Origin: Allobosea sp. Root483D1
GTDB lineage: Bacteria > Pseudomonadota > Alphaproteobacteria > Rhizobiales > Beijerinckiaceae
DNA length: 64,000 nucleotides
Direction of reading: 5' to 3'
Assembly: GCF_001429505.1 (NCBI RefSeq)
Contig: NZ_LMJW01000001.1
Coordinates: 1,180,606-1,244,605, forward strand
Shown here: positions 1 to 64,000 of the stretch, piece after piece
How positions within the stretch are numbered: the first letter of the stretch is position 1
How the letters are laid out: the number at the start of each line of letters is the position of its first letter
Notes under the pieces: model-generated
What the model was told of the DNA's origin: nothing
Database searches by the model: none
The model's input: only the letters and a program-made list of their open reading frames with translations
Translations under genes and position numbers: made by a program

Positions 1-53
1 GTGGCACGGGCCAGGACTGCCATCCAATGCTGGCGTGTCGCGATTTCCGTCAT
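1..53 (-). CDS. phnG: PhnG, carbon-phosphorus lyase subunit (N-terminal fragment, runs off the window)
   Basis: Only 17 codons are visible. Read on the minus strand from the ATG at 51-53 they give MTEIATRQHWMAVLARA. The block ATRQHWM followed by VLA matches the start of E. coli PhnG as I remember it (ATRQHWMSVLAH). PhnG is a subunit of the C-P lyase core complex (PhnGHIJ) that breaks down alkylphosphonates. The gene is divergent from phnF, the usual arrangement in alphaproteobacteria, and the rest of the phn operon should lie to the left of base 1. Identification rests on a short but characteristic N-terminus plus context. Confidence 0.8.
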   Translation of the reverse strand, partial: MTEIATRQHWMAVLARA

Positions 54-82
54 GCCGTGTCGGCCTCTCGCCAAGCGCTAAT

Positions 83-123
83 GTCTAGACTATAATAAGT
101 CCGCCGTTGGAAAAGGTCTATAC
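83..123. promoter_or_regulatory. Two PhnF-type operator half-palindromes in the phnG/phnF divergent promoter
   Basis: GTCTAGAC lies at 83-90 and GTCTATAC at 116-123. They are 33 bp apart, about three helical turns, inside the 73-bp gap between phnG and phnF. Mycobacterial PhnF is known to bind GTATAGAC-like palindromes, so autoregulation plus repression of phnG is a natural reading. Binding itself is inferred. The second site directly precedes the TTG start of phnF. Confidence 0.6.
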
Positions 124-126
124 ATT

Positions 127-891
127 TTGGATGAAATTTTGATGACGGCCGGCCTGCCTGACAATCAGGGTGGCGATGGCGGCACGGCATGGCGGCGGAT
201 CGCCGACGCGCTCGCGGCCTCGATCGAGCAGGGCGAATACGAGCCTGGCGATACGCTGCCGGCCTCGGTCGCTTTGGCCGAGCGCTATGGCGTGCACCGG
301 CACACGGTGCGCCAGGCCTTCCGGCATCTGGCCGAACGCGGACTGGTGACGGTCTCACGGGGCCGTGGCACGCAGGTGACGGCGCCGCGCTTCCCCTACA
401 AGCTCGGCCGCCGGGTCAGCATGCGCACCAATTTCGGTGCGGCCGGCATCGCCGTCTCAGGCGCGGTGCTGGCCTCGGAGATCGTCGCTGGCGAGGCGGA
501 GCATTGCGCGGTGCTCGGCTTGCCTGCGGGCACGCCGCTCTGGGCGATCGAGACCCTGAGCCGAGCCGGCGGCACACCTGTCGGCACCGGCATTCACTAT
601 CTCAGCGTCGAGCGCTTTCCGCGTTTCGACGAGATTCTGACGGAAGCCGGATCATCGATCACCGCCGCCTTCAAAGCCTGCGGGATCGCCGACTATGTCC
701 GGCGCTCGACGCGGCTGGCGGCGCGGCTGGCGAGCGAGCGCGAGGCGGCGCTGCTCAAGATCGAGCCCGGCGCGGCGGTGCTGACCTCGGATGCGATCGA
801 TGCGCTGCCGGACCTGACGCCGATCCACATCGTCAACAGCGTCTTCGCCGGCGAGCGGATGGAGATGGTGGTCGAGCCCTTCGGGGATTAA
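127..891 (+). CDS. phnF: PhnF, GntR-family regulator of phosphonate metabolism
   Basis: The 254-residue protein has an N-terminal GntR winged helix (about residues 20-85, including LAERYGVHRHTVRQAFRHL) and a C-terminal UTRA ligand-binding domain (about 95-250). This is the PhnF layout, a repressor that senses a phosphonate-related ligand. Divergence from phnG supports the name. The start is uncertain: the TTG at 127 has AAAAGG about ten bases upstream, while an in-frame ATG at 142 has no clear ribosome site and would remove only five residues. Two operator-like palindromes lie just upstream. Confidence 0.87.
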   Translation: MDEILMTAGLPDNQGGDGGTAWRRIADALAASIEQGEYEPGDTLPASVALAERYGVHRHTVRQAFRHLAERGLVTVSRGRGTQVTAPRFPYKLGRRVSMRTNFGAAGIAVSGAVLASEIVAGEAEHCAVLGLPAGTPLWAIETLSRAGGTPVGTGIHYLSVERFPRFDEILTEAGSSITAAFKACGIADYVRRSTRLAARLASEREAALLKIEPGAAVLTSDAIDALPDLTPIHIVNSVFAGERMEMVVEPFGD

Positions 892-901
892 AGCCCCGTT
901 C

Positions 902-917
902 GCCGAGATCGCTCGGC
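902..917. terminator. Hairpin between convergent phnF and serA
   Basis: GCCGAG at 902-907 pairs with CTCGGC at 912-917 around a four-base loop. It sits exactly between the two stop codons of convergent genes. There is no strong T-tract on the plus side, so this may be a weak bidirectional terminator. Confidence 0.4.
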
Positions 918-2174
918 TCAGCCGCGCTCGTAGAGCAGGCGGGCACGGATGGTGCCGTCCAGCGCCCGGATCTCCTCGATGATCTCGCGCGCGATCTCGC
1001 CGACCGGATCGGCTTCCATCACGACATAGCCGATCTCGCCGTCGGTCTGGAAATTCTGGGCGGCGATGTTGATGTTGCGGCTGGCGAAGACGTCGTTGAG
1101 GCGACGCAGCATGCCGGGCGCATTGCGCTGGACCTGGATGAAGCGGGTGCCGGTCGGGCGCGCCGGCAGCTGGACTTGCGGGAAATTGACCGCGCCGACG
1201 GTCGAGCCGACATCGGAATAATCCACCAGCTTGCGCGCCACCTCGGCGCCGATGCGCTCCTGCGCTTCTTCGGTCGAGCCACCGATATGCGGGGTCAGGA
1301 TGACATTGGGCAGGCCCTGCAGCGGGGTGACGAAGCGCTCGCTGTTGGAGGCCGGCTCCTTCGGGAAGACGTCAACGGCGGCGCCAGCGAGATGGCCGGT
1401 CCGCAGCGCCTCGGCGAGCGCATCGAGGTCGACCACGGTGCCGCGCGAATTGTTGATGAGGTAGGCGCCCTTGCGCATCGCCGCGATCTCGGCCTTGCCG
1501 ATCATGTTGTGCGTGGCGGGTGTTTCCGGCACGTGCAGCGAGACGACGTCGCTGTTCGCGAGCAGGGCTTTCAGGCTCTCGACCGGCTCGGTGTTGCCGT
1601 GGCGCAGGCGATCGGTGTGATCGTAGTAGATCACCCGCATGCCCATCGCCTCGGCGATGTTGGAAAGCTGGCTGCCGATATTGCCGTAGCCGACGATGCC
1701 GAGCACCTTGCCGCGCACTTCGAAGGAGGCGTTGGCGGACTTGTCCCAGCCGCCGTCATGCGCCGAGCGCGAGCGGTCGGGAATCCGGCGCAGCAGCATG
1801 ACGATCTCGCCGATGGTCAGTTCGGCGACGCTGCGGGTGTTGGAGAAGGGCGCGTTGAAGACCGGAACGCCGCGCAGGCGCGCCGCGTCGAGATCAACCT
1901 GGTTGGTGCCGACCGAGAAGCAGCCGACGGCGAAAAGGCGCTTGGCGGCGGAAAAGACCGGCTCGGTCAGCTGGGTGCGCGAGCGGATGCCGAGGATGTG
2001 GGTCTTCTCGATGGCTTCGACGAGCTGGGCCTCGTCAAGTGCCTTCGGCAGGCGGGTCAGGTTGGTGTAGCCGGCCTGCTGCAAAGCGGCGACGGCGGAA
2101 TCGTTGATGCCTTCGAGCAGCAGGACGCGGAGACGGTCCTTCGGGAAGGAAAGCCGGTCGGTGGGGAGGTTCAT
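918..2174 (-). CDS. serA: D-3-phosphoglycerate dehydrogenase (short, ACT-containing type)
   Basis: The 418-residue protein oxidises 3-phosphoglycerate to 3-phosphohydroxypyruvate, the first step of serine synthesis. The Rossmann motif GYGNIGSQ is present. The catalytic Arg (NNSRGT), Glu (FPKEPASN) and His (TPHIGGST) of 2-hydroxyacid dehydrogenases are all intact. A C-terminal ACT domain (about residues 345-418) implies serine feedback. The length matches the E. coli-type enzyme rather than the longer (about 530 aa) type. The gene stands alone, convergent with phnF. Upstream, GTTGTCGC occurs twice (2252-2259 and 2276-2283). Confidence 0.93.
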   Translation of the reverse strand: MNLPTDRLSFPKDRLRVLLLEGINDSAVAALQQAGYTNLTRLPKALDEAQLVEAIEKTHILGIRSRTQLTEPVFSAAKRLFAVGCFSVGTNQVDLDAARLRGVPVFNAPFSNTRSVAELTIGEIVMLLRRIPDRSRSAHDGGWDKSANASFEVRGKVLGIVGYGNIGSQLSNIAEAMGMRVIYYDHTDRLRHGNTEPVESLKALLANSDVVSLHVPETPATHNMIGKAEIAAMRKGAYLINNSRGTVVDLDALAEALRTGHLAGAAVDVFPKEPASNSERFVTPLQGLPNVILTPHIGGSTEEAQERIGAEVARKLVDYSDVGSTVGAVNFPQVQLPARPTGTRFIQVQRNAPGMLRRLNDVFASRNINIAAQNFQTDGEIGYVVMEADPVGEIAREIIEEIRALDGTIRARLLYERG

Positions 2175-2295
2175 GGCGCGCTCGGTGGTCCCAGCGATGC
2201 GCCCGCTCGCCTGGTCGGGCGGAAGGGCGCCGGAGCGCCCGCTATAGACCTGTTGTCGCAGTGCACAACCGTAAAGTTGTCGCGCCTGCCTCCCG

Positions 2296-3144
2296 CTATC
2301 CGCTTACAGCGCGCAGCGGCACGACATCTCCCGGCGGGACCGGCGTCAGGTGCTGCTGCGGCAGCAGGAAAGGCTGGCCGGCCGGCGGCAAACGGCTGAA
2401 GGAGAGCGAGACGCGGAAGACACCGCGCAGGAGATTGTCGTCGAGGATCGTTGCGGGCTCGCCCTGAGCGACGATCGCGCCTTCGTGCATCACCACTAGC
2501 CTGTCGGCATAGGTCACAGCGAGGTTGAGGTCGTGCAGCACGACCAGCACGGCCGCTCCTTCAGCGGCGATGGTGCGGGCTGCGTCGAGCAGCGAGAGCT
2601 GGTGGCAGAGATCGAGGCTGGCGATCGGCTCGTCGAGGAAGAGGATCTGGCGCTGCGCGACGCTGCGGCCGGCCTCGAGCTGGCAGAGCGCCCTGGCGAA
2701 CTGCACGCGCTGCTGTTCGCCGCCGGACAGGGTCTGGTATTGACGCCCAGCGAGGCCGATCACGCCGGCGGTCTCCAGCGCCTGGGCGATGATCTGCTCC
2801 TTGCGGGCACGCGGCTGCGCGCGGCCGACGCCTTCGAGCCCGAGCCTTGCGACCTCGTAGACGCTGAACGGGAAGGCGAGGCGCTGGTTCTGCACCATCA
2901 CGACGCGGCGGCAGGCGAGCTCCCAGGCCGGGATCTGCGGCAAGGCCGCGCCGTCCATGCGGACGGAGCCCTGCGAGGGCGTAAGCTCGCCGGTGAGGAG
3001 CTTCAGCAGAGTCGACTTGCCGGCGCCGTTGGGGCCGACGACGATCGTGGTGGCGCCCTCTTCGAGTGCGAGCGAGGCGCCGCGCACCAACGTGCTGCTG
3101 CGCACCGAAAAGCTGAGATCGTCCGCTTCGAGGATCGCGGCCAT
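2296..3144 (-). CDS. hmuV: Haem ABC transporter ATP-binding protein HmuV
   Basis: The 282-residue cytoplasmic ATPase has Walker A VGPNGAGKSTLL, signature LSGGEQQRVQFARAL and Walker B ILFLDEP followed by a switch His in VLHDLNLA. It powers haem import through HmuU. It begins two bases after the hmuU stop codon and is the last gene of a hmuT-hmuU-hmuV operon. FecE-type siderophore ATPases are similar. The haem assignment rests on the operon and on the haem-oxygenase and HutX genes facing it. Confidence 0.88.
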   Translation of the reverse strand: MAAILEADDLSFSVRSSTLVRGASLALEEGATTIVVGPNGAGKSTLLKLLTGELTPSQGSVRMDGAALPQIPAWELACRRVVMVQNQRLAFPFSVYEVARLGLEGVGRAQPRARKEQIIAQALETAGVIGLAGRQYQTLSGGEQQRVQFARALCQLEAGRSVAQRQILFLDEPIASLDLCHQLSLLDAARTIAAEGAAVLVVLHDLNLAVTYADRLVVMHEGAIVAQGEPATILDDNLLRGVFRVSLSFSRLPPAGQPFLLPQQHLTPVPPGDVVPLRAVSG

Positions 3145-3146
3145 GG

Positions 3147-4262
3147 CTAGAGCTCCGCGATCCGGCCGCGGCGCAGCAGCAGCCAGAGGAAGAAGGGCGC
3201 GCCGATGAAGGCGGTGACGATGCCGATCGGCAGTTCGGCCGGCACGACGACGAGGCGAGCGACGATGTCGGCGCCGACCAGCAGGGCGGCGCCGCCGATC
3301 GCCGAGAGCGGCAGCAGCAGGCGGTGATCGGGCCCGATCGAGAGCCTGATCAGATGCGGCACGACGATGCCGACGAAACCGATCACGCCAGCCGAGGCGA
3401 CGCTGGCGCCGACCGCGAGCGCGACGAGCAGGATCGCGAGCGCCTTGATGCGCTGAACGGGGATGCCGAGATGATAGGCCTCGGCCTCGCCGAGCATCAG
3501 CGCGTTGAGCCCACGCGCCAGCAACGGCACGGCGAGGAGCAGCGGCAGCACGATCGGCGCCACCACCGAGAGCTTGGTCCAGCTCGCGCCGCCGAGGCTG
3601 CCGAGCGACCAGAAGGTCAGGTCGCGCAATTGCCGATCATCGGAGATGAAGGCGAGCAGGCCGGTGAGCGAGCCGGCGAGCGCGCCGAGCGCAACGCCGG
3701 CGAGCAGCATGGTCGCGACCGAGGTTCGGCCCTGGCGCGTCGCGATCAGGTAGAGCGCCAGCGTCGAGACCAGGCCGCCGAAGAAGGCGCCGAAGGGCAG
3801 CAACGCGAAGGGCAGCTTCATCGCGAAATTCGCAAGGAAAAAGCGGTCGCCGAGCACGATTGTGGCGGCGGCGGCGAGGCCGGCGCCGGCCGAGACGCCG
3901 ACGAGGCCGGGATCAGCCAGCGGATTGCGGAACAGCCCCTGCATCAGCGCGCCGGAGATGGCGAGCGCCGCCCCGACCAGCGCGCCAAGCAGCAGGCGCG
4001 GCATGCGGATGTTGAGCACGACCAGCGCCTCGCGGCTGTCGAGCAGTTCAACCTGGCCGAAGCCGAGCTTCGCCATCAGGATGTCGGCAACGCGGCCGGG
4101 CGCGATCGCAAAAGCCCCTGCTCCCAGCGACAGCAGCATCAGCAGCAGGCAGAAGCCGACCAGCGCCGCGACCGCGATGATGCCCTTGCGCCGTCGCCCC
4201 TCGGCGAGAACGGCCAGCGCCGCGGCGCCCGCACTCGGCGTCTGCTTCACGGCGAGCGTCAT
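3147..4262 (-). CDS. hmuU: Haem ABC transporter permease HmuU (FecCD family)
   Basis: The 371-residue polytopic inner-membrane protein is of the FecCD/BtuC type, with about ten predicted membrane helices. Family landmarks include GALMQGLFRNPLADPGLVGVS and the coupling region near GVIGFVGIVVPHLIR. It forms the channel for haem taken from HmuT. It overlaps hmuT by four bases (ATGA arrangement), implying translational coupling. Confidence 0.9.
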   Translation of the reverse strand: MTLAVKQTPSAGAAALAVLAEGRRRKGIIAVAALVGFCLLLMLLSLGAGAFAIAPGRVADILMAKLGFGQVELLDSREALVVLNIRMPRLLLGALVGAALAISGALMQGLFRNPLADPGLVGVSAGAGLAAAATIVLGDRFFLANFAMKLPFALLPFGAFFGGLVSTLALYLIATRQGRTSVATMLLAGVALGALAGSLTGLLAFISDDRQLRDLTFWSLGSLGGASWTKLSVVAPIVLPLLLAVPLLARGLNALMLGEAEAYHLGIPVQRIKALAILLVALAVGASVASAGVIGFVGIVVPHLIRLSIGPDHRLLLPLSAIGGAALLVGADIVARLVVVPAELPIGIVTAFIGAPFFLWLLLRRGRIAEL

Positions 4263-5230
4263 TTGGCGGCGGAGAGCTGGGCGACCTTGGCCTCGGGATA
4301 GAGTTCGGCCATCAGGTCGCGCGCCGCGTTCGGCGTGCGCGGACCGAAGCCGAGCAGATAGAGCCCATCCATGCGGATCAGCGATTTCTGCTTTGCCGCG
4401 GGGGTCTGCGAGAAGGCCGGCATGGCGAAGAGCTCGTCGGGCGTCGCATTGTGGGCGCTGCTGAAGCGCATCATCAGCACGACGTCAGGCGCCGCCGTGA
4501 TGATCGCCTCGTCGGTCATCGGCTTGAAGCCTTCGACAGCGCTCGCGGCATTGACGCCGCCGGCGAGCGCGATGATCGCATCGGCCGTGGTGGTCCTGCC
4601 GCCGACCATGGTGCGCCCGTTCTGCAGCGAGAGCACGAACAGGACGCGCTTCTGCTTCGGCAGACCCGTGCGCAGCTTGTCGAGCTCGTCAAAACGCGTC
4701 TTCACGCTCGCGGCGAGCTGCTGCGCCGGCGCGGCGCTGCCAGCGGCCTTGCCGATCGCGGCGATTTTCGAAACGACGGCCTCCGGCGTCAGCGCCTCCG
4801 GGATCATCGTGATCGGCGTGCCGGATTCCTTGAGCAGAGCCAGCGCATCGGGCGGACCTGCGCCCTCGACGGCGATGACCTGCGAGGGCTTGAGCGAGAG
4901 CACGCCCTCGGCCGAGAGAGCCCGGACATAGCCGACGCTCGTCTTGTCCTTCTGCGCTTCGGGCGGCCACTGGCTGGTGGTGTCGACGCCGACGATCCTG
5001 TCCTGCAGGCCGAGCGCGTAGAGCACCTCGGTGACGACGCCGCCGGCCGCGACGATGCGGTCGGTGGCCTGAGCCTGGGCGGTGGCGATGAAGCTGCCGG
5101 AGCGAAGATCACCCGCGAAGCCGAGGGCGGCCAGCGCGGAGAGGGCGATGGCAGCGCTGAACTCGCGGCCTAGGCGCTTGGCCTTGAGACCCGCAAGCGG
5201 AGTGGACGAAGGCGCTGGCAGGGTGCCCAT
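4259..5230 (-). CDS. hmuT: Periplasmic haem-binding protein HmuT
   Basis: The protein has 323 residues from the ATG at 5230. A TTG 11 codons upstream (5263) would extend it, but the ATG gives a normal signal region (AAIALSALAALGF to ATAQAQA). The mature part begins TDRIVAAGGVVTEVLYALG, the standard start of haem and ferric-siderophore class III binding proteins, followed by the two-lobe fold joined by a long helix. It delivers haem to HmuUV. It is the first gene of the operon and shares a roughly 215-bp divergent promoter region with hmuQ. Confidence 0.88.
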   Translation of the reverse strand: MGTLPAPSSTPLAGLKAKRLGREFSAAIALSALAALGFAGDLRSGSFIATAQAQATDRIVAAGGVVTEVLYALGLQDRIVGVDTTSQWPPEAQKDKTSVGYVRALSAEGVLSLKPSQVIAVEGAGPPDALALLKESGTPITMIPEALTPEAVVSKIAAIGKAAGSAAPAQQLAASVKTRFDELDKLRTGLPKQKRVLFVLSLQNGRTMVGGRTTTADAIIALAGGVNAASAVEGFKPMTDEAIITAAPDVVLMMRFSSAHNATPDELFAMPAFSQTPAAKQKSLIRMDGLYLLGFGPRTPNAARDLMAELYPEAKVAQLSAAK

Positions 5231-5310
5231 GATCGATCTCGTGCGTCCGACGACGCGCAGCAACGGCGCCGCCGACGCCTGGCTACACTGAAGTCATTCC
5301 AAAGTATTTG

Positions 5311-5347
5311 CTCAATTTATAATCGTTCAAAACAACGATTATTTGAG
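5311..5347. promoter_or_regulatory. Long inverted repeat in the hmuT/hmuQ divergent promoter
   Basis: ATAATCGTT (5319-5327) and AACGATTAT (5334-5342) form perfect 9-bp arms around CAAAAC. CTCAA (5311-5315) and TTGAG (5343-5347) sit just outside, slightly off symmetry. The stretch is AT-rich against a high-GC background and lies between the haem-import and haem-degradation operons, so an iron- or haem-responsive regulator (Irr, RirA or Fur type) is the obvious candidate. I cannot match it to a known consensus with confidence. Confidence 0.5.
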
Positions 5348-5444
5348 CCATTGTTGACGGTGATATGCGGCTTTACTAAGGAGGGTCAAGAGCGGCGCAA
5401 GCTGCCCGATCATCCCCTTTTCCGGAACCGCCGAGGATTTCCCG

Positions 5445-5792
5445 ATGTTCATCGCCATGAACCGCTTCAAGGTCGTCAAGGGGGAGGAAGAGGCCTTCGA
5501 GACGGTCTGGTCCTCGCGCAAGACCCGCCTCGACGAGATGCCGGGGTTCATCGCCTTCCATCTGCTGAAGGGGCCGGAGAAGGAGGACCACACCCTCTAC
5601 TCCTCGCACACGACCTGGGCCTCCAAGGACGATTTCACCACCTGGACCAAGTCCGACCAGTTCCGCGAGTCGCACCGCAGCGCTGGCCAGCCGCGGCCTA
5701 AGCCGCTCTATCTCGGCCATCCCGAGTTCGAGGGCTTCGAGACGATCCTGACCGAGCGCAACCCGCATCTGCCGCGCCAGGCGGCCGAGTGA
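5445..5792 (+). CDS. hmuQ: IsdG-type haem-degrading monooxygenase (HmuQ/HmuD-like)
   Basis: The 115-residue protein has the antibiotic-biosynthesis-monooxygenase (ABM) fold. Asn6, Trp67 and His77 fall at the positions of the IsdG catalytic triad (Asn7, Trp67 and His77 in the staphylococcal enzyme). The family opens the haem ring and releases iron. It is divergent from hmuTUV and 12 bases ahead of hutX. GAGGA lies eight bases before the ATG. Bradyrhizobium HmuQ/HmuD is the likely counterpart. The reaction is inferred from triad and context. Confidence 0.82.
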   Translation: MFIAMNRFKVVKGEEEAFETVWSSRKTRLDEMPGFIAFHLLKGPEKEDHTLYSSHTTWASKDDFTTWTKSDQFRESHRSAGQPRPKPLYLGHPEFEGFETILTERNPHLPRQAAE

Positions 5793-5804
5793 GAGGCAGA
5801 AACG

Positions 5805-6335
5805 ATGTCACTCGCTGAAACATTGGCGCCGACTGCTTCCGCCGATGCCATGGAGAAGGTCCGGGCGGCGCTCGCCGCCAAGCCGGACGGGGTGATCGAG
5901 GCGGTCGCGCGCGAGCACGGCGTCTCGACCCTCGCCGTGCTGGAGGCGACGCCGAACGAGCAGCGCCGCTTCATCGCGGCCGAGCGCTTCGAGGCGCTTT
6001 GGCAGGAGCTTTCGGGCTGGGGCACGGTGCTCTTCATCGTGCACACGCCGGACATCGTGCTCGAATGCGAGGGCTCGCTGCCGGTCGGCTCCTTCGGCCA
6101 TGGCTACTACAACATCCATGGCGACAGCCCGATCGGCGGGCACATCAAGGCTGGCAACTGCAAAGCGATCTACCTGGTCGACCGGCAATTCCATGGCCGC
6201 CGCTCCTGCTCGGTGCAGTTCTTCAACGGCGCCGGCGAAGCGATGTTCAAGGTCTTCGTCCGTCGCGACGAGGCGCGCGACCTGCTGGCCGATCAGGTCG
6301 CCCGCTTCGAGGCGCTGAAGGCGAGCTTCGGCTGA
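5805..6335 (+). CDS. hutX: Cytosolic haem-utilisation carrier HutX/HuvX
   Basis: The 176-residue soluble protein lacks a signal peptide. Recognisable family blocks are DGVIEAVAREHGVSTLAVLE near the N-terminus, GWGTVLFIVHTPDIVLE in the middle and VFVRRDEARDLL near the end. HutX proteins bind haem in the cytoplasm and pass it to a degrading enzyme, which fits its place directly after hmuQ. No TonB-dependent haem receptor gene is in the window. Confidence 0.87.
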   Translation: MSLAETLAPTASADAMEKVRAALAAKPDGVIEAVAREHGVSTLAVLEATPNEQRRFIAAERFEALWQELSGWGTVLFIVHTPDIVLECEGSLPVGSFGHGYYNIHGDSPIGGHIKAGNCKAIYLVDRQFHGRRSCSVQFFNGAGEAMFKVFVRRDEARDLLADQVARFEALKASFG

Positions 6336-6369
6336 CACCCTCCCTTTTTGCCGGGTTGGTTGCCACAGG

Positions 6370-6394
6370 GCCTCCGTCGTGTGTTGACGGAGGC
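6370..6394 (+). terminator. Hairpin terminator after hutX
   Basis: GCCTCCGTC (6370-6378) pairs with GACGGAGGC (6386-6394), a perfect 9-bp stem with a 7-base loop, 35 bases after the hutX stop. The following bases are only moderately T-rich, so termination strength is uncertain. Confidence 0.55.
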
Positions 6395-6574
6395 TGTCGT
6401 CTTCGTCGCCGACCTGCTCGCAACCGATAACTGACAAATGATCTCAATCGCCACGCTTCCGCCATAAGCCGCATCATATCGATGGAGCAGCTTCTGCAGG
6501 CATCCGTGAAAGGTCGGGGATTTACCAAGCGTTAACCATAGAGGCGCAGCCTCCTACTCGCGGAGCGAAGTAAC

Positions 6575-8020
6575 GTGATCCTCCCGATTGATCACGTACG
6601 GGCTCCGACAGGCGAGCGCCATGGCCGGCCGGCGAGCGCAGGAGACCTGCTCGAGGTTCCGGCTGAGGACGCTGAGATGGCAGCGCAGCTTGCCCTGGCA
6701 CGGGCCAGCCTGGCCAAGGGGCTCATCGGCCCGACTGCGCGTACGACCGACCCCAAGGCCGAGCTGACATCGCTCACCCAGAGCGCGAGCTTCCGCAACG
6801 GGGCGATGCTGGCGCTGCGTTTCGTGCAGGCGCGCCTGCTCTCGGTCTGGGGCTTGCTGCTGGCAGCCGCCCTTTGCCCACCCAAGGTCTTCGCCGATTT
6901 CGCGATCTTCGCGGCCCTGGCGAATGTCGGGTCGATCGCCGCACTGCTGCGCTTCGAGGCCGTGTTCTTCCAGAATAGCGACCGGCTGCGGCTCGGCCGG
7001 GCCTTCCGCCTGGCTGTTGTTGCCGGTGCGATCTTTCTTGGCGCGGCGACGATCGCAGTCTTGTTTACTGCATCGCAGGGCTGGATCCTGCGCGGCTTCG
7101 GCGCACTCTTCCTGATCTCGCTGGCGAGCCGGGCGGTGATCCGGCTGCTTCTGGCGGAGGCCACGGCGGAAGGCGACTTCGCCACGATCGGCAACAGCAA
7201 TGTCGTCCAGGCACTGGTCCAGCCAGGGATGATGATCCTGCTGATCTGGCCGCTCGGGCCGACCGCCCTGGCGTTGTTCACTGCGGACGCCTTCGGCCAT
7301 GTCGTCGCGGCCTGCTATCTCGCCTGGCGCCGACGCGGCTCCCTGGTGCGGTTGATGCACCCGTCCCTCTGGTCAATTGTGGAACTGGCCTCGGCAGCCT
7401 GGCAATGGCGCAGCTCGCCGACCTTCCTCCTGCCCTCGGCGGTGCTCGCCTTCGGTTTCTCGGCGGCGCCGTTGCTGGCCCTACCATTGGCGAGCAGTCC
7501 TGTCCTGGCGGCCCATGTGGCGCTGGCGACGCGCCTGCTCGACATGCCGGCGCAGATGTTCGGCACCGTGACAGTCCCCCTGGTGATGAACGATCTGCGC
7601 AAGCATGAGGGTCGCGATCGGCAAAGGCGCGCGCGCCTGCTCACGCTTGGCATGGTGGCGATCGCGGCCGCACTCTTCATCACCATCGCCCTTGTCGCGC
7701 TCGGAGCGGACGAACTCTTCCTGAGCGGCACCAAATGGGGCGGCATCGGCGAAGTGATGGCGATCATGGCGCTGTTCTATTGCTGCAGCGCAATGGCCGG
7801 CCCGCTGCAGGAAATGGGCGCGTTCTCATCGCGCCCGCACAGCCAGATGACGGCCAATGCGGTGGCGCTGGCCGCCGCGGCGATCGTGATCTGGGGGTTC
7901 GGCAGCTTGTCTCCGACGCTGCTCGCGGTAATCAGCCTGATCTCGCTGGCGCGGCTCCTGCTGCATCTGCGCTTGACCTGGACCGCCATCGGCGAGCGGC
8001 GGATGGCGGTTGCAAGCTAG
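6575..8020 (+). CDS. Wzx-like polysaccharide flippase (MATE/MOP superfamily)
   Basis: The 481-residue membrane protein has a roughly 65-residue hydrophilic N-terminal tail and then about 12 hydrophobic segments in the layout of oligosaccharide flippases. A central block, LATRLLDMPAQMFGTVTVPL, resembles the family in its middle third. It probably moves a lipid-linked glycan across the inner membrane. GGAGCGAAG precedes the GTG at 6575. An ATG at 6677 would remove most of the tail. No glycosyltransferases are adjacent, so the substrate is unknown, but galU and galE lie 1.5-4 kb away. Confidence 0.68.
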   Translation: MILPIDHVRAPTGERHGRPASAGDLLEVPAEDAEMAAQLALARASLAKGLIGPTARTTDPKAELTSLTQSASFRNGAMLALRFVQARLLSVWGLLLAAALCPPKVFADFAIFAALANVGSIAALLRFEAVFFQNSDRLRLGRAFRLAVVAGAIFLGAATIAVLFTASQGWILRGFGALFLISLASRAVIRLLLAEATAEGDFATIGNSNVVQALVQPGMMILLIWPLGPTALALFTADAFGHVVAACYLAWRRRGSLVRLMHPSLWSIVELASAAWQWRSSPTFLLPSAVLAFGFSAAPLLALPLASSPVLAAHVALATRLLDMPAQMFGTVTVPLVMNDLRKHEGRDRQRRARLLTLGMVAIAAALFITIALVALGADELFLSGTKWGGIGEVMAIMALFYCCSAMAGPLQEMGAFSSRPHSQMTANAVALAAAAIVIWGFGSLSPTLLAVISLISLARLLLHLRLTWTAIGERRMAVAS

Positions 8021-8029
8021 CAGCGCTGG

Positions 8030-8752
8030 CTATTCGCGCCGGATCAGGCGGTCGGCGAGCAGCGAGGAGAAGAAGCCCGGCCTGAACTCGCGCTCGAGCC
8101 GTTCCGGCTCGTACTCGCTCGCCACCCAGTCGAGGAACGGCATGCCCTTGCTGGCGCCTTCGCGGGCATACGCTTCGAAGAAGGCGTCGAGGATGCCGGT
8201 CTTGGCGAAGCGGAAATGGCCGTAGCGCAGCGAGAGCTCGGCCATCGCCTCGGCGAGCGGCCGCTTCTCATGGACCAGCAGATAGAGCGCGGCGAAGAAG
8301 CCCGCCCGGTCGGCGCCGGATTTGCAATGGACCAGAGCGGGCGTCTGCAACTCGGCGAAGAAGGCCGGCGTCGCCAGGATGGTGTCGCGGTCGGGCGCGC
8401 CGCGCGAGCGCAGGATGAACTCGACGAGCGCGACGCCGTGGCGCTCGCACGCTTCCTTCTGCAGCGGCCAGGCACCGTGCTCGCGGCCGCCACGCAGGTT
8501 GACGATGGTCTTCACGCCCCGGCGGGCAAACCAGGCGATGTCGCCGGGCGCCGGCTGAGCGGCGCGCCAGAGCTGCGGCGTGACGCGATGCGCATTGAGA
8601 TAGGCGAGCCGGAAGATGCCGTGGTCGACGAGCAGCATGTTGGCCCAGGCACGCGCGCGATCGAGCCGGCCGCGCAAGGGGCGGTCCCAACGCGCGATCC
8701 GCGCCATGCGCCTTGCATAGCGGTCTTCCGGCCGCCGCCAGCGGTTCAGCAT
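8030..8752 (-). CDS. Dual-specificity/tyrosine phosphatase-like protein
   Basis: The 240-residue protein carries the Cys-X5-Arg phosphatase loop in VHCKSGADRAGFFAALYLL, and an upstream general-acid region near VKTIVNLRGGREHG. This matches the bacterial DSP/PTP family found in many alphaproteobacteria. The N-terminal 60 residues are basic (RRMARIARWDRPLRGRLDRAR) and may bind membrane or nucleic acid. There is no signal peptide. It is convergent with the flippase, ending only nine bases from it. Whether it acts on protein, lipid or carbohydrate is not visible. Confidence 0.75.
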   Translation of the reverse strand: MLNRWRRPEDRYARRMARIARWDRPLRGRLDRARAWANMLLVDHGIFRLAYLNAHRVTPQLWRAAQPAPGDIAWFARRGVKTIVNLRGGREHGAWPLQKEACERHGVALVEFILRSRGAPDRDTILATPAFFAELQTPALVHCKSGADRAGFFAALYLLVHEKRPLAEAMAELSLRYGHFRFAKTGILDAFFEAYAREGASKGMPFLDWVASEYEPERLEREFRPGFFSSLLADRLIRRE

Positions 8753-8898
8753 GGGATCGCACCTGTCATGCCGGCCCGATAGCAGCGCCCGTCGGCTTGC
8801 GCAAATCGATAAGCCCTTGCGACTAAAGCCCGGGCTTGGCCTTTGCTGCTGGAACGCGCATAAGGCGCCCGAAGTTTTGTCATCGATAGGTCAGGTAC

Positions 8899-9438
8899 AT
8901 GCGGCTCGACGCCATCGCCATCGGCAAGAATCCCCCCGAAGAGGTCAATGTCGTGATCGAGGTCGCCATCGGCGGCGAGCCGATCAAGTACGAAATGGAC
9001 AAGGAAGCCGGCACGCTCTTCGTCGACCGCTTCCTCTATACGCCGATGCGCTATCCCGGGAATTACGGCTTCATTCCGCATACGCTGTCGGAAGACGGTG
9101 ATCCCTGCGACGTGCTGGTCGCCAATACCCGCCCGCTGGTGCCGGGCTCCTATATCGCGGTCAGGCCGATCGGCGTGATGATGATGGAGGACGAGGGCGG
9201 CGGCGACGAGAAGATCATCGCCGTGCCGGTCCCGAAGCTGACCAAGCGCTACGAGAACGTGACGAACTACACCGATCTGCCGCAGATCACGCTCGACCAG
9301 ATCCAGCACTTCTTCGAGCACTACAAGGATCTCGAGCCGGGCAAATGGGTGAAGCTCACCGGCTGGGGCGACGCCACCAAGGCCAAGCAGCTGATCGTCG
9401 AGGCGATCGAGCGTGCAAAGAAGGCCAAGCAGGGCTGA
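8899..9438 (+). CDS. ppa: Inorganic pyrophosphatase (family I)
   Basis: The 179-residue enzyme hydrolyses pyrophosphate to phosphate. The family I active-site signature is present: [18 protein letters not shown], then [20 protein letters not shown] with the metal-binding Asp residues, and [21 protein letters not shown]. The length is normal for a hexameric bacterial enzyme. It is a stand-alone gene, convergent with galU. Confidence 0.97.
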
Positions 9439-9457
9439 AGCCCCGCTGCACCGATCT

Positions 9458-9488
9458 CGCCATGGTCGGGTTCGCCCCGGCCATGGCG
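9458..9488. terminator. Bidirectional terminator between ppa and galU
   Basis: CGCCATGG (9458-9465) pairs with CCATGGCG (9481-9488). The stem continues inward through TCGGG against CCCGG to leave a TTCGC loop. ATTT follows on the plus side. It sits between two convergent stop codons. Confidence 0.7.
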
Positions 9489-9501
9489 ATTTGGCATTGC
9501 C

Positions 9502-10380
9502 CTATCGCTCCAGCAGCCGTTCGAGCTCGCCGCGCAGCTGCGGGCCGAGATCGCCGCGCTCCAGCGCATAGGCGACATTGGCGGTGAGGAAGCCGATCTT
9601 CGAGCCGGTATCGTAGATGTCGCCGTCGAAACGCACGGCGAAGAACTTCTCCTGTTGCGACAGCGCGATCATCGAATCGGTCAGCTGGATCTCGCCGCCG
9701 GCGCCCCTCTCCTGGTTGGCGAGCAGGTCGAAGATCGTCGGCTGCAGGATGTAGCGGCCGGTGATGTGCAGGTTCGATGGCGCCGTGCCCTTCGGCGGCT
9801 TCTCGACCATCCTGCTGATCTGCGAGACCTTGGCCTTGGCATCGGCGACGCCGACGATGCCGTATTGATGGGTCTGGTCTTCCGGCACAGGCGCGACCGC
9901 GATGTGGTTGCCGCCATGCTTCTCGTAAGCCTCGATCATCTCGGCGAGGCATCCCTTGCCCTGATCATGGTGCAGCATGTCGGGCAGGAGCAAGGCGAAG
10001 GGTTCGTCGCCGATGATGTCGCGCGCGCACCAGACAGCGTGGCCCAGGCCGAGCGGCGCCTGCTGGCGGGTGAAGCTCGCCGTGCCGGCAGCCGGCAGGT
10101 CGAGCTTGAGCGCCTCCAGCTCCTTCACCTTGCCGCGCTTGGCGAGCGTGTCGTCGAGCTCGTAGGCCATGTCGAAATGGTCCTCGATCACACCCTTGTT
10201 GCGACCGGTGACGAAGACGAAATGCTCGATGCCGGCGGCGCGCGCCTCGTCGACCACGTGCTGGACCACCGGCCGGTCGACGATGGTCAGCATCTCCTTC
10301 GGGATCGCCTTGGTGGCGGGCAGGAACCGGGTGCCGAGACCAGCGACGGGAAAGACCGCCTTGCGGATTTTCTTGATCAT
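9502..10380 (-). CDS. galU: UTP-glucose-1-phosphate uridylyltransferase
   Basis: The 292-residue enzyme makes UDP-glucose. The nucleotide-binding motif [18 protein letters not shown] (from residue 14), the region [25 protein letters not shown] and VEKPPKG are canonical for GalU. UDP-glucose feeds exopolysaccharide, LPS and periplasmic glucan synthesis, linking it to the neighbouring galE and the glucan gene at 24.2 kb. It is divergent from galE. Confidence 0.95.
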
Positions 10381-10701
10381 GCGCGTCCATCTCGCGCGCC
10401 CATGGCGCGCGCCTGCTGAGGTCGGAGGGCTTCGGGAGAGCCGGCTTCGCCCGATTCATGCCGGCCGCTCAAGGCTGGCTTGCGAATCTGGCGAAAGCCG
10501 GGCCGGCCCCGCTTTTGAATACCAGTCGCCCCTTGCCGATACGTCAACGCTTTTGGCGTAACGTGCCGGATTTGCGGCCCTCCCCCGCGGCCTTGCACGG
10601 CTTCACCAGGGCGGTGCCCGAGAATAGCCATGAGCAGCCGGAAAGCTGGTTCGAACTGTCGTGATTCCGGTTTATGCGGATCACGTGACGAGGAGACGAA
10701 G
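10381..10701. promoter_or_regulatory. Divergent galU/galE intergenic region with an inverted repeat
   Basis: This 321-bp gap has no credible gene. It holds the nested inverted repeat ACGT-CA-ACGC (10541-10550), TTTTG, GCGT-A-ACGT (10556-10564), which could be an operator or a hairpin near the galE promoter. GAGGAG at 10690-10695 is the galE ribosome site. A GGTTCGAAC stretch near 10648 resembles a T-loop, but no tRNA cloverleaf forms. Confidence 0.45.
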
Positions 10702-11691
10702 ATGGCAATTCTGGTTTCGGGCGGCGCCGGCTATATCGGCAGCCACATGGTCCTCGAGCTCCTGGACCGCGGCGAGAAGGTCGTGGTGCTCGACGATCTC
10801 TCGACCGGCTTTTGGTGGGCAGTGCCGCAGGAAGCGACGCTCGTGCGCGGCGACATGGGCGACCAGGCCCTGGTCGAGCGCACCATCGCCGAGCACGGCA
10901 TCAGCGAGATCGCGCATTTCGCCGCCAAGATCGTCGTCCCGGATTCGGTGACCGATCCGCTCGGCTACTACCACAACAACACCGTCAAGACGCGCGCTCT
11001 GCTGGAGAGCGCCGTACGTGGCGGCGTCAAGCATGTGATCTTCTCCTCGACCGCCGCCGTCTATGGCGAGCCGCCGGTCTCGCCGGTGCCGGAGGAGATC
11101 GCGCTCAACCCGATCAACCCCTATGGCCGCTCCAAGCTGATGAGCGAATGGATGCTCGGCGACGTCGCCCGCGCCCATGGCCTGACTTATGTCGCGCTGC
11201 GCTATTTCAACGTCGCGGGTGCCGATCCCAAGGGACGCTCCGGCCAGTCCAGCGCCAACGCCACCCATCTGATCAAGGTCGCGAGCCAGGCGGCGCTCGG
11301 CCAGCGCGCCGGCCTCGACATCTTCGGCACCGACTATGCGACGCCAGACGGCACCTGCATCCGCGACTACATCCACGTCACCGACCTCGCCCGCGCCCAC
11401 CTGGCGGCGCTCGATCATCTGCGTACTGGCGGCGAGAACCTGACGCTGAACTGCGGCTACGGCCGCGGCTATTCGGTCAAGGAAGTGGTCGAGGTGGTGA
11501 AGCAGGTCTCGGGCGTGGATTTCCCGGTCCGTCTGTCGCCGCGCCGCGACGGCGACCCGGCTGCGCTCGTCGCCAAGGCCGACCGCATCCGCGCCGAGCT
11601 CGGCTGGCTGCCCGAGCATGACGATCTCACTGAGATCGTCACCCAGGCGCTGGCCTGGGAGGAGAGTCTGCGCAAGCGCAACGCCAGCTAA
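10702..11691 (+). CDS. galE: UDP-glucose 4-epimerase
   Basis: The 329-residue short-chain dehydrogenase-fold enzyme interconverts UDP-glucose and UDP-galactose. GGAGYIGSHMVLEL is the NAD site, SSTAAVYG carries the catalytic Ser/Thr region and YGRSKLMSE is the YxxxK pair. TPDGTCIRDYIHVTDLA is a GalE hallmark. The ATG at 10702 is chosen because GAGGAG precedes it by six bases. An upstream in-frame start would only add low-complexity sequence. Confidence 0.94.
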   Translation: MAILVSGGAGYIGSHMVLELLDRGEKVVVLDDLSTGFWWAVPQEATLVRGDMGDQALVERTIAEHGISEIAHFAAKIVVPDSVTDPLGYYHNNTVKTRALLESAVRGGVKHVIFSSTAAVYGEPPVSPVPEEIALNPINPYGRSKLMSEWMLGDVARAHGLTYVALRYFNVAGADPKGRSGQSSANATHLIKVASQAALGQRAGLDIFGTDYATPDGTCIRDYIHVTDLARAHLAALDHLRTGGENLTLNCGYGRGYSVKEVVEVVKQVSGVDFPVRLSPRRDGDPAALVAKADRIRAELGWLPEHDDLTEIVTQALAWEESLRKRNAS

Positions 11692-11732
11692 GGCGCAATC
11701 TACTCAGCCCTCACAAGGGATTTGGCGCGGCG

Positions 11733-11748
11733 TTAACCCATGGTTAAC
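11733..11748 (+). promoter_or_regulatory. CtrA-type binding site, TTAA-N7-TTAAC
   Basis: TTAA at 11733-11736 and TTAAC at 11744-11748 are separated by exactly seven bases. This is the full consensus for the alphaproteobacterial cell-cycle regulator CtrA. The site is also a perfect palindrome, GTTAACC-CAT-GGTTAAC (11732-11748). It lies 54 bases before the start of a lytic transglycosylase gene, a sensible cell-cycle target. Confidence 0.65.
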
Positions 11749-11801
11749 CTCGTTCGGGCGCTGTGGTGGAAAGAGCCCGCGACCGAGCCAGAGGAGCAAC
11801 C

Positions 11802-13037
11802 ATGCGCCCCGTCACCGTTCTCGCCTTCGCCGTAGCGCTCGGCCTCGGGCCGGCGCTCGCGCAGACGACGGGTTCGATCAATCCGGCACGGGCGCAGACC
11901 CCCAAGCCCGAGGCGCGCCCGGCCGCGCCGGGCTTCGATGGTTTCTTGAAGACGCTCTGGCCGATGGCGCAGGCGCGCGGCATCTCACGCAAGACCTTCG
12001 ACCTGGCCTTCCAGGGCGTGACGCCAGACCCGTCGATCGTCGTGCTCACCCGCAAGCAATCGGAATTCGTCGCGCCGATCTGGAGCTACCTCAACAGCGC
12101 CGTCGGTGGCGGCCGGATTTCGCGCGGCCGCGAGATGCTCGACGCCCATGCCAGCGTGCTGGCCCAGGCTGAATCGCGCTACGGCGTGCCGAAGGAGATC
12201 ATCCTCGGCATCTGGGGGATGGAGACCAATTACGGCTCGTTCAAGGGCGACAAGGACGTGATCCGCTCACTCGCGACGCTGGCGAACATCCGCTATCGCG
12301 GCGACTTCTTCCGCGACGAGCTCCTGACCGCGCTGGAGCTGATCGAGAAGGGCTATGTCGAGCGCGGCGAACTGCGCGGCTCCTGGGCCGGCGCGATGGG
12401 CCACACCCAGTTCATGCCGTCGAGCTACATGAAATACGCGGTCGACCAGACCGGCGACGGCCATGCCGACATCTGGACCTCGACAAGCGACGCCATCGCC
12501 TCGACCGCCAATTACCTCAAGGGCTATGGCTGGACCCCCGGCCTGCCCTGGGGCATCGAGGTCGTGATCCCCGATGGCTTCGATCACAACCTCTACCGCA
12601 CCAGCTTCTCGGCCTTCCGCTCCGCCGGCGTGCGCCGCGCCGATGGTGGCTCGCTGCCCTCCTCTGGCGAAGCCAGGCTGTTCTATCCGGCAGGGCATAC
12701 CGGGCCGGCCATGCTGCTGACCGCGAATTTCGACGTCATCAAGAAGTACAACTCCTCCGACGCCTATGCCCTCGCCGTCGGCCATCTCGGCGACCGGATC
12801 GTGGGCAAGTCCGCCCTGCAGGGGGAATGGCCGGTCAAGGCGCCGCGCCTCGACAAGGCCGGCACCACCGACGTCCAGCGCCGGCTGAAAGCCCTCGGCC
12901 TCTACAATCACGATGCCGACGGGCGCATCGGCACCGGCACACGCGAAGCGGTCAGGCAGTACCAGCTGCGTGTCGGCATGCTTGCCGACGGCTACCCGAC
13001 CCCGGCCCTGCTGGCACGGATGAAGGCGCCCCGCTGA
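11802..13037 (+). CDS. Lytic murein transglycosylase (MltB family) with peptidoglycan-binding domain
   Basis: The protein has 411 residues from the ATG at 11802, which has GAGGAG just upstream. An earlier GTG at 11763 would hide the signal peptide (RPVTVLAFAVALGLGPALA). The SLT_2/MltB domain covers about residues 50-330. The catalytic Glu lies in GIWGMETNYGSFKGD, and AGAMGHTQFMPSSY is the second family block. A C-terminal PG_binding_1 repeat (TDVQRRLKALGLYNHDADG) follows. It cleaves peptidoglycan glycan strands in the periplasm, forming 1,6-anhydro ends. Confidence 0.92.
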   Translation: MRPVTVLAFAVALGLGPALAQTTGSINPARAQTPKPEARPAAPGFDGFLKTLWPMAQARGISRKTFDLAFQGVTPDPSIVVLTRKQSEFVAPIWSYLNSAVGGGRISRGREMLDAHASVLAQAESRYGVPKEIILGIWGMETNYGSFKGDKDVIRSLATLANIRYRGDFFRDELLTALELIEKGYVERGELRGSWAGAMGHTQFMPSSYMKYAVDQTGDGHADIWTSTSDAIASTANYLKGYGWTPGLPWGIEVVIPDGFDHNLYRTSFSAFRSAGVRRADGGSLPSSGEARLFYPAGHTGPAMLLTANFDVIKKYNSSDAYALAVGHLGDRIVGKSALQGEWPVKAPRLDKAGTTDVQRRLKALGLYNHDADGRIGTGTREAVRQYQLRVGMLADGYPTPALLARMKAPR

Positions 13038-13105
13038 CGAAGCGGGCAATCGCGACTATATTGCCTGGCGGCGCTTGCCTCTGACTGGCGCCGATCGAGA
13101 GCACG

Positions 13106-14350
13106 ATGCGCCCGCGTTCGCTCTTCATGGTTCTGGCAGCAGCCCTGCTCGTGCTCGCGACGGGCGGGCCGATTTCGATCGCCCAGAACCCGGTGCCGCC
13201 GGGTCGGATACCGCAAGCGCCGCCGCAAGGCCGCAGCCTGTTCAACATGTTCTGGCAGATTCCGGAGAGGTCGACGGTCCAGCAACGGCAGCCACGCGAG
13301 CGCGTCGCACCGGCCCAGCGCCGGACCCCGACCCGCGTCGTCGTCCGCGACGATCCGATCATCCCCAAGGTCGACGTCAACCACCATGTCCTGGTGATCG
13401 GCGACACGCTCGCCGGACAGATCGCCGAAGGGCTCGAGGACAGCCTCGGCGACCGTGCCGATGTCGCGGTGGTGAACAAGGCCAAGGCCGATAGCGGGCT
13501 GGTCCGGACCGATTTCTACGATTGGCCGAAGGCAGCCGGGGAACTCCTCGCCGCCGACGCCAAGGTCATGGTCGCGGTCATCGTCCTCGGCCCGAACGAC
13601 CGCCAGGTGATCCGCGAGGGCGAGATCACCCATGAGCCGCTGAGCGAGCGTTGGCTCCAGCTTTACAAGGCGCGGATCGAGGCCGTAGCCTCGGCTTTCA
13701 GCGCCAGGCGCGTGCCGCTGATCTGGGTCGGCGCGCCGCCGATGCAGAATGCCCGCCTGTCGGCAGATCTCACCACGCTGAACGACCTCTTCCGCAAGGG
13801 CGCGGAGGCGGGCGGCGGCCAGTTCGTCGACCTCTGGGGCGCCTATGTCGACACCGAGAACCGCTATACCGCGACGGGACCGGACGTGAACGGCCAGATC
13901 GCCCGCCTGCGGCTCGGGGACGGCGTGCATTTCACCAAGGCCGGCGCCCGCAAGGCTGCACATTTCGTCGACGTCGTCATCCGCCGCATCTTGGAACGGA
14001 CGCCGACGCAGAATGTCATCGCCCTGCCCAGCCCACCGGATGCCGATGGTGCGCCTGCACCCGCGCCGCAGCCCGCCGATATCGAGCGCCTGATCGACCG
14101 CATGGTCAGCGGCATACCGACCGATCTGCCACTTGTCCCGGTGGTACCGCTGCGGCCGCTCGCAGGCCCGATCCTGCCCCTGACCGGCGCCGTCTCCCCA
14201 GGTGGCGATGTTGCGCTGATCGCCTCGATCCAGGAAGCGCGTGGCCGCGGCGACGTCGCGGCAGGGCTCGACCGCGTCTTCGGCCAGGGCATCGCCCCCG
14301 AGCCGCGCCCCGGTCGTGCCGACGACTTCCGCTGGCCGCGCCCGAACTGA
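13106..14350 (+). CDS. Secreted DUF459/SGNH-hydrolase-like protein with Thr in place of the catalytic Ser
   Basis: The 414-residue protein has a signal peptide (residues 1-27) and a Pro/Arg-rich linker. The SGNH domain (about 93-300) is followed by a Pro-rich tail with a hydrophobic stretch. SGNH blocks are readable: VLVIGDT (block I, Asp100-Thr101), VIVLGPND (block III) and GDGVHFTKAG (block V, Asp-X-X-His). Block I normally reads GDS, and here the nucleophile position is Thr. DUF459 proteins are linked to peptidoglycan or exopolysaccharide modification, but the substrate is unknown. It follows the transglycosylase with 68 bases between. Confidence 0.78.
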   Translation: MRPRSLFMVLAAALLVLATGGPISIAQNPVPPGRIPQAPPQGRSLFNMFWQIPERSTVQQRQPRERVAPAQRRTPTRVVVRDDPIIPKVDVNHHVLVIGDTLAGQIAEGLEDSLGDRADVAVVNKAKADSGLVRTDFYDWPKAAGELLAADAKVMVAVIVLGPNDRQVIREGEITHEPLSERWLQLYKARIEAVASAFSARRVPLIWVGAPPMQNARLSADLTTLNDLFRKGAEAGGGQFVDLWGAYVDTENRYTATGPDVNGQIARLRLGDGVHFTKAGARKAAHFVDVVIRRILERTPTQNVIALPSPPDADGAPAPAPQPADIERLIDRMVSGIPTDLPLVPVVPLRPLAGPILPLTGAVSPGGDVALIASIQEARGRGDVAAGLDRVFGQGIAPEPRPGRADDFRWPRPN

Positions 14351-14356
14351 GGCCGC

Positions 14357-15511
14357 TCAGGCCAGCTGAAAGCGCTCGAAGCGCCCCATCTCCTCCTCGA
14401 CCTGCCGCTTCAGGTCAGGCGATGGCTCGGGCTCCAGCCAGGTCCATTGCTGCACCAAGAGCTTGCGCGCCGCCCGATCAGTCTTGAGATCAGCGACGGC
14501 GACGATCCGGTCCCCCGCCAGCACCGGCAGCCCGAAATAGCCGAAGACACGCTTCTCCTTCGGCAGATAGGCCTCGAAGAGGTGGTCATAGCCGAAGAAC
14601 AGCTTCAGCCGCTTGCGCTGGATTATCAGCGGATCGAAGGGCGAGAGGATGTGGATCAGGCTCTCGTCGGCTGGCTCGGATGGTTCCAACACCTCCGGCA
14701 GCGCCCAATGCGGAGTCTTTTCCGCGCCGTCGATCGCGACCGGCACCAGTTCCTTGCGCCTGACTCGCCCAGCGATCAGCTCAGCGATCGCCTTCTTGCT
14801 GGGCGCATCGAGATGGCAGATCGAATCGAGACTGACGATGCCCTGCGCGCGCAATGCCCGGTCGAGCTTGTAGGCGACGACCTGTCGTTCTGACGCCGGC
14901 GCCGGCTGCTTCTCCCAGCCGAAATGCCGGTCGATCAGCTCATAGGTCTTGAGCATGCCGGAACGGGCGGAGATCGCGAGCTCGCCATCGTAGAAGGCGC
15001 GTTCGAGCAGGCCCTTGGACGGCTTCTTGCTCGCCCAGAGATGCGTCTTCTCGACCAGCACATCGGTGTCGATGTCGCGGATGGTGAGCGCGCCGTCCTT
15101 GCGGATGCGGCGCAGCAGCTTGCGTGTCTCCTCGCGGCTGCCGACCGAGGCCCAGCGCTTCGGCTCGGCGCGATGCGCCTTCATCGCGGGCAGGAAATAG
15201 CGGAGGTCGGCGGTAGGCGCATAGGACAAAGCATGCGTCCAGTACTCGAACACCGACTTGTCCAGTGACTGCGCCTGCGCGAGGTCGTCGCGGCGATAGC
15301 AAGGAATCCGGCTGTAGAGAATGTGGTGGTGGCAGCGCTCGACCACATTGATCGTGTCGATCTGGACATAGCCGAGATGGCTGACCGCGGCCGCCGTTGC
15401 CTCCGGTCCGGCGCCAAACGGCTCGCGCGTGTCGAGATTCTGGGCTTTGAGCCAGATCCGGCGTGCCGCCGCCTTGTCGAGCTTCAGGATTTTTCGCGGT
15501 CGCATCGCCAT
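14357..15511 (-). CDS. YcaQ/AlkX-family winged-helix DNA glycosylase
   Basis: The 384-residue protein is of the crosslink-repair DNA glycosylase family (DUF1006, HTH_42). The block GYVQIDTINVVERCHHHILYSR contains the Gln-X-Asp catalytic motif (QID) of YcaQ/AlkX. Winged-helix segments run through the middle, and LSPFDPLIIQRKRLKLFFGYDHLFEAY is a conserved C-terminal block. YcaQ unhooks interstrand crosslinks. The GTG at 15514 or the ATG at 15505 could also start it, and none has a strong ribosome site. It is convergent with the SGNH gene, six bases apart. Confidence 0.85.
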   Translation of the reverse strand: MAMRPRKILKLDKAAARRIWLKAQNLDTREPFGAGPEATAAAVSHLGYVQIDTINVVERCHHHILYSRIPCYRRDDLAQAQSLDKSVFEYWTHALSYAPTADLRYFLPAMKAHRAEPKRWASVGSREETRKLLRRIRKDGALTIRDIDTDVLVEKTHLWASKKPSKGLLERAFYDGELAISARSGMLKTYELIDRHFGWEKQPAPASERQVVAYKLDRALRAQGIVSLDSICHLDAPSKKAIAELIAGRVRRKELVPVAIDGAEKTPHWALPEVLEPSEPADESLIHILSPFDPLIIQRKRLKLFFGYDHLFEAYLPKEKRVFGYFGLPVLAGDRIVAVADLKTDRAARKLLVQQWTWLEPEPSPDLKRQVEEEMGRFERFQLA

Positions 15512-15608
15512 CACGGCAAACTAGCGGCAAGCCGATCGGCCGATAAGTGGCAAGCGCCCGCATTCCTGACAGGGGCTGTCGGCGGTGAAAGTGGGGCCGC
15601 CCGGAATC

Positions 15609-15962
15609 TCATTCGTCGCCGCTCGCTCGCGACGCCCCCGCCAGTCCCAAGGACACCGCGATAGCCCGGTTGAGCCGTATCATATCCTCGTCGCCGAGCC
15701 GTCCGATCCGCTCTCCCAGCTTGATCTTCGGGACCGTGGTGAGCTTGTCGACCATCAGTCGGCAAGGCGAACGCAGGCCGTTACCGGCGTGTGGCGTCAC
15801 TGGCAGCCGGAACAGGGGGGCCTCGGTCGCATCTGTGGTGAACGCGCAGACGGTGATCGAAGCGGTCGCCTCGAAATTGTCGTCCTGAACGATCACCACG
15901 GGGCGCGGCTTGCCGGCATAGTCCGGGCCGCCCGAGACGGTCCAGATCTCGCCGCGTTTCAC
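15609..15962 (-). CDS. MazF/PemK-family endoribonuclease toxin
   Basis: The 117-residue protein starts MKRGEIWTVSGG. It has the family blocks KPRPVVIVQDDNF, an SxT-type strand (SITVCAFTTD) and LMVDKLTTVPKIKLGERIGRL. MazF toxins cut mRNA at short motifs when freed from their antitoxin. It overlaps the upstream antitoxin gene by four bases (ATGA), so the two are translationally coupled. Length and motifs are complete, so it should be active. Confidence 0.92.
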   Translation of the reverse strand: MKRGEIWTVSGGPDYAGKPRPVVIVQDDNFEATASITVCAFTTDATEAPLFRLPVTPHAGNGLRSPCRLMVDKLTTVPKIKLGERIGRLGDEDMIRLNRAIAVSLGLAGASRASGDE

Positions 15963-16171
15963 TCACCGTCACCGATCGAGATCGCATCGATGAAGGCCTG
16001 ATCTTCCACCGCCTGCGCACTCCGCGCCACCGCCTGCGACTGGCGATGAGCTTCTGCTCGGAACCCGGCGGCCCGGACATCCGGAACCCAGATCTGGATA
16101 GGCCGCAGCCCCTGCTCACGCAGCCGCTCGCGATGGCGGCGAACCTTCAGCTTGCTGCCGGGAGAGGTCAT
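15959..16171 (-). CDS. MazE-like antitoxin (DUF3018 type)
   Basis: The 70-residue protein begins with a basic segment, KLKVRRHRERLREQGLRPIQIWVPD. The RxHRxxLRxQGLRPIQIWVPD pattern is characteristic of the DUF3018 antitoxins that partner MazF. The N-terminal part should bind DNA as a ribbon-helix-helix-like dimer, and the acidic tail (VEDQAFIDAISIGDGE) should wrap the toxin. GGGAGAGG lies just before the ATG. A perfect palindrome upstream is its probable operator. Confidence 0.88.
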   Translation of the reverse strand: MTSPGSKLKVRRHRERLREQGLRPIQIWVPDVRAAGFRAEAHRQSQAVARSAQAVEDQAFIDAISIGDGE

Positions 16172-16188
16172 GACACAGCCCTCGCTTT

Positions 16189-16223
16189 GGTTACATGTAA
16201 CCTAGCACGGCAGGGGATGTCAG
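16189..16223 (-). promoter_or_regulatory. Promoter and palindromic operator of the mazE/mazF-like operon
   Basis: GGTTACATGTAACC (16189-16202) is a perfect 14-bp palindrome 17 bases before the antitoxin start. On the minus strand a CTGACA -35-like box (16218-16223) and TTACAT -10-like box (16195-16200) are separated by exactly 17 bases, so the palindrome covers the -10. This is the expected layout for autorepression by an antitoxin-toxin complex. Confidence 0.7.
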
Positions 16224-16236
16224 AAAAGGCAGGCGT

Positions 16237-16512
16237 TTACTGCGCCGCGGCCAACGCCTGCGCCAACGCCTCCGGCGTCAGCTCCGCCAGCGCCATCTGG
16301 ACCTTGAAGGCCCTGGTCTTCTCGCCGGGCTTCATCACCAGGATCACGGTCTCGGTCCCCGGGCAGGCGGGATCGGCGCAGAGGATCTCGTTGACAGCGA
16401 TCACGGCGTTGTCAGGCAGGTCGAGCAGCTCGCGCACCTGCCGCTTGACCTGCGCCGCGGCATCGGCCGCGGCGGCGTCGCGCTTGTCCCTGCCGAACAG
16501 GCCAAAGCGCAT
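16237..16512 (-). CDS. Conserved small protein of unknown function with a C-X4-C motif
   Basis: The 91-residue soluble protein has an Ala-rich helix (residues 12-30). A compact domain follows with LPDNAVIAVNEILCADPACPGTETVI, where two cysteines separated by four residues and a PGTET turn stand out. Its ATG lies seven bases after the stop of the upstream WD40 gene, so the two are probably co-transcribed. I do not recognise a named family. A redox or metal role for the cysteine pair is possible but unproven. Confidence 0.7.
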   Translation of the reverse strand: MRFGLFGRDKRDAAAADAAAQVKRQVRELLDLPDNAVIAVNEILCADPACPGTETVILVMKPGEKTRAFKVQMALAELTPEALAQALAAAQ

Positions 16513-16519
16513 CGCGTCC

Positions 16520-17530
16520 TCAGCCCCCCGGCAGGGTCAGCACGCCGGCCGCGCCATCTTCGGCCCCGAAGGCGAGGCGCTTGCCGAGCTTGTCCCAGGC
16601 GAAGGCGGTGATACCGCTGCCGCGCTGCGCCGGCCGAACCAGGAGTTCCGAGGCGTCGGTCAGGCGCACCATCAGGATGCAGCCGTCATCATAGCCGATC
16701 GCCAGCACCAGCGCCTTGGGATGGAAGGCGACGCGCGTGACCTTGGCGTGGCGGGCGCCGCATTCGCGCGGCGCTTTGCCGGTCGGGCCCTCGCCCTGGA
16801 AGGGCCAGACGATCGCGGCGTCGGCTCCCGACGATGCGAGCCAGAGCCCGTCATGCGACCAGGACAGCGAGCGCGGCTTGGCCGGATAGCCGGTCATGCG
16901 CATATGGCTCGGCTTCTCGCCGAGGCGCCAGCCATGCAGCGCATTCTCCTGCATCGCGCTGACGACGAAGCGCCCGTCCGGCGACCAGGTCACCTCGAGA
17001 TGCGAGCCCTTCCAGTCGAGAAAATCGGGCTTGGCCTCGGTGTTCGGGTACCAGAGCAGCACGCCGTTCATCTGGGCGATGGCGAGCCGATAGCCCTTCG
17101 GCGCGAAGACAAGGCCCTGCGGCGTCGAGGCGACCTCGATCGACTTGAGCTTGCCCTTGTCGTCGCGGGCATGGACCGTGCGGCCCGTATTCCAGGCGAG
17201 GCTGCCGGCCGGCGACACCGTCACGGCGTCGATCCAACGCCGCTTCGGATCGAGCGCCAGCTCCTCCGGCTCGCCATCGGCAGAGGTCGCAACGACGCGG
17301 CCGTCATCGCCGCCGCTGATCAGCCGCGCGCCATCCGAGACCGCGCAGAGCAGGCCGCCACGATTGGCCTCGACAGTTTCCGTCTCGCCATCGCGCCAGC
17401 GCAGCACGCGGCCATCCGCGAGCGCGAAGGCCAAAGTCTGCTTCAGCCAGAAAGCGCTGACGACATGCTCGCCGGCATCGACGGGAACGACATGCTCGCG
17501 CAGCGAGACGGGTTTGGCGATCGAATCCAT
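16520..17530 (-). CDS. WD40-repeat beta-propeller protein
   Basis: The 336-residue protein shows repeated propeller blades, each ending in short hydrophobic strands. Examples are LSWSHDGLWLASSGADAAIVWPF, VTWSPDGRFVVSAMQENALHGW and VAFHPKALVLAIGYDDGCILMVRL. There is no signal peptide, so it is cytoplasmic and probably a scaffold. In related genomes I recall a similar gene near CobW GTPase and zinc genes. Here CobW lies about 2.5 kb away beyond the radical SAM gene. Confidence 0.82.
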   Translation of the reverse strand: MDSIAKPVSLREHVVPVDAGEHVVSAFWLKQTLAFALADGRVLRWRDGETETVEANRGGLLCAVSDGARLISGGDDGRVVATSADGEPEELALDPKRRWIDAVTVSPAGSLAWNTGRTVHARDDKGKLKSIEVASTPQGLVFAPKGYRLAIAQMNGVLLWYPNTEAKPDFLDWKGSHLEVTWSPDGRFVVSAMQENALHGWRLGEKPSHMRMTGYPAKPRSLSWSHDGLWLASSGADAAIVWPFQGEGPTGKAPRECGARHAKVTRVAFHPKALVLAIGYDDGCILMVRLTDASELLVRPAQRGSGITAFAWDKLGKRLAFGAEDGAAGVLTLPGG

Positions 17531-17545
17531 GGCTGCCGGTCTAGA

Positions 17546-17590
17546 GCATGTTGGGCAAAAGTGGGACCCACTTTTGCGATCGAAGCATGC
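17546..17590. repeat. Palindromic intergenic element of rhizobial type
   Basis: GCAAAAGTGGG (17555-17565) and CCCACTTTTGC (17567-17577) are perfect 11-bp arms around one base. GCATG (17546-17550) and CATGC (17586-17590) form outer arms. This matches in style the dispersed palindromes common in Hyphomicrobiales, which carry an AAAAGTGGG core. Copy number in this genome cannot be seen from the window. Confidence 0.7.
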
Positions 17591-17684
17591 CCGACTTTCT
17601 GATTTCGCTCAGCCGGTTCCAGCTGGACGGAACGCGCCGGCAAACAAGGCGTGCCTGCGCGGCGCCGTCATGCGCGAGCCGCTT

Positions 17685-19313
17685 TCACAGGGCGACCGCG
17701 GCCACCTTCGGTCGATCCGGCAGGGCGGGAAAGGCTGCGGATTGAGCCTCGGCAAGATTGTCGATCTGCCGCTGCAACTGGGCGATGACATGCCGCGAGA
17801 ACGGGCCGAGATGCAGATAGAGCGCGACCATCATGAGCACATAGGGCAGCGCCTGACGATTATGGACGAGGCAGTCGAGCACCGTCCTCCAGAATTCGCG
17901 CCGCACATCCCCCTTCGCGACCGTCATGGACCAGAACAGGCGCCAGGACGATTTCAGCTCCTGCCACTCCATCGACCGGGGCAATTCCAGCCGGCGATTT
18001 GTACAATCGAGCATCCGCCCGACCCGCCGAACGCGGCCGAAGAAGGCGCTGGGCGCGTACACGGCTTCCAGGACCGCCTTGTAGTCCGACAGAATGGCGC
18101 GACGCGCGCGGCTGGTCACGAAGTTGAGGCCAGCAGTGCATTGGTCGCCCAGCCCCTGCGAACGATCGGCATCATCCGGAAGGGTCAGGCGGCCTTCGCG
18201 GTCGAGGCGCCGCGTCAGCTGGGTGTTTGGCAAGGCATAGAGCAGGCCGACCATGCAGACCGGGATCGCGGTATCCTCGATGCAGTCGATCATGCCGCGT
18301 GCGACGCTGCCTTTTTCACTGTCGAAACCCAGGATGAAACCGGCGTTCACGAACAGCCCTGCCCGGTAGATCTTGTGGACGCTCTCCTCCAGGCTGCGGC
18401 GGGTGTTCTGCTTCTTTTGCGTTGAGATCAGCGTATCGGCGTCCGGGCTTTCGATGCCGACAAAAATCGTGAAGAAATTGGCCTCGCTCATGGCCTGCAT
18501 CAAAGCGGGATCATCGGCAAGATTGATCGAGGCCTCAGTCGAGAATTCGAACGGGGAGTTTTTCTCCCTCATCCAGTCAGCGAGAGCCGGCAGGAATAGC
18601 CTGAGTGCTTTCTTGTTGCCGATCAGGTTGTCGTCGACGAAATCGACATGGCCGCGATAGCCGAGCGCATACAGGGCATCCAGCTCCGCCATGACCTGGG
18701 CGTTGGTCTTGGTGCGCGGCACGCGTCCATAGAGCTCGATGATGTCGCAGAACTCGCAATTGAACGGACAGCCGCGCGAGAACTGCACGCCGACATGCAG
18801 ATAGTTCCTGAAGGTGAGAAGGTCGAACCGCGGCGTCGGGCTCTTGGTGACGTCGGTCTTGCCCATCTCGGCGCGAAACACACCGCTCGTCGCACCGCCC
18901 GTCCAGGCGGCGATGAAATCGGTCATGATCTCCTCGGCCTCCCCAAGCACCCGAAAGTCCGCCCGGGCGTAAATATCCGGCGTGGAGGTCGCATCAGGGC
19001 CGCCGACCACAACGGGCTTGCCGCGCGATCGGCACATCTCGATGACCGCCAGCGTGCCGTCCTGCTGCGGCAGCATGCCGCCGGTCATGACGAGGTCGGC
19101 CCAGTCGAGATCCTGTGCGCCGAGCTCCTCGGTGTTCAGGTCGACAAGGCGGACATCCCATGTCGTGGGGAGCAGGGCGGCGACCGTGATCAATCCCAGC
19201 GGAGCGGCAGGGTGCCGGGCTCCGGCGAGCGCGCAGGTCGCCTTGTAGTTCCAGAATGAGTTGGCGTTGAAGGCCGGGTAGATCATCAAGACCCGATTGC
19301 GGGCGGTTCGCAT
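17685..19313 (-). CDS. B12-binding-domain radical SAM protein (DUF4070-type C-terminus)
   Basis: The protein has 542 residues from the ATG at 19313, chosen for AGAAGGAG just upstream. An ATG at 19361 would add 16 residues. The N-terminal cobalamin-binding-like Rossmann domain covers about 1-150 (APLGLITVAALLPTTWDVRLVDLN, VVVGGPDAT). The radical SAM core begins at GCPFNCEFCDI with Cys182, Cys186 and Cys189 as the 4Fe-4S ligands. The C-terminal 150 residues fit DUF4070, with a late hydrophobic helix (LPYVLMMVALYLHLG). The reaction and substrate are unknown. The gene is isolated, with a palindromic repeat downstream and about 0.7 kb of non-coding DNA upstream. Confidence 0.88.
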   Translation of the reverse strand: MRTARNRVLMIYPAFNANSFWNYKATCALAGARHPAAPLGLITVAALLPTTWDVRLVDLNTEELGAQDLDWADLVMTGGMLPQQDGTLAVIEMCRSRGKPVVVGGPDATSTPDIYARADFRVLGEAEEIMTDFIAAWTGGATSGVFRAEMGKTDVTKSPTPRFDLLTFRNYLHVGVQFSRGCPFNCEFCDIIELYGRVPRTKTNAQVMAELDALYALGYRGHVDFVDDNLIGNKKALRLFLPALADWMREKNSPFEFSTEASINLADDPALMQAMSEANFFTIFVGIESPDADTLISTQKKQNTRRSLEESVHKIYRAGLFVNAGFILGFDSEKGSVARGMIDCIEDTAIPVCMVGLLYALPNTQLTRRLDREGRLTLPDDADRSQGLGDQCTAGLNFVTSRARRAILSDYKAVLEAVYAPSAFFGRVRRVGRMLDCTNRRLELPRSMEWQELKSSWRLFWSMTVAKGDVRREFWRTVLDCLVHNRQALPYVLMMVALYLHLGPFSRHVIAQLQRQIDNLAEAQSAAFPALPDRPKVAAVAL

Positions 19314-20022
19314 GCCGGCTCCTTCTCTGTGCAGCGCAAGACGGTGCGCGGCCGATGACATCGAAGACGCAGGCGCTCGGTCGCGCCGAAGAGCTTGAAG
19401 GACCCCGGGCCGGGTCGATTTATCGATCTAGCGGGATGGAATTCAGACCGTGCCCACCCGGCATTTGCGGATTGCCCGCAAGCCGGCTCCCCAGCTTCCG
19501 AGGACACGCATGGCAAGGGCCATGCCAGACACATCGAGCTTCACGGAGCGCGGGCTGGACGGGGCTGATGCCGCCTCGCAGCGAAAATACGGCCCGGCTG
19601 TTGCACGAAAATGCGGGGGAGCCTCCAGAAACTGGAGCCGTGCTCGGTTTCGGTCAGGGGCAAGTTCGACTGGTGGAGACCCGAGCTCAGGTCGGTAAGC
19701 GGTCCGGCTTCAACCGGACGGGCCACGCCTGTGCCTTGGAGGCGGCAGTTTGGGCAAAAACCTGCTCACCTAACACTGCGAGAGCCGCGCAGGGTAACAA
19801 TGCGCGCGAAAAGCGCATGCCGAGCCCGTGTTTAGGCCGGGCTATTGAATCCGCCAGGCTCCGGGAGGCTGACGGACTGCGCGATCGCGCGCCTTCGACC
19901 GGAACGAACCCGAACGCTGGAGGGCTAAAGGGACGGCCAGCAACCGTGGGCCATCCCAGCGCGTCATGGGAGCGGCCGAAGACAAGCCTGGGTCTTCGGC
20001 CTGCTCCGGGATGACGAGCTGC
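19314..20022. other. Gene-poor 0.7-kb region with two hairpins
   Basis: I find no credible gene here: open frames are short or lack starts and family character. GCATGGC (19508-19514) pairs with GCCATGC (19519-19525). A long imperfect hairpin spans 19962-20016, with GCCGAAGAC/GTCTTCGGC as core stem and CGTCAT/ATGACG at its ends, just after the cobW stop. The latter may be the cobW terminator or a dispersed palindrome. Confidence 0.6.
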
Positions 20023-20985
20023 TCAGGCCGCGCAGGCCATGAACCCCTTGCGCAACGCCGCCTCGTCGAGATCGCGGCCGATGAAGACCAGGCGCGAATT
20101 GCGCTCCTCTCCAGCCTTCCAGTCACGCTGCAGGTCACCGTCGAGGATCATGTGCACCCCCTGGAAGACGAAGCGGCGCGGCTCGTCCTTGAAGGCGAGG
20201 ATGCCCTTGGAGCGCAGGATGTTCGGGCCCTGCACCTGGCTGATATCGTTGATCCACGGCATGAATTTCTCGGGATCGACATCGCCGGGAAGCGTGAACG
20301 ACATCGAGCGGATCTCGTCCGAATGATGATGGTGGTGGCCGGCCTCGAGGAAGTCGGGCTCGATGTCGAGGATGCGGTCGAGATCGAAGGCGTTTCGGTC
20401 GAGCAGCTCGGCGATCGGCAGCTCGCAGCGCGTCGTCTTGTGCAGCTTGGCATAGGGGTTGATCGCGCGGATCGTCGCCTCGACCTCGGCGAGTTCCCCG
20501 GGCGTCACCAGGTCGGTCTTGTTCAGGATGATCACGTCGGCGAAGGCGATCTGGTTCTTCGCTTCCGGCGCGTCCTTGAGGCGGTCCTTCAGCCACTTCG
20601 CATCGGTGACGGTCACGACCGCGTCGAGCTTGGTGGCGTCGCCGACATCCTGGTCGACGAAGAAGGTCTGGGCGACCGGGGCGGGATCGGCGAGGCCGGT
20701 GGTCTCGACGATGATGGCGTCGAACTTGCCCTTGCGCTTCATCAGCCCGTCGAGGATGCGGATCAGATCGCCACGCACGGTGCAGCAGATGCAGCCATTG
20801 TTCATCTCGAACACTTCCTCGTCGGCGCCGACGACGAGGTCGCCATCGATGCCGGTCTCGCCGAACTCGTTGACGATCACGGCGAATTTCTTGCCGTGGT
20901 CCTCGGTGAGGATGCGGTTGAGGAGCGTGGTCTTGCCGGCGCCCAGATAGCCGGTGAGCACCGTGACGGGAATCTTCTCGGACAT
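20023..20985 (-). CDS. CobW/COG0523-family GTPase, probable zinc metallochaperone
   Basis: The 320-residue protein has Walker A GYLGAGKTTLL (residues 12-22) and the metal-binding GCICC motif (64-68) typical of COG0523. NKTD lies in the G4 position. A His-rich insert AGHHHHHSDE in the middle is followed by the CobW C-terminal domain (about 225-318). These GTPases deliver metal, often zinc under starvation, to client enzymes. It directly follows a znuA-like gene, supporting zinc rather than cobalamin function. Confidence 0.9.
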   Translation of the reverse strand: MSEKIPVTVLTGYLGAGKTTLLNRILTEDHGKKFAVIVNEFGETGIDGDLVVGADEEVFEMNNGCICCTVRGDLIRILDGLMKRKGKFDAIIVETTGLADPAPVAQTFFVDQDVGDATKLDAVVTVTDAKWLKDRLKDAPEAKNQIAFADVIILNKTDLVTPGELAEVEATIRAINPYAKLHKTTRCELPIAELLDRNAFDLDRILDIEPDFLEAGHHHHHSDEIRSMSFTLPGDVDPEKFMPWINDISQVQGPNILRSKGILAFKDEPRRFVFQGVHMILDGDLQRDWKAGEERNSRLVFIGRDLDEAALRKGFMACAA

Positions 20986-21028
20986 GGGAAACGACCTGGT
21001 TGGCGGCGCTGCTACGATCGCGGTCCGG

Positions 21029-21937
21029 TCAGGCCGGGCCGGCGACGAGCGCCTTCTCGATCTGGCTTATATTGTGTTTCATCATCGCGATGTAAGTCCC
21101 GGCCGGACCATCAGCGGCCGAAAGCGCATCCGAATAGAGCCGCCCGCCGATCTTCGCCCCGCTCTCCCTGGCGATCTGCTCGGCGAGGCGCGGATTGGTG
21201 ATGTTTTCGAGGAAGACGGCCGGCACCTTCTCCGCCTTGATCTGGCGGATGATGCGGGCGACGTCCTTGGCCGAGGCCTCGGCCTCGGTCGAGACGCCCT
21301 GCGGTGCGATGAATGCGACGCCATAGGCTTTGACGAAGTAGCCGAAGGCATCGTGCGAGGTGATCGCCTTGCGCCGGTCGGCGGGGATGCGCGCGACTGT
21401 CGCCTTGATCTCGCTTTCCAACCCATCGAGCTTGGCGAGATAAGCGGTGGCATTGGCCTCATAGGCCGCCTTGCCAGCCGAATCAGCCGCGATCAGCGCA
21501 TCCCGGACATTGCCGACATAGAGCCTGGCATTGGCAACGCTCTGCCAGGCATGCGGGTCCTCGCCGCCATGGCCATGACCGTGATCGTCGGCCAGCTTGA
21601 GCGGGGTGATGCCGGTGGTCGCGGTGGCGATCGTCGCCTTGGTGCCCGACGACTTGATCAGCCGGGTCAGCCAACCCTCGAACTTCAGCCCGTTGACGAC
21701 GACGAGCTTGGCGCCTGCCACCGTCTTGGCGTCGGCCGGCGTCGGCGAATAGACATGCGCGTCGCCATCGGGCCCGACCAGCAGCGTCACCGCGACCCGC
21801 TCGCCACCGATCTCGCGCACGAAATCTCCGAGGATCGAAAAGCTCGCGACGACGGAGAGCTTCTCCTGGGCAAAAGCCGGCAGCGGCAGGACGGCGCCGG
21901 CGGCAAGGCCAAGGACGACGGAGCGGCGGTTCAGCAT
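21029..21937 (-). CDS. znuA: Periplasmic zinc-binding protein, ZnuA-like
   Basis: The 302-residue cluster A-I binding protein has a signal peptide (residues 1-23). His61 lies in DGDAHVYSPTPADA, and a His-rich loop DDHGHGHGG (117-125) precedes His129 in EDPHAW. A further ligand is in ITSHDAFGYF. A His-rich loop is typical of zinc rather than manganese members. It lies downstream of the permease gene and has its own Zur-like site in the 36-bp gap. Confidence 0.85.
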   Translation of the reverse strand: MLNRRSVVLGLAAGAVLPLPAFAQEKLSVVASFSILGDFVREIGGERVAVTLLVGPDGDAHVYSPTPADAKTVAGAKLVVVNGLKFEGWLTRLIKSSGTKATIATATTGITPLKLADDHGHGHGGEDPHAWQSVANARLYVGNVRDALIAADSAGKAAYEANATAYLAKLDGLESEIKATVARIPADRRKAITSHDAFGYFVKAYGVAFIAPQGVSTEAEASAKDVARIIRQIKAEKVPAVFLENITNPRLAEQIARESGAKIGGRLYSDALSAADGPAGTYIAMMKHNISQIEKALVAGPA

Positions 21938-21949
21938 GGCATCTCTCGC

Positions 21950-21974
21950 GTTATATGAAACACTATAACATAAC
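21950..21974 (-). promoter_or_regulatory. Zur-like operator before znuA
   Basis: On the minus strand GTTATGTTATAGTGTTTC (21957-21974) matches 12 of 18 positions of the Agrobacterium Zur operator as I recall it (GATATGTTATTACATTAC). GTTATA (21950-21955) and TATAAC (21964-21969) also form an inverted repeat. Its place between znuB and znuA implies a separate, zinc-regulated promoter for znuA. Confidence 0.5.
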
Positions 21975-22849
21975 TAACGCTGGAGATGGGCCTTCGGCAA
22001 GAGGCGTCGCGCAAGTCCGCCCTGCGATCCCAGCAGGAGCGAGCCGAGATAGAGCGAGCCGGCCGAGAGAATGATCGCCGGCCCGGCCGGGAGATTGCTG
22101 CCGGCGGCATAGGAGGCGACGAGGCCGATATAGCCGGACGCCATGCCGAAGCCGGAGGCGAGCAGGATCAGCCGGGTGATGTCGGCGGTCCAGAACCGTG
22201 CTGCTGCGGCCGGCAGCATCATCAGTCCGACTGCGAGCAGCGTGCCGAGCGCGTGGAATCCGGCGACGAGGTTGAGCACGACGAGCCCGAGGAAGGTCAG
22301 GTGGACGACGCCGCCGGAGCGGCTGACCGAACGCAGGAAGCCGGGATCGACGCATTCGAGCACGAGCGGGCGGTAGACCAGCGCCAGAATGGTCAGCGTC
22401 AAGCTGGCGACTCCGGAGAGGAGCACGAGCACATCGTCGTCGAGCGCCAGCACGTTGCCGAACAGCACATGGAAGAGATCGACAGCCGAGCCACGCAGCG
22501 AGACCAGTGTGACGCCGAGCGCCAGCGAAATCAGGTAAAAGGCGGCGAGCGAAGCGTCTTCCTTGAGCACGGTCAGGCGGGCGACAGCGCCGGCGGCGAG
22601 TGCGACGGCGAAGCCGGCCACGAGCCCACCCAGCGTCATCGCCGGCAGCGAAAAGCCGGCGACGAGATAGCCGAGCGCGGCACCCGGCAAGATCGCATGC
22701 GCCATGGCATCGCCGGTCAGGCTCATCCGCCGCAGCATCAGGAAGACGCCGATAGGTGCGCCGGAGACCGACAATGCCATCACGCCAACCAGCGCCCGGC
22801 GCATGAAGTCGAATTCGGCGAAGGGGCCGATCAGGAGGTCATAGAGCAT
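21974..22849 (-). CDS. znuB: Zinc ABC transporter permease, ZnuB-like
   Basis: The 291-residue polytopic protein of the ABC-3 family has about eight membrane helices. Characteristic blocks are MALSVSGAPIGVFLMLRRMSLTGDAMAHAILPGAALGYL near the start and LGTLLAVGLMMLPAAAARF near the end. It carries metal from the ZnuA-like protein into the cytoplasm. It follows the ATPase gene by 24 bases in the same operon. Confidence 0.88.
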   Translation of the reverse strand: MLYDLLIGPFAEFDFMRRALVGVMALSVSGAPIGVFLMLRRMSLTGDAMAHAILPGAALGYLVAGFSLPAMTLGGLVAGFAVALAAGAVARLTVLKEDASLAAFYLISLALGVTLVSLRGSAVDLFHVLFGNVLALDDDVLVLLSGVASLTLTILALVYRPLVLECVDPGFLRSVSRSGGVVHLTFLGLVVLNLVAGFHALGTLLAVGLMMLPAAAARFWTADITRLILLASGFGMASGYIGLVASYAAGSNLPAGPAIILSAGSLYLGSLLLGSQGGLARRLLPKAHLQR

Positions 22850-22873
22850 CGGCCCTGTCTTATGTAGCTGTAC

Positions 22874-23620
22874 TCAGGCGGCGCAGGGCGCAGCATGGCT
22901 GTCGAAAGCTTCGACCATGCGCCGCGCCTTGAGCAAATTACTTGCCGTCAGCACCTCGCCGGTCTCGCCCCAGGCGATCGCCTCGCGCGCCAGCAGCAGC
23001 GTCTGCGGGAAGGCGCGTTTCACCGTCTCGATGTCGTGCAGCACCGCGACGACGGTGCGGTTCTCGCCATGCCAACGCTGGACCAGCGCCAGCAGGTCGG
23101 CGCTGGTGCGGGCATCGATCGCGGTGAACGGCTCGTCAAGCAGGATGATGTCGGCATCCTGCAGCAGGAGCCGGGCGAACAGCGCCCGCTGCATCTGCCC
23201 GCCCGAGAGCGTGCCGATGCTGCGGCCCTCGAAGCCGGTGAGGCCGACCGCGGCGATCGCCGCCTCGATCTTACTGCGCTGACCGAAGCCGATCCGGCCG
23301 AAGATGCCGGCTGTGCCCCACAAGCCCATGGCGACAAGATCATAGACATGGATCGGGAAGGAGCGGTCGAGCTCGGCCGATTGCGGGAGATAGGCGAGGC
23401 GCTTGCCCTTGGCGAGCGTCACCGTGCCGTCGAGCGGCGAAAGCGCTCCGGCGATGGCCTTGAGCAAGGTCGACTTGCCGGCACCGTTCGGCCCGACGAT
23501 CGCGATCAGGCTGCCCGGCGCGATTTCGCCCGAGAGATGATGCACCGCCGGATGGCGGTCATAGCCGAGCGTCAGATCGCTGAAACGGATGGCGGGCATG
23601 GGTTTGGTACTCTTGTTCAC
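22874..23620 (-). CDS. znuC: Zinc ABC transporter ATP-binding protein, ZnuC-like
   Basis: The protein has 248 residues from the GTG at 23620. The ATG at 23599 is an equally possible start, and a longer frame from 23671 would overlap the small upstream gene. Walker A is GPNGAGKSTLLKAI, the signature LSGGQMQRALFARLL and Walker B IILLDEPF, followed by VLHDIETV. It energises the ZnuB channel. It lies 13 bases after a small His-rich membrane ORF. Confidence 0.87.
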   Translation of the reverse strand: MNKSTKPMPAIRFSDLTLGYDRHPAVHHLSGEIAPGSLIAIVGPNGAGKSTLLKAIAGALSPLDGTVTLAKGKRLAYLPQSAELDRSFPIHVYDLVAMGLWGTAGIFGRIGFGQRSKIEAAIAAVGLTGFEGRSIGTLSGGQMQRALFARLLLQDADIILLDEPFTAIDARTSADLLALVQRWHGENRTVVAVLHDIETVKRAFPQTLLLAREAIAWGETGEVLTASNLLKARRMVEAFDSHAAPCAA

Positions 23621-23633
23621 GCCAGATTCTTCA

Positions 23634-23780
23634 TCACACAATGACGGTGAAGGTCGCCGCCCACAGCACAACGATCACGCCAAGCGCCAGACCGAGCCGT
23701 TGCCCGGCAGAGAGCCGCAGCAGCGACCAGCCGGGGGCCTCGGAGACCGCATGGCGGTGATGGGCATGATCATGGGCCAT
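23634..23780 (-). CDS. Small His-rich single-pass membrane protein heading the zinc operon
   Basis: The frame encodes 48 residues from the ATG at 23780. The N-terminus MAHDHAHHRHAVSEA has five His in ten residues. One hydrophobic helix then runs LGLALGVIVVLWAATFTVIV to the end. It precedes znuC by 13 bases and follows a Zur-like sequence, so it should be zinc-regulated. Starts further upstream (MRNIISFD) would run through the putative Zur site. No family name comes to mind. The His cluster suggests a metal-binding accessory of the importer, which is inference. Confidence 0.6.
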   Translation of the reverse strand: MAHDHAHHRHAVSEAPGWSLLRLSAGQRLGLALGVIVVLWAATFTVIV

Positions 23781-23783
23781 ATC

Positions 23784-23800
23784 GAATGATATAATGTTAC
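23784..23800. promoter_or_regulatory. Zur-like site before the small His-rich gene and znuCB
   Basis: GAATGATATAATGTTAC is an imperfect palindrome, AT-rich in a high-GC setting. Its minus-strand form GTAACATTATATCATTC matches about 11 of 18 positions of the recalled Agrobacterium Zur operator. It touches the start of the small gene and could also control the divergent ORF. Confidence 0.42.
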
Positions 23801-23894
23801 GCATGGCCGCGAGCAAGCACGATGACGCTTGTCACCAGTGCCGAAGCGCGTCGATATCCATTCTCGCCCACTGCAGCCGGATGGGAGTGCATGC

Positions 23895-24158
23895 GTGAGT
23901 ACCGAGCGGGTGACCTTCAAAGCGATACGCGACGGTGTCGCGGCCGAGATTCCGGCCGATGCGATCGAGGTCGTCCTGCCTGACGGCCTCAGCTTCCGGA
24001 TCATGGCCTTTGCCGGCCGCAACGACTCCGCGACCCTGCACATGCCAGCCGACAATCCTGAAGCCCCGAGCTTCGACGTGTTCTGCGTCGAGCCCGGCGC
24101 AGCCAACACGCTGTTCATCTCCGTCGACCGGGTGCAGAAGCGCCAGATCGAGGGGTAG
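23895..24158 (+). CDS. Small hypothetical protein divergent from the zinc operon
   Basis: The protein has 87 residues from the GTG at 23895 (VSTERVTFKAIRDGV). A TTG at 23829 would add 22 residues. It is soluble and predicted mostly beta (IEVVLPDGLSFRIMAFAGR, SFDVFCVEPGAANTLFISVDRV), with no signal or cysteine pair. I do not recognise it. It shares the intergenic region with the Zur-like site, so zinc regulation is possible. Coding character is moderate. Confidence 0.5.
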   Translation: MSTERVTFKAIRDGVAAEIPADAIEVVLPDGLSFRIMAFAGRNDSATLHMPADNPEAPSFDVFCVEPGAANTLFISVDRVQKRQIEG

Positions 24159-24167
24159 GGCTTATCC

Positions 24168-25790
24168 TTACGCCGGCAGATACTGATACAGCCAGGTCTC
24201 GGTCAGCACCTTGTCGCCGCCGCGCAGGAAGCAGCGCATCTCGACCGGGTCCATCCCGTCGACGGTGAGGTCGAACTGCGCGCGCCAATGGCCGGGCACA
24301 TCGTTCGGCACCGCTTCGGCGAAGATGTAGGAGAACGAGCCGCGCGAGGCCGAGAGCACGACCTCGGGCTTGACCCCGAACGGGATGTCCTCCAGCGCCG
24401 GCCCCTTGAACTCGATCATGAACTTGCGCACGCCCTTGGGCCTCACCGTGCCGGGCTGGCCGCCATTGCCGAGCCGGGTGGCGACGACGCGGCCGAGCGA
24501 AGGCGGGAAAGGCTCGTCCGCGAGCCAGTGCAGGCGGTAGCGGAAATTATAGGCATTGCCGGCCTTGGCCGGCGCTTCGGGGACCCACATCGCGACAATG
24601 TTGTCGTGAATCTCATCATCGGTCGGGATCTCGATCAGCTGGACCGCGCCCTTGCCCCATCCGCCCAGCGTCTCGATCCACAGGCTCGGCCGACGCTCGT
24701 AGAAGACGCCATCCATGTAATGATCGATGAGGCGATCGCGCTGCATCAGGCCGAAGCCGCGCGGGTTTTCGTCGACGAAGCTGGATGCGACGGTGCGCTG
24801 GGGGTTGTTGAGCGGGCGCCAGGCGCGCTCGCCATTGCCGGTCCAGAGCGCGAGCCCGTCGGAATCGTGCACCTCCGGCCGCCAGTCGACCATGGTCGTC
24901 TTGGCGGTCTCGGAATACCAGTACATCGAGGTCAGCGGCGCGATGCCGAGCCGTGCGACATCCTTGCGCAGGTGCAGCTCCTGCTCGATCTCCATGTCGA
25001 CGCCCTTGCCGCGATGCATGCGGAAGCGGAAGGCGCCGGCAACGCTCGGACCCGAGAGCAGAGCATAAACGACGACATGCTCGGCCGCCTCCCCGGGCGT
25101 CTCGAGCCAGACATGAGTGAAATCGGGGAACTCCTCCGGCTGGTCGGCGACCGCGGGATTGACAGCGAGGCCGCGGGCCGAGAGTCCGTACTGGTAGAGT
25201 TCGCCGATGGCGCGGAAATAGGAGGCGCCGAGGAAGGCGACCCAGTCGTTCTTCTGCCAGTCGAGCTTCTCGCCCTTGCGGCCGGGATGACCAGAGCGGC
25301 TCTCCTGGAAGCGGAAACCGGCGAAACCGGCGCCCGGCGGCAATTGCTTGGCCGGGGAATCGCCCGGCATCTCGAAATAGCTCTCATCGTAGACGATCTC
25401 GCGCGACTTGCCGTCATCGAGGACATGCATGCGCACCGGCTTCTGGAAGTAGCGGCCGAGATGGAAGAAGGTCACCGGCCAGGGCGACGGGCCATTGGCC
25501 CAGAGCGCCAGCTCCGGCTTGAACCTGATCTTGCCGTGGGCGTCGTAGTCGATCTTCTCGAGCACATCGGGCTTGGGGTTCGGCGGCGGCTCATAGGGCT
25601 TGCCGGCAAGATCGCGGGCCCGCGCCTTCAGACCCTCGAACGAGAAGGCTTCCGCCGTACCGAGCTTCAGCCCTTGCTGCGCCAAGGCTGGGCCTGAGAA
25701 ACCCGCCGCCGCGAGGGCGGCCGTGCCGGCGGCGCCTGCGAGCAAGGTGCGGCGGTCGATCAGGGGCGTGGTCGGCTGTCGCGGCTGCAT
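24168..25790 (-). CDS. Periplasmic glucan biosynthesis protein (OpgG/OpgD family)
   Basis: The 540-residue protein has a Tat-type signal, DRRTLLAGAAGTAALAAAGF, ending near ALAQQ. The MdoG fold follows, with blocks such as LALWANGPSPWPVTFFHLGRYF, ASYFRAIGELYQYGLSARGLA, PRGFGLMQRDR and YERRPSLWIETLGGWGKGAVQLIEIP. These proteins shape osmoregulated periplasmic glucans. The Tat signal fits OpgD better than OpgG, which uses Sec. It is a monocistronic gene convergent with the small ORF. Confidence 0.88.
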   Translation of the reverse strand: MQPRQPTTPLIDRRTLLAGAAGTAALAAAGFSGPALAQQGLKLGTAEAFSFEGLKARARDLAGKPYEPPPNPKPDVLEKIDYDAHGKIRFKPELALWANGPSPWPVTFFHLGRYFQKPVRMHVLDDGKSREIVYDESYFEMPGDSPAKQLPPGAGFAGFRFQESRSGHPGRKGEKLDWQKNDWVAFLGASYFRAIGELYQYGLSARGLAVNPAVADQPEEFPDFTHVWLETPGEAAEHVVVYALLSGPSVAGAFRFRMHRGKGVDMEIEQELHLRKDVARLGIAPLTSMYWYSETAKTTMVDWRPEVHDSDGLALWTGNGERAWRPLNNPQRTVASSFVDENPRGFGLMQRDRLIDHYMDGVFYERRPSLWIETLGGWGKGAVQLIEIPTDDEIHDNIVAMWVPEAPAKAGNAYNFRYRLHWLADEPFPPSLGRVVATRLGNGGQPGTVRPKGVRKFMIEFKGPALEDIPFGVKPEVVLSASRGSFSYIFAEAVPNDVPGHWRAQFDLTVDGMDPVEMRCFLRGGDKVLTETWLYQYLPA

Positions 25791-26018
25791 CGGGCGGGGC
25801 GCTCCATCGGGGAAAGATCGGAAGATGGTGTTTCCGGCTAGCCTGTCCAGCCGGCGAGGGCAATCTCATCAGCTTCCTGACCGCAGCAGGGCGGAAATCG
25901 CGCGCAATCGCGGCAATGAACGCCCTACGGCTTTGGAACAACTTTTCTTTCCCGCCATGAACCGCCTACAACAGGGAAAGTCCGGCCGTCCGAGCCGGAC
26001 CATGTTTCGGGAGGAACC

Positions 26019-26987
26019 ATGACGACGCTGTTCACTGGCCGCGGATTTGCTGGCCTCATGACTGCCGTGACCATCGCCGTGACACCGGTCGCGGCAAAGG
26101 CCCAGGACTTCATCAACGTGCTGACCGGTGGCACCTCGGGCGTCTACTATCCGCTCGGCGTGGCGCTCTCGAAGATCTATGGCGAGAAGATCCCGAATGT
26201 CCGCCCGACCGTGCAGGCGACCAAGGCCTCGGTCGAGAACCTCGTCCTGCTCCAGCAAGGCAAGGGCGAGATCGCCTTCACCCTCGGCGATTCCCTCGAC
26301 GCAGCCTGGAAGGGCGACGAGGACGCCGGCTTCAAGACGCCGTTGAAGAAGCTGCGCGGCATCACCGCGATCTACCCGAACTACGTCCAGATCGTCGCCT
26401 CGAAGGATAGCGGCATCAAGACGCTCGCCGATCTCAAGGGCAAGCGCCTCTCGGTCGGCGCACCCAAATCCGGCACCGAGCTCAACGCCCGCGCTATCCT
26501 CGCCGCCGCCGGCCTGTCCTACAAGGATCTCGGCAAGATCGAGTACCTACCCTTCGCCGAATCGGTCGAGCTGATGAAGAACCGCCAGCTCGACGCCACC
26601 CTGCAATCGGCCGGGCTCGGCGTCGCCTCGCTGCGCGATCTTGCGACTTCGGTCGAGATCACCGTCGTCGAGGTCCCTGCCGCGGTCGTCGACAAGGCCG
26701 GCCCGCCGTTCGTCAAGGTCTCGATCCCGGCCAACACCTATACCGGTCAGACCGCCGCCGTCCCCGCCGCCGCCGTGGTCAACTACCTCGCCACCCATGA
26801 GGGCATGAAGGAGGAGACGGTCTACCAGATGACCAAGGCCGTCTTCGAGAGCCTCCCCGATCTCGGCGCTGCCCACGCCGCCGCCCGCTCGATCAAGCTC
26901 GAGAACGCGCTCGACGGCATGCCGGTGCCGCTGCACCCCGGCGCAGCGCGCTATCTCAAGGAGAAGGGCCTGAAGGTCGGCTCCTGA
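26019..26987 (+). CDS. TAXI-family TRAP transporter solute-binding protein
   Basis: The 322-residue periplasmic protein has a signal peptide (residues 1-28). Its mature start FINVLTGGTSGVYYPLGVALSKIY is the hallmark of TAXI binding proteins. Blocks such as KRLSVGAPKSGTELNARAILAAAGL also fit the family. It captures a small organic anion and feeds the downstream fused permease. GGGAGGAACC immediately precedes the ATG. A strong terminator separates it from the permease gene. Confidence 0.92.
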   Translation: MTTLFTGRGFAGLMTAVTIAVTPVAAKAQDFINVLTGGTSGVYYPLGVALSKIYGEKIPNVRPTVQATKASVENLVLLQQGKGEIAFTLGDSLDAAWKGDEDAGFKTPLKKLRGITAIYPNYVQIVASKDSGIKTLADLKGKRLSVGAPKSGTELNARAILAAAGLSYKDLGKIEYLPFAESVELMKNRQLDATLQSAGLGVASLRDLATSVEITVVEVPAAVVDKAGPPFVKVSIPANTYTGQTAAVPAAAVVNYLATHEGMKEETVYQMTKAVFESLPDLGAAHAAARSIKLENALDGMPVPLHPGAARYLKEKGLKVGS

Positions 26988-27012
26988 GCCCCTTCCCGCC
27001 CGACGTAATCCA

Positions 27013-27045
27013 GGCGAGGCCGGTCGACCCGGCCTCGCCTTTTTT
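27013..27045 (+). terminator. Intrinsic terminator/attenuator between TRAP binding protein and permease
   Basis: GGCGAGGCCGG (27013-27023) and CCGGCCTCGCC (27029-27039) form a perfect 11-bp GC-rich stem with a 5-base loop, followed by six T (27040-27045). It is 26 bases after the stop of the binding-protein gene and 58 before the permease start. Partial read-through would give excess binding protein. Confidence 0.88.
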
Positions 27046-27102
27046 GCCAGACGACGAAACAGTGAAGATCGCGCCTGCAGCGCGGCAGGACGGGAAACCA
27101 GC

Positions 27103-29409
27103 ATGAGCACCGAATCGAGCAAGCCGCTGGCCATCCCGGATGTCGCAGCCGGTCCGCAGGCCGCCCCTTACGACCCCGAGCATGGCCTGCCGGCGACCTT
27201 TGGAACGGGCTGGAAAGGCCGCCTGCTGTTCTGGATCGCTGTCGCCTTCTCGGTCTTCCAGATTGTCACCGCCTTCGGCATTCCGCTCGACTTCCGGATC
27301 ATCCCGGCCATCTCGTGGCTGACGCCGATCCTCTTGATCCGGGTCGCTTTCGCGCTCTGGCTCGGCTGGATCCTCCTCGGCACCGCCCGCGGCCAGGCGA
27401 GCACGGAAGCGATCTTCGCTTTCCTCACCCTGTTCGCCGCTTTCGAGCTGGTTACGCTTTACACCGGCACCCTGCCGAACCAGGTGCTGCGCACCGTCCA
27501 TGTCGGCTTTCTCTGCCTGACCGCCTGCGGCCTGCTCGCCAATGCGGACGAGACCTCGCCGCCGGCCCGCATCTTCTGGTGGGCGGTCGGCATCATCGGC
27601 TTCACGCTCGGCCTCTATCACTGGTGGAACTACAACGAGCTGGTGAACCGCGCCGGCGAGCTCACCCATGCCGACATGGTCGTCGGCATCGCCGCGCTCG
27701 CCGTGCTGTTCCTGCTGGTCTGGCGCGCCATGGGCATCGCCCTGCCGCTCGTCGCCGGCACCTTCCTGGCCTATTGCCTGTTCGGCAATTATCTGCCGGC
27801 GCCTTACGACCATCGCGGCTACAGCCTCGAGCAGGTGATCGAGCAGATGGCCTTCGGCACCGAGGGGCTCTACTCGACGCCGACCGCCGTCTCGGCGACC
27901 TTCATTTTCCTGTTCATCCTGTTCGGCGCGTTCATGGAACGGGCCGGCGTCATCGACTTCTTCAACGACATCTCGATGGCCGTGTTCGGCGGCAAGCAGG
28001 GCGGGCCCGGCAAGGTCTGCGTCGCCTCCTCGGCGCTGATGGGCACCGTCTCCGGCTCCGGCGTCGCCAATGTCGTGGCGTCGGGCCAGTTCACGATTCC
28101 CCTGATGAAGCGCTCCGGCTTCAACGGCGCCTTCGCCGGCGGCGTCGAGGCGACCTCCTCGATGGGCGGCCAGATCATGCCGCCGGTGATGGGCGCGGTC
28201 GCCTTCATCATGGCCGAGACCATCGACGTCCCGTATTCGAAGATCGTCGAGGCGGCGATCATCCCGGCCCTGCTCTATTTCGCCGCCTGCTATTGGGCGG
28301 TGCATCTCGAAGCCGGCAAGCTCGGCCTGCACGGCCTGCCCAAATCGCAATTGCCGAGCGCGCGGGCCGAACTGCGCAAGCACTGGTACCTGATCGCGCC
28401 GCTGGTCGTGCTGGTCTACCTGCTCTTCGCTGGCTTCACCCCGCTCTTCGCCGGGGCGATCGGGCTTGCCCTCACCGTCGCGCTCATCCTCGCGCTGGCG
28501 ATTTCCGCCGGCCTCGGCTCGCAGGCGCTTCGCCTCGTCTTCTGGGTCGGCTTCGCCTTGATCTCCGCGGCATCGATGACGATCAGCATGGCGACGGTCC
28601 TGATGGTCGTGCTCGCGCTCGTTCTCTGGAACGTGCTGCGCGGCGCATCCGGCCGCGAGGTGCTGCAGAGCTGTATCGCGGCGCTCGCGGACGGCGCCCG
28701 CCAGGCCCTGCCGGTCGGCCTCGCCTGCGCGCTGGTCGGCATCGTCATCGGCACCATGACCCTGACCGGCCTCGGCACCATCTTCGGCTCCTGGCTGATC
28801 GGCATCGGCAAGAACTCGATGTTCCTGGCGCTGGTGCTGACCATGGTGTTCAGCCTGATCCTCGGCATGGGCATCCCGACCATCCCGAACTACATCATCA
28901 CCTCGTCGCTGGCCGCGCCGATCCTGCTCCAGCTCGACGTGCCGCTCATCGTCAGCCACATGTTCGTCTTCTATTTCGGGATCATGGCCGACCTGACCCC
29001 GCCGGTCGCACTCGCCGCCTTCGCCGCCGCGCCGATGGCCAAGGTCTCGGGCATGAAGATCGGCGTCCAGGCGGTGAAGATCGCGCTGCCCGGCTTCGTC
29101 GTGCCCTATATGGCGGTCTACGACCCGACGCTGATGCTACAACCGGTGGCAGGTCTCTCCGGCGCCACCTACTGGCTCGCCGTCGCCTATATCGTGGTCA
29201 AGGCGACGCTCGCCATGATCCTCTGGGGCGCGGCGTTCGTCGGCTACCTCACGCGCCGGCTGGCGCTGTGGGAACGTGCGCTGGCGGCGGTCGCCGCTGC
29301 CTTTCTCGTCGCCGCGGTCCCGCTCACCGACGAGATCGGCTTTGCGCTCGCGGCCGCGATGATCGGCCAGCATCTCTGGCGCGCCAGAGCGCCTGCGCCA
29401 GCCGTATGA
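27103..29409 (+). CDS. TRAP transporter fused permease (4TM + 12TM)
   Basis: The 768-residue membrane protein joins the DctQ-like and DctM-like parts, as is usual for TAXI systems. The DctM part shows ALMGTVSGSGVANVVASGQFTIP, VEATSSMGGQIMPPVMGAVAFIMAE and FSLILGMGIPTIPNYIITSSLAAP. It couples uptake of the bound solute to an ion gradient. Its last bases overlap the start of the DUF1850 gene (ATGA). Confidence 0.93.
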   Translation: MSTESSKPLAIPDVAAGPQAAPYDPEHGLPATFGTGWKGRLLFWIAVAFSVFQIVTAFGIPLDFRIIPAISWLTPILLIRVAFALWLGWILLGTARGQASTEAIFAFLTLFAAFELVTLYTGTLPNQVLRTVHVGFLCLTACGLLANADETSPPARIFWWAVGIIGFTLGLYHWWNYNELVNRAGELTHADMVVGIAALAVLFLLVWRAMGIALPLVAGTFLAYCLFGNYLPAPYDHRGYSLEQVIEQMAFGTEGLYSTPTAVSATFIFLFILFGAFMERAGVIDFFNDISMAVFGGKQGGPGKVCVASSALMGTVSGSGVANVVASGQFTIPLMKRSGFNGAFAGGVEATSSMGGQIMPPVMGAVAFIMAETIDVPYSKIVEAAIIPALLYFAACYWAVHLEAGKLGLHGLPKSQLPSARAELRKHWYLIAPLVVLVYLLFAGFTPLFAGAIGLALTVALILALAISAGLGSQALRLVFWVGFALISAASMTISMATVLMVVLALVLWNVLRGASGREVLQSCIAALADGARQALPVGLACALVGIVIGTMTLTGLGTIFGSWLIGIGKNSMFLALVLTMVFSLILGMGIPTIPNYIITSSLAAPILLQLDVPLIVSHMFVFYFGIMADLTPPVALAAFAAAPMAKVSGMKIGVQAVKIALPGFVVPYMAVYDPTLMLQPVAGLSGATYWLAVAYIVVKATLAMILWGAAFVGYLTRRLALWERALAAVAAAFLVAAVPLTDEIGFALAAAMIGQHLWRARAPAPAV

Positions 29410-29768
29410 TCTGCCTTGCCGCCGGCGCGCTCGTGATCTCGCTCGGCGCGAGCGAGATCACGCTGTCCTGGCGGCATTCGGTGCAGAAATCGCTGTGGGA
29501 GGAGGTTTGGCAGGAAACCTCCGACGGGCTCGTCATCCGCGAGGCCCGCATCCAGGGCTCAGGCGCCGGCATGGATCCGCCTGATGGCGCGAAGCTCGTC
29601 GATGGCTTCTGGCGCTGGCGGCCCGCTCTGCCGCCGCTGCGCGAGGTCGTTATGCGCCGCTCCGGCGCGACCGCCGATTGGCGGGTCTGTGTGGAAAGCC
29701 GCTGCCGCTCGCTCGACGAATTGCTGCCGGCCGAGGCCGATCCGGTGGTAATGCGCCCTTGCGGCTGA
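29406..29768 (+). CDS. DUF1850 protein linked to the TAXI TRAP transporter
   Basis: The 120-residue protein begins with an N-terminal hydrophobic segment (MICLAAGALVISLGASEITL). The conserved block LSWRHSVQKSLWEEVWQETSDGLVIREARIQGSGAGM follows, with two Cys near the end (VCVESRC). DUF1850 genes are commonly found beside TAXI TRAP permeases, and here the start overlaps the permease stop by four bases. Its role is not established. A periplasmic or membrane-anchored helper is likely. Confidence 0.82.
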   Translation: MICLAAGALVISLGASEITLSWRHSVQKSLWEEVWQETSDGLVIREARIQGSGAGMDPPDGAKLVDGFWRWRPALPPLREVVMRRSGATADWRVCVESRCRSLDELLPAEADPVVMRPCG

Positions 29769-29771
29769 GCC

Positions 29772-30011
29772 TCAGCCGCGATGGGTCAGACGCTCGATCT
29801 TCACGACGCGGCGCATGAAGTTCAGGAGGCCATAGGCGGCGAGCACCGAGAACAGCCCCATCAGCACATAAGCGGCGATATGGCCGAGGTCGAACAGGCC
29901 GGCAAGCGCCCAGCCGGACGCGAGCGCGACGCCGAAGATCTCGACCGCGATCAGGATGGCGAGCGAGATCACCATGATCACGTTGCGCCAGTTGGTGCGG
30001 CCAGCCGCCAT
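29772..30011 (-). CDS. Small two-helix inner-membrane protein
   Basis: The protein has 79 residues from the ATG at 30011, which has GAGGG about eight bases upstream. Two hydrophobic helices are clear (VIMVISLAILIAVEIFGVALASGW and IAAYVLMGLFSVLAAYGLLNFM). A basic C-terminal tail follows (RRVVKIERLTHRG). I do not recognise a family. It is convergent with the DUF1850 gene, three bases apart, and divergent from the gamma-glutamyltransferase-like gene. Confidence 0.68.
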   Translation of the reverse strand: MAAGRTNWRNVIMVISLAILIAVEIFGVALASGWALAGLFDLGHIAAYVLMGLFSVLAAYGLLNFMRRVVKIERLTHRG

Positions 30012-30123
30012 GCTTTTACCCTCGGAACCCATGCACGGACCGCCTAGCCTAGGCGGCGGCGGCATGCAACAAAATCGCGCCTTCCGGCACATGGTCCCGC
30101 CTAACTCGAACGACAAGAACCTG

Positions 30124-31713
30124 ATGCCCGATTCTCCGGTTTTCGCCTCTGCGGCCGTCGCCGCTCCCCATCGCCTCGCTTCCGAGGCAGGTCGCGCGAT
30201 CCTCGCCGAGGGCGGCAATGCGATCGAGGCGATGGTTGCCATGGCCGCGACCATCGCCGTCGTCTACCCGCACATGAACGCGATCGGCGGCGACGGCTTC
30301 TGGCTGGTGCACGAGCCCGGCGGCAAGGTTCACGCCATCGAGGCCTGCGGCCCGGCAGGGAGTCTGGCCACGATCGAGCGCTATCGCGAGAAGGGGCATG
30401 ACACGCTGCCCGCGCGCGGCCCGGACGCGGCGATCACCGTCGCCGGCGCGATCAGCGGCTGGCAGGCGGCCCTCGCTCTGTCGGCCGGCCTCGGCGGCAA
30501 GTTGCCGCTGAAGGACCTGCTCGCCGATGCCATCCGCCATTGCGCCGAAGGCTACGATATCTCGGACTCCGAGCTGCGCACCTGGCCGCAGGAGGTCGAT
30601 GCGGCGAAGGCCGCGCCCGGCTTCAGCGAGTTCTTCTGGCCGGGCGGCGAACGCCCCAAGGCCGGCGATCGGCGAAAGGCCACCGCTCTCGGCGCGACGC
30701 TGGAGCAGCTCGCCCATGACGGGCTCGACGATTTCTATCGCGGCGACATCGGCCGCGAACTCGCCGAGGACCTCGGCCGTATCGGTGCGCCTATCACCCG
30801 CGCCGACCTTGAAGCCTTCCGCGCCCGGCCCGTCCAGCCGCTGTCGCTGAAATTGCCCGGGCTCACCGTCTACAATTTCCCGCCGCCGACTCAAGGCCTG
30901 ACCGCCCTGATGATCCTCGGCCTCTTCGAGAAGCTCGGGGTGACGCGGGCGGAGAGCTTCGACCACCATCACGGGCTGGTCGAGGCGACGAAGCGGGCGC
31001 TCGCCATCCGCGACAAGGTCGTCACCGACCCGGCCTTCATGACGGTCGACCCGGCAAGCCTCCTCACCGACACCGCCCTGGAGCGCGAAGCCGCCAGGAT
31101 CGACCGCAAGCGCGCCGCGAGCTGGCCGTTCCGGCCCGGCGAGGGCGACACGATCTGGATGGGCGCGATCGACGGCTCCGGCCTCGCCGTCTCCTATATC
31201 CAGTCGCTCTACTGGGAGTACGGCTCCGGCTGCATCCTGCCCAAGACCGGCGTCAACTGGCAGAATCGCGGCGTCTCCTTCTCGCTCGATCGCAACGCGC
31301 TCAATCCGCTGATGCCCGGCCGCAAGCCCTTCCATACCCTCAATCCGCCGCTCGCCCGCTTCGACGACGGCCGGATCGTCTCCTATGGCGCGATGGGCGG
31401 CGACGGCCAGCCGCAGTTCCAGGCGCAGATCCTGTCGCGCTATCGTTTCGGCCAGGGCGTCGCCGACGCGGTCGACGCGCCGCGCTGGCTCTTCGGGCGG
31501 ACCTGGGGCGCCGGCTCGATCTCGCTCAAGCTGGAAAACCGCTTCGACCCGATGCTGCTGGCGCGGCTGACGGCCGCCGGCCATCCGGTCGAGGAGTACA
31601 GCGAGGCCTATTCCGACCAGTTCGGCCATGCCGGCATGCTGGTGAAGCACCAGAAGGGCCATGTCGAAGCGACGCATGATCCGCGTTCGGACGGCGACGC
31701 CCGCGGCATCTGA
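30124..31713 (+). CDS. Gamma-glutamyltransferase-family amidohydrolase
   Basis: The protein has 529 residues from the ATG at 30124. The Ntn-hydrolase precursor fold is recognisable: ASEAGRAILAEGGNAIEAMVA and MNAIGGDGFWLVHEP at the start, and GDTIWMGAIDGSGLAVSYIQSLYW where the self-cleavage Thr (in GDT) begins the small subunit. There is no signal peptide, so it is cytosolic. The oxamate-amidohydrolase (HpxW) branch fits better than glutathione-degrading GGT. It starts a run with an amidase and nitrile hydratase genes, so an amide-type substrate is plausible. Confidence 0.82.
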   Translation: MPDSPVFASAAVAAPHRLASEAGRAILAEGGNAIEAMVAMAATIAVVYPHMNAIGGDGFWLVHEPGGKVHAIEACGPAGSLATIERYREKGHDTLPARGPDAAITVAGAISGWQAALALSAGLGGKLPLKDLLADAIRHCAEGYDISDSELRTWPQEVDAAKAAPGFSEFFWPGGERPKAGDRRKATALGATLEQLAHDGLDDFYRGDIGRELAEDLGRIGAPITRADLEAFRARPVQPLSLKLPGLTVYNFPPPTQGLTALMILGLFEKLGVTRAESFDHHHGLVEATKRALAIRDKVVTDPAFMTVDPASLLTDTALEREAARIDRKRAASWPFRPGEGDTIWMGAIDGSGLAVSYIQSLYWEYGSGCILPKTGVNWQNRGVSFSLDRNALNPLMPGRKPFHTLNPPLARFDDGRIVSYGAMGGDGQPQFQAQILSRYRFGQGVADAVDAPRWLFGRTWGAGSISLKLENRFDPMLLARLTAAGHPVEEYSEAYSDQFGHAGMLVKHQKGHVEATHDPRSDGDARGI

Positions 31714-31740
31714 TTGGGATCTGGGGGATCTGAGACGACC

Positions 31741-32937
31741 ATGATCGAGAACGACCCGTTTCGCTGCTTCGTGCCGTATCCGGAAGTCCCGGTGAAGCAT
31801 GCCTCGTCCGGCCCGCTGTCCGGTCTGACCCTCGCGGTCAAGGACCTCTTCGACGTCAAGGGCTACCCGACCGGCGCGGGATCGCCGACCGTGCTGGCAA
31901 TGTCGGGGATCAAGAGCAAGACGGCACCGATCGTGAAGGTGTTCCTGGAGGCCGGCGCCCGCTTCGTCGGCAAGACCCATACCGACGAGCTCGCCTTCTC
32001 GCTCAACGGCAAGAACGCTCATTTCGGCTCACCCATCAATCCGGCAGCGCCGGATCGCATCACCGGCGGCTCGTCCTCGGGCTCGATGGCGGTGGTCGCC
32101 GGCCGGCTCGCCGATATCGCGCTTGGCTCCGACACCGGCGGCTCGGTCCGGGCGCCAGCGAGCTATGGGGGCCTGTTCGGCATCCGCCCGACTCATGGTC
32201 GGCTTTCGCTGAAGCGCGCCTGGCCGCTGGCGGAGAGCCTCGACACCGCCGGCTTCTTCGCCAGGGATGGCGAGGTCTTCGCCCGCGTCGCCAATGCCGT
32301 CCTCGGCAGGGACCGGCTGGCGCTGCCGGAGACGCCGCGCCTCCTGCTCGCCGACGATCTCTTTGCCCAGGCCGTGCCGGAGGCCGAACGCGTCCTGCGC
32401 AATGTCGTGCAGCGCATCGTGCCGATCCTCGGCCAGCCCGAGACGGTGCGCGCCGTCAGCGACATGGACGCGCTCTACTGGGCCTTCCGCTGGATCCAGG
32501 GTCGTGAGGCCTGGCAGGCGGATGGCGCGATGATCACGCGCCATGCCCCGCCGCTCGGCCCGGGCGTCGCCGAGCGCTTCGCCTTCGGCAAGGCGGTCAG
32601 CGATGCCGAATTCGCCCGCGGCGACACAGTGCGCCGGAAGTTCCGCTCCAGGCTCGCAAAATTGCTCGGCAAGGACGGCGTTCTGCTGCTGCCGACTGTG
32701 CCGGATGTCGCGCCGTTGATCAGCGCCGGCGAGCCCGAGCTCGAGGATTTCCGCAACCGTGCCCTGCGCCTGCTCTGCCTTGCGGGGCTCTCCGGCTTCC
32801 CGCAGATTTCGATTCCCGTCGCCCATCGCGACGACGCTCCGTTGGGCTTGTCGGTGATCGGACCGAAGGGCTCGGATAGGTCGCTCGCGGCCTTCGCCGT
32901 GAAATTCGAGCGGGCGGCACGGATCAGGCTGGCATGA
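31741..32937 (+). CDS. Amidase (amidase signature family)
   Basis: The 398-residue enzyme has the Ser-cis-Ser-Lys triad readable as Lys34 ([11 protein letters not shown]), Ser111 (GGSSSGS) and Ser135 (DTGGSVRAP). It hydrolyses amides to acids and ammonia. In front of nitrile hydratase genes it completes the nitrile to amide to acid route. The ATG at 31741 is chosen over one at 31714 because it gives the usual N-terminus. It is shorter than many amidases but has all core blocks. Confidence 0.9.
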
Positions 32938-32950
32938 CAGGGAGGACACG

Positions 32951-33583
32951 ATGAGCGGCCACGACCATCACCACCATCATGACCACGAGCACGACAACCA
33001 TTTCACCCCGATCGAAGCGCGGGTGAAGGCGCTGGAATCGCTGATGGTCGAGAAGGGCTATGTCGACCCCAGCGCGCTCGACGCGATCATCGATACCTAC
33101 GAGACCAGGGTCGGCCCGCGCAACGGCGCCCGTGTCGTCGCCAAGGCCTGGAGCGATCCGGCCTATGCTGACCGCCTGAAGGCCGACGGCACCGCGGCCG
33201 TCGCCGAGCTCGGCTATGGCGGGCGCGGCGGCGAGCACATCGTCGCCTGCTTCAATACGCCGGAGGAGCACAACCTCATCGTCTGCACCTTGTGCTCCTG
33301 CTATCCGTGGCCAGTGCTCGGCTTGCCGCCGGTCTGGTACAAATCGCCGCCCTATCGCGCCAAGGCGGTGATCGATCCACGCGGCACGCTCTCCGATTTC
33401 GGCGTGACCTTGCCCGAGGGCCAGCGCATCCGCGTCTGGGATTCGACCGCAGAGACGCGCTTCATCGTCATCCCGATGCGCCCCGAAGGCACTGAGGGTT
33501 GGAGCGAGGACGAACTCGCATCGATCGTCAACCGCGACTCGATGATCGGCGTCGGCTTGCCCTCCCCGGGGGATAAGCCATGA
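32951..33583 (+). CDS. nthA: Nitrile hydratase alpha subunit (cobalt type)
   Basis: The 210-residue subunit carries the metal site [17 protein letters not shown] with Cys112, Cys115 and Cys117. Thr113 marks the cobalt type, since iron-type enzymes have Ser there. Nitrile hydratase adds water to nitriles to give amides. An unusual N-terminal run [14 protein letters not shown] (residues 4-17) precedes the family domain. GGGAGGACACG precedes the ATG. It overlaps nthB by four bases. Confidence 0.95.
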
Positions 33584-34239
33584 ACAGCGCCCACGACCTC
33601 GGCGGCCAGATGGGCTTCGGCCCGGTCGTGCCGGAGAAGGACGAGCCGATCTTCCATGCCGACTGGGAGAAGAAGGTCCTGGCGATCAACGTCGCCGCCG
33701 GTGCGATGGGCGCCTGGACGATCGACGGCATCCGCCATGCGAGAGAGAGCCTGCCGCCGGCGCAATATCTCTCGTCGAGCTATTACCAGATCTGGCTGGC
33801 GGCACTCGACAAGGTGCTGGTCGAGCAGGGCTTCCTGAGCAAGGAGGAGCTGGCTTCCGGTGTCGCCGAAAGCACGCGCCGGGAGCCCAAGCGCGTGCTC
33901 AAGGGCGAGGAGGTTCCGACCGTCCTGCGCCGCGGCTTCCCTTACGAGCGTGAGGCGCCGGCCCCGGCCCGCTTCAAGGTCGGTGACAAGGTCCGCACCA
34001 TCGTAATGCATCCGCAGCACCATACCCGTCTGCCGCGTTATGCCCGTGGCAAACAGGGCGTGATCGAGCTGGTCACTGGCTGCCATGTATTTCCCGACAC
34101 CGGCGCCCATGGCGCGCCCGAGCAGGCGCAATGGCTCTACACCGTCGTTTTCACCGGTTCGGAGCTCTGGGGGCGCGACGCCGATCCGACGAGCACGGTC
34201 AGCATCGAGGCCTGGGAGAGCTATCTTGAGCCGGCCTGA
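33580..34239 (+). CDS. nthB: Nitrile hydratase beta subunit
   Basis: The 219-residue partner of NthA begins [16 protein letters not shown], a standard beta-subunit start. The C-terminal domain has [43 protein letters not shown] and ELWGRDADP, as in Co-type beta subunits. Together the two subunits form the active site with the alpha-chain Cys cluster. ATGA overlap with nthA suggests coupled translation. Confidence 0.95.
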
Positions 34240-34609
34240 CGCTGCTCTCGCCGATGCGCTCGCAGCCGGCACGCCGATCCCGCGCGACGCCGACGGCCCG
34301 GTCTTCGCCGAGCCCTGGCAGGCGCAGGCCTTCGCCCTCGTCGTCGCCCTGCAGAACCGCGGCGTCTTCAGTGCGGATGAATGGGCGCAGGCGCTTGGCG
34401 CGGAGATCCGCGAAGCCCTGGCCAATGGCGGCTGCCGCGACGGCTCGGACTATTACGAGCGCTGGTGCGAGGCGCTGGAGCATCTGCTGATCGAGAAGGG
34501 TCTCGCCTCGCATGACAGCGTCGATGCCCGCGCCGCCGCCTGGGAGCGCGCCGCCGAGGCGACGCCGCATGGCAAGCCGATCCTGCTGGAGAACGACCCA
34601 CTGCGCTGA
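34226..34609 (+). CDS. Nitrile hydratase accessory protein (activator)
   Basis: The protein has 127 residues from a TTG at 34226 that overlaps the end of nthB. It has the beta-like N-domain of nitrile hydratase accessory proteins: FAEPWQAQAFALVVALQNRGVFSADEWAQAL and YYERWCEALEHLLIEKGL. For Co-type enzymes such small activators exchange subunits to load oxidised cobalt-bound alpha chain. The unusual start codon is inferred because no ATG or GTG fits the conserved region. Confidence 0.85.
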   Translation: MSRPDAALADALAAGTPIPRDADGPVFAEPWQAQAFALVVALQNRGVFSADEWAQALGAEIREALANGGCRDGSDYYERWCEALEHLLIEKGLASHDSVDARAAAWERAAEATPHGKPILLENDPLR

Positions 34610-34688
34610 TCCCCGGCTTTGCATCCTCGTCACGAAGCGCGATTATCCCGGCAACGCCCGATCACTGGGCCGGCAAAGGAGGATCGTG

Positions 34689-35621
34689 ATGAGGACCGCT
34701 TTGATGGCGCTTAGCGCCGTGGCGCTGGCGACGACGGCGCAGGCCGCCGACCCGGCGCTCAACACGCTGATCCCGAAGCTGACGCGTGCGGCGCAGTGGA
34801 CGCAGAAGGCCGCGATCGAGCTGCAGTTCCCGACCCATCACCCGCAAGGCATGGTCAAGATCGGCGATGCCTTCTTCATCTCCTCGGTCGAGATCAAAAA
34901 GCCGACGACGCGCTATACCGAGCCGAAGGACGGCTATGACCGCGACACCGGCGAAGGCACCGGCCACCTCTTCAAGGTCGATGCGCAGGGCAAGCTCCTG
35001 GCCGAGATCACGCTCGGCGAAGGCTCGGTCTATCACCCCGGCGGCATCGATTTCGACGGCAAGGATCTCTGGGTTCCGGTCGCCGAATATCGCCCGAACA
35101 GCCAGTCGATCATCTACAAGGTCGATCCCGCAACGCTGAAGGCGACCGAGGTCTTCCGCTTCAAGGACCATGTCGGCGGCATCGTCCACAACACCGACGG
35201 CAAGTCGCTGCACGGCGTCAGCTGGGGCTCGCGCCGCTTCTATGCCTGGCCGCTCGGCGCCGACGGCAAGGTCACCAACGCAGATACCGCGCCGGAGAGC
35301 CTGCGCGTCGCCAATCCGGCGCTCTATATCGACTATCAGGATTGCCACTTCATCGGCATGAGCCGGATGCTCTGCTCCGGCCTCAACAATTACCGCGCCA
35401 GCAAGGACGGCCCGGTCTTCCGGCTCGGCGGCTTCGAGATCGTCGACCTCAAGGACAACCGCCCGGTCTTCCAGCTGCCGGTCGAGCTCTGGTCGGCCTC
35501 CGGCCTGCCGATGACGCAGAACCCGTTCTGGGTCGAACCAGCAGGCGAAGGCGTGCGCGCCTATTTCATGCCGGATGACGATAAATCGACGCTCTTCGTC
35601 TACGAGGCCGCGGCGAAGTAG
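34689..35621 (+). CDS. Secreted propeller-like protein (DUF6454-like)
   Basis: The 310-residue protein has a signal peptide (MRTALMALSAVALATTAQAA) and AAAGGAGG shortly before its ATG. The body shows repeated short strands typical of a beta-propeller, for example GKLLAEITLGEGSVYHPGGIDFDGKDLWVPVAEY and STLFVYEA. It resembles a DUF6454 family as I recall it, but I am not certain. It is in line with the nitrile hydratase operon, 79 bases downstream, so it may act on or sense the same substrate outside the cytoplasm. Confidence 0.72.
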   Translation: MRTALMALSAVALATTAQAADPALNTLIPKLTRAAQWTQKAAIELQFPTHHPQGMVKIGDAFFISSVEIKKPTTRYTEPKDGYDRDTGEGTGHLFKVDAQGKLLAEITLGEGSVYHPGGIDFDGKDLWVPVAEYRPNSQSIIYKVDPATLKATEVFRFKDHVGGIVHNTDGKSLHGVSWGSRRFYAWPLGADGKVTNADTAPESLRVANPALYIDYQDCHFIGMSRMLCSGLNNYRASKDGPVFRLGGFEIVDLKDNRPVFQLPVELWSASGLPMTQNPFWVEPAGEGVRAYFMPDDDKSTLFVYEAAAK

Positions 35622-35625
35622 GGGA

Positions 35626-36753
35626 TCAACTCCCCTGCCCGCCGACCCACAAGCCGAAGAACAGCGCCGCGCCCAGCACCGCGACGAAGGCGGCCGCCAG
35701 CACTTCGAGCCCGGCGATGATCCGGGCTCCCCTGAGCGAGCCGCCGCCGGCGAAGCGCAGCGCCGCGAACTTGAAGAACACCGCCAGCGCGGCCAGCGCC
35801 CCGGTGGTCAGTGCGGTGCCTAGCGCCATCGCGAAGGTCGCCGCGATGCCGGCCCAGAGCAGGCCTTGCGCATTGGCGAAGACCAGGATGATCAGCGCAC
35901 CCGCACAGGGACGCAGCCCCGCCGCCAGGACGACACCCGCCATTTCGCGGAAGGAGCGCAAGGCGGAGACCTCGTCCGCTCCGGGCATGTGAACATGATC
36001 GCAGGACGCCGGATCGTGCGCCGCGCCATTGCCGAGCGCGACGAGATTTCCGGCCTTGCGCCAGAGCACGTAGAGCCCGACGAGCGCTACCAGCGCAAAA
36101 CTGCCCTGCTCGATCACGAAGGTCGTCGAGGCCATGGTCTTGGCCGTCGCATTGAGCGCGATCGTCAGCGCGCCGACCAGCCCGATCGCGACCAGCGCCT
36201 GCACGATCGCCGCCGCAAAAGAGAGCGCCAAGCCGCGCTTCAGGCTGCGGTTGTCGGCCACGATGTAACCGGAGATCACCGCCTTGCCGTGGCCCGGCCC
36301 GGCGGCATGGAAGACGCCATAGGCGAAGGCGAGACCGAGCAGGCCGGGCAACGCCGCCGGCGACTGTGCGATCGCCTTCAGCGTCGCGGTCAGCTCGCGA
36401 TAGAAGCTCGATTGCCAGGCAAGGATGACCGCGCCGATCCCGGTCGTCGCCGGCAGTGCCTCGCGCGGCAAGGCCGTGCCGAACGGATTGCGCGGCGGCG
36501 GTGGCGGAGGTGGAAAGTAGAAGCTCGCCAGCCAGGCGATCAGCCCGAGCGCGCCGGCAATCAGGGCCAGCGCCAGCAGCGTGGCACCGATGCGCGAAAG
36601 TAAGGTCCGTGTCGCTTTCGAGCCCTCATCCTGAGGAGCAAGGCGCAAGCCTTGCGTCTCGAAGGATGCTCCAGCGCGCTCTGGAGCATCCTTCGAGACG
36701 CCGCTGCGCGGCTCCTCAGGATGAGGGCTGAGGGGGGCTACCCTCAGGGACAT
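35626..36753 (-). CDS. NicO-family nickel/cobalt transporter with a repeat-derived N-terminus
   Basis: The protein has 375 residues in the only frame with a start codon (ATG 36753, overlapping the DUF1007 stop). The transporter body starts near residue 48 (TLLSRIGATLLALALIAGAL). It has the family blocks FAYGVFHAAGPGHGKAVISGYIVADNRSLKRGLALS and AAGLRPCAGALIILVFANAQGL, a His-containing loop (CDHVHMPGADE) and about seven helices. Residues 9-44 (HPEEPRSGVSKDAPERAG and onward) are encoded by a palindromic repeat. No ATG, GTG or TTG lies between the repeat and the first helix. The direction of transport, uptake or efflux, is not visible. Confidence 0.83.
   Translation of the reverse strand: MSLRVAPLSPHPEEPRSGVSKDAPERAGASFETQGLRLAPQDEGSKATRTLLSRIGATLLALALIAGALGLIAWLASFYFPPPPPPPRNPFGTALPREALPATTGIGAVILAWQSSFYRELTATLKAIAQSPAALPGLLGLAFAYGVFHAAGPGHGKAVISGYIVADNRSLKRGLALSFAAAIVQALVAIGLVGALTIALNATAKTMASTTFVIEQGSFALVALVGLYVLWRKAGNLVALGNGAAHDPASCDHVHMPGADEVSALRSFREMAGVVLAAGLRPCAGALIILVFANAQGLLWAGIAATFAMALGTALTTGALAALAVFFKFAALRFAGGGSLRGARIIAGLEVLAAAFVAVLGAALFFGLWVGGQGS
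36621..36729. repeat. Nested palindromic element inside the NicO coding frame
   Basis: Outer arms AGCCCTCATCCTGAGGAGC (36621-36639) and its complement (36711-36729) are perfect over 19 bp. Inner arms 36654-36674 and 36681-36701 are perfect over 21 bp (core TCTCGAAGGATGCTCCAG). A small AAGGC/GCCTT hairpin lies at 36640-36653. It resembles the CTCATCCTGAGGAGC-type dispersed repeats of Bradyrhizobium and relatives. The frame stays open across the whole element. Confidence 0.85.
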
Positions 36754-37394
36754 GCCACCAGCGCCCGGGTCGTCACCTGATAGCTGCTCATGTCCGGCGT
36801 CGCGGTGATGTCTTCCTGCGCCAGACGCTGCTGCGTCGCCGAGTCGAGCTTGGGCGGGCGCATGATCCGGACGATGCAGCCCTTGGGAGCATCGCGCGCC
36901 GCCACCGCATCGGCCTCTTCGCCGATCTCGAAGGCGACGAAATAGGTGGGATCGCCGACCTCGATGCCAAAGGAGCGATTGGCCACAGCCGGCGCTTTCA
37001 ACGGCAGCGTATAGGTCAGCGTCAAGGTCTTGTTCTCATAGGCGAGTGAGGCCTCGCTCGGCGTGCCGAATTCCTGCACCTTGCCGTTCGCCTTGGCGAT
37101 GGTGAAGAAGCCGACATCCGGCAGCGATTCCATGTTGACCTTGGCGAGTTCGGCGAGCTCGTCCGAGGTCAGCTTGCCGTCGCCATTCTTGTCGAGGCCC
37201 TGGACCATATAGGCCGAATAGGCCTCGTCGAAGCTCCAGCGATGCCGCAGCGCCTTCACCGCGCCGTCAGAGCCGTAGAGGATCTCGGTGCGCGAGGTCA
37301 CGAAGACGTGCGGATGCGCCAGCGCCGGCAAGGCGAGGCCGAGCCAGGCGAATGCAGCGGCGAACAGCGTCAAAAGCGTCGAGTATCGCGGCAC
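36744..37394 (-). CDS. DUF1007 secreted EF-hand protein, partner of NicO transporter
   Basis: The protein has 216 residues from the GTG at 37394, with GAGGAA upstream. A longer frame to 37439 adds a non-signal-like leader. The signal peptide is followed at once by AHPHVFVTSRTEILY, the DUF1007 start with its likely metal-binding His pair. An EF-hand-like loop, DKNGDGKLTSDEL, lies near residue 70. DUF1007 genes usually pair with NicO or RcnA-type transporters. The stop overlaps the NicO start. It probably handles Ni, Co or Zn in the periplasm. Confidence 0.82.
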   Translation of the reverse strand: MPRYSTLLTLFAAAFAWLGLALPALAHPHVFVTSRTEILYGSDGAVKALRHRWSFDEAYSAYMVQGLDKNGDGKLTSDELAELAKVNMESLPDVGFFTIAKANGKVQEFGTPSEASLAYENKTLTLTYTLPLKAPAVANRSFGIEVGDPTYFVAFEIGEEADAVAARDAPKGCIVRIMRPPKLDSATQQRLAQEDITATPDMSSYQVTTRALVACP

Positions 37395-37581
37395 GCGGCA
37401 ATTTCCTCGAATCTGCGGCGAATCCGGCCGGGCCTGCATACAAAAACGCGCCCGGCGCGCCTACCCTGCAATCTCATGCCGGAACCCCTGTCGGCATCGC
37501 CCGCAAAGGCGGCCAAATCGCGGCGCAGCGCTATCGACCAGTCTGGAATTAGCCCAGAGTGATTTGACGATATCACGTCGG

Positions 37582-37604
37582 TTATGTCAGCCTTGTTGAC
37601 ATAA
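37582..37604. promoter_or_regulatory. Inverted repeat upstream of the indolepyruvate oxidoreductase gene
   Basis: TTATGTCA (37582-37589) and TGACATAA (37597-37604) are perfect 8-bp arms around seven bases, 68 bases before the ATG. TTGACA overlaps the right arm and could be a -35 box, so a repressor site is likely. I cannot name the regulator. Confidence 0.5.
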
Positions 37605-37671
37605 TAACGGATTGGAGGCCGGCCTTACCGGTCCCATAGTCGATGGATATGCGATCGTCGGGAGGTCGGCC

Positions 37672-40600
37672 ATGGCCGGTACGCAGCAGACTTCGCAGAG
37701 CGCCGCAACCGGCGAAGCCGACCTGAGAGTGGTCGCGCTCGACGACAAATATGACCTCTCCAAGCAGCAGATTTTCCTGACCGGCACGCAGGCCATCGCC
37801 CGCATGCTGCTGGTCCAGCATGAACGCGACCGGCAAGCGGGCCTGAACACAGCCGGCTTCGTCTCCGGCTATCGCGGCTCGCCGCTCGGCGGGCTCGACC
37901 AGCAGCTCGCCCGCGCCGGCAAGCAGCTGAAGCCCGCCAACATCGTCTTCCAGCCCGGCCTCAACGAGGACCTCGCCGCCACCGCGATCTGGGGCACGCA
38001 GCAGGCCGAGCTCTCCGGCGAGGGCAAGTATGACGGCGTCTTCGCGCTCTGGTACGGCAAGGGCCCGGGCGTCGACCGCACCGGCGACGTCTTCCGCCAC
38101 GGCAACATGGCCGGCACCTCGCGCCATGGCGGCGTGCTCTGCCTGCTCGGCGACGACCACACCGCGGAATCCTCGACCAACGCCCACCAGACCGAGTTCG
38201 TCCTGGTCGACCGGATGATGCCGATCCTGAACCCGGCCGGCGTCCAGGAGATCATGGATTATTCCCTGCACGGCTTTGCGCTCTCGCGCTTCGCCAGCGT
38301 CTGGGTCGGCCTGAAATGCGTCAAGGACAACATCGAATCGACCGCCTCGGTCGATGGCTCGGTCGACCGGGTCAGCATCGCGATCCCCGATGATTTCGTC
38401 ATGCCGCCGGGCGGCCTCAGCATCCGCCGCGAGCTCGACTTCCTCGACCAGGAGAAGCGCCTGCATCTCTACAAGCGCGCCGCGATCCTGGCATACCTGC
38501 GCGCCAACAAGCTCAACCAGACCATCCTCTCGGGCGGGTCGGCGCCACGCATTGGCATCATCACGGTCGGCAAGTCCTATCTCGACGTGCGCCAGGCGCT
38601 GGAGGAGCTCGGCCTTGACGAGGTCCGCGCCAATGATCTCGGCATCCGCCTGTTCAAGATCGCCTGCCCCTGGCCGCTCGATCCGCAGGAGCTTAAGGAT
38701 TTCGCCGCCGGGCTCGACCTCGTCATGGTCGTCGAGGAGAAGCGCTCGCTGATCGAGGTGCAGCTGCGCGAGGAGCTCTACGGTACGCAGCACCAGCCGA
38801 TGGTGATCGGCAAGAAGGACGAAAAGGGCGAGTGGCTCTTCCCGGTCCACGGCGCGCTCGATCCCAACGACATCGCCATCGCGCTCGGCGCCCGGCTGCT
38901 CCAGTATCGGGACGACCCTGCTTTGCGCACGCGCCTCGAGGAGATCGCCGCGGCGCAGGGCCGCCTCGCAGAGGCGATCGAGGTCGCCAAGCGCACGCCC
39001 TATTTCTGCTCGGGCTGCCCGCACAACTCCTCGACCGTCGTGCCCGAGGGCTCGCGCGCCTATGCCGGCATCGGCTGCCACTACATGGTGCAGTGGATGG
39101 ACCGCGACACCACCGGCTTCACCCAGATGGGCGGCGAGGGCGCCAACTGGGTCGGCGAAGCGCCGTTCTCGAAGCGTGGCCACGTCTTCCAGAATCTCGG
39201 CGACGGCACCTATACCCATTCCGGCTCGCTCGCGATCCGCTGGGCCGTCGCCTCGGGCGTCAACATCACCTACAAGCTGCTCTACAACGACGCCGTCGCG
39301 ATGACCGGCGGCCAGCAGGCGGAAGGGCATCTGTCGCCCGACCAGATGGCGCGCCAGGTCGCGGCCGAGGGCGTCTCGCGCATCGCGGTGGTCTCCGACG
39401 ATCCCGACAAATACCCGGCCGGCACGTTCTGGCCCCCCGGTACCACCCTGCACCATCGCGACGATCTCGACGCCGTCCAGCGCGAGCTTGCGACCGCCTC
39501 CGGTGTCTCGCTTTTGCTCTACGACCAGACCTGTGCCACCGAGAAGCGCCGCCGCCGCAAGCGCGGCGCTTACCCCGATCCGGACAAGCGGGTCATCGTC
39601 AACGAGCTGGTCTGCGAAGGCTGCGGCGATTGCGGGGTCAAGTCGAACTGCGTCTCGGTGCAGCCGCTCGAGACCGAGTTCGGCCGCAAGCGGCAGATCG
39701 ACCAGTCGAACTGCAACAAGGACTTCTCCTGCGTGAAGGGTTTCTGCCCTTCCTTCGTCACCGTGCATGGCGCGCGGCCGAAGAAGGCGGAACCACGCAC
39801 GCTCGACGCCTCGGCGCTCGGCGCGCGCGATCTGCCTGAGCCGCAGGTGCCGGCGCTCGATCGCAACTTTGCGATTGTCGTCACCGGCGTCGGCGGCACC
39901 GGCGTCGTCACCATCGGCGCGATCCTCGGCATGGCAGCCCACCTCGAAGGCAAGGGCTGCGGCATGATCGACATGGCCGGCCTCGCCCAGAAGGGCGGCG
40001 CGGTCTTCAGCCATGTCCGCCTCGCGCCGACGCCGGAGGAGATTCATGCCATCCGCGTCGCCGCCGGCCAGGCCGATCTCGTGCTCGGCTGCGACCTCAC
40101 CGTCACCGGCTCGAAGAAGGTGCTGGGCGCGATCCGTCCCGGCTCGACCGTGGTGGTCAACACCGCAGAGAGCCTTCCTGGCGACTTCACCCGCAATGCC
40201 GATTTCTCGCTGCCGACCGAACGGCTGAAGCGGGCGATCGTCTCGGCCTCCGGCCGCGACAAGACCCATCTCGTCGATGCGACGGCAGCCGCCGTCTCCT
40301 TCCTCGGCAATGCCATCGCCGCCAACATGTTCATGCTCGGCTATGCTTGGCAGCATGGCGGCGTGCCGCTCTCGCGGGCGTCGCTGCTGCGGGCGATCGA
40401 GCTCAACGGCGAAGCCGTGGCGATGAACCAGCAGGCCTTCGAGCTCGGCCGCCGCGCCGCGCATGACCCCGAAGCGCTCGCCGCCACCCTCGCCGAGGCC
40501 AAGGCGCCAACCGATGCCCGTCACATCTCGCAGGGCCTCGACGAGATCGTCTCCCGCCGCGTCGACTTCCTCGCCGGCTACCAGAACGCCGCCTATGCGG

Positions 40601-41223
40601 CGCGCTATCGCGATCTCGTCGAGAAAGCCCGTGCAAAGGAGGCGAGCGCCCTCCCCGGCCACAGCGCACTCGCTGAGGCCGTCGCCCGCTATCTCTTCAA
40701 GCTGATGGCCTACAAGGACGAGTACGAGGTTGCCCGGCTGTACAGCGACGGCGCCTTCCGCAAGCAGCTCGCCGCGACTTTCGAGAAGGACAGCTCGACC
40801 GGCCAGCCGCTCCGCCTCGAATTCCACTTGGCACCGCCGCTGCTGGCCAAGCGCGATCCCAATACCGGCCTGCCGCGCAAGATGAGCTTCGGCCCGTGGA
40901 TGATGGGCGCCTTCGGCCTGCTTGCGAAGCTGAAGGGTCTGCGCGGCACCGTCTTCGACGTCTTCGGCTATAGCGAGGAGCGCAAGACCGAGCGCCGGCT
41001 GATCGCCGATTACGAGGCGCTGATCGCCGAGATCCTGGGCAAGCTGACCCCGCAGAACCACGCGCTCTGCGTCGCCCTCGCCGCGATCCCCGAGAAAATC
41101 CGCGGCTTCGGCCACGTCAAGGAGCGCCATCTCACCGCCGCCAAGGCCGAGGAAGCCGAGCTCTTGAACCGCCTGCGTGACGGTTCGGATGCAGCGCTGG
41201 CGATGCCCCGGGCGGCGGAGTAG
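37672..41223 (+). CDS. Indolepyruvate ferredoxin oxidoreductase, fused alpha/gamma subunits
   Basis: The protein has 1183 residues from the ATG at 37672, with GGAGG nine bases upstream. The order is a pyrimidine-binding 2-oxoacid oxidoreductase domain (GFVSGYRGSPLGGLDQQLARAG), a TPP domain (YAGIGCHYMVQWMDRDTTGFTQMGGEGANW), a Cys-rich 4Fe-4S segment near residues 645-690 (VCEGCGDCG, CVKGFCPSF) and a gamma domain (VVTGVGGTGVVTIGAILGMAA). It decarboxylates aryl-2-oxoacids to aryl-acyl-CoA. The fused long form is typical of alphaproteobacteria. No amino acid catabolic genes are adjacent. Confidence 0.93.
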   Translation: MAGTQQTSQSAATGEADLRVVALDDKYDLSKQQIFLTGTQAIARMLLVQHERDRQAGLNTAGFVSGYRGSPLGGLDQQLARAGKQLKPANIVFQPGLNEDLAATAIWGTQQAELSGEGKYDGVFALWYGKGPGVDRTGDVFRHGNMAGTSRHGGVLCLLGDDHTAESSTNAHQTEFVLVDRMMPILNPAGVQEIMDYSLHGFALSRFASVWVGLKCVKDNIESTASVDGSVDRVSIAIPDDFVMPPGGLSIRRELDFLDQEKRLHLYKRAAILAYLRANKLNQTILSGGSAPRIGIITVGKSYLDVRQALEELGLDEVRANDLGIRLFKIACPWPLDPQELKDFAAGLDLVMVVEEKRSLIEVQLREELYGTQHQPMVIGKKDEKGEWLFPVHGALDPNDIAIALGARLLQYRDDPALRTRLEEIAAAQGRLAEAIEVAKRTPYFCSGCPHNSSTVVPEGSRAYAGIGCHYMVQWMDRDTTGFTQMGGEGANWVGEAPFSKRGHVFQNLGDGTYTHSGSLAIRWAVASGVNITYKLLYNDAVAMTGGQQAEGHLSPDQMARQVAAEGVSRIAVVSDDPDKYPAGTFWPPGTTLHHRDDLDAVQRELATASGVSLLLYDQTCATEKRRRRKRGAYPDPDKRVIVNELVCEGCGDCGVKSNCVSVQPLETEFGRKRQIDQSNCNKDFSCVKGFCPSFVTVHGARPKKAEPRTLDASALGARDLPEPQVPALDRNFAIVVTGVGGTGVVTIGAILGMAAHLEGKGCGMIDMAGLAQKGGAVFSHVRLAPTPEEIHAIRVAAGQADLVLGCDLTVTGSKKVLGAIRPGSTVVVNTAESLPGDFTRNADFSLPTERLKRAIVSASGRDKTHLVDATAAAVSFLGNAIAANMFMLGYAWQHGGVPLSRASLLRAIELNGEAVAMNQQAFELGRRAAHDPEALAATLAEAKAPTDARHISQGLDEIVSRRVDFLAGYQNAAYAARYRDLVEKARAKEASALPGHSALAEAVARYLFKLMAYKDEYEVARLYSDGAFRKQLAATFEKDSSTGQPLRLEFHLAPPLLAKRDPNTGLPRKMSFGPWMMGAFGLLAKLKGLRGTVFDVFGYSEERKTERRLIADYEALIAEILGKLTPQNHALCVALAAIPEKIRGFGHVKERHLTAAKAEEAELLNRLRDGSDAALAMPRAAE

Positions 41224-41230
41224 CGCTCGA

Positions 41231-42151
41231 TCAGGCGATCATCCTGCGTCTCTCACCGGCCGGTTCAAGCCGGCCGAGGAAAAGCCGGATCAGGCCCGCG
41301 ACCTCGTCGAGATTGGTCTCCAGCAGCCAGTGGCCGCCGTCGAGCAGATGCAGCTCGGCGTGCGGCAGGTCGCGCAGATAGGCGCGGGCCGATTTCTCCG
41401 GCATGTAGCCGTCCTGCGGCCCCCAGACGATCAAAGTCGGCGGCTGGTGCTCGCGCAGATAGGCCTGGTAGCGCGGGAACCAGTCGAAATTCTCTTTCCA
41501 GACCTCCATCAGCCCGACACTGATCGCCCTGCGCTTCGGCGTGTTCATCAGCGGCCAATGGAGCTTCCAGAGATCGGGCGGAATCCGGCCGGCTATCTCA
41601 GGCCGAACCTCGTTGAGGAACTCCTCGCGAAACCCCTGCTCGCTCACCGCAGCTTCGAGCTTCTTGCGACCCTCGGGCGTCGGCTTTCGCCAGTGCTCCT
41701 TCATACCCTCGTATTTCGGCCCGAGCGCATCCTCGTAGATGTCACCATTCTGAATGATCAGGCCGGTGATGCGGCCCGGCGCGCGACGCGCGAGCTTGAG
41801 GCCGATCCAGGTGCCGTAATCGTGCAGATAGAGCGCGAAGCGCTCGAGGCCGAGGCGGTCGGCGAAGCTTTCGAGCAGCTGCGAATAGCCCTCATAATCG
41901 TAGCTGAAGCCATCGGGCGTCGCGCTGTATCCGAAGCCGGGATAGTCCGGCGCGACGAGCCGCCAGCGATCGGCCAGCGCCGGCAAAAGGTTGCGGAACT
42001 CGTAGGACGAGCAGGGATAGCCGTGCGGCAGGAGCAGGACCGGCGCGTCGCGCGGCCCCGCCTCGCGATAGAAGACCTCGACGCCATCGATCTCGATCGC
42101 GGCATGACGCACTCTGCGATGATGATCGCTCATGACAACCGCGTCCTGCAT
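41231..42151 (-). CDS. Alpha/beta hydrolase with Asp nucleophile (epoxide hydrolase/dehalogenase type)
   Basis: The protein has 306 residues from the ATG at 42151, chosen for AGGAGCGACGAC just upstream. The oxyanion block is HGYPCSSYEFRNLL, the nucleophile elbow ALYLHDYGTWIGLKLA carries Asp in place of Ser, the acid is near LIVWGPQDGYMP and the base is in LLDGGHWLLE. Asp nucleophile enzymes open epoxides or remove halogens. The substrate is unknown. It is divergent from a Crp/Fnr regulator across about 140 bp. Confidence 0.85.
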   Translation of the reverse strand: MQDAVVMSDHHRRVRHAAIEIDGVEVFYREAGPRDAPVLLLPHGYPCSSYEFRNLLPALADRWRLVAPDYPGFGYSATPDGFSYDYEGYSQLLESFADRLGLERFALYLHDYGTWIGLKLARRAPGRITGLIIQNGDIYEDALGPKYEGMKEHWRKPTPEGRKKLEAAVSEQGFREEFLNEVRPEIAGRIPPDLWKLHWPLMNTPKRRAISVGLMEVWKENFDWFPRYQAYLREHQPPTLIVWGPQDGYMPEKSARAYLRDLPHAELHLLDGGHWLLETNLDEVAGLIRLFLGRLEPAGERRRMIA

Positions 42152-42291
42152 GTCGTCGCTCCTTCCTCGTTGGCGAGGAAACGCACGAGGCGGATGCCGG
42201 TTCTCTGGCGTGGCCGGCCCGGCTTGAGTTTGCGATGAACCGGGCCGCATAGTGACAGCGTGCGCTTACCCGATCGAAAGGCCGGCGAATC

Positions 42292-42966
42292 TTGATTTCC
42301 GAGGACGAACTGCGCCGCATTGCCGCCTGGTCGAACGACCTGACGCCGGAGGAGTTCGAGGAAGCCAGGCGCGGCACCAGCATCAAGGCCTATGGCAAGG
42401 GCGCCCATGTCTGCCATGTCGGCGACCGGCTGGAATCCTGGACCGGCGTCGCCGACGGCCTGCTCAAGATGAGCACGACCTCGCGCACCGGCAAATCGGC
42501 GACGCTCGCGGGCCTGCGCGGCGGCGCCTGGTTCGGCGAGGGCACGATCATCAAGAACGAGGCGCGGCGCTACGATCTCATCGCATTGCGCGAGAGCAAG
42601 GTCGCGCTGATGCGGCGCCAGACCTTCTTCTGGCTGTTCGAGCACTCCGCCGCCTTCAACCGCTTCCTGGTCCACCAGTTCAACGAGCGCCTCGCCCAGT
42701 TCATCGGGCTCGCCGAATACGACCGCATGTTAGGGGCCACCGGGCGCCTCGCCCGCAACCTCGCCTGGCTGTTCAACCCGATCCTCTATCCCAGCCAGGA
42801 CCGCACGCTGACGATCTCGCAGGAGGAGCTCGGCCTGCTCGCCGGCATCTCCCGGCAGATGGCCAATCAGGGTCTCGCCAGGCTCGCCGAGCTCGGCCTC
42901 ATCAAGGTCGGCCACAACGAGGTGACGATCCTCGATCTGGAGCGGCTCGCGCGGTATGAGGGGTAG
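42292..42966 (+). CDS. Crp/Fnr-family transcriptional regulator
   Basis: The protein has 224 residues from a TTG at 42292 preceded by GAAAGG. The cyclic-nucleotide-binding-like domain (about 30-140; GAHVCHVGDRLESWTGVADGLLKMS, GGAWFGEGTIIKNEARRYDL) precedes a helix-turn-helix, ISQEELGLLAGISRQMANQGLARLAELGLIKVG. No Fnr-type Cys cluster is present. It probably controls the divergent hydrolase. The effector is unknown. Confidence 0.88.
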   Translation: MISEDELRRIAAWSNDLTPEEFEEARRGTSIKAYGKGAHVCHVGDRLESWTGVADGLLKMSTTSRTGKSATLAGLRGGAWFGEGTIIKNEARRYDLIALRESKVALMRRQTFFWLFEHSAAFNRFLVHQFNERLAQFIGLAEYDRMLGATGRLARNLAWLFNPILYPSQDRTLTISQEELGLLAGISRQMANQGLARLAELGLIKVGHNEVTILDLERLARYEG

Positions 42967-43141
42967 GGTGAAAGTACTCATCCGAAATCGCCTCCCGATC
43001 GCCTATTGTGGCACAGCGTAAGTTGGCCTTTATTCTTGAACCCGCGAAGTCATCCATTCGCAATTTTATCGATTTTCAGATCGAATCCCGGAATCCGGCA
43101 GTCGATTCCAGACCGGGCAGCGTTCGAAAGGGAGACGTCCA

Positions 43142-43717
43142 ATGTTGAAGAAGATCAGCGTGATCGCCGCAGTTTCGTTCGCCCTGGCGGGCTGCGCGAC
43201 CACTCCGACGGTCACCAGTCAGACGGTCATCGTCGCCGGCGTCGGGCCGGTGGAAGTCGAGCGGCTCGATGTCGAGATCGCCTCGGTCGACCCCGCCAGG
43301 CGCCGCGTGGTCGTCAAGCAGGGCCGCCAGACATGGCCCGTCGCGGTGCCGGAGGTGTTCGGAAGCCTGGAGAATCTCCGCCCGGGCGACCGGGTCGAGG
43401 TTCGCCGCGTCGAGGGCGTGATCCTCGACGTCAAGCGGGCCCGGAAAGGCGCCAAGCCGGCGATCATCTACACCGAGGCCGCCGCCGACTCCTCCTTCCA
43501 GAATCTGCCGGAACGATTCGTCGTGCGGTCGCTGACTGTGACGGCGAGGTTCGAGACGTTCGATCCGGCGACGAACATCGTCAGCTATGTCGGACCGGCC
43601 GGGCCGCGGACCCATGTCGTGGCCGATCCCGGCATCCAGGACCAACTGGGTCGCCTGAAGCGCGGCGACATGGTCGAGTTGAGCTTCGCCGAAGCCTTCC
43701 TGCTCCAGAGGTCCTGA
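43142..43717 (+). CDS. Putative lipoprotein of unknown function
   Basis: The 191-residue protein has the signal MLKKISVIAAVSFALAGCATTP, whose LAGC lipobox gives an acylated Cys at residue 18. The body is all-beta in appearance, with two similar halves (VEIASVDPARRRVVVKQGRQTWPVAVP and ARFETFDPATNIVSYVGPAGPRTHVVAD), suggesting an internal duplication. Both halves pair a statement-like strand with an adjacent PGDRVEV/RGDMVEL motif. I do not recognise a named family. It is monocistronic, and GGGAGACG lies before the ATG. Confidence 0.78.
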   Translation: MLKKISVIAAVSFALAGCATTPTVTSQTVIVAGVGPVEVERLDVEIASVDPARRRVVVKQGRQTWPVAVPEVFGSLENLRPGDRVEVRRVEGVILDVKRARKGAKPAIIYTEAAADSSFQNLPERFVVRSLTVTARFETFDPATNIVSYVGPAGPRTHVVADPGIQDQLGRLKRGDMVELSFAEAFLLQRS

Positions 43718-43721
43718 CCCC

Positions 43722-43738
43722 GTCGGCGTACAGCCGAC
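43722..43738 (+). terminator. Short hairpin after the lipoprotein gene
   Basis: GTCGGC (43722-43727) and GCCGAC (43733-43738) form a 6-bp stem with a 5-base loop, four bases after the stop. There is no T-tract, so it is only a possible terminator. Confidence 0.3.
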
Positions 43739-43825
43739 CGTGACGGATACGTCGGGCGCGACCTCGGTTTCCAAGAGAGACGCGGGTCGCGCCTGACCGC
43801 TGCACGAGCTCTGGCTCTGCCAGCC

Positions 43826-44164
43826 CTAAGACCCCCCACCCGGCGAAAAGAAGCACAGCAGCTCCCCCGCATCGTTCATGCACAGGTGGAAGAACCCGTC
43901 CGGCGAGAGGCGAGCCTTCTGATAGGGGATGTCGAGCACGGCCGGCTGGCGGCGCTCGCTGGCCCACATCGGATGCCGGCCCGGCATGATCGTCACGATA
44001 AAACCGGACGGGGTTTCCCGCACGGCGCTCGCATCGATCTGGGCGCAATCGGCCTCCGAGCAGCATTCGAACGGATAGTCCCAGCCGCCCGGCGCCCGAT
44101 GCGCGTGCGCCTGCGTCGCCGCGGTGAGCAGAATCGCAATCGTGATCGAGGCAGAAGCGCGCAT
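43826..44164 (-). CDS. Small secreted cysteine-rich protein (CC-X3-DC type)
   Basis: The protein has 112 residues from the ATG at 44164, with GGGGAGGG upstream. Signal peptide MRASASITIAILLTAATQAHA precedes a domain with WDYPFECCSEADCAQIDASAV and FHLCMNDAGELLCFFSPGGGS, five cysteines in all. Similar CC-X-X-X-DC proteins are frequent in Bradyrhizobium-like genomes but lack a known function. Disulphide-stabilised periplasmic localisation is likely. Confidence 0.72.
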   Translation of the reverse strand: MRASASITIAILLTAATQAHAHRAPGGWDYPFECCSEADCAQIDASAVRETPSGFIVTIMPGRHPMWASERRQPAVLDIPYQKARLSPDGFFHLCMNDAGELLCFFSPGGGS

Positions 44165-44407
44165 CGGCCAGCCCTCCCCGCGAGCTTCCGGCCGGAACAA
44201 GGCAGATGAAAGGCGCTGCGCCAGCCCGGCAAAACCGGACGCCTGCGAACCTGACAATGTCGGGGAGTGCTGCCCGGCAAATCGCGGGCTGGAGCCTCAG
44301 TCAAACCTCGGCGGGACAATAGCGCCCCAAATGCGCCTTGTCTGTCAAGTGGCTTCTTGCACAGTGCCGAGCCACCTGCAAAGCTTGCATGATCGCGCAA
44401 GGACTTC

Positions 44408-46444
44408 GTGTCCGGACAAACCCGCAGCAGACGGGGCGACAGGGTGGAGACGACGATCGTGGCAAGCGCAGCCGCCGGCCAGGCGGATACCTTTCCCAAG
44501 CTTTTGCTGCGCAATGCACGAGAGCGCGGCGCACGCGTCGCGTTCCGGCACAAGGATCTCGGCATCTGGCAGTCCTGGAGCTGGGCCGAGGTCGCCGAGC
44601 AGGTCCGCGCCTACGCCAGGGGTCTCGAGCAACTCGGCCTGAAGCGCGGCGAGAAAGTCGCGATCATCGGCTACAACCGCCCACGCCTCTATTGGTCGAT
44701 GGCCGCGGCGCAATGGCTCGGCGCGATCCCGGTGCCGGTCTATGCCGACAGCGTCGCCGACGAGATGGCCTATGTGCTCGACCATGCCGGCGCGGTCTTC
44801 GCCTGCGTGCAGGACCAGGAGCAGGTCGACAAGGTCCTCTCCGTCATCGAGCGGCTGCCCAACCTGCGCCATATGCTCTATGACGAGCCGCGCGGCCTAC
44901 GCGACTACGACCACGCCAAGTTGCACGACATCGGCAACGTGATCGAAGCCGGCCGCACAGCGCTCAAGGATGCCGCGGTTTCAGCAGCGCATGATCGCGA
45001 GATGGAGCAGGGCGCGAGCGCCGATCTTGCCATCATCCTCTACACCTCCGGCACGACCGGGCGGCCGAAGGGGGTGATGCTGACACATTTCAACGTCATC
45101 ACCGCCGCCGAGATCGGCTGCAGCTTCGACGGGCTGAACGAGAGCGACGAGATCATCGCCTATCTGCCGATCGCCTGGGTCGGCGACCATGTCTTCTCCT
45201 ATGCGCAGGCGATCATCGCCGGTTTCTGCGTCAACTGCCCGGAAGGTCCCGAGACCGTCGTCGACGACCGCCGCGAGATCGGCACCACCTACGCCTTCGC
45301 GCCGCCGCGCGTCTTCGAGACCATGCTGACGCTGACCATGGTGCGCATGGAGGATGCCGGCCCGCTGATGCGGAAGGTCTTCCACTACTTCCTCGGGGTG
45401 GCCAAGCAGCACGGCGAGAAGATCCTGAACGGCGAGAGCGTGCCGCTTTCCGCCCGCCTGCTCTACAAGCTCGGCGACATCCTGATCTATGCTCCCTTAC
45501 GCAACCGCTTCGGCCTGACCAACATCAAGGTCGGCTATACCGCCGGCGAGGCGATCGGCCCCGAGCTCTTCCGTTTTTATCGCTCGATCGGCGTCAACCT
45601 GAAGCAGCTCTACGGACAGACCGAAGCCGGCGTCTACATCACCATGCAGCCGGACGGCGAGATCAAGGCCGACACGGTCGGCAAGCCGGCGCCGCAGGTC
45701 GAGATCAGGATCGCCGATAATGGCGAGGTGCTCTACCGCTCGCCCTCGATCTTCCGCGGCTACTACAAGGACGACGAGAAGACCGCCGAGACGATGACGG
45801 AAGACGGCTTCGTCCGCTCCGGCGATGCCGGCTTCTTCGACGAGAGCGGCCACCTCAAGATCATCGACCGCGCCAAGGATGTCGGCAAGCTCAACTCCGG
45901 CGAGCTGTTCCCGCCGAAATACATCGAGAACAAGCTGAAGTTCTATCCGAACATCAAGGAGGTCGTCGCCTTCGGCCAGGGCCGCGACTACGCGACCGTC
46001 GCGCTCAACATCGACCTGACCGCCGTCGGCAACTGGGCCGAGCGCAACAATGTCGTCTACGCCTCCTACCAGGAGCTCGCCGGCCATCCGCAGGTCTATG
46101 AGATGATGGAAAAGCATGTCGACGAGGTGAACCGCTCGCTCGCGGCCGAACCGATGATGGGTGGCGCCCAGATCAAGCGCTTCCTGATCCTGCACAAGGA
46201 GCTCGACGCCGACGACGGCGAGTTGACCCGCACGCAGAAGGTCCGCCGCGGCTTCATCGCCGAGCGCTACGCCCCGCTGGTCGAGGCGCTCTACAACGGC
46301 GCGACCGAGGCCGATATCTCGACCGAAGTGACCTTCGAGGACGGCCGCAAGGGCGTGATCTCGGCGACGGTCAAGGTCGCGGACGCGAAGGTCTATCCGG
46401 TCACGGCGCCAGCAGCCACGTCTGCGACGAAGGAGGCGGCATGA
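44408..46444 (+). CDS. Long-chain acyl-CoA synthetase-like AMP-forming ligase
   Basis: The protein has 678 residues from the GTG at 44408 (AAGGA upstream). A GTG at 44444 is an alternative. The adenylate loop ILYTSGTTGRPKGVMLTHFN, the YGQTEAG motif and SGDAGFFDESGHLKIIDRAKDV are all intact. It activates a carboxylic acid with CoA, probably the solute imported by the ABC system encoded just downstream. Long-chain FACS with many insertions is the closest family, but the real substrate could be aromatic or branched. It overlaps livG by four bases. Confidence 0.88.
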   Translation: MSGQTRSRRGDRVETTIVASAAAGQADTFPKLLLRNARERGARVAFRHKDLGIWQSWSWAEVAEQVRAYARGLEQLGLKRGEKVAIIGYNRPRLYWSMAAAQWLGAIPVPVYADSVADEMAYVLDHAGAVFACVQDQEQVDKVLSVIERLPNLRHMLYDEPRGLRDYDHAKLHDIGNVIEAGRTALKDAAVSAAHDREMEQGASADLAIILYTSGTTGRPKGVMLTHFNVITAAEIGCSFDGLNESDEIIAYLPIAWVGDHVFSYAQAIIAGFCVNCPEGPETVVDDRREIGTTYAFAPPRVFETMLTLTMVRMEDAGPLMRKVFHYFLGVAKQHGEKILNGESVPLSARLLYKLGDILIYAPLRNRFGLTNIKVGYTAGEAIGPELFRFYRSIGVNLKQLYGQTEAGVYITMQPDGEIKADTVGKPAPQVEIRIADNGEVLYRSPSIFRGYYKDDEKTAETMTEDGFVRSGDAGFFDESGHLKIIDRAKDVGKLNSGELFPPKYIENKLKFYPNIKEVVAFGQGRDYATVALNIDLTAVGNWAERNNVVYASYQELAGHPQVYEMMEKHVDEVNRSLAAEPMMGGAQIKRFLILHKELDADDGELTRTQKVRRGFIAERYAPLVEALYNGATEADISTEVTFEDGRKGVISATVKVADAKVYPVTAPAATSATKEAA

Positions 46445-47256
46445 ACGCGCATTCCATGGCTGTCGCCGGCGCACCGGTCACGCATAAGGGCGAGGTGCTG
46501 CTCTCGGTCGAGAGCATCTCGCTGCGCTTCGGCGGCGTGAAGGCGATCAGCGACGTCTCCTTCGACATCCGCAAGGGCGAGGTCCGCGCCATCATCGGCC
46601 CCAACGGTGCCGGCAAGACCTCGATGCTCAATTGCATCAACGGCTTCTACCACCCGCAGGAAGGCCGCATCACCTATAAGGGCGTACGCCGCGACAAGAT
46701 GCGCCCGCACCGGGCCGCCGCCGCCGGCATCGCCCGCACTTTCCAGAACGTCGCCTTGTTCAAGGGCATGTCGACGCTCGACAACATCATGACCGGCCGC
46801 ACGCTGAAGATGCGCAAGGGCTTCTTCTGGCAGGCGCTGCGGCACGGCCCGGCGATGACCGAGGAGATCGAGCACCGCAAGGTCGTCGAGGACATCATCG
46901 ACTTCCTGCAGATCCAGCACATCCGCAAGCTGCCGGTCGGCAAATTGCCCTATGGCCTGCAGAAGCGGGTCGAGCTCGGCCGGGCGCTGGCCATGGAGCC
47001 GGAGCTCTTGCTGCTCGACGAGCCGATGGCCGGCATGAACCTCGAGGAGAAGGAGGACATGTGCCGCTTCATCCTCGACGTGAACAACCAGTTCGGCACC
47101 ACCATCGCCTTGATCGAGCACGATATGGGCGTGGTCATGGACCTCTCCGACCGCGTCGTCGTGCTCGAATACGGCCGCAAGATCGCCGACGGCACGCCGA
47201 GCGAGGTCAAGGCCGACCAGCGCGTGATCGACGCCTATCTCGGAGTTGCGCACTGA
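46441..47256 (+). CDS. livG: Branched-chain-type ABC transporter ATPase LivG
   Basis: The 271-residue protein has Walker A GPNGAGKTSMLNCINGFY, signature LPYGLQKRVELGRAL and Walker B LLLLDEPMAGMN. LivG-type features include the early ARTFQNVALFKGMSTLDNIM block. It is one of the two ATPases of a HAAT importer. The overlap with the upstream synthetase (ATGA) indicates one operon. Confidence 0.92.
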   Translation: MNAHSMAVAGAPVTHKGEVLLSVESISLRFGGVKAISDVSFDIRKGEVRAIIGPNGAGKTSMLNCINGFYHPQEGRITYKGVRRDKMRPHRAAAAGIARTFQNVALFKGMSTLDNIMTGRTLKMRKGFFWQALRHGPAMTEEIEHRKVVEDIIDFLQIQHIRKLPVGKLPYGLQKRVELGRALAMEPELLLLDEPMAGMNLEEKEDMCRFILDVNNQFGTTIALIEHDMGVVMDLSDRVVVLEYGRKIADGTPSEVKADQRVIDAYLGVAH

Positions 47257-47287
47257 TGGCTGCCGCTGCAATCAAGGACCAGAGCGC

Positions 47288-48361
47288 ATGAGCGACGTCG
47301 CCGCGCAGCCCGCGCCCAATCTCCTGGCCAATGGCTGGATCAAGGCCGGCCTGATCGTGGTCGGCCTCGTCGCCGCCGCGCTCATCGGCGCCCGCATCGA
47401 TCCGACCGGCACGATCCACGCCATCTTCGTCGACCCGTTCAACCAGATGACGCAGGCGCCGGACCTGCTCGCCCAGACGATATGGGAGGGCCTCGTCTCC
47501 GGCGTGCTCTACGCGCTGATCGCGCTCGGCTTCGTGCTGATCTTCAAGGCCTCGGGCGTGTTCAACTTCGCCCAGGGCATCATGGTGGTGTTCGCGGCGC
47601 TTACCCTGGTCGGCCTCTATGAGAAGGGCGTTCCGGCCTTCCTCGCCGTCATCCTGACGCTCGGCGTGATGTTCGCCCTCGCCGTGACGATCGAGCGCGT
47701 GGTGCTGCGCCCGCTGGTCAACCAGCCCGACATCATCCTGTTCATGGCGACCTTCGGCATCACCTATTTCCTGATCGGCTTCGGCGAAGCCGTCTTCGGC
47801 GGCAGCCCCAAGCAGATGATCGCCGATCAGCTCTATCTGCCCAAGGGCGCGATCGACCTGAAGATCCTCGGCGGCCTGGTCTCGCTGCAGAAGATCGACA
47901 TCGCCGCCGCCATCATCGCCTCGCTGATGATCGCCGTGCTGGCGCTGTTCTTCCAGTACACCCGTATCGGAAGAGCGCTGCGGGCGGTGGCCGACAGCCA
48001 CAAGGCGGCGCTCTCGGTCGGCATCTCGCTCAACCAGATCTGGGTGATCGTCTGGTTCACCGCAGGCATCGTCGCGCTGATCACCGGCATCATGTGGGGC
48101 GCGCGCTCGGACGTCTCCTTCGCGCTCGAGATCGTGGCACTCAAGGCGCTGCCCGTGCTGATCCTCGGCGGCTTCACCTCGATCCCCGGCGCCATCGTCG
48201 GCGGGCTGATCATCGGCATCGGCGAGAAGCTCGGCGAGTTCTACTGGGGGCCGCTGATCGGCGGCGGCATCGAGAGCTGGCTCGCCTATTTCATCGCGCT
48301 GGGCTTCCTGCTGTTCCGGCCGCAGGGCCTGTTCGGCGACAAGATCATCGAACGCATCTGA
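47288..48361 (+). CDS. livH: Branched-chain-type ABC permease LivH
   Basis: The protein has 357 residues from the ATG at 47288. Eight or more hydrophobic helices and the family blocks GLVSGVLYALIALGFVLIFKASGVFNFAQG and GRALRAVADSHKAALSVGI are present. It forms half of the membrane pore with LivM. It is longer at the N-terminus than E. coli LivH, with an extra helix (AGLIVVGLVAAALIGARI). Confidence 0.9.
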   Translation: MSDVAAQPAPNLLANGWIKAGLIVVGLVAAALIGARIDPTGTIHAIFVDPFNQMTQAPDLLAQTIWEGLVSGVLYALIALGFVLIFKASGVFNFAQGIMVVFAALTLVGLYEKGVPAFLAVILTLGVMFALAVTIERVVLRPLVNQPDIILFMATFGITYFLIGFGEAVFGGSPKQMIADQLYLPKGAIDLKILGGLVSLQKIDIAAAIIASLMIAVLALFFQYTRIGRALRAVADSHKAALSVGISLNQIWVIVWFTAGIVALITGIMWGARSDVSFALEIVALKALPVLILGGFTSIPGAIVGGLIIGIGEKLGEFYWGPLIGGGIESWLAYFIALGFLLFRPQGLFGDKIIERI

Positions 48362-48372
48362 AAGGCTGACCC

Positions 48373-49452
48373 GTGTTCTACCGCGAAGCCGGCCAATACA
48401 AATCCACCTACGCCGCCGACATGGCCGTGTTCCCGCTCCGGCAGGACCGGATCGGCATCGCCGTCATCCTGGCTCTGGCCCTCATCGTCATCCCGCTGAC
48501 CGGAAGCGACTTCTTCATCGCCTCGGTGATGATCCCGTTCCTGATCTTCTCGCTGGCAGCGATCGGGCTCAACATCCTGACCGGCTATACCGGGCTGATC
48601 TCGCTCGGCACCGCCGCCTTCATGGGCGTTGGCGCCTATTCCTGCTACAAGCTGACCACGTTCTTCCCGGGCGTGAACATCATCGTCCTGATCCTGCTGT
48701 CCGGGTTGTTCTCGGCCGCGATCGGGGTGCTCTTTGGCCTGCCTTCGCTCAGGATCAAGGGCTTCTATCTCGCCGTCGCCACGCTCGCCGCGCAGTTCTT
48801 CCTGCAATGGGCCTTCGTGCGCATTCCCTGGCTGTTCAACTACAATGCCTCGGGCGCGATCGAGGTGCCGCAGCGCACGCTGTTCGGCGTGGCCGTCACC
48901 GGCGCCTCCGCCACCCCCGAGACGCGCTATTTCGTCTGCCTGGGGCTCGTCATCCTGCTGACCTGGTTCGCCTCGAACCTGGTGCACGGCAAGCTCGGGC
49001 GCTCCTGGATGGCGGTCCGCGACATGGACATCGCCGCCGAGCTGATGGGCATCAAGCTGCTCAACGCCAAGCTCACCGCCTTCGCCGTCTCCTCCTATTT
49101 CGCAGGGGTCGCCGGAGCGATGATGATCTTCCTCTGGTATGGTGGCGGCGAGGCCAACGACGTCTTCACCATCCGCCTCTCCTTCACCATCCTGTTCATG
49201 GTCATCATCGGAGGCCTCGGCTCGCTGATCGGCTCCTTCTTCGGCGCGGCCTTCCTGTCCGTCCTGCCGACGGCGCTGAAGTTCGGCCTGCCGGCGCTGG
49301 GCGTGCCGATCGGCGGCGCGGCAGCCGAACACATGACCTACATGCTGGTCGGCGCGCTGATCATCATCTTCCTGATCCTCGAGCCGCACGGCCTCGCCAG
49401 GCTCTGGCAGATCGGGAAGCAGAAATTGCGGACGTGGCCCTTCCCCTACTGA
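48373..49452 (+). CDS. livM: Branched-chain-type ABC permease LivM
   Basis: The protein has 359 residues from a GTG at 48373. It shows the LivM landmark NILTGYTGLISLGTAAFMGVGAY, the coupling block RSWMAVRDMDIAAELMGI and a conserved GGLGSLIGSFFGAAFL near the end. It pairs with LivH. It is followed by a 167-bp gap with a hairpin before the binding-protein gene. Confidence 0.92.
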   Translation: MFYREAGQYKSTYAADMAVFPLRQDRIGIAVILALALIVIPLTGSDFFIASVMIPFLIFSLAAIGLNILTGYTGLISLGTAAFMGVGAYSCYKLTTFFPGVNIIVLILLSGLFSAAIGVLFGLPSLRIKGFYLAVATLAAQFFLQWAFVRIPWLFNYNASGAIEVPQRTLFGVAVTGASATPETRYFVCLGLVILLTWFASNLVHGKLGRSWMAVRDMDIAAELMGIKLLNAKLTAFAVSSYFAGVAGAMMIFLWYGGGEANDVFTIRLSFTILFMVIIGGLGSLIGSFFGAAFLSVLPTALKFGLPALGVPIGGAAAEHMTYMLVGALIIIFLILEPHGLARLWQIGKQKLRTWPFPY

Positions 49453-49466
49453 GGCAGCGCGCTTTC

Positions 49467-49490
49467 CGTTTGGCTGGTTCCAGCCAAACG
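49467..49490 (+). terminator. Perfect hairpin between livM and the binding-protein gene
   Basis: CGTTTGGCTGG (49467-49477) and CCAGCCAAACG (49480-49490) are perfect 11-bp arms with only two bases between, 15 bases after livM. There is no T-tract. It could be an mRNA-stabilising or processing structure that sets binding-protein level, or an operator. Confidence 0.5.
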
Positions 49491-49619
49491 ACAGGAACTC
49501 GCGCCAAATCGATGGGGAGAGGGACCCAAGGACAACGACCCGCCGCAGAGCTTTCAAGCGGCGGGCATGGCGAAGACGGGACGGCACTGCCGGATCCGCA
49601 GCAACCACGGAGGAAGTCC

Positions 49620-50951
49620 ATGACGAAGAGCAGCATCATCAGGAGCGTCGCACTCGGCGCGCTCCTTGCCGCCGGCGCCATCGCCGCACCGGCAAACGCG
49701 CAGGACTCGGTCTATTTCGCCAACAACGCCTATCGCACCGGCCCGTTCTCGGGCTCGGGCATCCCGATCGGCGACGGCATGCGCGACTACATCGCGATGA
49801 TCAACGAGCGCGACGGCGGCGTCGGCGGCGTCAAGGTGATCTATGAGGAGTGCGAGACCGGCTACGACACCAAGAAGTCGATCGAGTGCTACGAGCAGGC
49901 CAAGTCGAAGAACACCATCGTCTACTCGCCCTGGTCGACCGGCGCGACGCTCGCCGCGATCCCGCGCGCCCATGTCGACAAGATCCCGATCCTGTCGATG
50001 GCCTATGGCCTCTCGGCCTCGGCCGACGGCACCAACTTCCCCTGGGTCTTCATTCCGCCCTTCACCTATTGGGACGGCGCGTCCCTGATGGTCAAGCACA
50101 TGGCGGCCGAGCTCGGCGGCATGGACAAGCTCAAGGGCAAGAAGCTCGGGCTGATCCACCTCGACGCGCCTTTCGGCAAGGAGCCGATTCCGGTCCTCGA
50201 GAACCTCGCCAAGAAGTACGGCTTCGAGCTCAAGCTCTATCCCGTCGCCGCCGCCGACATGCAGAACCAGGGCTCGCTCTGGCTCTCGATCCGCCGCGAC
50301 CGGCCTGACTACCTCTACAACCAGGGCTGGGGCGCGATGAACCCGACCGCGGTCAAGGAAGCCATCAAGAACAACTTCCCGATCGGCAAGCTGGTCGGCG
50401 TCTGGTGGGCGGGCGGCGACGACGATGCGCGCGCCGGCGGGCCGGAGGCCAAGGGCTACAAGTCGCTCAACCTGAACGCGGCCGGCCAGAACTTCCCGGT
50501 CATCCAGGACATCCTCAAGCATGTCGTGGAGAAGGGTAAGAGCACGACGCCGAAGGATAAGGTCGGCGAGAATCTCTACAACCGCGGCGTCTACAACTCG
50601 ATGCTGGTCGTCGAGGCGATCCGCAACGCCCAGAAGCTGACCGGCAAGAAGGTCGTCACCGCCGAGGACATGCGCCGCGGACTGGAGAGCCTCAACATCA
50701 CCGATGCCAGGCTGAAGGAGATCGGCATGGAGGGCTTCGCCACGCCGACTTCGATCTCCTGCACCGACCATTCCGGCCACAGCAAGGCCTATGTCGCGGA
50801 ATGGGACGGCACCAAGTGGACCAAGCCGGGCGAGTGGCTGGAGCCGCTCAAGGATGAGGTCCGGCCGCTGATCGAGGCCAACGCCAAGGACTATGTCGAG
50901 AAGGCCGGCAACTGGCCGAAGCGGACCGAGTCCTGCGAGAAGTCGTCCTGA
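49620..50951 (+). CDS. Periplasmic binding protein of the liv-type transporter
   Basis: The protein has 443 residues. Signal peptide MTKSSIIRSVALGALLAAGAIA ends near ANAQD, and GGAGGAAG precedes the ATG. It has the type I periplasmic binding fold: GSGIPIGDGMRDYIAMINERDGGVGGVKVIYEECETGYDTKKSIECYEQ. The ligand pocket has diverged from leucine-binding LivK, and neighbours suggest an organic acid such as an aromatic or fatty acid. The longer mature form matches the urea/benzoate-like subgroup better than LivK. Confidence 0.88.
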   Translation: MTKSSIIRSVALGALLAAGAIAAPANAQDSVYFANNAYRTGPFSGSGIPIGDGMRDYIAMINERDGGVGGVKVIYEECETGYDTKKSIECYEQAKSKNTIVYSPWSTGATLAAIPRAHVDKIPILSMAYGLSASADGTNFPWVFIPPFTYWDGASLMVKHMAAELGGMDKLKGKKLGLIHLDAPFGKEPIPVLENLAKKYGFELKLYPVAAADMQNQGSLWLSIRRDRPDYLYNQGWGAMNPTAVKEAIKNNFPIGKLVGVWWAGGDDDARAGGPEAKGYKSLNLNAAGQNFPVIQDILKHVVEKGKSTTPKDKVGENLYNRGVYNSMLVVEAIRNAQKLTGKKVVTAEDMRRGLESLNITDARLKEIGMEGFATPTSISCTDHSGHSKAYVAEWDGTKWTKPGEWLEPLKDEVRPLIEANAKDYVEKAGNWPKRTESCEKSS

Positions 50952-51015
50952 TCTGAACCTCCGGGCGGCGGCCTGTGCCGCCGCCCGGTCGTCCTATCCG
51001 AAAGCGGAGCGCGCC

Positions 51016-51864
51016 ATGTCGACCGCCACCCTCGAAAAACCTGCCGCCACGGCCGCGACCAGCGACACCATCCTGTCGCTGAACAACATCGAGGTGATCT
51101 ACGATCACGTCATCCTGGTGCTGAAGGGCGTCTCGCTGACCGTGCCGCGCAAGGGCATCGTCGCCATCCTCGGCGCCAACGGCGCCGGCAAGACCACGAC
51201 GCTGAAGGCGATCTCCAACCTGCTCAAGGCCGAGCGCGGCGAGGTCACCAAGGGCTCGATCGTCTTCGACGGCGAGCGCGTCGACAGGATGTCGCCGAGC
51301 GAACTGGTCCGCCGCGGCTGCATCCAGGTGATGGAAGGCCGGCACTGCTTCGGCCATCTCTCGATCGAGGAGAATTTGCTGACCGGCGCCTTCACCCGCC
51401 GCGACGGCAATGCCGCGATCAAGCGCGATCTCGAGAAGATCTACGAGCTCTTCCCGCGGCTGAAGCAGCGCCGCAACTCGCAGGCCGGTTACACCTCCGG
51501 CGGCGAGCAGCAGATGTGCGCCGTCGGCCGCGCCATGATGAGCAAGCCCAAGATGATCCTGCTCGACGAACCCTCAATGGGGCTGGCGCCGCAGATCGTC
51601 GAGGAAATCTTCGAGATCGTCCGCCAGCTCAACGAAAGCGAGGGCGTCTCCTTCCTCGTCGCCGAGCAGAACACCAACATGGCGCTGCGCTACGCGACCT
51701 ATGGCTACATCATGGAGACCGGCCGCGTCGTCATGGACGGGCAGGCCCAGATGCTGCGCGAGAACGAGGACGTGAAGGAGTTCTATCTCGGTGTCGCCGA
51801 GGGCAACAAGAAATCCTTCCGCGAGGTCAAGAGCTACAAGCGCCGCAAGCGCTGGCTGTCATAG
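51016..51864 (+). CDS. livF: Branched-chain-type ABC transporter ATPase LivF
   Basis: The protein has 282 residues from the ATG at 51016. Walker A is GANGAGKTTTLKAISNLL, signature TSGGEQQMCAVGRAM and Walker B MILLDEPSMGLAP. It is the second ATPase of the importer. The N-terminal 20 residues (Ala/Thr-rich) and basic tail KSYKRRKRWLS are extensions relative to E. coli LivF. Confidence 0.92.
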   Translation: MSTATLEKPAATAATSDTILSLNNIEVIYDHVILVLKGVSLTVPRKGIVAILGANGAGKTTTLKAISNLLKAERGEVTKGSIVFDGERVDRMSPSELVRRGCIQVMEGRHCFGHLSIEENLLTGAFTRRDGNAAIKRDLEKIYELFPRLKQRRNSQAGYTSGGEQQMCAVGRAMMSKPKMILLDEPSMGLAPQIVEEIFEIVRQLNESEGVSFLVAEQNTNMALRYATYGYIMETGRVVMDGQAQMLRENEDVKEFYLGVAEGNKKSFREVKSYKRRKRWLS

Positions 51865-51895
51865 TCCGGCCCGCTTCGGCAGGGCATTTCAGGTC

Positions 51896-52573
51896 ATGCT
51901 TTACCTCGTCATCGCCCTCCTGCTCGCCGCCGTGATCTTCGGTCCGCAATTCTGGGTCCGCTACGAAATGGACAGGCACGCCGCAGACAGGCCCGATCTG
52001 CCCGGCACCGGGGGCGAACTCGCGCGCCATCTGCTCGACCGTTTCGGCCTGGCCTCGGTCGTCGTCGAGACCACCGCCGCCGGCGGCGACCACTACGATC
52101 CCGACGCCCGCACTGTGCGGCTGTCGCCAGGGAACCATGACGGCCGCTCGATCACCGCCGTCGCCGTCGCAGCCCATGAGGTCGCCCACGCCGTCCAGCA
52201 CGCGCAGGGCAGCCGGCTCTTCGGCATCCGCACCGGATTGGCCCGCTTCCTCGGCATGGTCGACAAGGTCGCGATGGTGATCCTGATCACCGCTCCGGTG
52301 GTGATGGTCCTGACCCGCGTGCCGACGATCGGGCTGTTCCAGTTCGGCGCGGCGCTGGCTTTGCTCGGCATCGGCCTCGTCGTCCATCTCGTCACGCTGC
52401 CGGTCGAGTTCGACGCCAGCTTCGGCAAGGCGCTGCCGATCCTGCAGCATGAGAATTACCTGCACCCCGACGACATGCCCGCCGCGCGCGGCGTGCTGCG
52501 GGCCGCGGCGATGACCTATGTCGCGGCGTCGCTGATGGGGTTGCTCAATTTCTTGCGCATTCTGCGCCGATAG
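51896..52573 (+). CDS. Membrane zinc metallopeptidase (YugP type)
   Basis: The protein has 225 residues from the ATG at 51896. An N-terminal membrane helix (MLYLVIALLLAAVIFGPQFWV) comes first. The zinc motif HEVAH (His94, Glu95, His98) sits in VAVAAHEVAHAVQHAQG, and the Glu ligand is likely in VEFDASFGKA. Three more helices follow. YugP-type proteases act on membrane or membrane-proximal proteins, with unknown targets. It sits inside the transporter operon, 31 bases after livF and 21 before the ligase gene. Confidence 0.82.
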   Translation: MLYLVIALLLAAVIFGPQFWVRYEMDRHAADRPDLPGTGGELARHLLDRFGLASVVVETTAAGGDHYDPDARTVRLSPGNHDGRSITAVAVAAHEVAHAVQHAQGSRLFGIRTGLARFLGMVDKVAMVILITAPVVMVLTRVPTIGLFQFGAALALLGIGLVVHLVTLPVEFDASFGKALPILQHENYLHPDDMPAARGVLRAAAMTYVAASLMGLLNFLRILRR

Positions 52574-52594
52574 GTTCGCACCGGGGCACGAGCG

Positions 52595-53827
52595 ATGAGC
52601 CAGCACTACGACGATCTCGAGACCCGGCCGCCTGCGCAGCGCGAGGCCGACCTCTTCGCCAAACTGCCCAACGTGCTCGCCGCCGCACTGGCGACCCCGG
52701 GCTATGCCGCGCATCTGAAGGGCATCGACCCTACTGCGGTCACCGATCGCGCCGCGCTCGCCAAGCTCCCGGTGCTGCGCAAGGCCGACCTGCCGGCGCT
52801 ACAAAAGGACAACCCGCCCTTCGGCGGCCTCGTCGGTTCGCCGCTCGGCTCCTTCGGCCGGCTCTTCACCTCACCAGGACCGATCTTCGAGCCGGAAGGC
52901 ACCGGCGTCGACCCCTGGGGCACGGCGCGCGGTCTTTACGCCGCCGGCTTCCGCAAGGGCGACGTCGTCCTCAACACCTTCGGCTACCATCTGACGCCAG
53001 GCGGTTTCGTCATGGATTCGGCTGCGCGGGCCATCGGCTGCGCCGTCATTCCAGCCGGCCCCGGCAATACCGAGCAGCAAATGGAGGTGATCGGCGCCTA
53101 TCAGCCCAGCGCCTATCTCGGCACGCCAGATTTCCTCAAGCTGCTGATCGAGGCCGCCGACAGCCGCGGCGTCGACATCTCCTGCCTGAAGCGCGCCATC
53201 GTCTCGGGCGCCGCCTTCCCGCCCTCGCTGCAGGCCTGGGTGCAGGGGCGCGGCATCGACGCTTACCAGCTCTACGCCATCGCCGATCTCGGCCTGATCG
53301 CCTATGAGACAAGCGCGCGCGACGGCATGGTGCTGAACGAGAACCTGATCGTCGAGATCGTCCGCCCCGGCACCGGCGATCCTGTCGCCGAGGGCGAGGT
53401 TGGCGAGATCGTCGTCACCAATCTCGACCCGCATCACCCGCAGATCCGTCTCGCTGTCGGCGATTTGACCGCGATCCTGCCCGGGGCCAGCGCCAGCGGC
53501 CGCACCAATGCCCGGATCAAAGGCTGGCTCGGCCGCGCCGACCAGACGGCCAAGGTCAAGGGCATGTTCGTGCGCCCCGAGCAGGTCGCCGAGATCGCCC
53601 GCCGCCATGCCGAGATCGCCAAGCTCCGCCTCGTCATCGGCCGCGCCAACGAGCTCGACACGATGACGCTGAAGGCCGAGATCTACGCCGAGCCGAGCGG
53701 CTTTATCGACGCGGTCTCCTCGACCCTGCAGCAGGTGACCAAGCTTAAGGGCGCGGTCGAGATCCTGCCGCTCGGCGCCTTGCCCAACGACGGCAAGGTC
53801 ATCGCCGATGAGCGGCCGGTGGGGTGA
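52595..53827 (+). CDS. PaaK-like CoA ligase homologue with degenerate ATP loop
   Basis: The 410-residue protein aligns by eye with phenylacetate-CoA ligases: AIVSGAAFPPSLQAWVQ, VEIVRPGTGDPVAEGEVGEIVVTNL and GRADQTAKVKGMFVRPEQVAEI. The P-loop that normally reads SSGTTG is instead FTSPGP (in RLFTSPGPIFEPEG), and the YGLSE-like motif reads YAIADLG. Adenylation may therefore be altered or lost. It closes the operon begun by an intact acyl-CoA synthetase. Function is inferred only from family and context. Confidence 0.78.
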   Translation: MSQHYDDLETRPPAQREADLFAKLPNVLAAALATPGYAAHLKGIDPTAVTDRAALAKLPVLRKADLPALQKDNPPFGGLVGSPLGSFGRLFTSPGPIFEPEGTGVDPWGTARGLYAAGFRKGDVVLNTFGYHLTPGGFVMDSAARAIGCAVIPAGPGNTEQQMEVIGAYQPSAYLGTPDFLKLLIEAADSRGVDISCLKRAIVSGAAFPPSLQAWVQGRGIDAYQLYAIADLGLIAYETSARDGMVLNENLIVEIVRPGTGDPVAEGEVGEIVVTNLDPHHPQIRLAVGDLTAILPGASASGRTNARIKGWLGRADQTAKVKGMFVRPEQVAEIARRHAEIAKLRLVIGRANELDTMTLKAEIYAEPSGFIDAVSSTLQQVTKLKGAVEILPLGALPNDGKVIADERPVG

Positions 53828-53849
53828 GGAACGGGCGCCGTTCTCGGGT

Positions 53850-53932
53850 TTGACCCGGGCATCTCGGAAACGTGAGCCTCGTTCTGCCTGAGATTCTCGG
53901 GTCTACGCTACGCTTCGCCCGAGAATGACGGC
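53850..53932. repeat. Dispersed repeat, copy 1, between convergent genes
   Basis: It begins TGACCCGGGCATCTC and ends with a hairpin, ATTCTCGGG (53893-53901) against CCCGAGAAT (53918-53926), followed by GACGG. A second copy lies at 57387-57472 on the same strand. The hairpin can act as a bidirectional terminator for the ligase and ung genes. Confidence 0.8.
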
Positions 53933-53940
53933 CTCGCGCC

Positions 53941-54639
53941 CTACCACGCGACCGGCTCCTCCCCCTTCGCCTTCAGCCAGTCATTCGCCTGGCTGAAGGG
54001 CTTCGAGCCGAAGAAGCCGCGCCGTGCCGACAACGGCGAGGGGTGGGCGCTGGCGATCACCAGATGCTTGGTCTCGTCGATCAGGGTGCGCTTGGCCTGG
54101 GCTGGGCCACCCCACAGGATGAACACGACATGCGGCCGCCGCTGCGAGACCGCCGCGAGAATCTCGTCAGTCACCGCCCGCCAGCCGAGCTTGAGATGCG
54201 AGCCAGCCTGTGTCGCGCCCTCGCGAACCGTCAGCGCGGTATTCAGCAGCAGCACGCCTTGCTTCGCCCAATCAGAGAGATCGCCGCCGGCCGGAGCGAC
54301 GAGGCGCAGATCCTCGGCCCGCTCCTTGTAGATATTGACCAGCGAGCGCGGCAGCGGCGGCGGCCCGACATAGGAGAAGGCGAGCCCGTTGGCGTGGCCG
54401 GGCGTCGGATAGGGGTCCTGGCCGAGGATGACGACGCGCACCCGATCAAGCGGCGTCAGCGCCAGCGCTGCCAGGAAACGTTCCGGCGCCGGAGCCACGA
54501 CATGGCCGGCGGCGCGCTCGGCATCGACGGCAGTGCAGGCGCGCGCCAGCGTGCCATCGCGGAACACGGCAAGATCGCGCCAGGAGGCAGAGGCAGGCGA
54601 TGCCAGGAAGGCGCCCCGCGCCGCGTGGAAGCCGCTCAC
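53941..54639 (-). CDS. ung: Uracil-DNA glycosylase (family 1)
   Basis: The 232-residue enzyme removes uracil from DNA. The catalytic block GQDPYPTPGHANGLAFS has Asp75, and the second block ASAHPSPLSARRGFFGSKPFS provides the His and the DNA-intercalating loop. GVLLLNTALTVREG is also canonical. It starts four bases inside the end of the upstream 5'-nucleotidase gene, so the two are probably co-transcribed. Confidence 0.96.
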   Translation of the reverse strand: MSGFHAARGAFLASPASASWRDLAVFRDGTLARACTAVDAERAAGHVVAPAPERFLAALALTPLDRVRVVILGQDPYPTPGHANGLAFSYVGPPPLPRSLVNIYKERAEDLRLVAPAGGDLSDWAKQGVLLLNTALTVREGATQAGSHLKLGWRAVTDEILAAVSQRRPHVVFILWGGPAQAKRTLIDETKHLVIASAHPSPLSARRGFFGSKPFSQANDWLKAKGEEPVAW

Positions 54640-56156
54640 TTCAGGACGGCCCGGCCCTCGACCTTGGCCTCGACCGTGCCGAGCCGGCGGGCATAGACCA
54701 TCACCTCGTTCGCCATCAGCTTGCCGTCGGTCGTGCCGAGCAGCGTCTTGCCGCGGCCGAGCGCGGTGTAGCCGTCGCCGCCCGAGAGCATGAAGTCGTT
54801 GGTGGCGACCGTGTATTTACCGACCGGGTCGATCTCCTTGCCGTCGACCTTGACCGAGGTAACGCGCGAGCCCTGCGGCTGCTTGAGGTCGGCCTCGAAG
54901 GTCAGGCCGGACACCACCGGGAAGCGGCCGGCACCCTGCGGGGCGTCGCGCAACCCGTTCTCGATCGCGTCCTTCACATCCTTGCCGGTGATCTCGACCA
55001 TGGACGTCGCGTTGCCGAAGGGCAGTTCGCTCAGCACGTCGCGCCGCGTCAGCTTGTGGCCGGCAGCATACTGCTTGTTGGCGCGGATGCCGCCGGCATT
55101 GGTGATGGCGAGCTGCGCACCGGTCGCCGCCCTGATCGCATCGGCGATCAGGTTGCCGATCGCGGTTTCCTGGGTGCGGATGACGCTGGTGCGCGAATCG
55201 AGCGGGGCGCCCAGTGTGGCGATCTCGACATCGAGCTCCTTCGACAGCTCGCTCTCATAGCCCTTGACGATGGCGGCGACCTCGGGATCGGGCGTCGCGG
55301 CGCGGCTGTCGTTGACGCGGAAGGTCGGCGTCCACTCGACGCGGCGGCCGGCGCCCTCGCCCGACACCTTCACGGCGACGTCGATCGCGGTGACGTAATT
55401 GCCCTCCTCGTTCGACTCGACCATCACGACCTTGCCGTCATAGGCGATGGCGAGATCGTGGTCGTGGCCGGTCAGCAGGATGTCGACCACGCGCGAGCGC
55501 ACGATCTGGTAGTCCATCGCCCGGTCGGCATGGACCACGCCGACGAGGATGTCGGCACCCTCCGATTTCAGCTTGCGCGCCTCGCGCCGGAGCGCCTCCA
55601 TGGTCGAGGAGAACTTCAGGTCGCCGGGATTGGAGAGCTGCGGCGTCGGATCATAGGTCGTGCCGATCACGCCAACCTTGATGCCACCCAGTTCGAAGAC
55701 CTGGGAATCCTTGTGGCCCGGCAGCGGATTGCCGGCCGCATCGCGCAGGTTGGCCGCGAAGGTCGGGTAGCTCTGGGCCGCGGTGAGCTTGAGATAGTTC
55801 TCCTTGCCGAAGTCGAACTCGTGATTGCCAGGCACGAAGACGTCGAGGCCCATCTTGTTCTGCATCGCGACGATATGGGCGCCCTGGTCGAAGCCCGACA
55901 TCAGCGAGGGCGAGTAGCAGTCGCCGGCATGGCAGAACAGCACCGGCACGCCGCGCGCCCGCTCGGCCTTGGCGATGCCGGAGGCCCGGGCGAAGCCGCC
56001 TTTGCCCTTGTCATCGCTCATCTTGTAGATGTCGTTGACCAGCAGCAGCGTGAAGCTCGCTACCGGCGTCTGTGCCTTGGCGACGGGCGCGGTCGCGGCG
56101 AGGGCTGCGGGAGCGCCGAGGACGCGAAGCGCATGGCGGCGGGTCATCTTGGTCAT
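54636..56156 (-). CDS. Tat-exported 5'-nucleotidase/metallophosphatase (UshA-like)
   Basis: The 506-residue protein has a twin-Arg signal (MTKMTRRHALRVLGAPAALA) ending near AKAQ. Metallophosphatase blocks are FCHAGDCYSPS, VPGNHEFDFG, VGVVHADRA and LLTGHDHD. The C-terminal nucleotidase domain has ITNAGGIRA and LSGGDGYTAL. The first metal motif, normally Asp-X-His, reads NDIY (Asp42, Tyr44). It dephosphorylates nucleotides or related periplasmic substrates. The Tyr variant may shift metal use. Confidence 0.88.
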   Translation of the reverse strand: MTKMTRRHALRVLGAPAALAATAPVAKAQTPVASFTLLLVNDIYKMSDDKGKGGFARASGIAKAERARGVPVLFCHAGDCYSPSLMSGFDQGAHIVAMQNKMGLDVFVPGNHEFDFGKENYLKLTAAQSYPTFAANLRDAAGNPLPGHKDSQVFELGGIKVGVIGTTYDPTPQLSNPGDLKFSSTMEALRREARKLKSEGADILVGVVHADRAMDYQIVRSRVVDILLTGHDHDLAIAYDGKVVMVESNEEGNYVTAIDVAVKVSGEGAGRRVEWTPTFRVNDSRAATPDPEVAAIVKGYESELSKELDVEIATLGAPLDSRTSVIRTQETAIGNLIADAIRAATGAQLAITNAGGIRANKQYAAGHKLTRRDVLSELPFGNATSMVEITGKDVKDAIENGLRDAPQGAGRFPVVSGLTFEADLKQPQGSRVTSVKVDGKEIDPVGKYTVATNDFMLSGGDGYTALGRGKTLLGTTDGKLMANEVMVYARRLGTVEAKVEGRAVLK

Positions 56157-56173
56157 CGGCGCGAACCCCTGTG

Positions 56174-56211
56174 GTTTTGATTTGGTCCAAGAGTTTTGAT
56201 TTGGTCGAAGA
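56174..56211. repeat. 19-bp tandem duplication upstream of hemH and the nucleotidase gene
   Basis: GTTTTGATTTGGTCCAAGA (56174-56192) is followed immediately by GTTTTGATTTGGTCGAAGA (56193-56211), identical at 18 of 19 positions. It lies in the divergent promoter region. A period of 19 is not a whole number of DNA turns, so it may be a recent slippage product rather than a paired operator. Confidence 0.7.
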
Positions 56212-56328
56212 CTAGCAAGAGCCTAGCCGGCTTGCGAGACCCCCGCTTACGCAGTGTCGCACCCCGCACGCCCCGACTGGACGAAAACCGTAACTCGTCT
56301 AAATCACAGCCGAACGAAAGCGGATGTG

Positions 56329-57366
56329 ATGAGCCTCAAGCCCCGTTTGCCGCCCGACCACGCAACCATCAAGAGCGGCCGCATCGGCGTGCTGCTGATG
56401 AATCTCGGCACACCCGAGGGTACGAGCTACCGGCCGATGCGGGCCTATCTCAAGGAATTCCTCTCCGACCGCCGCGTCATCGAGGAGCCGCGCTGGAAGT
56501 GGTGGCCGATCCTCAACCTGATCATCCTGTCGACGCGCCCCGGCCGGAAAGGCAAGGACTACGCCTCGATCTGGAACAATGAGCGCAACGAGGGCCCGCT
56601 CAAGACCATCACGCGCGCGCAGACCGAGAAACTCGCCGAGCGCCTGAAGGGCGAGGCTGGCGACCGCATCACGGTCGACTGGGCAATGCGCTACGGCCGG
56701 CCTGATGTGAAGAGCCGCCTCAAGGCCCTGCTCGACCAGGGCTGCGACCGCATTCTTCTTGTCCCGCTCTACCCGCAATATGCCGCGCCGACCTCGGCGA
56801 CCGCCTGCGATCACGCCTTTCGCGCGCTGATGGAGATGCGCTGGCAGCCGACGGTGCGGGTCGCCCATCCCTATTATGCCGACCCGACCTATATCGACGC
56901 GCTCGCCGCCTCGATCCGGACCTCGCTCGGCAAACTCAGCTTCGAGCCGGAGGTGATCCTCTGCTCGCTGCACGGCATGCCGAAGGAATACCTGCTCAAG
57001 GGCGACCCCTATTATTGCCAGTGCGCCGTCACCGCCCGGTTGCTGGGCGAGAAACTCGGTCTGCCCGAGGAGCGCTTCCGCCTGACCTTCCAGTCGCGCT
57101 TCGGGCCCGACGAATGGCTGCAGCCCTACACCGACGAGACCGTGAAGGCGCTGGCGCAAGGAGGCACCAAGTCCCTCGCCATCGTCGCGCCCGGCTTCTC
57201 CGCCGATTGCCTCGAGACGCTCGAGGAACTCGACGTCGAGAACCGCGAGATCTTCATGCACAATGGCGGCAAGGAGTTCGCCTATCTGCCCTGCCTCAAT
57301 GATTCCGAGGAGGGCATGCAGGTGATCGAGGCCGTGGTCCGCCGGGAGCTGATGGGCTGGCTCTAG
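56329..57366 (+). CDS. hemH: Ferrochelatase
   Basis: The protein has 345 residues from the ATG at 56329. It inserts Fe2+ into protoporphyrin IX, the last step of haem synthesis. Family blocks are IGVLLMNLGTPEG, VPLYPQYAAPTSAT, the metal-site His in ILCSLHGMPKEY, FQSRFGPDEWLQPYTDET and VAPGFSADCLETLEEL. No Fe-S cluster Cys set is obvious at the C-terminus. It is monocistronic and divergent from the nucleotidase gene. Confidence 0.96.
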   Translation: MSLKPRLPPDHATIKSGRIGVLLMNLGTPEGTSYRPMRAYLKEFLSDRRVIEEPRWKWWPILNLIILSTRPGRKGKDYASIWNNERNEGPLKTITRAQTEKLAERLKGEAGDRITVDWAMRYGRPDVKSRLKALLDQGCDRILLVPLYPQYAAPTSATACDHAFRALMEMRWQPTVRVAHPYYADPTYIDALAASIRTSLGKLSFEPEVILCSLHGMPKEYLLKGDPYYCQCAVTARLLGEKLGLPEERFRLTFQSRFGPDEWLQPYTDETVKALAQGGTKSLAIVAPGFSADCLETLEELDVENREIFMHNGGKEFAYLPCLNDSEEGMQVIEAVVRRELMGWL

Positions 57367-57386
57367 GTTCTTCCTCATGCCCGGGC

Positions 57387-57472
57387 TTGACCCGGGCATC
57401 TCATGCCGAGAAGGCACCCTGACGTTTCCGAGATTCTCGGGTCTGCGCTTCGCTCCGCCCGAGAATGACGGC
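57387..57472. repeat. Dispersed repeat, copy 2, between convergent genes
   Basis: It shares TGACCCGGGCATCTC at its start and GAGATTCTCGGGTCT...CCCGAGAATGACGG at its end with the copy at 53850. The hairpin arms are ATTCTCGGG (57433-57441) and CCCGAGAAT (57458-57466). The middle differs and is three bases longer. It lies between hemH and a convergent hydrolase gene. Confidence 0.82.
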
Positions 57473-57477
57473 TGCGG

Positions 57478-58377
57478 CTACCCCACCACGAACCGCGTCA
57501 CACCCTCGACCACCTGCTTTGCCTGCAAAACGCGCCGGTGGCCGAGTCCGTTCGTCTCCTGCAGGATCACGAATGGCCCCGCCGCCGCCAGCGCCTGCGC
57601 ATGGTGGAAATCGAGCTCGCGATCCTGACGGTCATGGATCACCAGGGTCGGCAGGCCGATCGTCTCCAGTTGCCCGCGACCCTCGAAGGCTTCGACCGGG
57701 TTGCCGGCGACGCTGTGGATGTGCCGCTCCAGTGCCGCCTGGCCACGCCGGCCGAGCCCGATCGTCGCGCCGAAATTGCGGGTGATCGTCGTGACCGAGG
57801 ACGGCGCCGCGACCAAAGCGAGCCGGTTCGTCCTGACCCGCGGCTGGCCCGGCACGCTACGGGCGAGCGCGGCGAGCGCGATCGCCCCGCCGAAGGAATG
57901 GGCGACGATCGCATGCACCGGCGCGAAGACGCGGGCCACGGCGGCGAGCGCGGCAACGCCGAGCGGAATGTTGAGCTCGGCCCCGGTCGAGGCACCATGT
58001 GCCGGCATGTCATAGGCGACGACGCGGAAGCCCTGCGCCAGCAGCGGCTGGACGAAAGCGCTCATGAAAGCCGCCTCGCTGTTCCAGCCATGGAGCAGGA
58101 TGACGGTCGGCGCGGGCGCATCGCCATCTTGCAAGCGAGGCTCCGGTTCGAACAGATAGGTGCTGACCGTCCCGCACGGGTAGGATACCGCCTGTTTGAT
58201 GGCCGGTGCGAGCCGGGAGCGGGCGGCGACGATCGCCTTGCCGGTCCGGGTCTGTGGACCCGGTTGGCGCGGCGGCGTGCAGAAGAGCTTGAAGGCGGCT
58301 CGCCCTGCGGTGCGTGGAGCGATGAAGCTGCCGATACGGACGAGAGGGCGAATGACGCGAAGGGCTGCGCTTGGCAT
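57478..58377 (-). CDS. Alpha/beta hydrolase, Ser nucleophile
   Basis: The 299-residue protein has an oxyanion block VILLHGWNSEAAFMSAFVQPLLAQGFRVVAYDMPAHG. The nucleophile elbow HSFGG lies in AIVAHSFGGAIALAALA, the acid is near LVIHDRQDRELDF, and the base is His in NGLGHRRVLQ. There is no signal peptide. It may be an esterase or lipase, with unknown substrate. It is divergent from a MarR regulator through a double operator, which probably controls it. Confidence 0.83.
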   Translation of the reverse strand: MPSAALRVIRPLVRIGSFIAPRTAGRAAFKLFCTPPRQPGPQTRTGKAIVAARSRLAPAIKQAVSYPCGTVSTYLFEPEPRLQDGDAPAPTVILLHGWNSEAAFMSAFVQPLLAQGFRVVAYDMPAHGASTGAELNIPLGVAALAAVARVFAPVHAIVAHSFGGAIALAALARSVPGQPRVRTNRLALVAAPSSVTTITRNFGATIGLGRRGQAALERHIHSVAGNPVEAFEGRGQLETIGLPTLVIHDRQDRELDFHHAQALAAAGPFVILQETNGLGHRRVLQAKQVVEGVTRFVVG

Positions 58378-58394
58378 GATCGGAAACCCTGTTC

Positions 58395-58428
58395 GTTCAG
58401 TCTTGAACTATTATGTTCAGCCATGAAC
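58395..58428. promoter_or_regulatory. Double MarR operator between the hydrolase and marR genes
   Basis: GTTCA-GTCT-TGAAC (58395-58408) and GTTCA-GCCA-TGAAC (58415-58428) are two perfect inverted repeats 20 bp apart, about two helical turns. The second covers the marR ATG (58423-58425). The layout predicts cooperative autorepression plus control of the divergent hydrolase. Confidence 0.75.
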
Positions 58429-58920
58429 AAAATGCAAGAGCCGATTTCTGAAACTGCGGACGGGCCGGAAGGCACCGGCGGATCGCGCTTGCCGTGGGAG
58501 CTGCCACGCTTCAAGAACTGGCTCGCCGTCGCGCGCATGCACCAGCTCTGGAAGAAGGTTTTCTCCGAGGCGCTGGCCCCGCTCGGCATCCAGCTCGCCC
58601 ATTACGATGTGCTCGCCAACGTCTTCCGTACCCCCGGCCTGACCCAGCAAGCGCTGGCCGAGAAGCTGCTCGTCGGCCGCAGCGCCATGAGCATGCTCCT
58701 GCCCGAGCTCGAGCGACGCGGCCTGATCGAGCGCCGCAATGACGACACCGACCGGCGGGTGCGGCGCCTCTGGCTGACACCGGAAGGCGAGACGCTGACC
58801 CGCAAGGCGCTGGCGATCCATACCAACAAGATCGAGGCGATGATGGGCGTGCTCAATGACGAGGAGTGCAACACCGTCGGCGAGATGATGTGGCGCGTGG
58901 TCAAATATCTGGAGAAGTGA
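58423..58920 (+). CDS. MarR-family transcriptional regulator
   Basis: The protein has 165 residues from the ATG at 58423. The winged helix with LTQQALAEKLLVGRSAMSMLLPELERRGLIERRNDDTDRRVRRLWLTPEGE is canonical for MarR, where the DTDRR wing contacts DNA. Both dimerisation helices are present at the ends. The ligand is unknown. Start choice is fixed by the operator overlap and the lack of nearby alternatives. Confidence 0.9.
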   Translation: MNKMQEPISETADGPEGTGGSRLPWELPRFKNWLAVARMHQLWKKVFSEALAPLGIQLAHYDVLANVFRTPGLTQQALAEKLLVGRSAMSMLLPELERRGLIERRNDDTDRRVRRLWLTPEGETLTRKALAIHTNKIEAMMGVLNDEECNTVGEMMWRVVKYLEK

Positions 58921-59001
58921 GGCGGGGGCGAGCCTGCATCAGAACTTCGCAAAGATCGGTATGATGAACGGCTGCTGCGCCGAAACTGGAGAAGGCACGA
59001 G

Positions 59002-59991
59002 ATGGGCTCGCAAGGTTTGGATATCGCCACGGTCGCCCTGATTATGCTGGTCGTCGCGGTCGTCATCGCGATCGCGCTCGGCGTGCGCACCGTGCCACAG
59101 GGCTACAACTTCACCGTCGAGCGCTTCGGCCGCTATTCGCGCACGCTCGGTGCCGGCCTCGGGCTGATCATCCCGCTCTTCGATCGGATCGGCCACAAGG
59201 TGAATGTGATGGAGCAGGTGCTCGACATTCCCTCGCAGGAAGCGATCACCAAGGACAATGCGGGCGTGCGCATCGATGCGGCCGCCTTTTATCAGGTCCT
59301 CGATGCAGCCAAGGCGCGCTACGAGGTCTCGGCGCTCGATCAGGCGCTGGTGGTCCTGACCATGACCAATATCCGTACCGTGGTCGGCTCGATGGACCTC
59401 GACCAGCTGCTCTCCCATCGCGACGAGATCAATGAGCGGCTGCTGCGCGTCATGGACGCCGCGGCTTCGCCCTGGGGCGTCAAGGTCACCCGCATCGAGA
59501 TCCGCGACATCCTGCCGCCGGCCGATATCGTCGGTGCGATGAACCGCCAGATGAAGGCTGAGCGCGAGAAGCGCGCCGCCGTGCTGGAAGCCGACGGCAT
59601 GCGCCAGGCCGAAATCCTGAAGGCCGAAGGTCTGAAGCAATCGCAGATTCTCGCCGCCGAGGGCCGGCGGGAAGCCGCCTTCCGCGACGCCGAGGCACGC
59701 GAACGCTCGGCTCAGGCCGAAGCGGCGGCGACCGCCATGGTCAGCGAGGCGATCAGCCGCGGCGACATCCAGGCCGCCAACTTCCTGATCGCCGAACGCT
59801 ATACCGATGCGCTGAAGGCGATAGCGAGCGCTCCCAACAGCAAGGTGGTGATCGTGCCGATCGAGGCCGCAGCGCTCGCCGGCACCGTCGGCGGCATCGC
59901 CCAGCTGACCAAGGCCGTGTTCGGTGACGAGGCGGTGGCGAATCGTCGGGTCGGCTCCGTTCCCGCGGCCGGCCGCTCCGTGGAGGGCTGA
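59002..59991 (+). CDS. SPFH/stomatin-like membrane protease regulator (QmcA-like)
   Basis: The 329-residue protein has an N-terminal membrane helix (IATVALIMLVVAVVIAIALGV). The SPFH domain (VPQGYNFTVERFGRYSRTLGAGLGLIIPLFDRI, DNAGVRIDAAAFYQVLD) and an Ala/Glu-rich coiled coil (AEREKRAAVLEADGMRQAEILKAEGLKQ) follow. Such proteins form large rings in the inner membrane. The gene is followed two bases later by its usual partner, nfeD. Confidence 0.93.
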   Translation: MGSQGLDIATVALIMLVVAVVIAIALGVRTVPQGYNFTVERFGRYSRTLGAGLGLIIPLFDRIGHKVNVMEQVLDIPSQEAITKDNAGVRIDAAAFYQVLDAAKARYEVSALDQALVVLTMTNIRTVVGSMDLDQLLSHRDEINERLLRVMDAAASPWGVKVTRIEIRDILPPADIVGAMNRQMKAEREKRAAVLEADGMRQAEILKAEGLKQSQILAAEGRREAAFRDAEARERSAQAEAAATAMVSEAISRGDIQAANFLIAERYTDALKAIASAPNSKVVIVPIEAAALAGTVGGIAQLTKAVFGDEAVANRRVGSVPAAGRSVEG

Positions 59992-59993
59992 TC

Positions 59994-60440
59994 ATGCTCG
60001 ACTGGTTCGCCTCCCTCGGCGGCTGGGCCTGGATCGTGCTCGGGCTCGTCCTGGTCGGCGGCGAGATGCTGGCGCCCGGCATCTTCCTGCTCTGGTTCGG
60101 CCTCGCCGCCCTGCTGACCGGCGCCGTCATCGGGCTGACCGGCATCGCCTGGCAGGGTGCATTGCTCATCTTTGCAGCGCTCGCTGTCGCCTGCGTTCTT
60201 GCCGGCCGCGCCGTTACGCGTCGCCGGAGCGATGAACCCGACGCCGCCTCGGGCCTGAACGATCGCGGCCGCCAGCTGATCGGCAAGGTCTTCAAGCTGG
60301 AAGCGACCATGACCGGCGGCGAGGGCCGCATCCGCGTCGGCGATTCCTCCTGGCGCGTCACCGGTCCCGAGCTGCTCGCCGGTGCGGAGATCCGCGTCGT
60401 GCGCGTCGACGGCGCTACGCTCGTGGTCGAGAAGGCCTGA
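59994..60440 (+). CDS. NfeD-family membrane protein, partner of the SPFH protein
   Basis: The 148-residue protein is the short NfeD1b type, with two or three membrane helices (AWIVLGLVLVGGEMLAPGIFLLWFGLAALLTGAVIG, LLIFAALAVACVL). A C-terminal OB-fold domain carries GRQLIGKVFKLEATMTGGEGRIRVGDSSWRV. It pairs with SPFH proteins in membrane microdomains. The two genes are almost certainly co-translated. Confidence 0.9.
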   Translation: MLDWFASLGGWAWIVLGLVLVGGEMLAPGIFLLWFGLAALLTGAVIGLTGIAWQGALLIFAALAVACVLAGRAVTRRRSDEPDAASGLNDRGRQLIGKVFKLEATMTGGEGRIRVGDSSWRVTGPELLAGAEIRVVRVDGATLVVEKA

Positions 60441-60596
60441 ACGCAGCCTCACGACGCGCATTTTCAGCGAACGCAGCGGGAGCACTTAACGAGCCGTTCA
60501 CGCCAGCCTCCGTCGCTTGTGGACCGTACCAGCCGGTTCCGTCATGACGAGGCAGGTGCCGCTGGACATCGGATCGCGGCGCCGGAGGTATCCGTC

Positions 60597-60689
60597 ATGA
60601 GCATTCCGCACGGTCCGATCGACCTCGCCCTCGCCGCCCTGCTGTCGCTGCTGCTGGCGATGCTGGCGCTCGGCAGCGCCATCGCCTGA
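60597..60689 (+). CDS. 30-codon ORF resembling the signal peptide of the next gene
   Basis: GGAGG lies seven bases before the ATG. The product MSIPHGPIDLALAALLSLLL continues with AMLALGSAIA and stops. It mirrors the start of the L,D-transpeptidase 120 bases downstream (GRHGPIDFIIAAAISLLMLL), sharing HGPID and the AA-SLL pattern. It may be a truncated duplicate, a membrane micropeptide, or a leader. The good ribosome site argues that it is translated. Confidence 0.5.
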   Translation: MSIPHGPIDLALAALLSLLLAMLALGSAIA

Positions 60690-60812
60690 GACGCCCGCGA
60701 TTAAGTCCGGATTCATCCTGAATCGAGGGTTCACCATGCTGCTGAACCCCCGATTCACCGGCGACCCGCCCAAATCCGCCTCCGAAGCGTTCTGATGCGC
60801 AAGGAGAAGCCC

Positions 60813-61340
60813 ATGGCAGGCCGGCACGGACCGATCGATTTCATCATCGCAGCGGCAATTTCGCTGCTGATGCTGCTGGCGGTACGCCCCGCCCAGGCGC
60901 GCGAGATCGTCGACTTCCCCGATTACCGCTACCAGCCCGGCACCATCCTGATCCGTACCGCCGAGCGCAAGCTCTACTACATCGCGGCACCCGGCCAGGC
61001 GCTGCGCTACACCATCGCCGTCGGCAAGGCCGGCAAGCAGTGGCGCGGCGTCAAATATGTCGAGGAATTGGTGGTCGAGCCGGCCTGGAGCCCGCCGGCC
61101 CAGGTCAAGCGCGACAATCCGCGACTGCCGGACGTGATCCCCAGTGGAGCGCCGAACAACCCGATGGGCGCGCGCGTCATCGGCCTCGGCCCCGGCGGCC
61201 AATACGCCATCCACGGCACCAACAACCCGCGCTCGGTCGGCACCGCCGCCTCCTATGGCTGCTTTCGCATGCACAACAGCGACGTGATCGATCTCTATGC
61301 CCGCGTCCGGATGGGGACACCTGTCGTCGTGATGCCCTGA
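60813..61340 (+). CDS. L,D-transpeptidase (YkuD domain)
   Basis: The protein has 175 residues from the ATG at 60813, since AAGGAG precedes it. The ATG at 60795 lies upstream of that site. The signal peptide ends near RPAQA. The YkuD domain follows, with the catalytic block HGTNNPRSVGTAASYGCFRMHNSDVIDLY containing His, Ser-X-Gly-Cys and Arg. It makes 3-3 crosslinks or attaches proteins to peptidoglycan in the periplasm. Confidence 0.92.
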   Translation: MAGRHGPIDFIIAAAISLLMLLAVRPAQAREIVDFPDYRYQPGTILIRTAERKLYYIAAPGQALRYTIAVGKAGKQWRGVKYVEELVVEPAWSPPAQVKRDNPRLPDVIPSGAPNNPMGARVIGLGPGGQYAIHGTNNPRSVGTAASYGCFRMHNSDVIDLYARVRMGTPVVVMP

Positions 61341-61512
61341 GCACCGACGCATCCCGGCACCGCCGCCGATTCGGCAATTTCTTCCGAGGAATCGCGGGGC
61401 TTTTCGTATCGGAACCTCTCGCTTGTCGAGAAAAAGCCGGATATCGTTTTCGAAGGCGTAACGCTGAGTCCAGCGCGCCTTTCGAACCGATATGTCTTCA
61501 GAGGGGTACCCG

Positions 61513-61830
61513 ATGGATCATCTCGCCGACGTCAAGAAGTTCGCCAAGAAGCCTCTGAATGAGGCCGCGTTCGCCGGCATGAGCAAGGCCTATGCACTGG
61601 TCATGAGCAAGCCCGATACACGCTATGTCGCCTGCTCCGACCCCGCCGAACTCGAGCGCGTCCGCGAGAACTTCCTGAAGAAGAAGCTCGGCCTGAAGAG
61701 CGCCGACCTCGACGCCAGCGTCAAGGCCACTTGCGATCACATGAAGGCCGACAAGACCAAGTCGCGCCTGACCTTCTACTATCTGCTCGCCGAGCATTAC
61801 GGCAAGCTCGACGCCTTCGTAAAGAAATAA
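61513..61830 (+). CDS. DUF2853-family protein
   Basis: The protein has 105 residues from the ATG at 61513 (GAGGGG upstream). It is a soluble helical protein. The arrangement LNEAAFAGMSKAYALVMSKPDTRYVACSDPAELERVRENFLKKKLGL and the closing KSRLTFYYLLAEHYGKL fit DUF2853, a small family without established function. It is monocistronic. Confidence 0.8.
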   Translation: MDHLADVKKFAKKPLNEAAFAGMSKAYALVMSKPDTRYVACSDPAELERVRENFLKKKLGLKSADLDASVKATCDHMKADKTKSRLTFYYLLAEHYGKLDAFVKK

Positions 61831-61953
61831 GCCTGGCCACGGAGCCCGACCTGATGGCGCCCCCTCGGGCGCCATTCGCATGTCAGAGCCGCGAAAACTG
61901 CGCAGAACGACGCAAGACCGGAACATCCAGGATCCACCTTTTGGGGGGTTTCG

Positions 61954-62085
61954 ATGTTCACGCTGTCCCGCTCCGTCCTGTCCGGCCACGCCCAGACGCT
62001 CTTCACCGTCGCCGAGGCCGCCTTCGCTTCGATGATCGTCTTCGGTGCCGGCCTCGCCTTCGGCACCACGATCGGCTTCTTTTGA
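61954..62085 (+). CDS. 43-residue hydrophobic small protein
   Basis: The ATG at 61954 has a G-run (61942-61947) as ribosome site. The product starts MFTLSRSVLSGHAQTLFTVA and ends with a glycine-rich hydrophobic helix (MIVFGAGLAFGTTIGFF). It stops seven bases before the next small gene, implying a two-gene operon. I do not recognise it. A membrane micropeptide is likely. Confidence 0.5.
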   Translation: MFTLSRSVLSGHAQTLFTVAEAAFASMIVFGAGLAFGTTIGFF

Positions 62086-62092
62086 GGCGGTC

Positions 62093-62296
62093 ATGCCGAC
62101 CATCGCCACCTCAAGCACCCGTCCGCATTTCAAGATCGGACGCGACCGCGAGGGCCACTGGATCGCGGTCGAGACGCATGGCCGCGGCGGCGGCTATTTC
62201 CGCAGCCGGGACGATGCCCTGCATTATGCCCGCGCCGAGGCAGGCCTTGGCGCCGTGACGTTCAGCGACCGACCGCTCGCGCTGCGCCTGTCGTAG
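62093..62296 (+). CDS. Small basic protein, DUF2188-like
   Basis: The protein has 67 residues from the ATG at 62093, with GAGGCGG just upstream. The pattern FKIGRDREGHWIAVETHGRGGGYFRSRDDALHYARAEAG resembles DUF2188-type proteins, in which a short beta hairpin precedes a helix with DALxxAR. Function is unknown. It follows the 43-residue ORF by seven bases and converges on the cyclopropane synthase gene. Confidence 0.65.
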   Translation: MPTIATSSTRPHFKIGRDREGHWIAVETHGRGGGYFRSRDDALHYARAEAGLGAVTFSDRPLALRLS

Positions 62297-62302
62297 CCGC
62301 GC

Positions 62303-63601
62303 TCAACGATAGAGATCGACCCGCGTCAGCGGCAGGCCCGACGGGCCCTTGCGCCGCTTCGAGACCAGCGTCTGGTTGATCAGCGCCCCGCCCCTCTCGA
62401 AGGCGAGCGAGCAGCCGGCGAGATAGAGCAGCCACATCCGGGTCCGCTCCGGCCCGACTTCCGCTTCGGCTACCGCCTTGTTCGCGTTCAGCCGCTCGAA
62501 CCACAGCCGCGTCGTGCGCTGATAGTGCTCGCGCCAGCCCTCGACATCGTGGACCTCGAAGCCGTAGCGCTCGAGATTGGCGATCGACATGCCCAAATGG
62601 TCGAGCTCTCCGCCCGGGAAGATGTAGCGCACCAGCGCGCGATACTCGGCCGGCATCTTGTTGAAGGCCTTGTCGGTCTTCTTGGCGCGCCGCGAGATCG
62701 AATGATGCAGGTAAAGGCCGCGCGGCTTGAGCAGCCGGTTCACCGCCTGGAAATAGGTCGGATGGTTGCGGATTCCGACGTGCTCGAACATGCCGATCGA
62801 GGAGACCTTGTCGAACTGCCCCTCCATCTGGGTGAAGTCCTTGAGATGGAGCGTGACCTTGCCGGTCAGGCCGAGCGCCTCGACCTTTTCGCGCGCCAGC
62901 TTGAGCTGCTCCTCCGCCAGCGTCACGCCATGCGCCTCGACACCGTAATGCTGGGCGGCGTAACAGACGAGCGCGCCCCAGCCGCAGCCGATGTCGAGCA
63001 GCTTGTCGCCCGGTTTCAAGCGCAGCTTGCGGCAGATCATCTCGAGCTTGTCGGTCTGCGCGCGTTCGAGATCGTCATGGTCCTCGGTGAAATAGGCGCA
63101 GGTGTAGACCATGCGCTCGTCAAGGAAGAGCCGATAGAATGCGTTCGAGACGTCGTAGTGATGGGCGATATTGGCCTTGTTCGTCGCCGGCTTGCCGTCG
63201 CGGGCGATCTCGTCGCCCTTGATGTGCTCGACCGCCTGCGGCGCCCTGCCCGGCGCGAAGATGAAGCGCCTGACGACATCGAACACCCCCGCCTTGGAGA
63301 TGCCGCGCGCCAGCCGGCCGACCTTGCCGTCCGGCCGGGCCGCGGCAAGGTCGAAGATCGTGCCGTTCTCGATCGCAATCCGGTCGGAGACATGCAGATG
63401 CAGCAGCGTATCGAGCTTCGGCTTGCGCAGCAGCGCCGCGACGACGCCGGCATCGCGGATGGCGATCATCAGCCCGTCCGCCGGCCAATCAGCCGGGACG
63501 CGTGAGCCGTCCCAAAGCGAGAAACCGAGCTTCAGCCCAAGCTTCTGGTATGCTTCGGTCAGGAGCCGCCGCAGCGCCTCGATGCGCTTGTTGTCACTCA
63601 T
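62303..63601 (-). CDS. cfa: Cyclopropane-fatty-acyl-phospholipid synthase family methyltransferase
   Basis: The 432-residue protein has an N-terminal lipid-binding-like domain (about 1-130). An SAM-dependent methyltransferase domain with LDIGCGWGALVCYAAQHYGVEAHGVTLAEEQ follows. KVSSIGMFEHVG and YFQAVNRLLKPRGLYLHHSI are canonical CFA blocks. It adds a methylene bridge to unsaturated membrane lipids. Related tuberculostearate-type methylases are possible. Confidence 0.9.
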   Translation of the reverse strand: MSDNKRIEALRRLLTEAYQKLGLKLGFSLWDGSRVPADWPADGLMIAIRDAGVVAALLRKPKLDTLLHLHVSDRIAIENGTIFDLAAARPDGKVGRLARGISKAGVFDVVRRFIFAPGRAPQAVEHIKGDEIARDGKPATNKANIAHHYDVSNAFYRLFLDERMVYTCAYFTEDHDDLERAQTDKLEMICRKLRLKPGDKLLDIGCGWGALVCYAAQHYGVEAHGVTLAEEQLKLAREKVEALGLTGKVTLHLKDFTQMEGQFDKVSSIGMFEHVGIRNHPTYFQAVNRLLKPRGLYLHHSISRRAKKTDKAFNKMPAEYRALVRYIFPGGELDHLGMSIANLERYGFEVHDVEGWREHYQRTTRLWFERLNANKAVAEAEVGPERTRMWLLYLAGCSLAFERGGALINQTLVSKRRKGPSGLPLTRVDLYR

Positions 63602-63677
63602 GCTGGATCAAAGCCGTTGCAATCGCATCGTTTTTGGCCGGCCGCGGCTCGCTTGGCAACCGTCACGGCCGCACGGC

Positions 63678-63887
63678 TCAGAAATCGCTGGCGATGCCCT
63701 TCACTTCCCAATCGTCATAGCGCACCGGCTCAAGGCCGCCGCGCCCATCGATCTCTCTTTGCTGCTTGAGTTCGGCGGCCTTGGCGTCGATCGCCGCACG
63801 CCGCGCCTGCGCTTCCGCGAGCGCACGCTGCGCTGCCGGCGACAATTCCTTTGCGGGCGCTTCATCCGCCTTCGTCTGCGCGCTCAT
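63678..63887 (-). CDS. DUF1674/SDHAF4-like succinate dehydrogenase assembly factor
   Basis: The protein has 69 residues from the ATG at 63887. A longer frame to 63974 adds an unlikely leader. The C-terminal block EIDGRGGLEPVRYDDWEVKGIASDF is the hallmark of SDHAF4/DUF1674, which helps flavinylated SdhA join the complex. The N-terminal half is an Ala/Lys-rich helix. It is divergent from a gene beginning at the window edge. Confidence 0.9.
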   Translation of the reverse strand: MSAQTKADEAPAKELSPAAQRALAEAQARRAAIDAKAAELKQQREIDGRGGLEPVRYDDWEVKGIASDF

Positions 63888-63995
63888 GATCGGCCATTCT
63901 CTTGCAGGATCGGCACCATCCCCACCACATAGGGACGAAACCGCATTCCGGCGAGCCTTTCCGCGCCGGAGCACGGAGGCAAGAAGGGATTCTCG

Positions 63996-64000
63996 ATGAA
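63996..64000 (+). CDS. Start of a gene running off the right edge (possibly htpX)
   Basis: An ATG at 63996 is preceded by AAGAAGGGA at a normal spacing, and only five bases are visible. In related genomes the DUF1674 gene is commonly divergent from htpX, whose product often begins Met-Asn, and ATGAA would allow that. The identity is inference from synteny only. Confidence 0.3.

Follow-up and report, generated by a model that had tools for sequence, protein, structure and literature searches.

The small ORF and the importer operon

The window analyzed here, a 64,000-nt stretch of the genome of Allobosea sp. Root483D1 (contig NZ_LMJW01000001.1, positions 1,180,606 to 1,244,605), contains a set of genes for zinc import on a single strand, in the order small ORF, ABC ATPase, permease, zinc-binding protein and CobW GTPase. 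These genes and the elements preceding them are as follows, in coordinates of the window:

23814..23816, minus strand: TTG, probably part of a −35 box, lying 34–36 nt ahead of the ATG of the small ORF; found unchanged in 49 of 55 Bosea-type copies
23785..23800, minus strand: Zur-like site GTAACATTATATCATT, a candidate by sequence match only, which overlaps the −10 box
23788..23793, minus strand: TATATC, probable −10 box, with a 17-nt spacer to the −35 box; exact at its place in 48 of 55 copies
23634..23780, minus strand: small ORF, 48 aa, with a His head (residues 1–15) and a single helix (residues 16–47)
22874..23599, minus strand: aztA, ATPase (NCBIfam AztA, 235.4 bits; cut-off 220)
21974..22849, minus strand: aztB-like permease gene (Pfam ABC-3; NCBIfam AztB, 264.8 bits, below the cut-off of 280)
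21029..21937, minus strand: aztC-like gene for a zinc-binding protein (Pfam ZnuA; NCBIfam AztC, 331.8, below the cut-off of 350)
20023..20985, minus strand: gene for a CobW-type GTPase with an HHHHH run (Pfam cobW and CobW_C); last gene of the probable operon

Translation of the minus strand from 23780 to 23634 yields MAHDHAHHRHAVSEAPGWSLLRLSAGQRLGLALGVIVVLWAATFTVIV, followed by a stop codon; the deduced product of 48 aa contains His at residues 3, 5, 7, 8 and 10, no Cys, and one hydrophobic helix that runs to the C-terminal end. The first-pass annotation had described a 48-codon ORF with five His in its first ten residues and one membrane helix, preceded by a Zur-like site, and we found both the ORF and, at 23785–23800, the AT-rich sequence GTAACATTATATCATT. 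It had also placed the ORF before znuC. The ORF does lie ahead of a zinc importer ATPase gene, with 34 nt separating it from the ATG at 23599, but the product of this gene scores above the curated AztA cut-off, indicating that the gene is aztA rather than znuC. Since the AztB and AztC matches fall slightly under their respective cut-offs, we refer to the importer as Azt-type, and not as AztABC proper.

The window operon lacks aztD, and the CobW gene stands after aztC instead; in the same genome, a weak match to AztD (1.6e-44, below the cut-off) was found on a different contig (C18) from that of the operon. The ABC-3 permease family has three members in the whole genome, of which that of the window is the only lone one, the two others being adjacent on contig C20 (642913–644534) as tandem genes of a second metal importer. 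Beyond the cobW gene, the window also encodes a radical SAM protein with B12-binding and DUF4070 domains (17685–19361, minus strand). A frame of 109 aa on the plus strand (23829–24158), with no Pfam match and only a weak NCBIfam match (0.19), diverges from the small ORF, and the Zur-like site lies between the two.

Conservation of the small ORF and of its helix core

Matches to the small ORF at E ≤ 0.01 were obtained in 58 of 101 genomes, comprising 56 of the 60 genomes from the same genus, the own genome and one genome from another family (G091), and the other 43 genomes contained no match at this threshold. In three of the 56 (G041, G047 and G054), the match was limited to the core, without a His head. 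The corresponding loci (L070, L068 and L067, respectively) contain a diverged aztA, with 58–60% identity, and are placed in the AztA tree (see below) beside the clade lacking the ORF. Among eight named close matches, the title reads Bosea for five loci, and one, a Rhodobium match (L042) running antisense to another ATPase gene, was considered a chance match; it was excluded from the Bosea-type set, which comprises 61 copies, 55 of them distinct, and was kept as a negative among the 233 loci described below and as a long branch in the tree. A second match in genome G014 sits within a frame of 729 aa.

The 55 distinct Bosea-type copies start with ATG in 54 cases and with GTG in one. Codon-position variability in their core is 0.165, 0.111 and 0.298 for the first, second and third positions, respectively, being highest at the third, and the uncorrected pN/pS is 0.395 for the core and 0.589 for the head; over 322 close pairs, it is 0.516. 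Conservation among genomes and a coding pattern of change demonstrate, at the level of sequence comparison, that the small ORF is a real gene and not a chance frame. Lack of conservation, or rates typical of non-coding DNA, had been named by the first-pass annotation as grounds to discard it; we found instead a conserved gene that varies like coding DNA.

The conserved core follows the pattern SLLRxSxxxRL..LW. The Arg and Trp of this core have a spacing of exactly 12 residues in every one of the 143 copies that are not of the Bosea type, although the rule used for their identification (see below) allowed 8–14; this rule was devised after viewing examples and required both residues, so that their spacing alone is an independent observation and their invariance in alignment A2 is a product of how the copies were selected. 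Among the neighbouring positions in the 143 copies, −9 is Ser in 74% and −7 is Leu in 71%, −4 is either Ser (58%) or Gly (32%), +1 is Leu (82%), +4 is Ala (75%), +17 is Trp (75%) and +18 is Ala (73%), and the comparison demonstrates, for these sequences, a constraint on the one-helix core. The distinct Bosea-type copies have two to six His before the core PG, with at least four in 40 of 55. Outside this type, 54 of 143 copies have at least four His within the 37 residues preceding the core, a segment that may take in codons before the true start. As judged from these copies, the helix core defines the family, the His head being optional; as many members have no such head, a function common to all of them cannot be zinc binding. 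The earlier designation as a His-rich membrane protein was thus right in pointing to a real short membrane gene, but the defining part is the core and not the head.

The small ORF is linked to aztA

A profile search with 22 sequences (E ≤ 0.01) produced matches in 105 of 397 genomes of the order, belonging to 45 of 141 genera, and in 25 of 385 genomes of the class, with some of the weak matches occurring by chance. The 28 new loci from the order search (L071–L098) all have aztA adjoining. In the class search, aztA was found beside the match in 16 of 26 new loci; the ten others (L111, L112 and L116–L123) are weak matches, with E from 0.001 to 0.009 and no adjacent aztA, and were dismissed as due to chance.

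Homologues of AztA (E ≤ 1e-55) were found in 262 of 397 genomes of the order, 111 of 372 of the class and 82 of 299 of the phylum. Upstream of aztA-like genes, the ORF was identified by a fixed rule, comprising a stop near the aztA start, a hydrophobic segment, and an Arg 8–14 before a Trp near the end. From 272 loci, 258 had an aztA-like match, and 25 of these were removed as duplicates or for having no upstream DNA; in the resulting 233 distinct loci, the rule identified the ORF in 198 and did not in 35. As controls, the same rule identified a frame in 2 of 985 windows inside aztA and in none of 1187 antisense windows. The ORF was present in 126 of 126 loci with at least 62% identity to the window AztA, 56 of 72 at 56–61%, 13 of 17 at 52–55%, 3 of 5 at 48–51% and none of 13 below 48%, the last group including the chance locus L042. 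A later locus from Neorhizobium (L281), with an AztA of 47.8% identity, does carry the ORF.

These frequencies depended on the source of the loci. The ORF was present in 59 of 60 (L001–L070) and 41 of 41 (L071–L124) loci in two sets that were mostly found via the small protein and are not independent. Among the loci returned by AztA, it was found in 11 of 28 from the order, a set rich in members of the ORF-less clade, 21 of 24 from the class and 8 of 10 from the phylum. Loci that we picked from the AztA order list, chosen after the order profile results, had the ORF in 50 of 60 cases, and those from plasmids in 8 of 10. Overall, it was present in 87 of the 119 loci reached only through AztA. 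Diverged forms of the ORF precede aztA across the Alphaproteobacteria and, outside this class, four of the five loci examined contain it (L247, L251, L252 and L253; not L257). These comparisons demonstrate, as far as gene context goes, that the ORF is linked to aztA in a broad set of genomes. In L239 (G467), the aztA-like gene is preceded by a one-helix frame whose Arg and Trp are too far apart for the rule, which could be a diverged member.

We also considered that the small protein could be fused to AztA. Eight loci have an in-frame upstream hydrophobic stretch, none of them carrying the motif, and the N-terminal extension of AztA from a Bradyrhizobium plasmid is likewise without it; fusion was therefore rejected.

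Annotation in databases and literature

From 39 plasmid records with an aztA-like gene, we examined 17. The ORF frame was found in ten, and not in those from Bradyrhizobium, Paracoccus, Klebsiella, Devosia, Shinella, Phyllobacterium and Sinorhizobium. Four of the ten list it as a hypothetical protein (Paracoccaceae La 6, Skermanella rosea, S. mucosa and Thioclava GXIMD2076), and three annotate aztA but not the ORF (Thioclava GXIMD4216, Bartonella HY038 and Neorhizobium NCHU2750); the gene table of a Gemmobacter plasmid includes neither, and two further plasmids have no gene table there. The plasmid gene table describes itself as incomplete. In two public records, the annotated ORF shares 4 nt with aztA, an overlap like that of coupled genes.

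At E ≤ 0.1, no model among 24736 from Pfam and 18950 from NCBIfam, small membrane families such as KdpF, CbtB and YshB included, had matches to more than one of the 55 members scanned, the best single matches being to YshB (0.0041) and DUF4750 (0.0063), and the best match to solved structures (E 0.29) was not credible. Among titles and abstract starts in the open literature, a scope outside which most subscription papers fall, we found no paper describing the small protein, and PMC10797113 does not mention the terms sought. The protein thus appears to belong to no Pfam or NCBIfam family and to be undescribed.

The ORF was probably lost in the AztABCD-type clade

To follow the ORF along the evolution of the importer, we used an AztA tree of 123 rows, with an arbitrary root and bootstrap values that had not settled. 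The label "has ORF" changes three times on this tree, versus 23 in shuffles. The 18 rows of one group (100/94), which includes the aztABCD operon of Paracoccus (L272), all lack the ORF; the rows next to it, L152 and then L139 with L155, all have it. This nesting among ORF-bearing rows suggests that the small ORF was probably lost in the AztABCD-type clade, a single loss being the simplest reading, and the fact that this clade works without the small protein indicates that not every Azt importer needs it; some other aztA-like loci, among the 35 of 233 in which the rule did not identify the ORF, do without it as well. Several deep rows (L237, L240, L260, L257, L239 and L268) are also ORF-less, which leaves the first gain undated.

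AztD was examined as a replacement for the small protein and rejected: it was found in 8 of 17 ORF-less genomes versus 5 of 28 with the ORF, the five including the own genome with its weak match, and in G262 and G391 it adjoins an aztA that has the ORF. In plasmids from Shinella and Phyllobacterium (L277 and L278, respectively), aztD, a Fur-family gene and GTPase genes, including zigA in L277, are divergent from an ORF-less aztA.

Promoter and expression

In relation to the ATG of the small ORF, the TTG and TATATC motifs occupy positions −36 to −34 and −13 to −8, and transcription would be expected to start at or beside this ATG. None of the 55 Bosea-type copies contains any of five Shine-Dalgarno-like 4-mers tested between −20 and −4. 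The mRNA is probably leaderless at the small ORF, and a leaderless small ORF, trpL, is described for S. meliloti (PMC10117765). The sequence GTAACATTATATCATT matches once in the window, versus 0.01 matches expected from shuffles; its 15-base core, with up to two mismatches, has one match in the whole genome, an uninformative result because the reversed control pattern also has one. A similar Zur-like site precedes the Neorhizobium operon (L281). With an mRNA that probably starts at or beside its own ATG and a promoter overlapped by the Zur-like site, the small protein would be expressed along with the importer when zinc is scarce.

A short ORF placed just ahead of a metal gene, often overlapping aztA or near it and with a promoter at its own ATG, could also be a cis-acting leader, whose translation, through zinc-dependent pausing or coupling alone, would set that of aztA; CutF acts in this way on cutO in Rhodobacter capsulatus (PMC9973294). 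However, the conserved element here is a membrane helix in which Arg and Trp are fixed, without a C-terminal Pro-rich arrest motif like that of CutF, and the His head is optional; moreover, 17 Bosea-type sequences show no conserved hairpin over the aztA start (15 predicted pairs with one two-sided change). These features make a leader rather unlikely. An RNA switch was rejected, with neither a conserved hairpin nor any Rfam match in the window at the gathering threshold. Between the two roles put forward by the first-pass annotation, a helper of the importer is thus plausible and a leader peptide is disfavoured.

A putative accessory subunit of the importer

We propose, with a probability of around 0.6, that the small protein is a translated integral membrane accessory subunit of the Azt-type zinc importer, a function that we infer from sequence. 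The linkage to the importer expected of an accessory subunit was found in 28 of 28 loci from the order search and in 198 of 233 aztA-like loci. Rather than a standing subunit, the protein might be a regulator of the stability or activity of the importer, resembling in its size and single helix MgtS, MgtU and AcrZ, which regulate other transporters (PMC10710835), and the optional head would agree with this. Nevertheless, its fixed place as the first gene of the importer operon, and the fact that the known regulators described there act on other transporter classes, make it unlikely.

The 20 residues ending with the core Arg contain on average 3.1 Lys and Arg, versus 0.12 after the helix, and the N side has more of them than the C side in 198 of 198 copies, with one Arg required by the rule itself. 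According to the positive-inside rule, the positively charged side of a helix is cytoplasmic, and the His head would therefore be in the cytoplasm. A single-chain AlphaFold2 model, built on eight sequences, displays one helix, at residues 16–47, and a loose head (mean pLDDT 77.9, pTM 0.43). With an inverted topology, a periplasmic His head would feed zinc to AztC or AztB, in line with the His-rich loops known in periplasmic zinc-binding proteins (PMC7731109); with the positive charges on the head side in every copy, we deem this very unlikely. Lastly, a chance open frame in GC-rich DNA is hardly credible for this ORF, short as it is and in a region where 10 kb contain 92 frames of 30 aa or more, in view of its conservation, Arg-Trp spacing, rule controls and coding pattern.

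As an accessory subunit, the small protein would insert in the membrane with its N-terminus in the cytoplasm, and its helix would lie against the permease AztB, with the S-L-L-R-x-S-xxx-R residues bordering the cytoplasm and the Trp inside the helix, helping to assemble, stabilise or tune the importer. More tentatively, the His-rich head could bind zinc leaving the channel, near the cytoplasmic mouth of the permease, and hand it on to the CobW GTPase, which has its own HHHHH run; alternatively, the head could damp import when zinc is plentiful. We put forward as a tentative possibility a wider scenario, in which proteobacterial Azt-type importers would ancestrally carry a one-helix subunit that the AztABCD branch lost, and in many lineages a cytoplasmic His head would take zinc from the exit to the CobW GTPase or close the importer in replete cells.

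Our results suggest that a component is missing from the current description of a widespread zinc importer, and that the branch of the AztABCD type is one without this component. The family offers fixed positions for mutation (Arg28, Trp40 and SLLRxS) and makes the handling of zinc at the channel exit testable. It also provides a possible explanation for the stretch between the Zur site and the ATPase start in operons such as zniCBA of R. leguminosarum.

Comparison with known systems

The closeness to Paracoccus AztABCD lies in the window AztA, which is above the cut-off, in a permease and a binding protein near theirs, and in a zinc-type operon after a Zur-like site. Unlike in the window, no small ORF precedes aztA in the Paracoccus plasmid operon (L272) or in the rest of its 18-row clade, and aztC is followed by aztD in L272 and by the CobW gene in the window.

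KdpF is a small one-helix transporter partner. The window protein resembles KdpF, as well as AcrZ and MgtS (for these two, PMC10710835), in its size, its one helix, and its linkage to or action on a transporter; it differs in having no Pfam or NCBIfam match, in its partner, an ABC zinc importer, and in its His head. Like the small ORF, cutF (DUF2946) of R. capsulatus is a short, metal-linked ORF directly ahead of a metal gene in an alphaproteobacterium. However, CutF has a Sec signal, a CxxxC motif and a Pro-rich C-terminus (PMC9973294), whereas the window protein combines a His head with a conserved helix and has no CxxxC, Pro-rich C-terminus or DUF2946 match.

Finally, zniCBA of R. leguminosarum, a name that in C. 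metallidurans designates an unrelated efflux pump (PMC11647595), is a zinc ABC importer operon whose ATPase gene has a Zur motif 153 bp upstream (PMC12183173), a distance that leaves room for such an ORF. The Neorhizobium zinc/manganese operon (L281) has the small ORF, and our guess is that one also precedes R. leguminosarum zniCBA.
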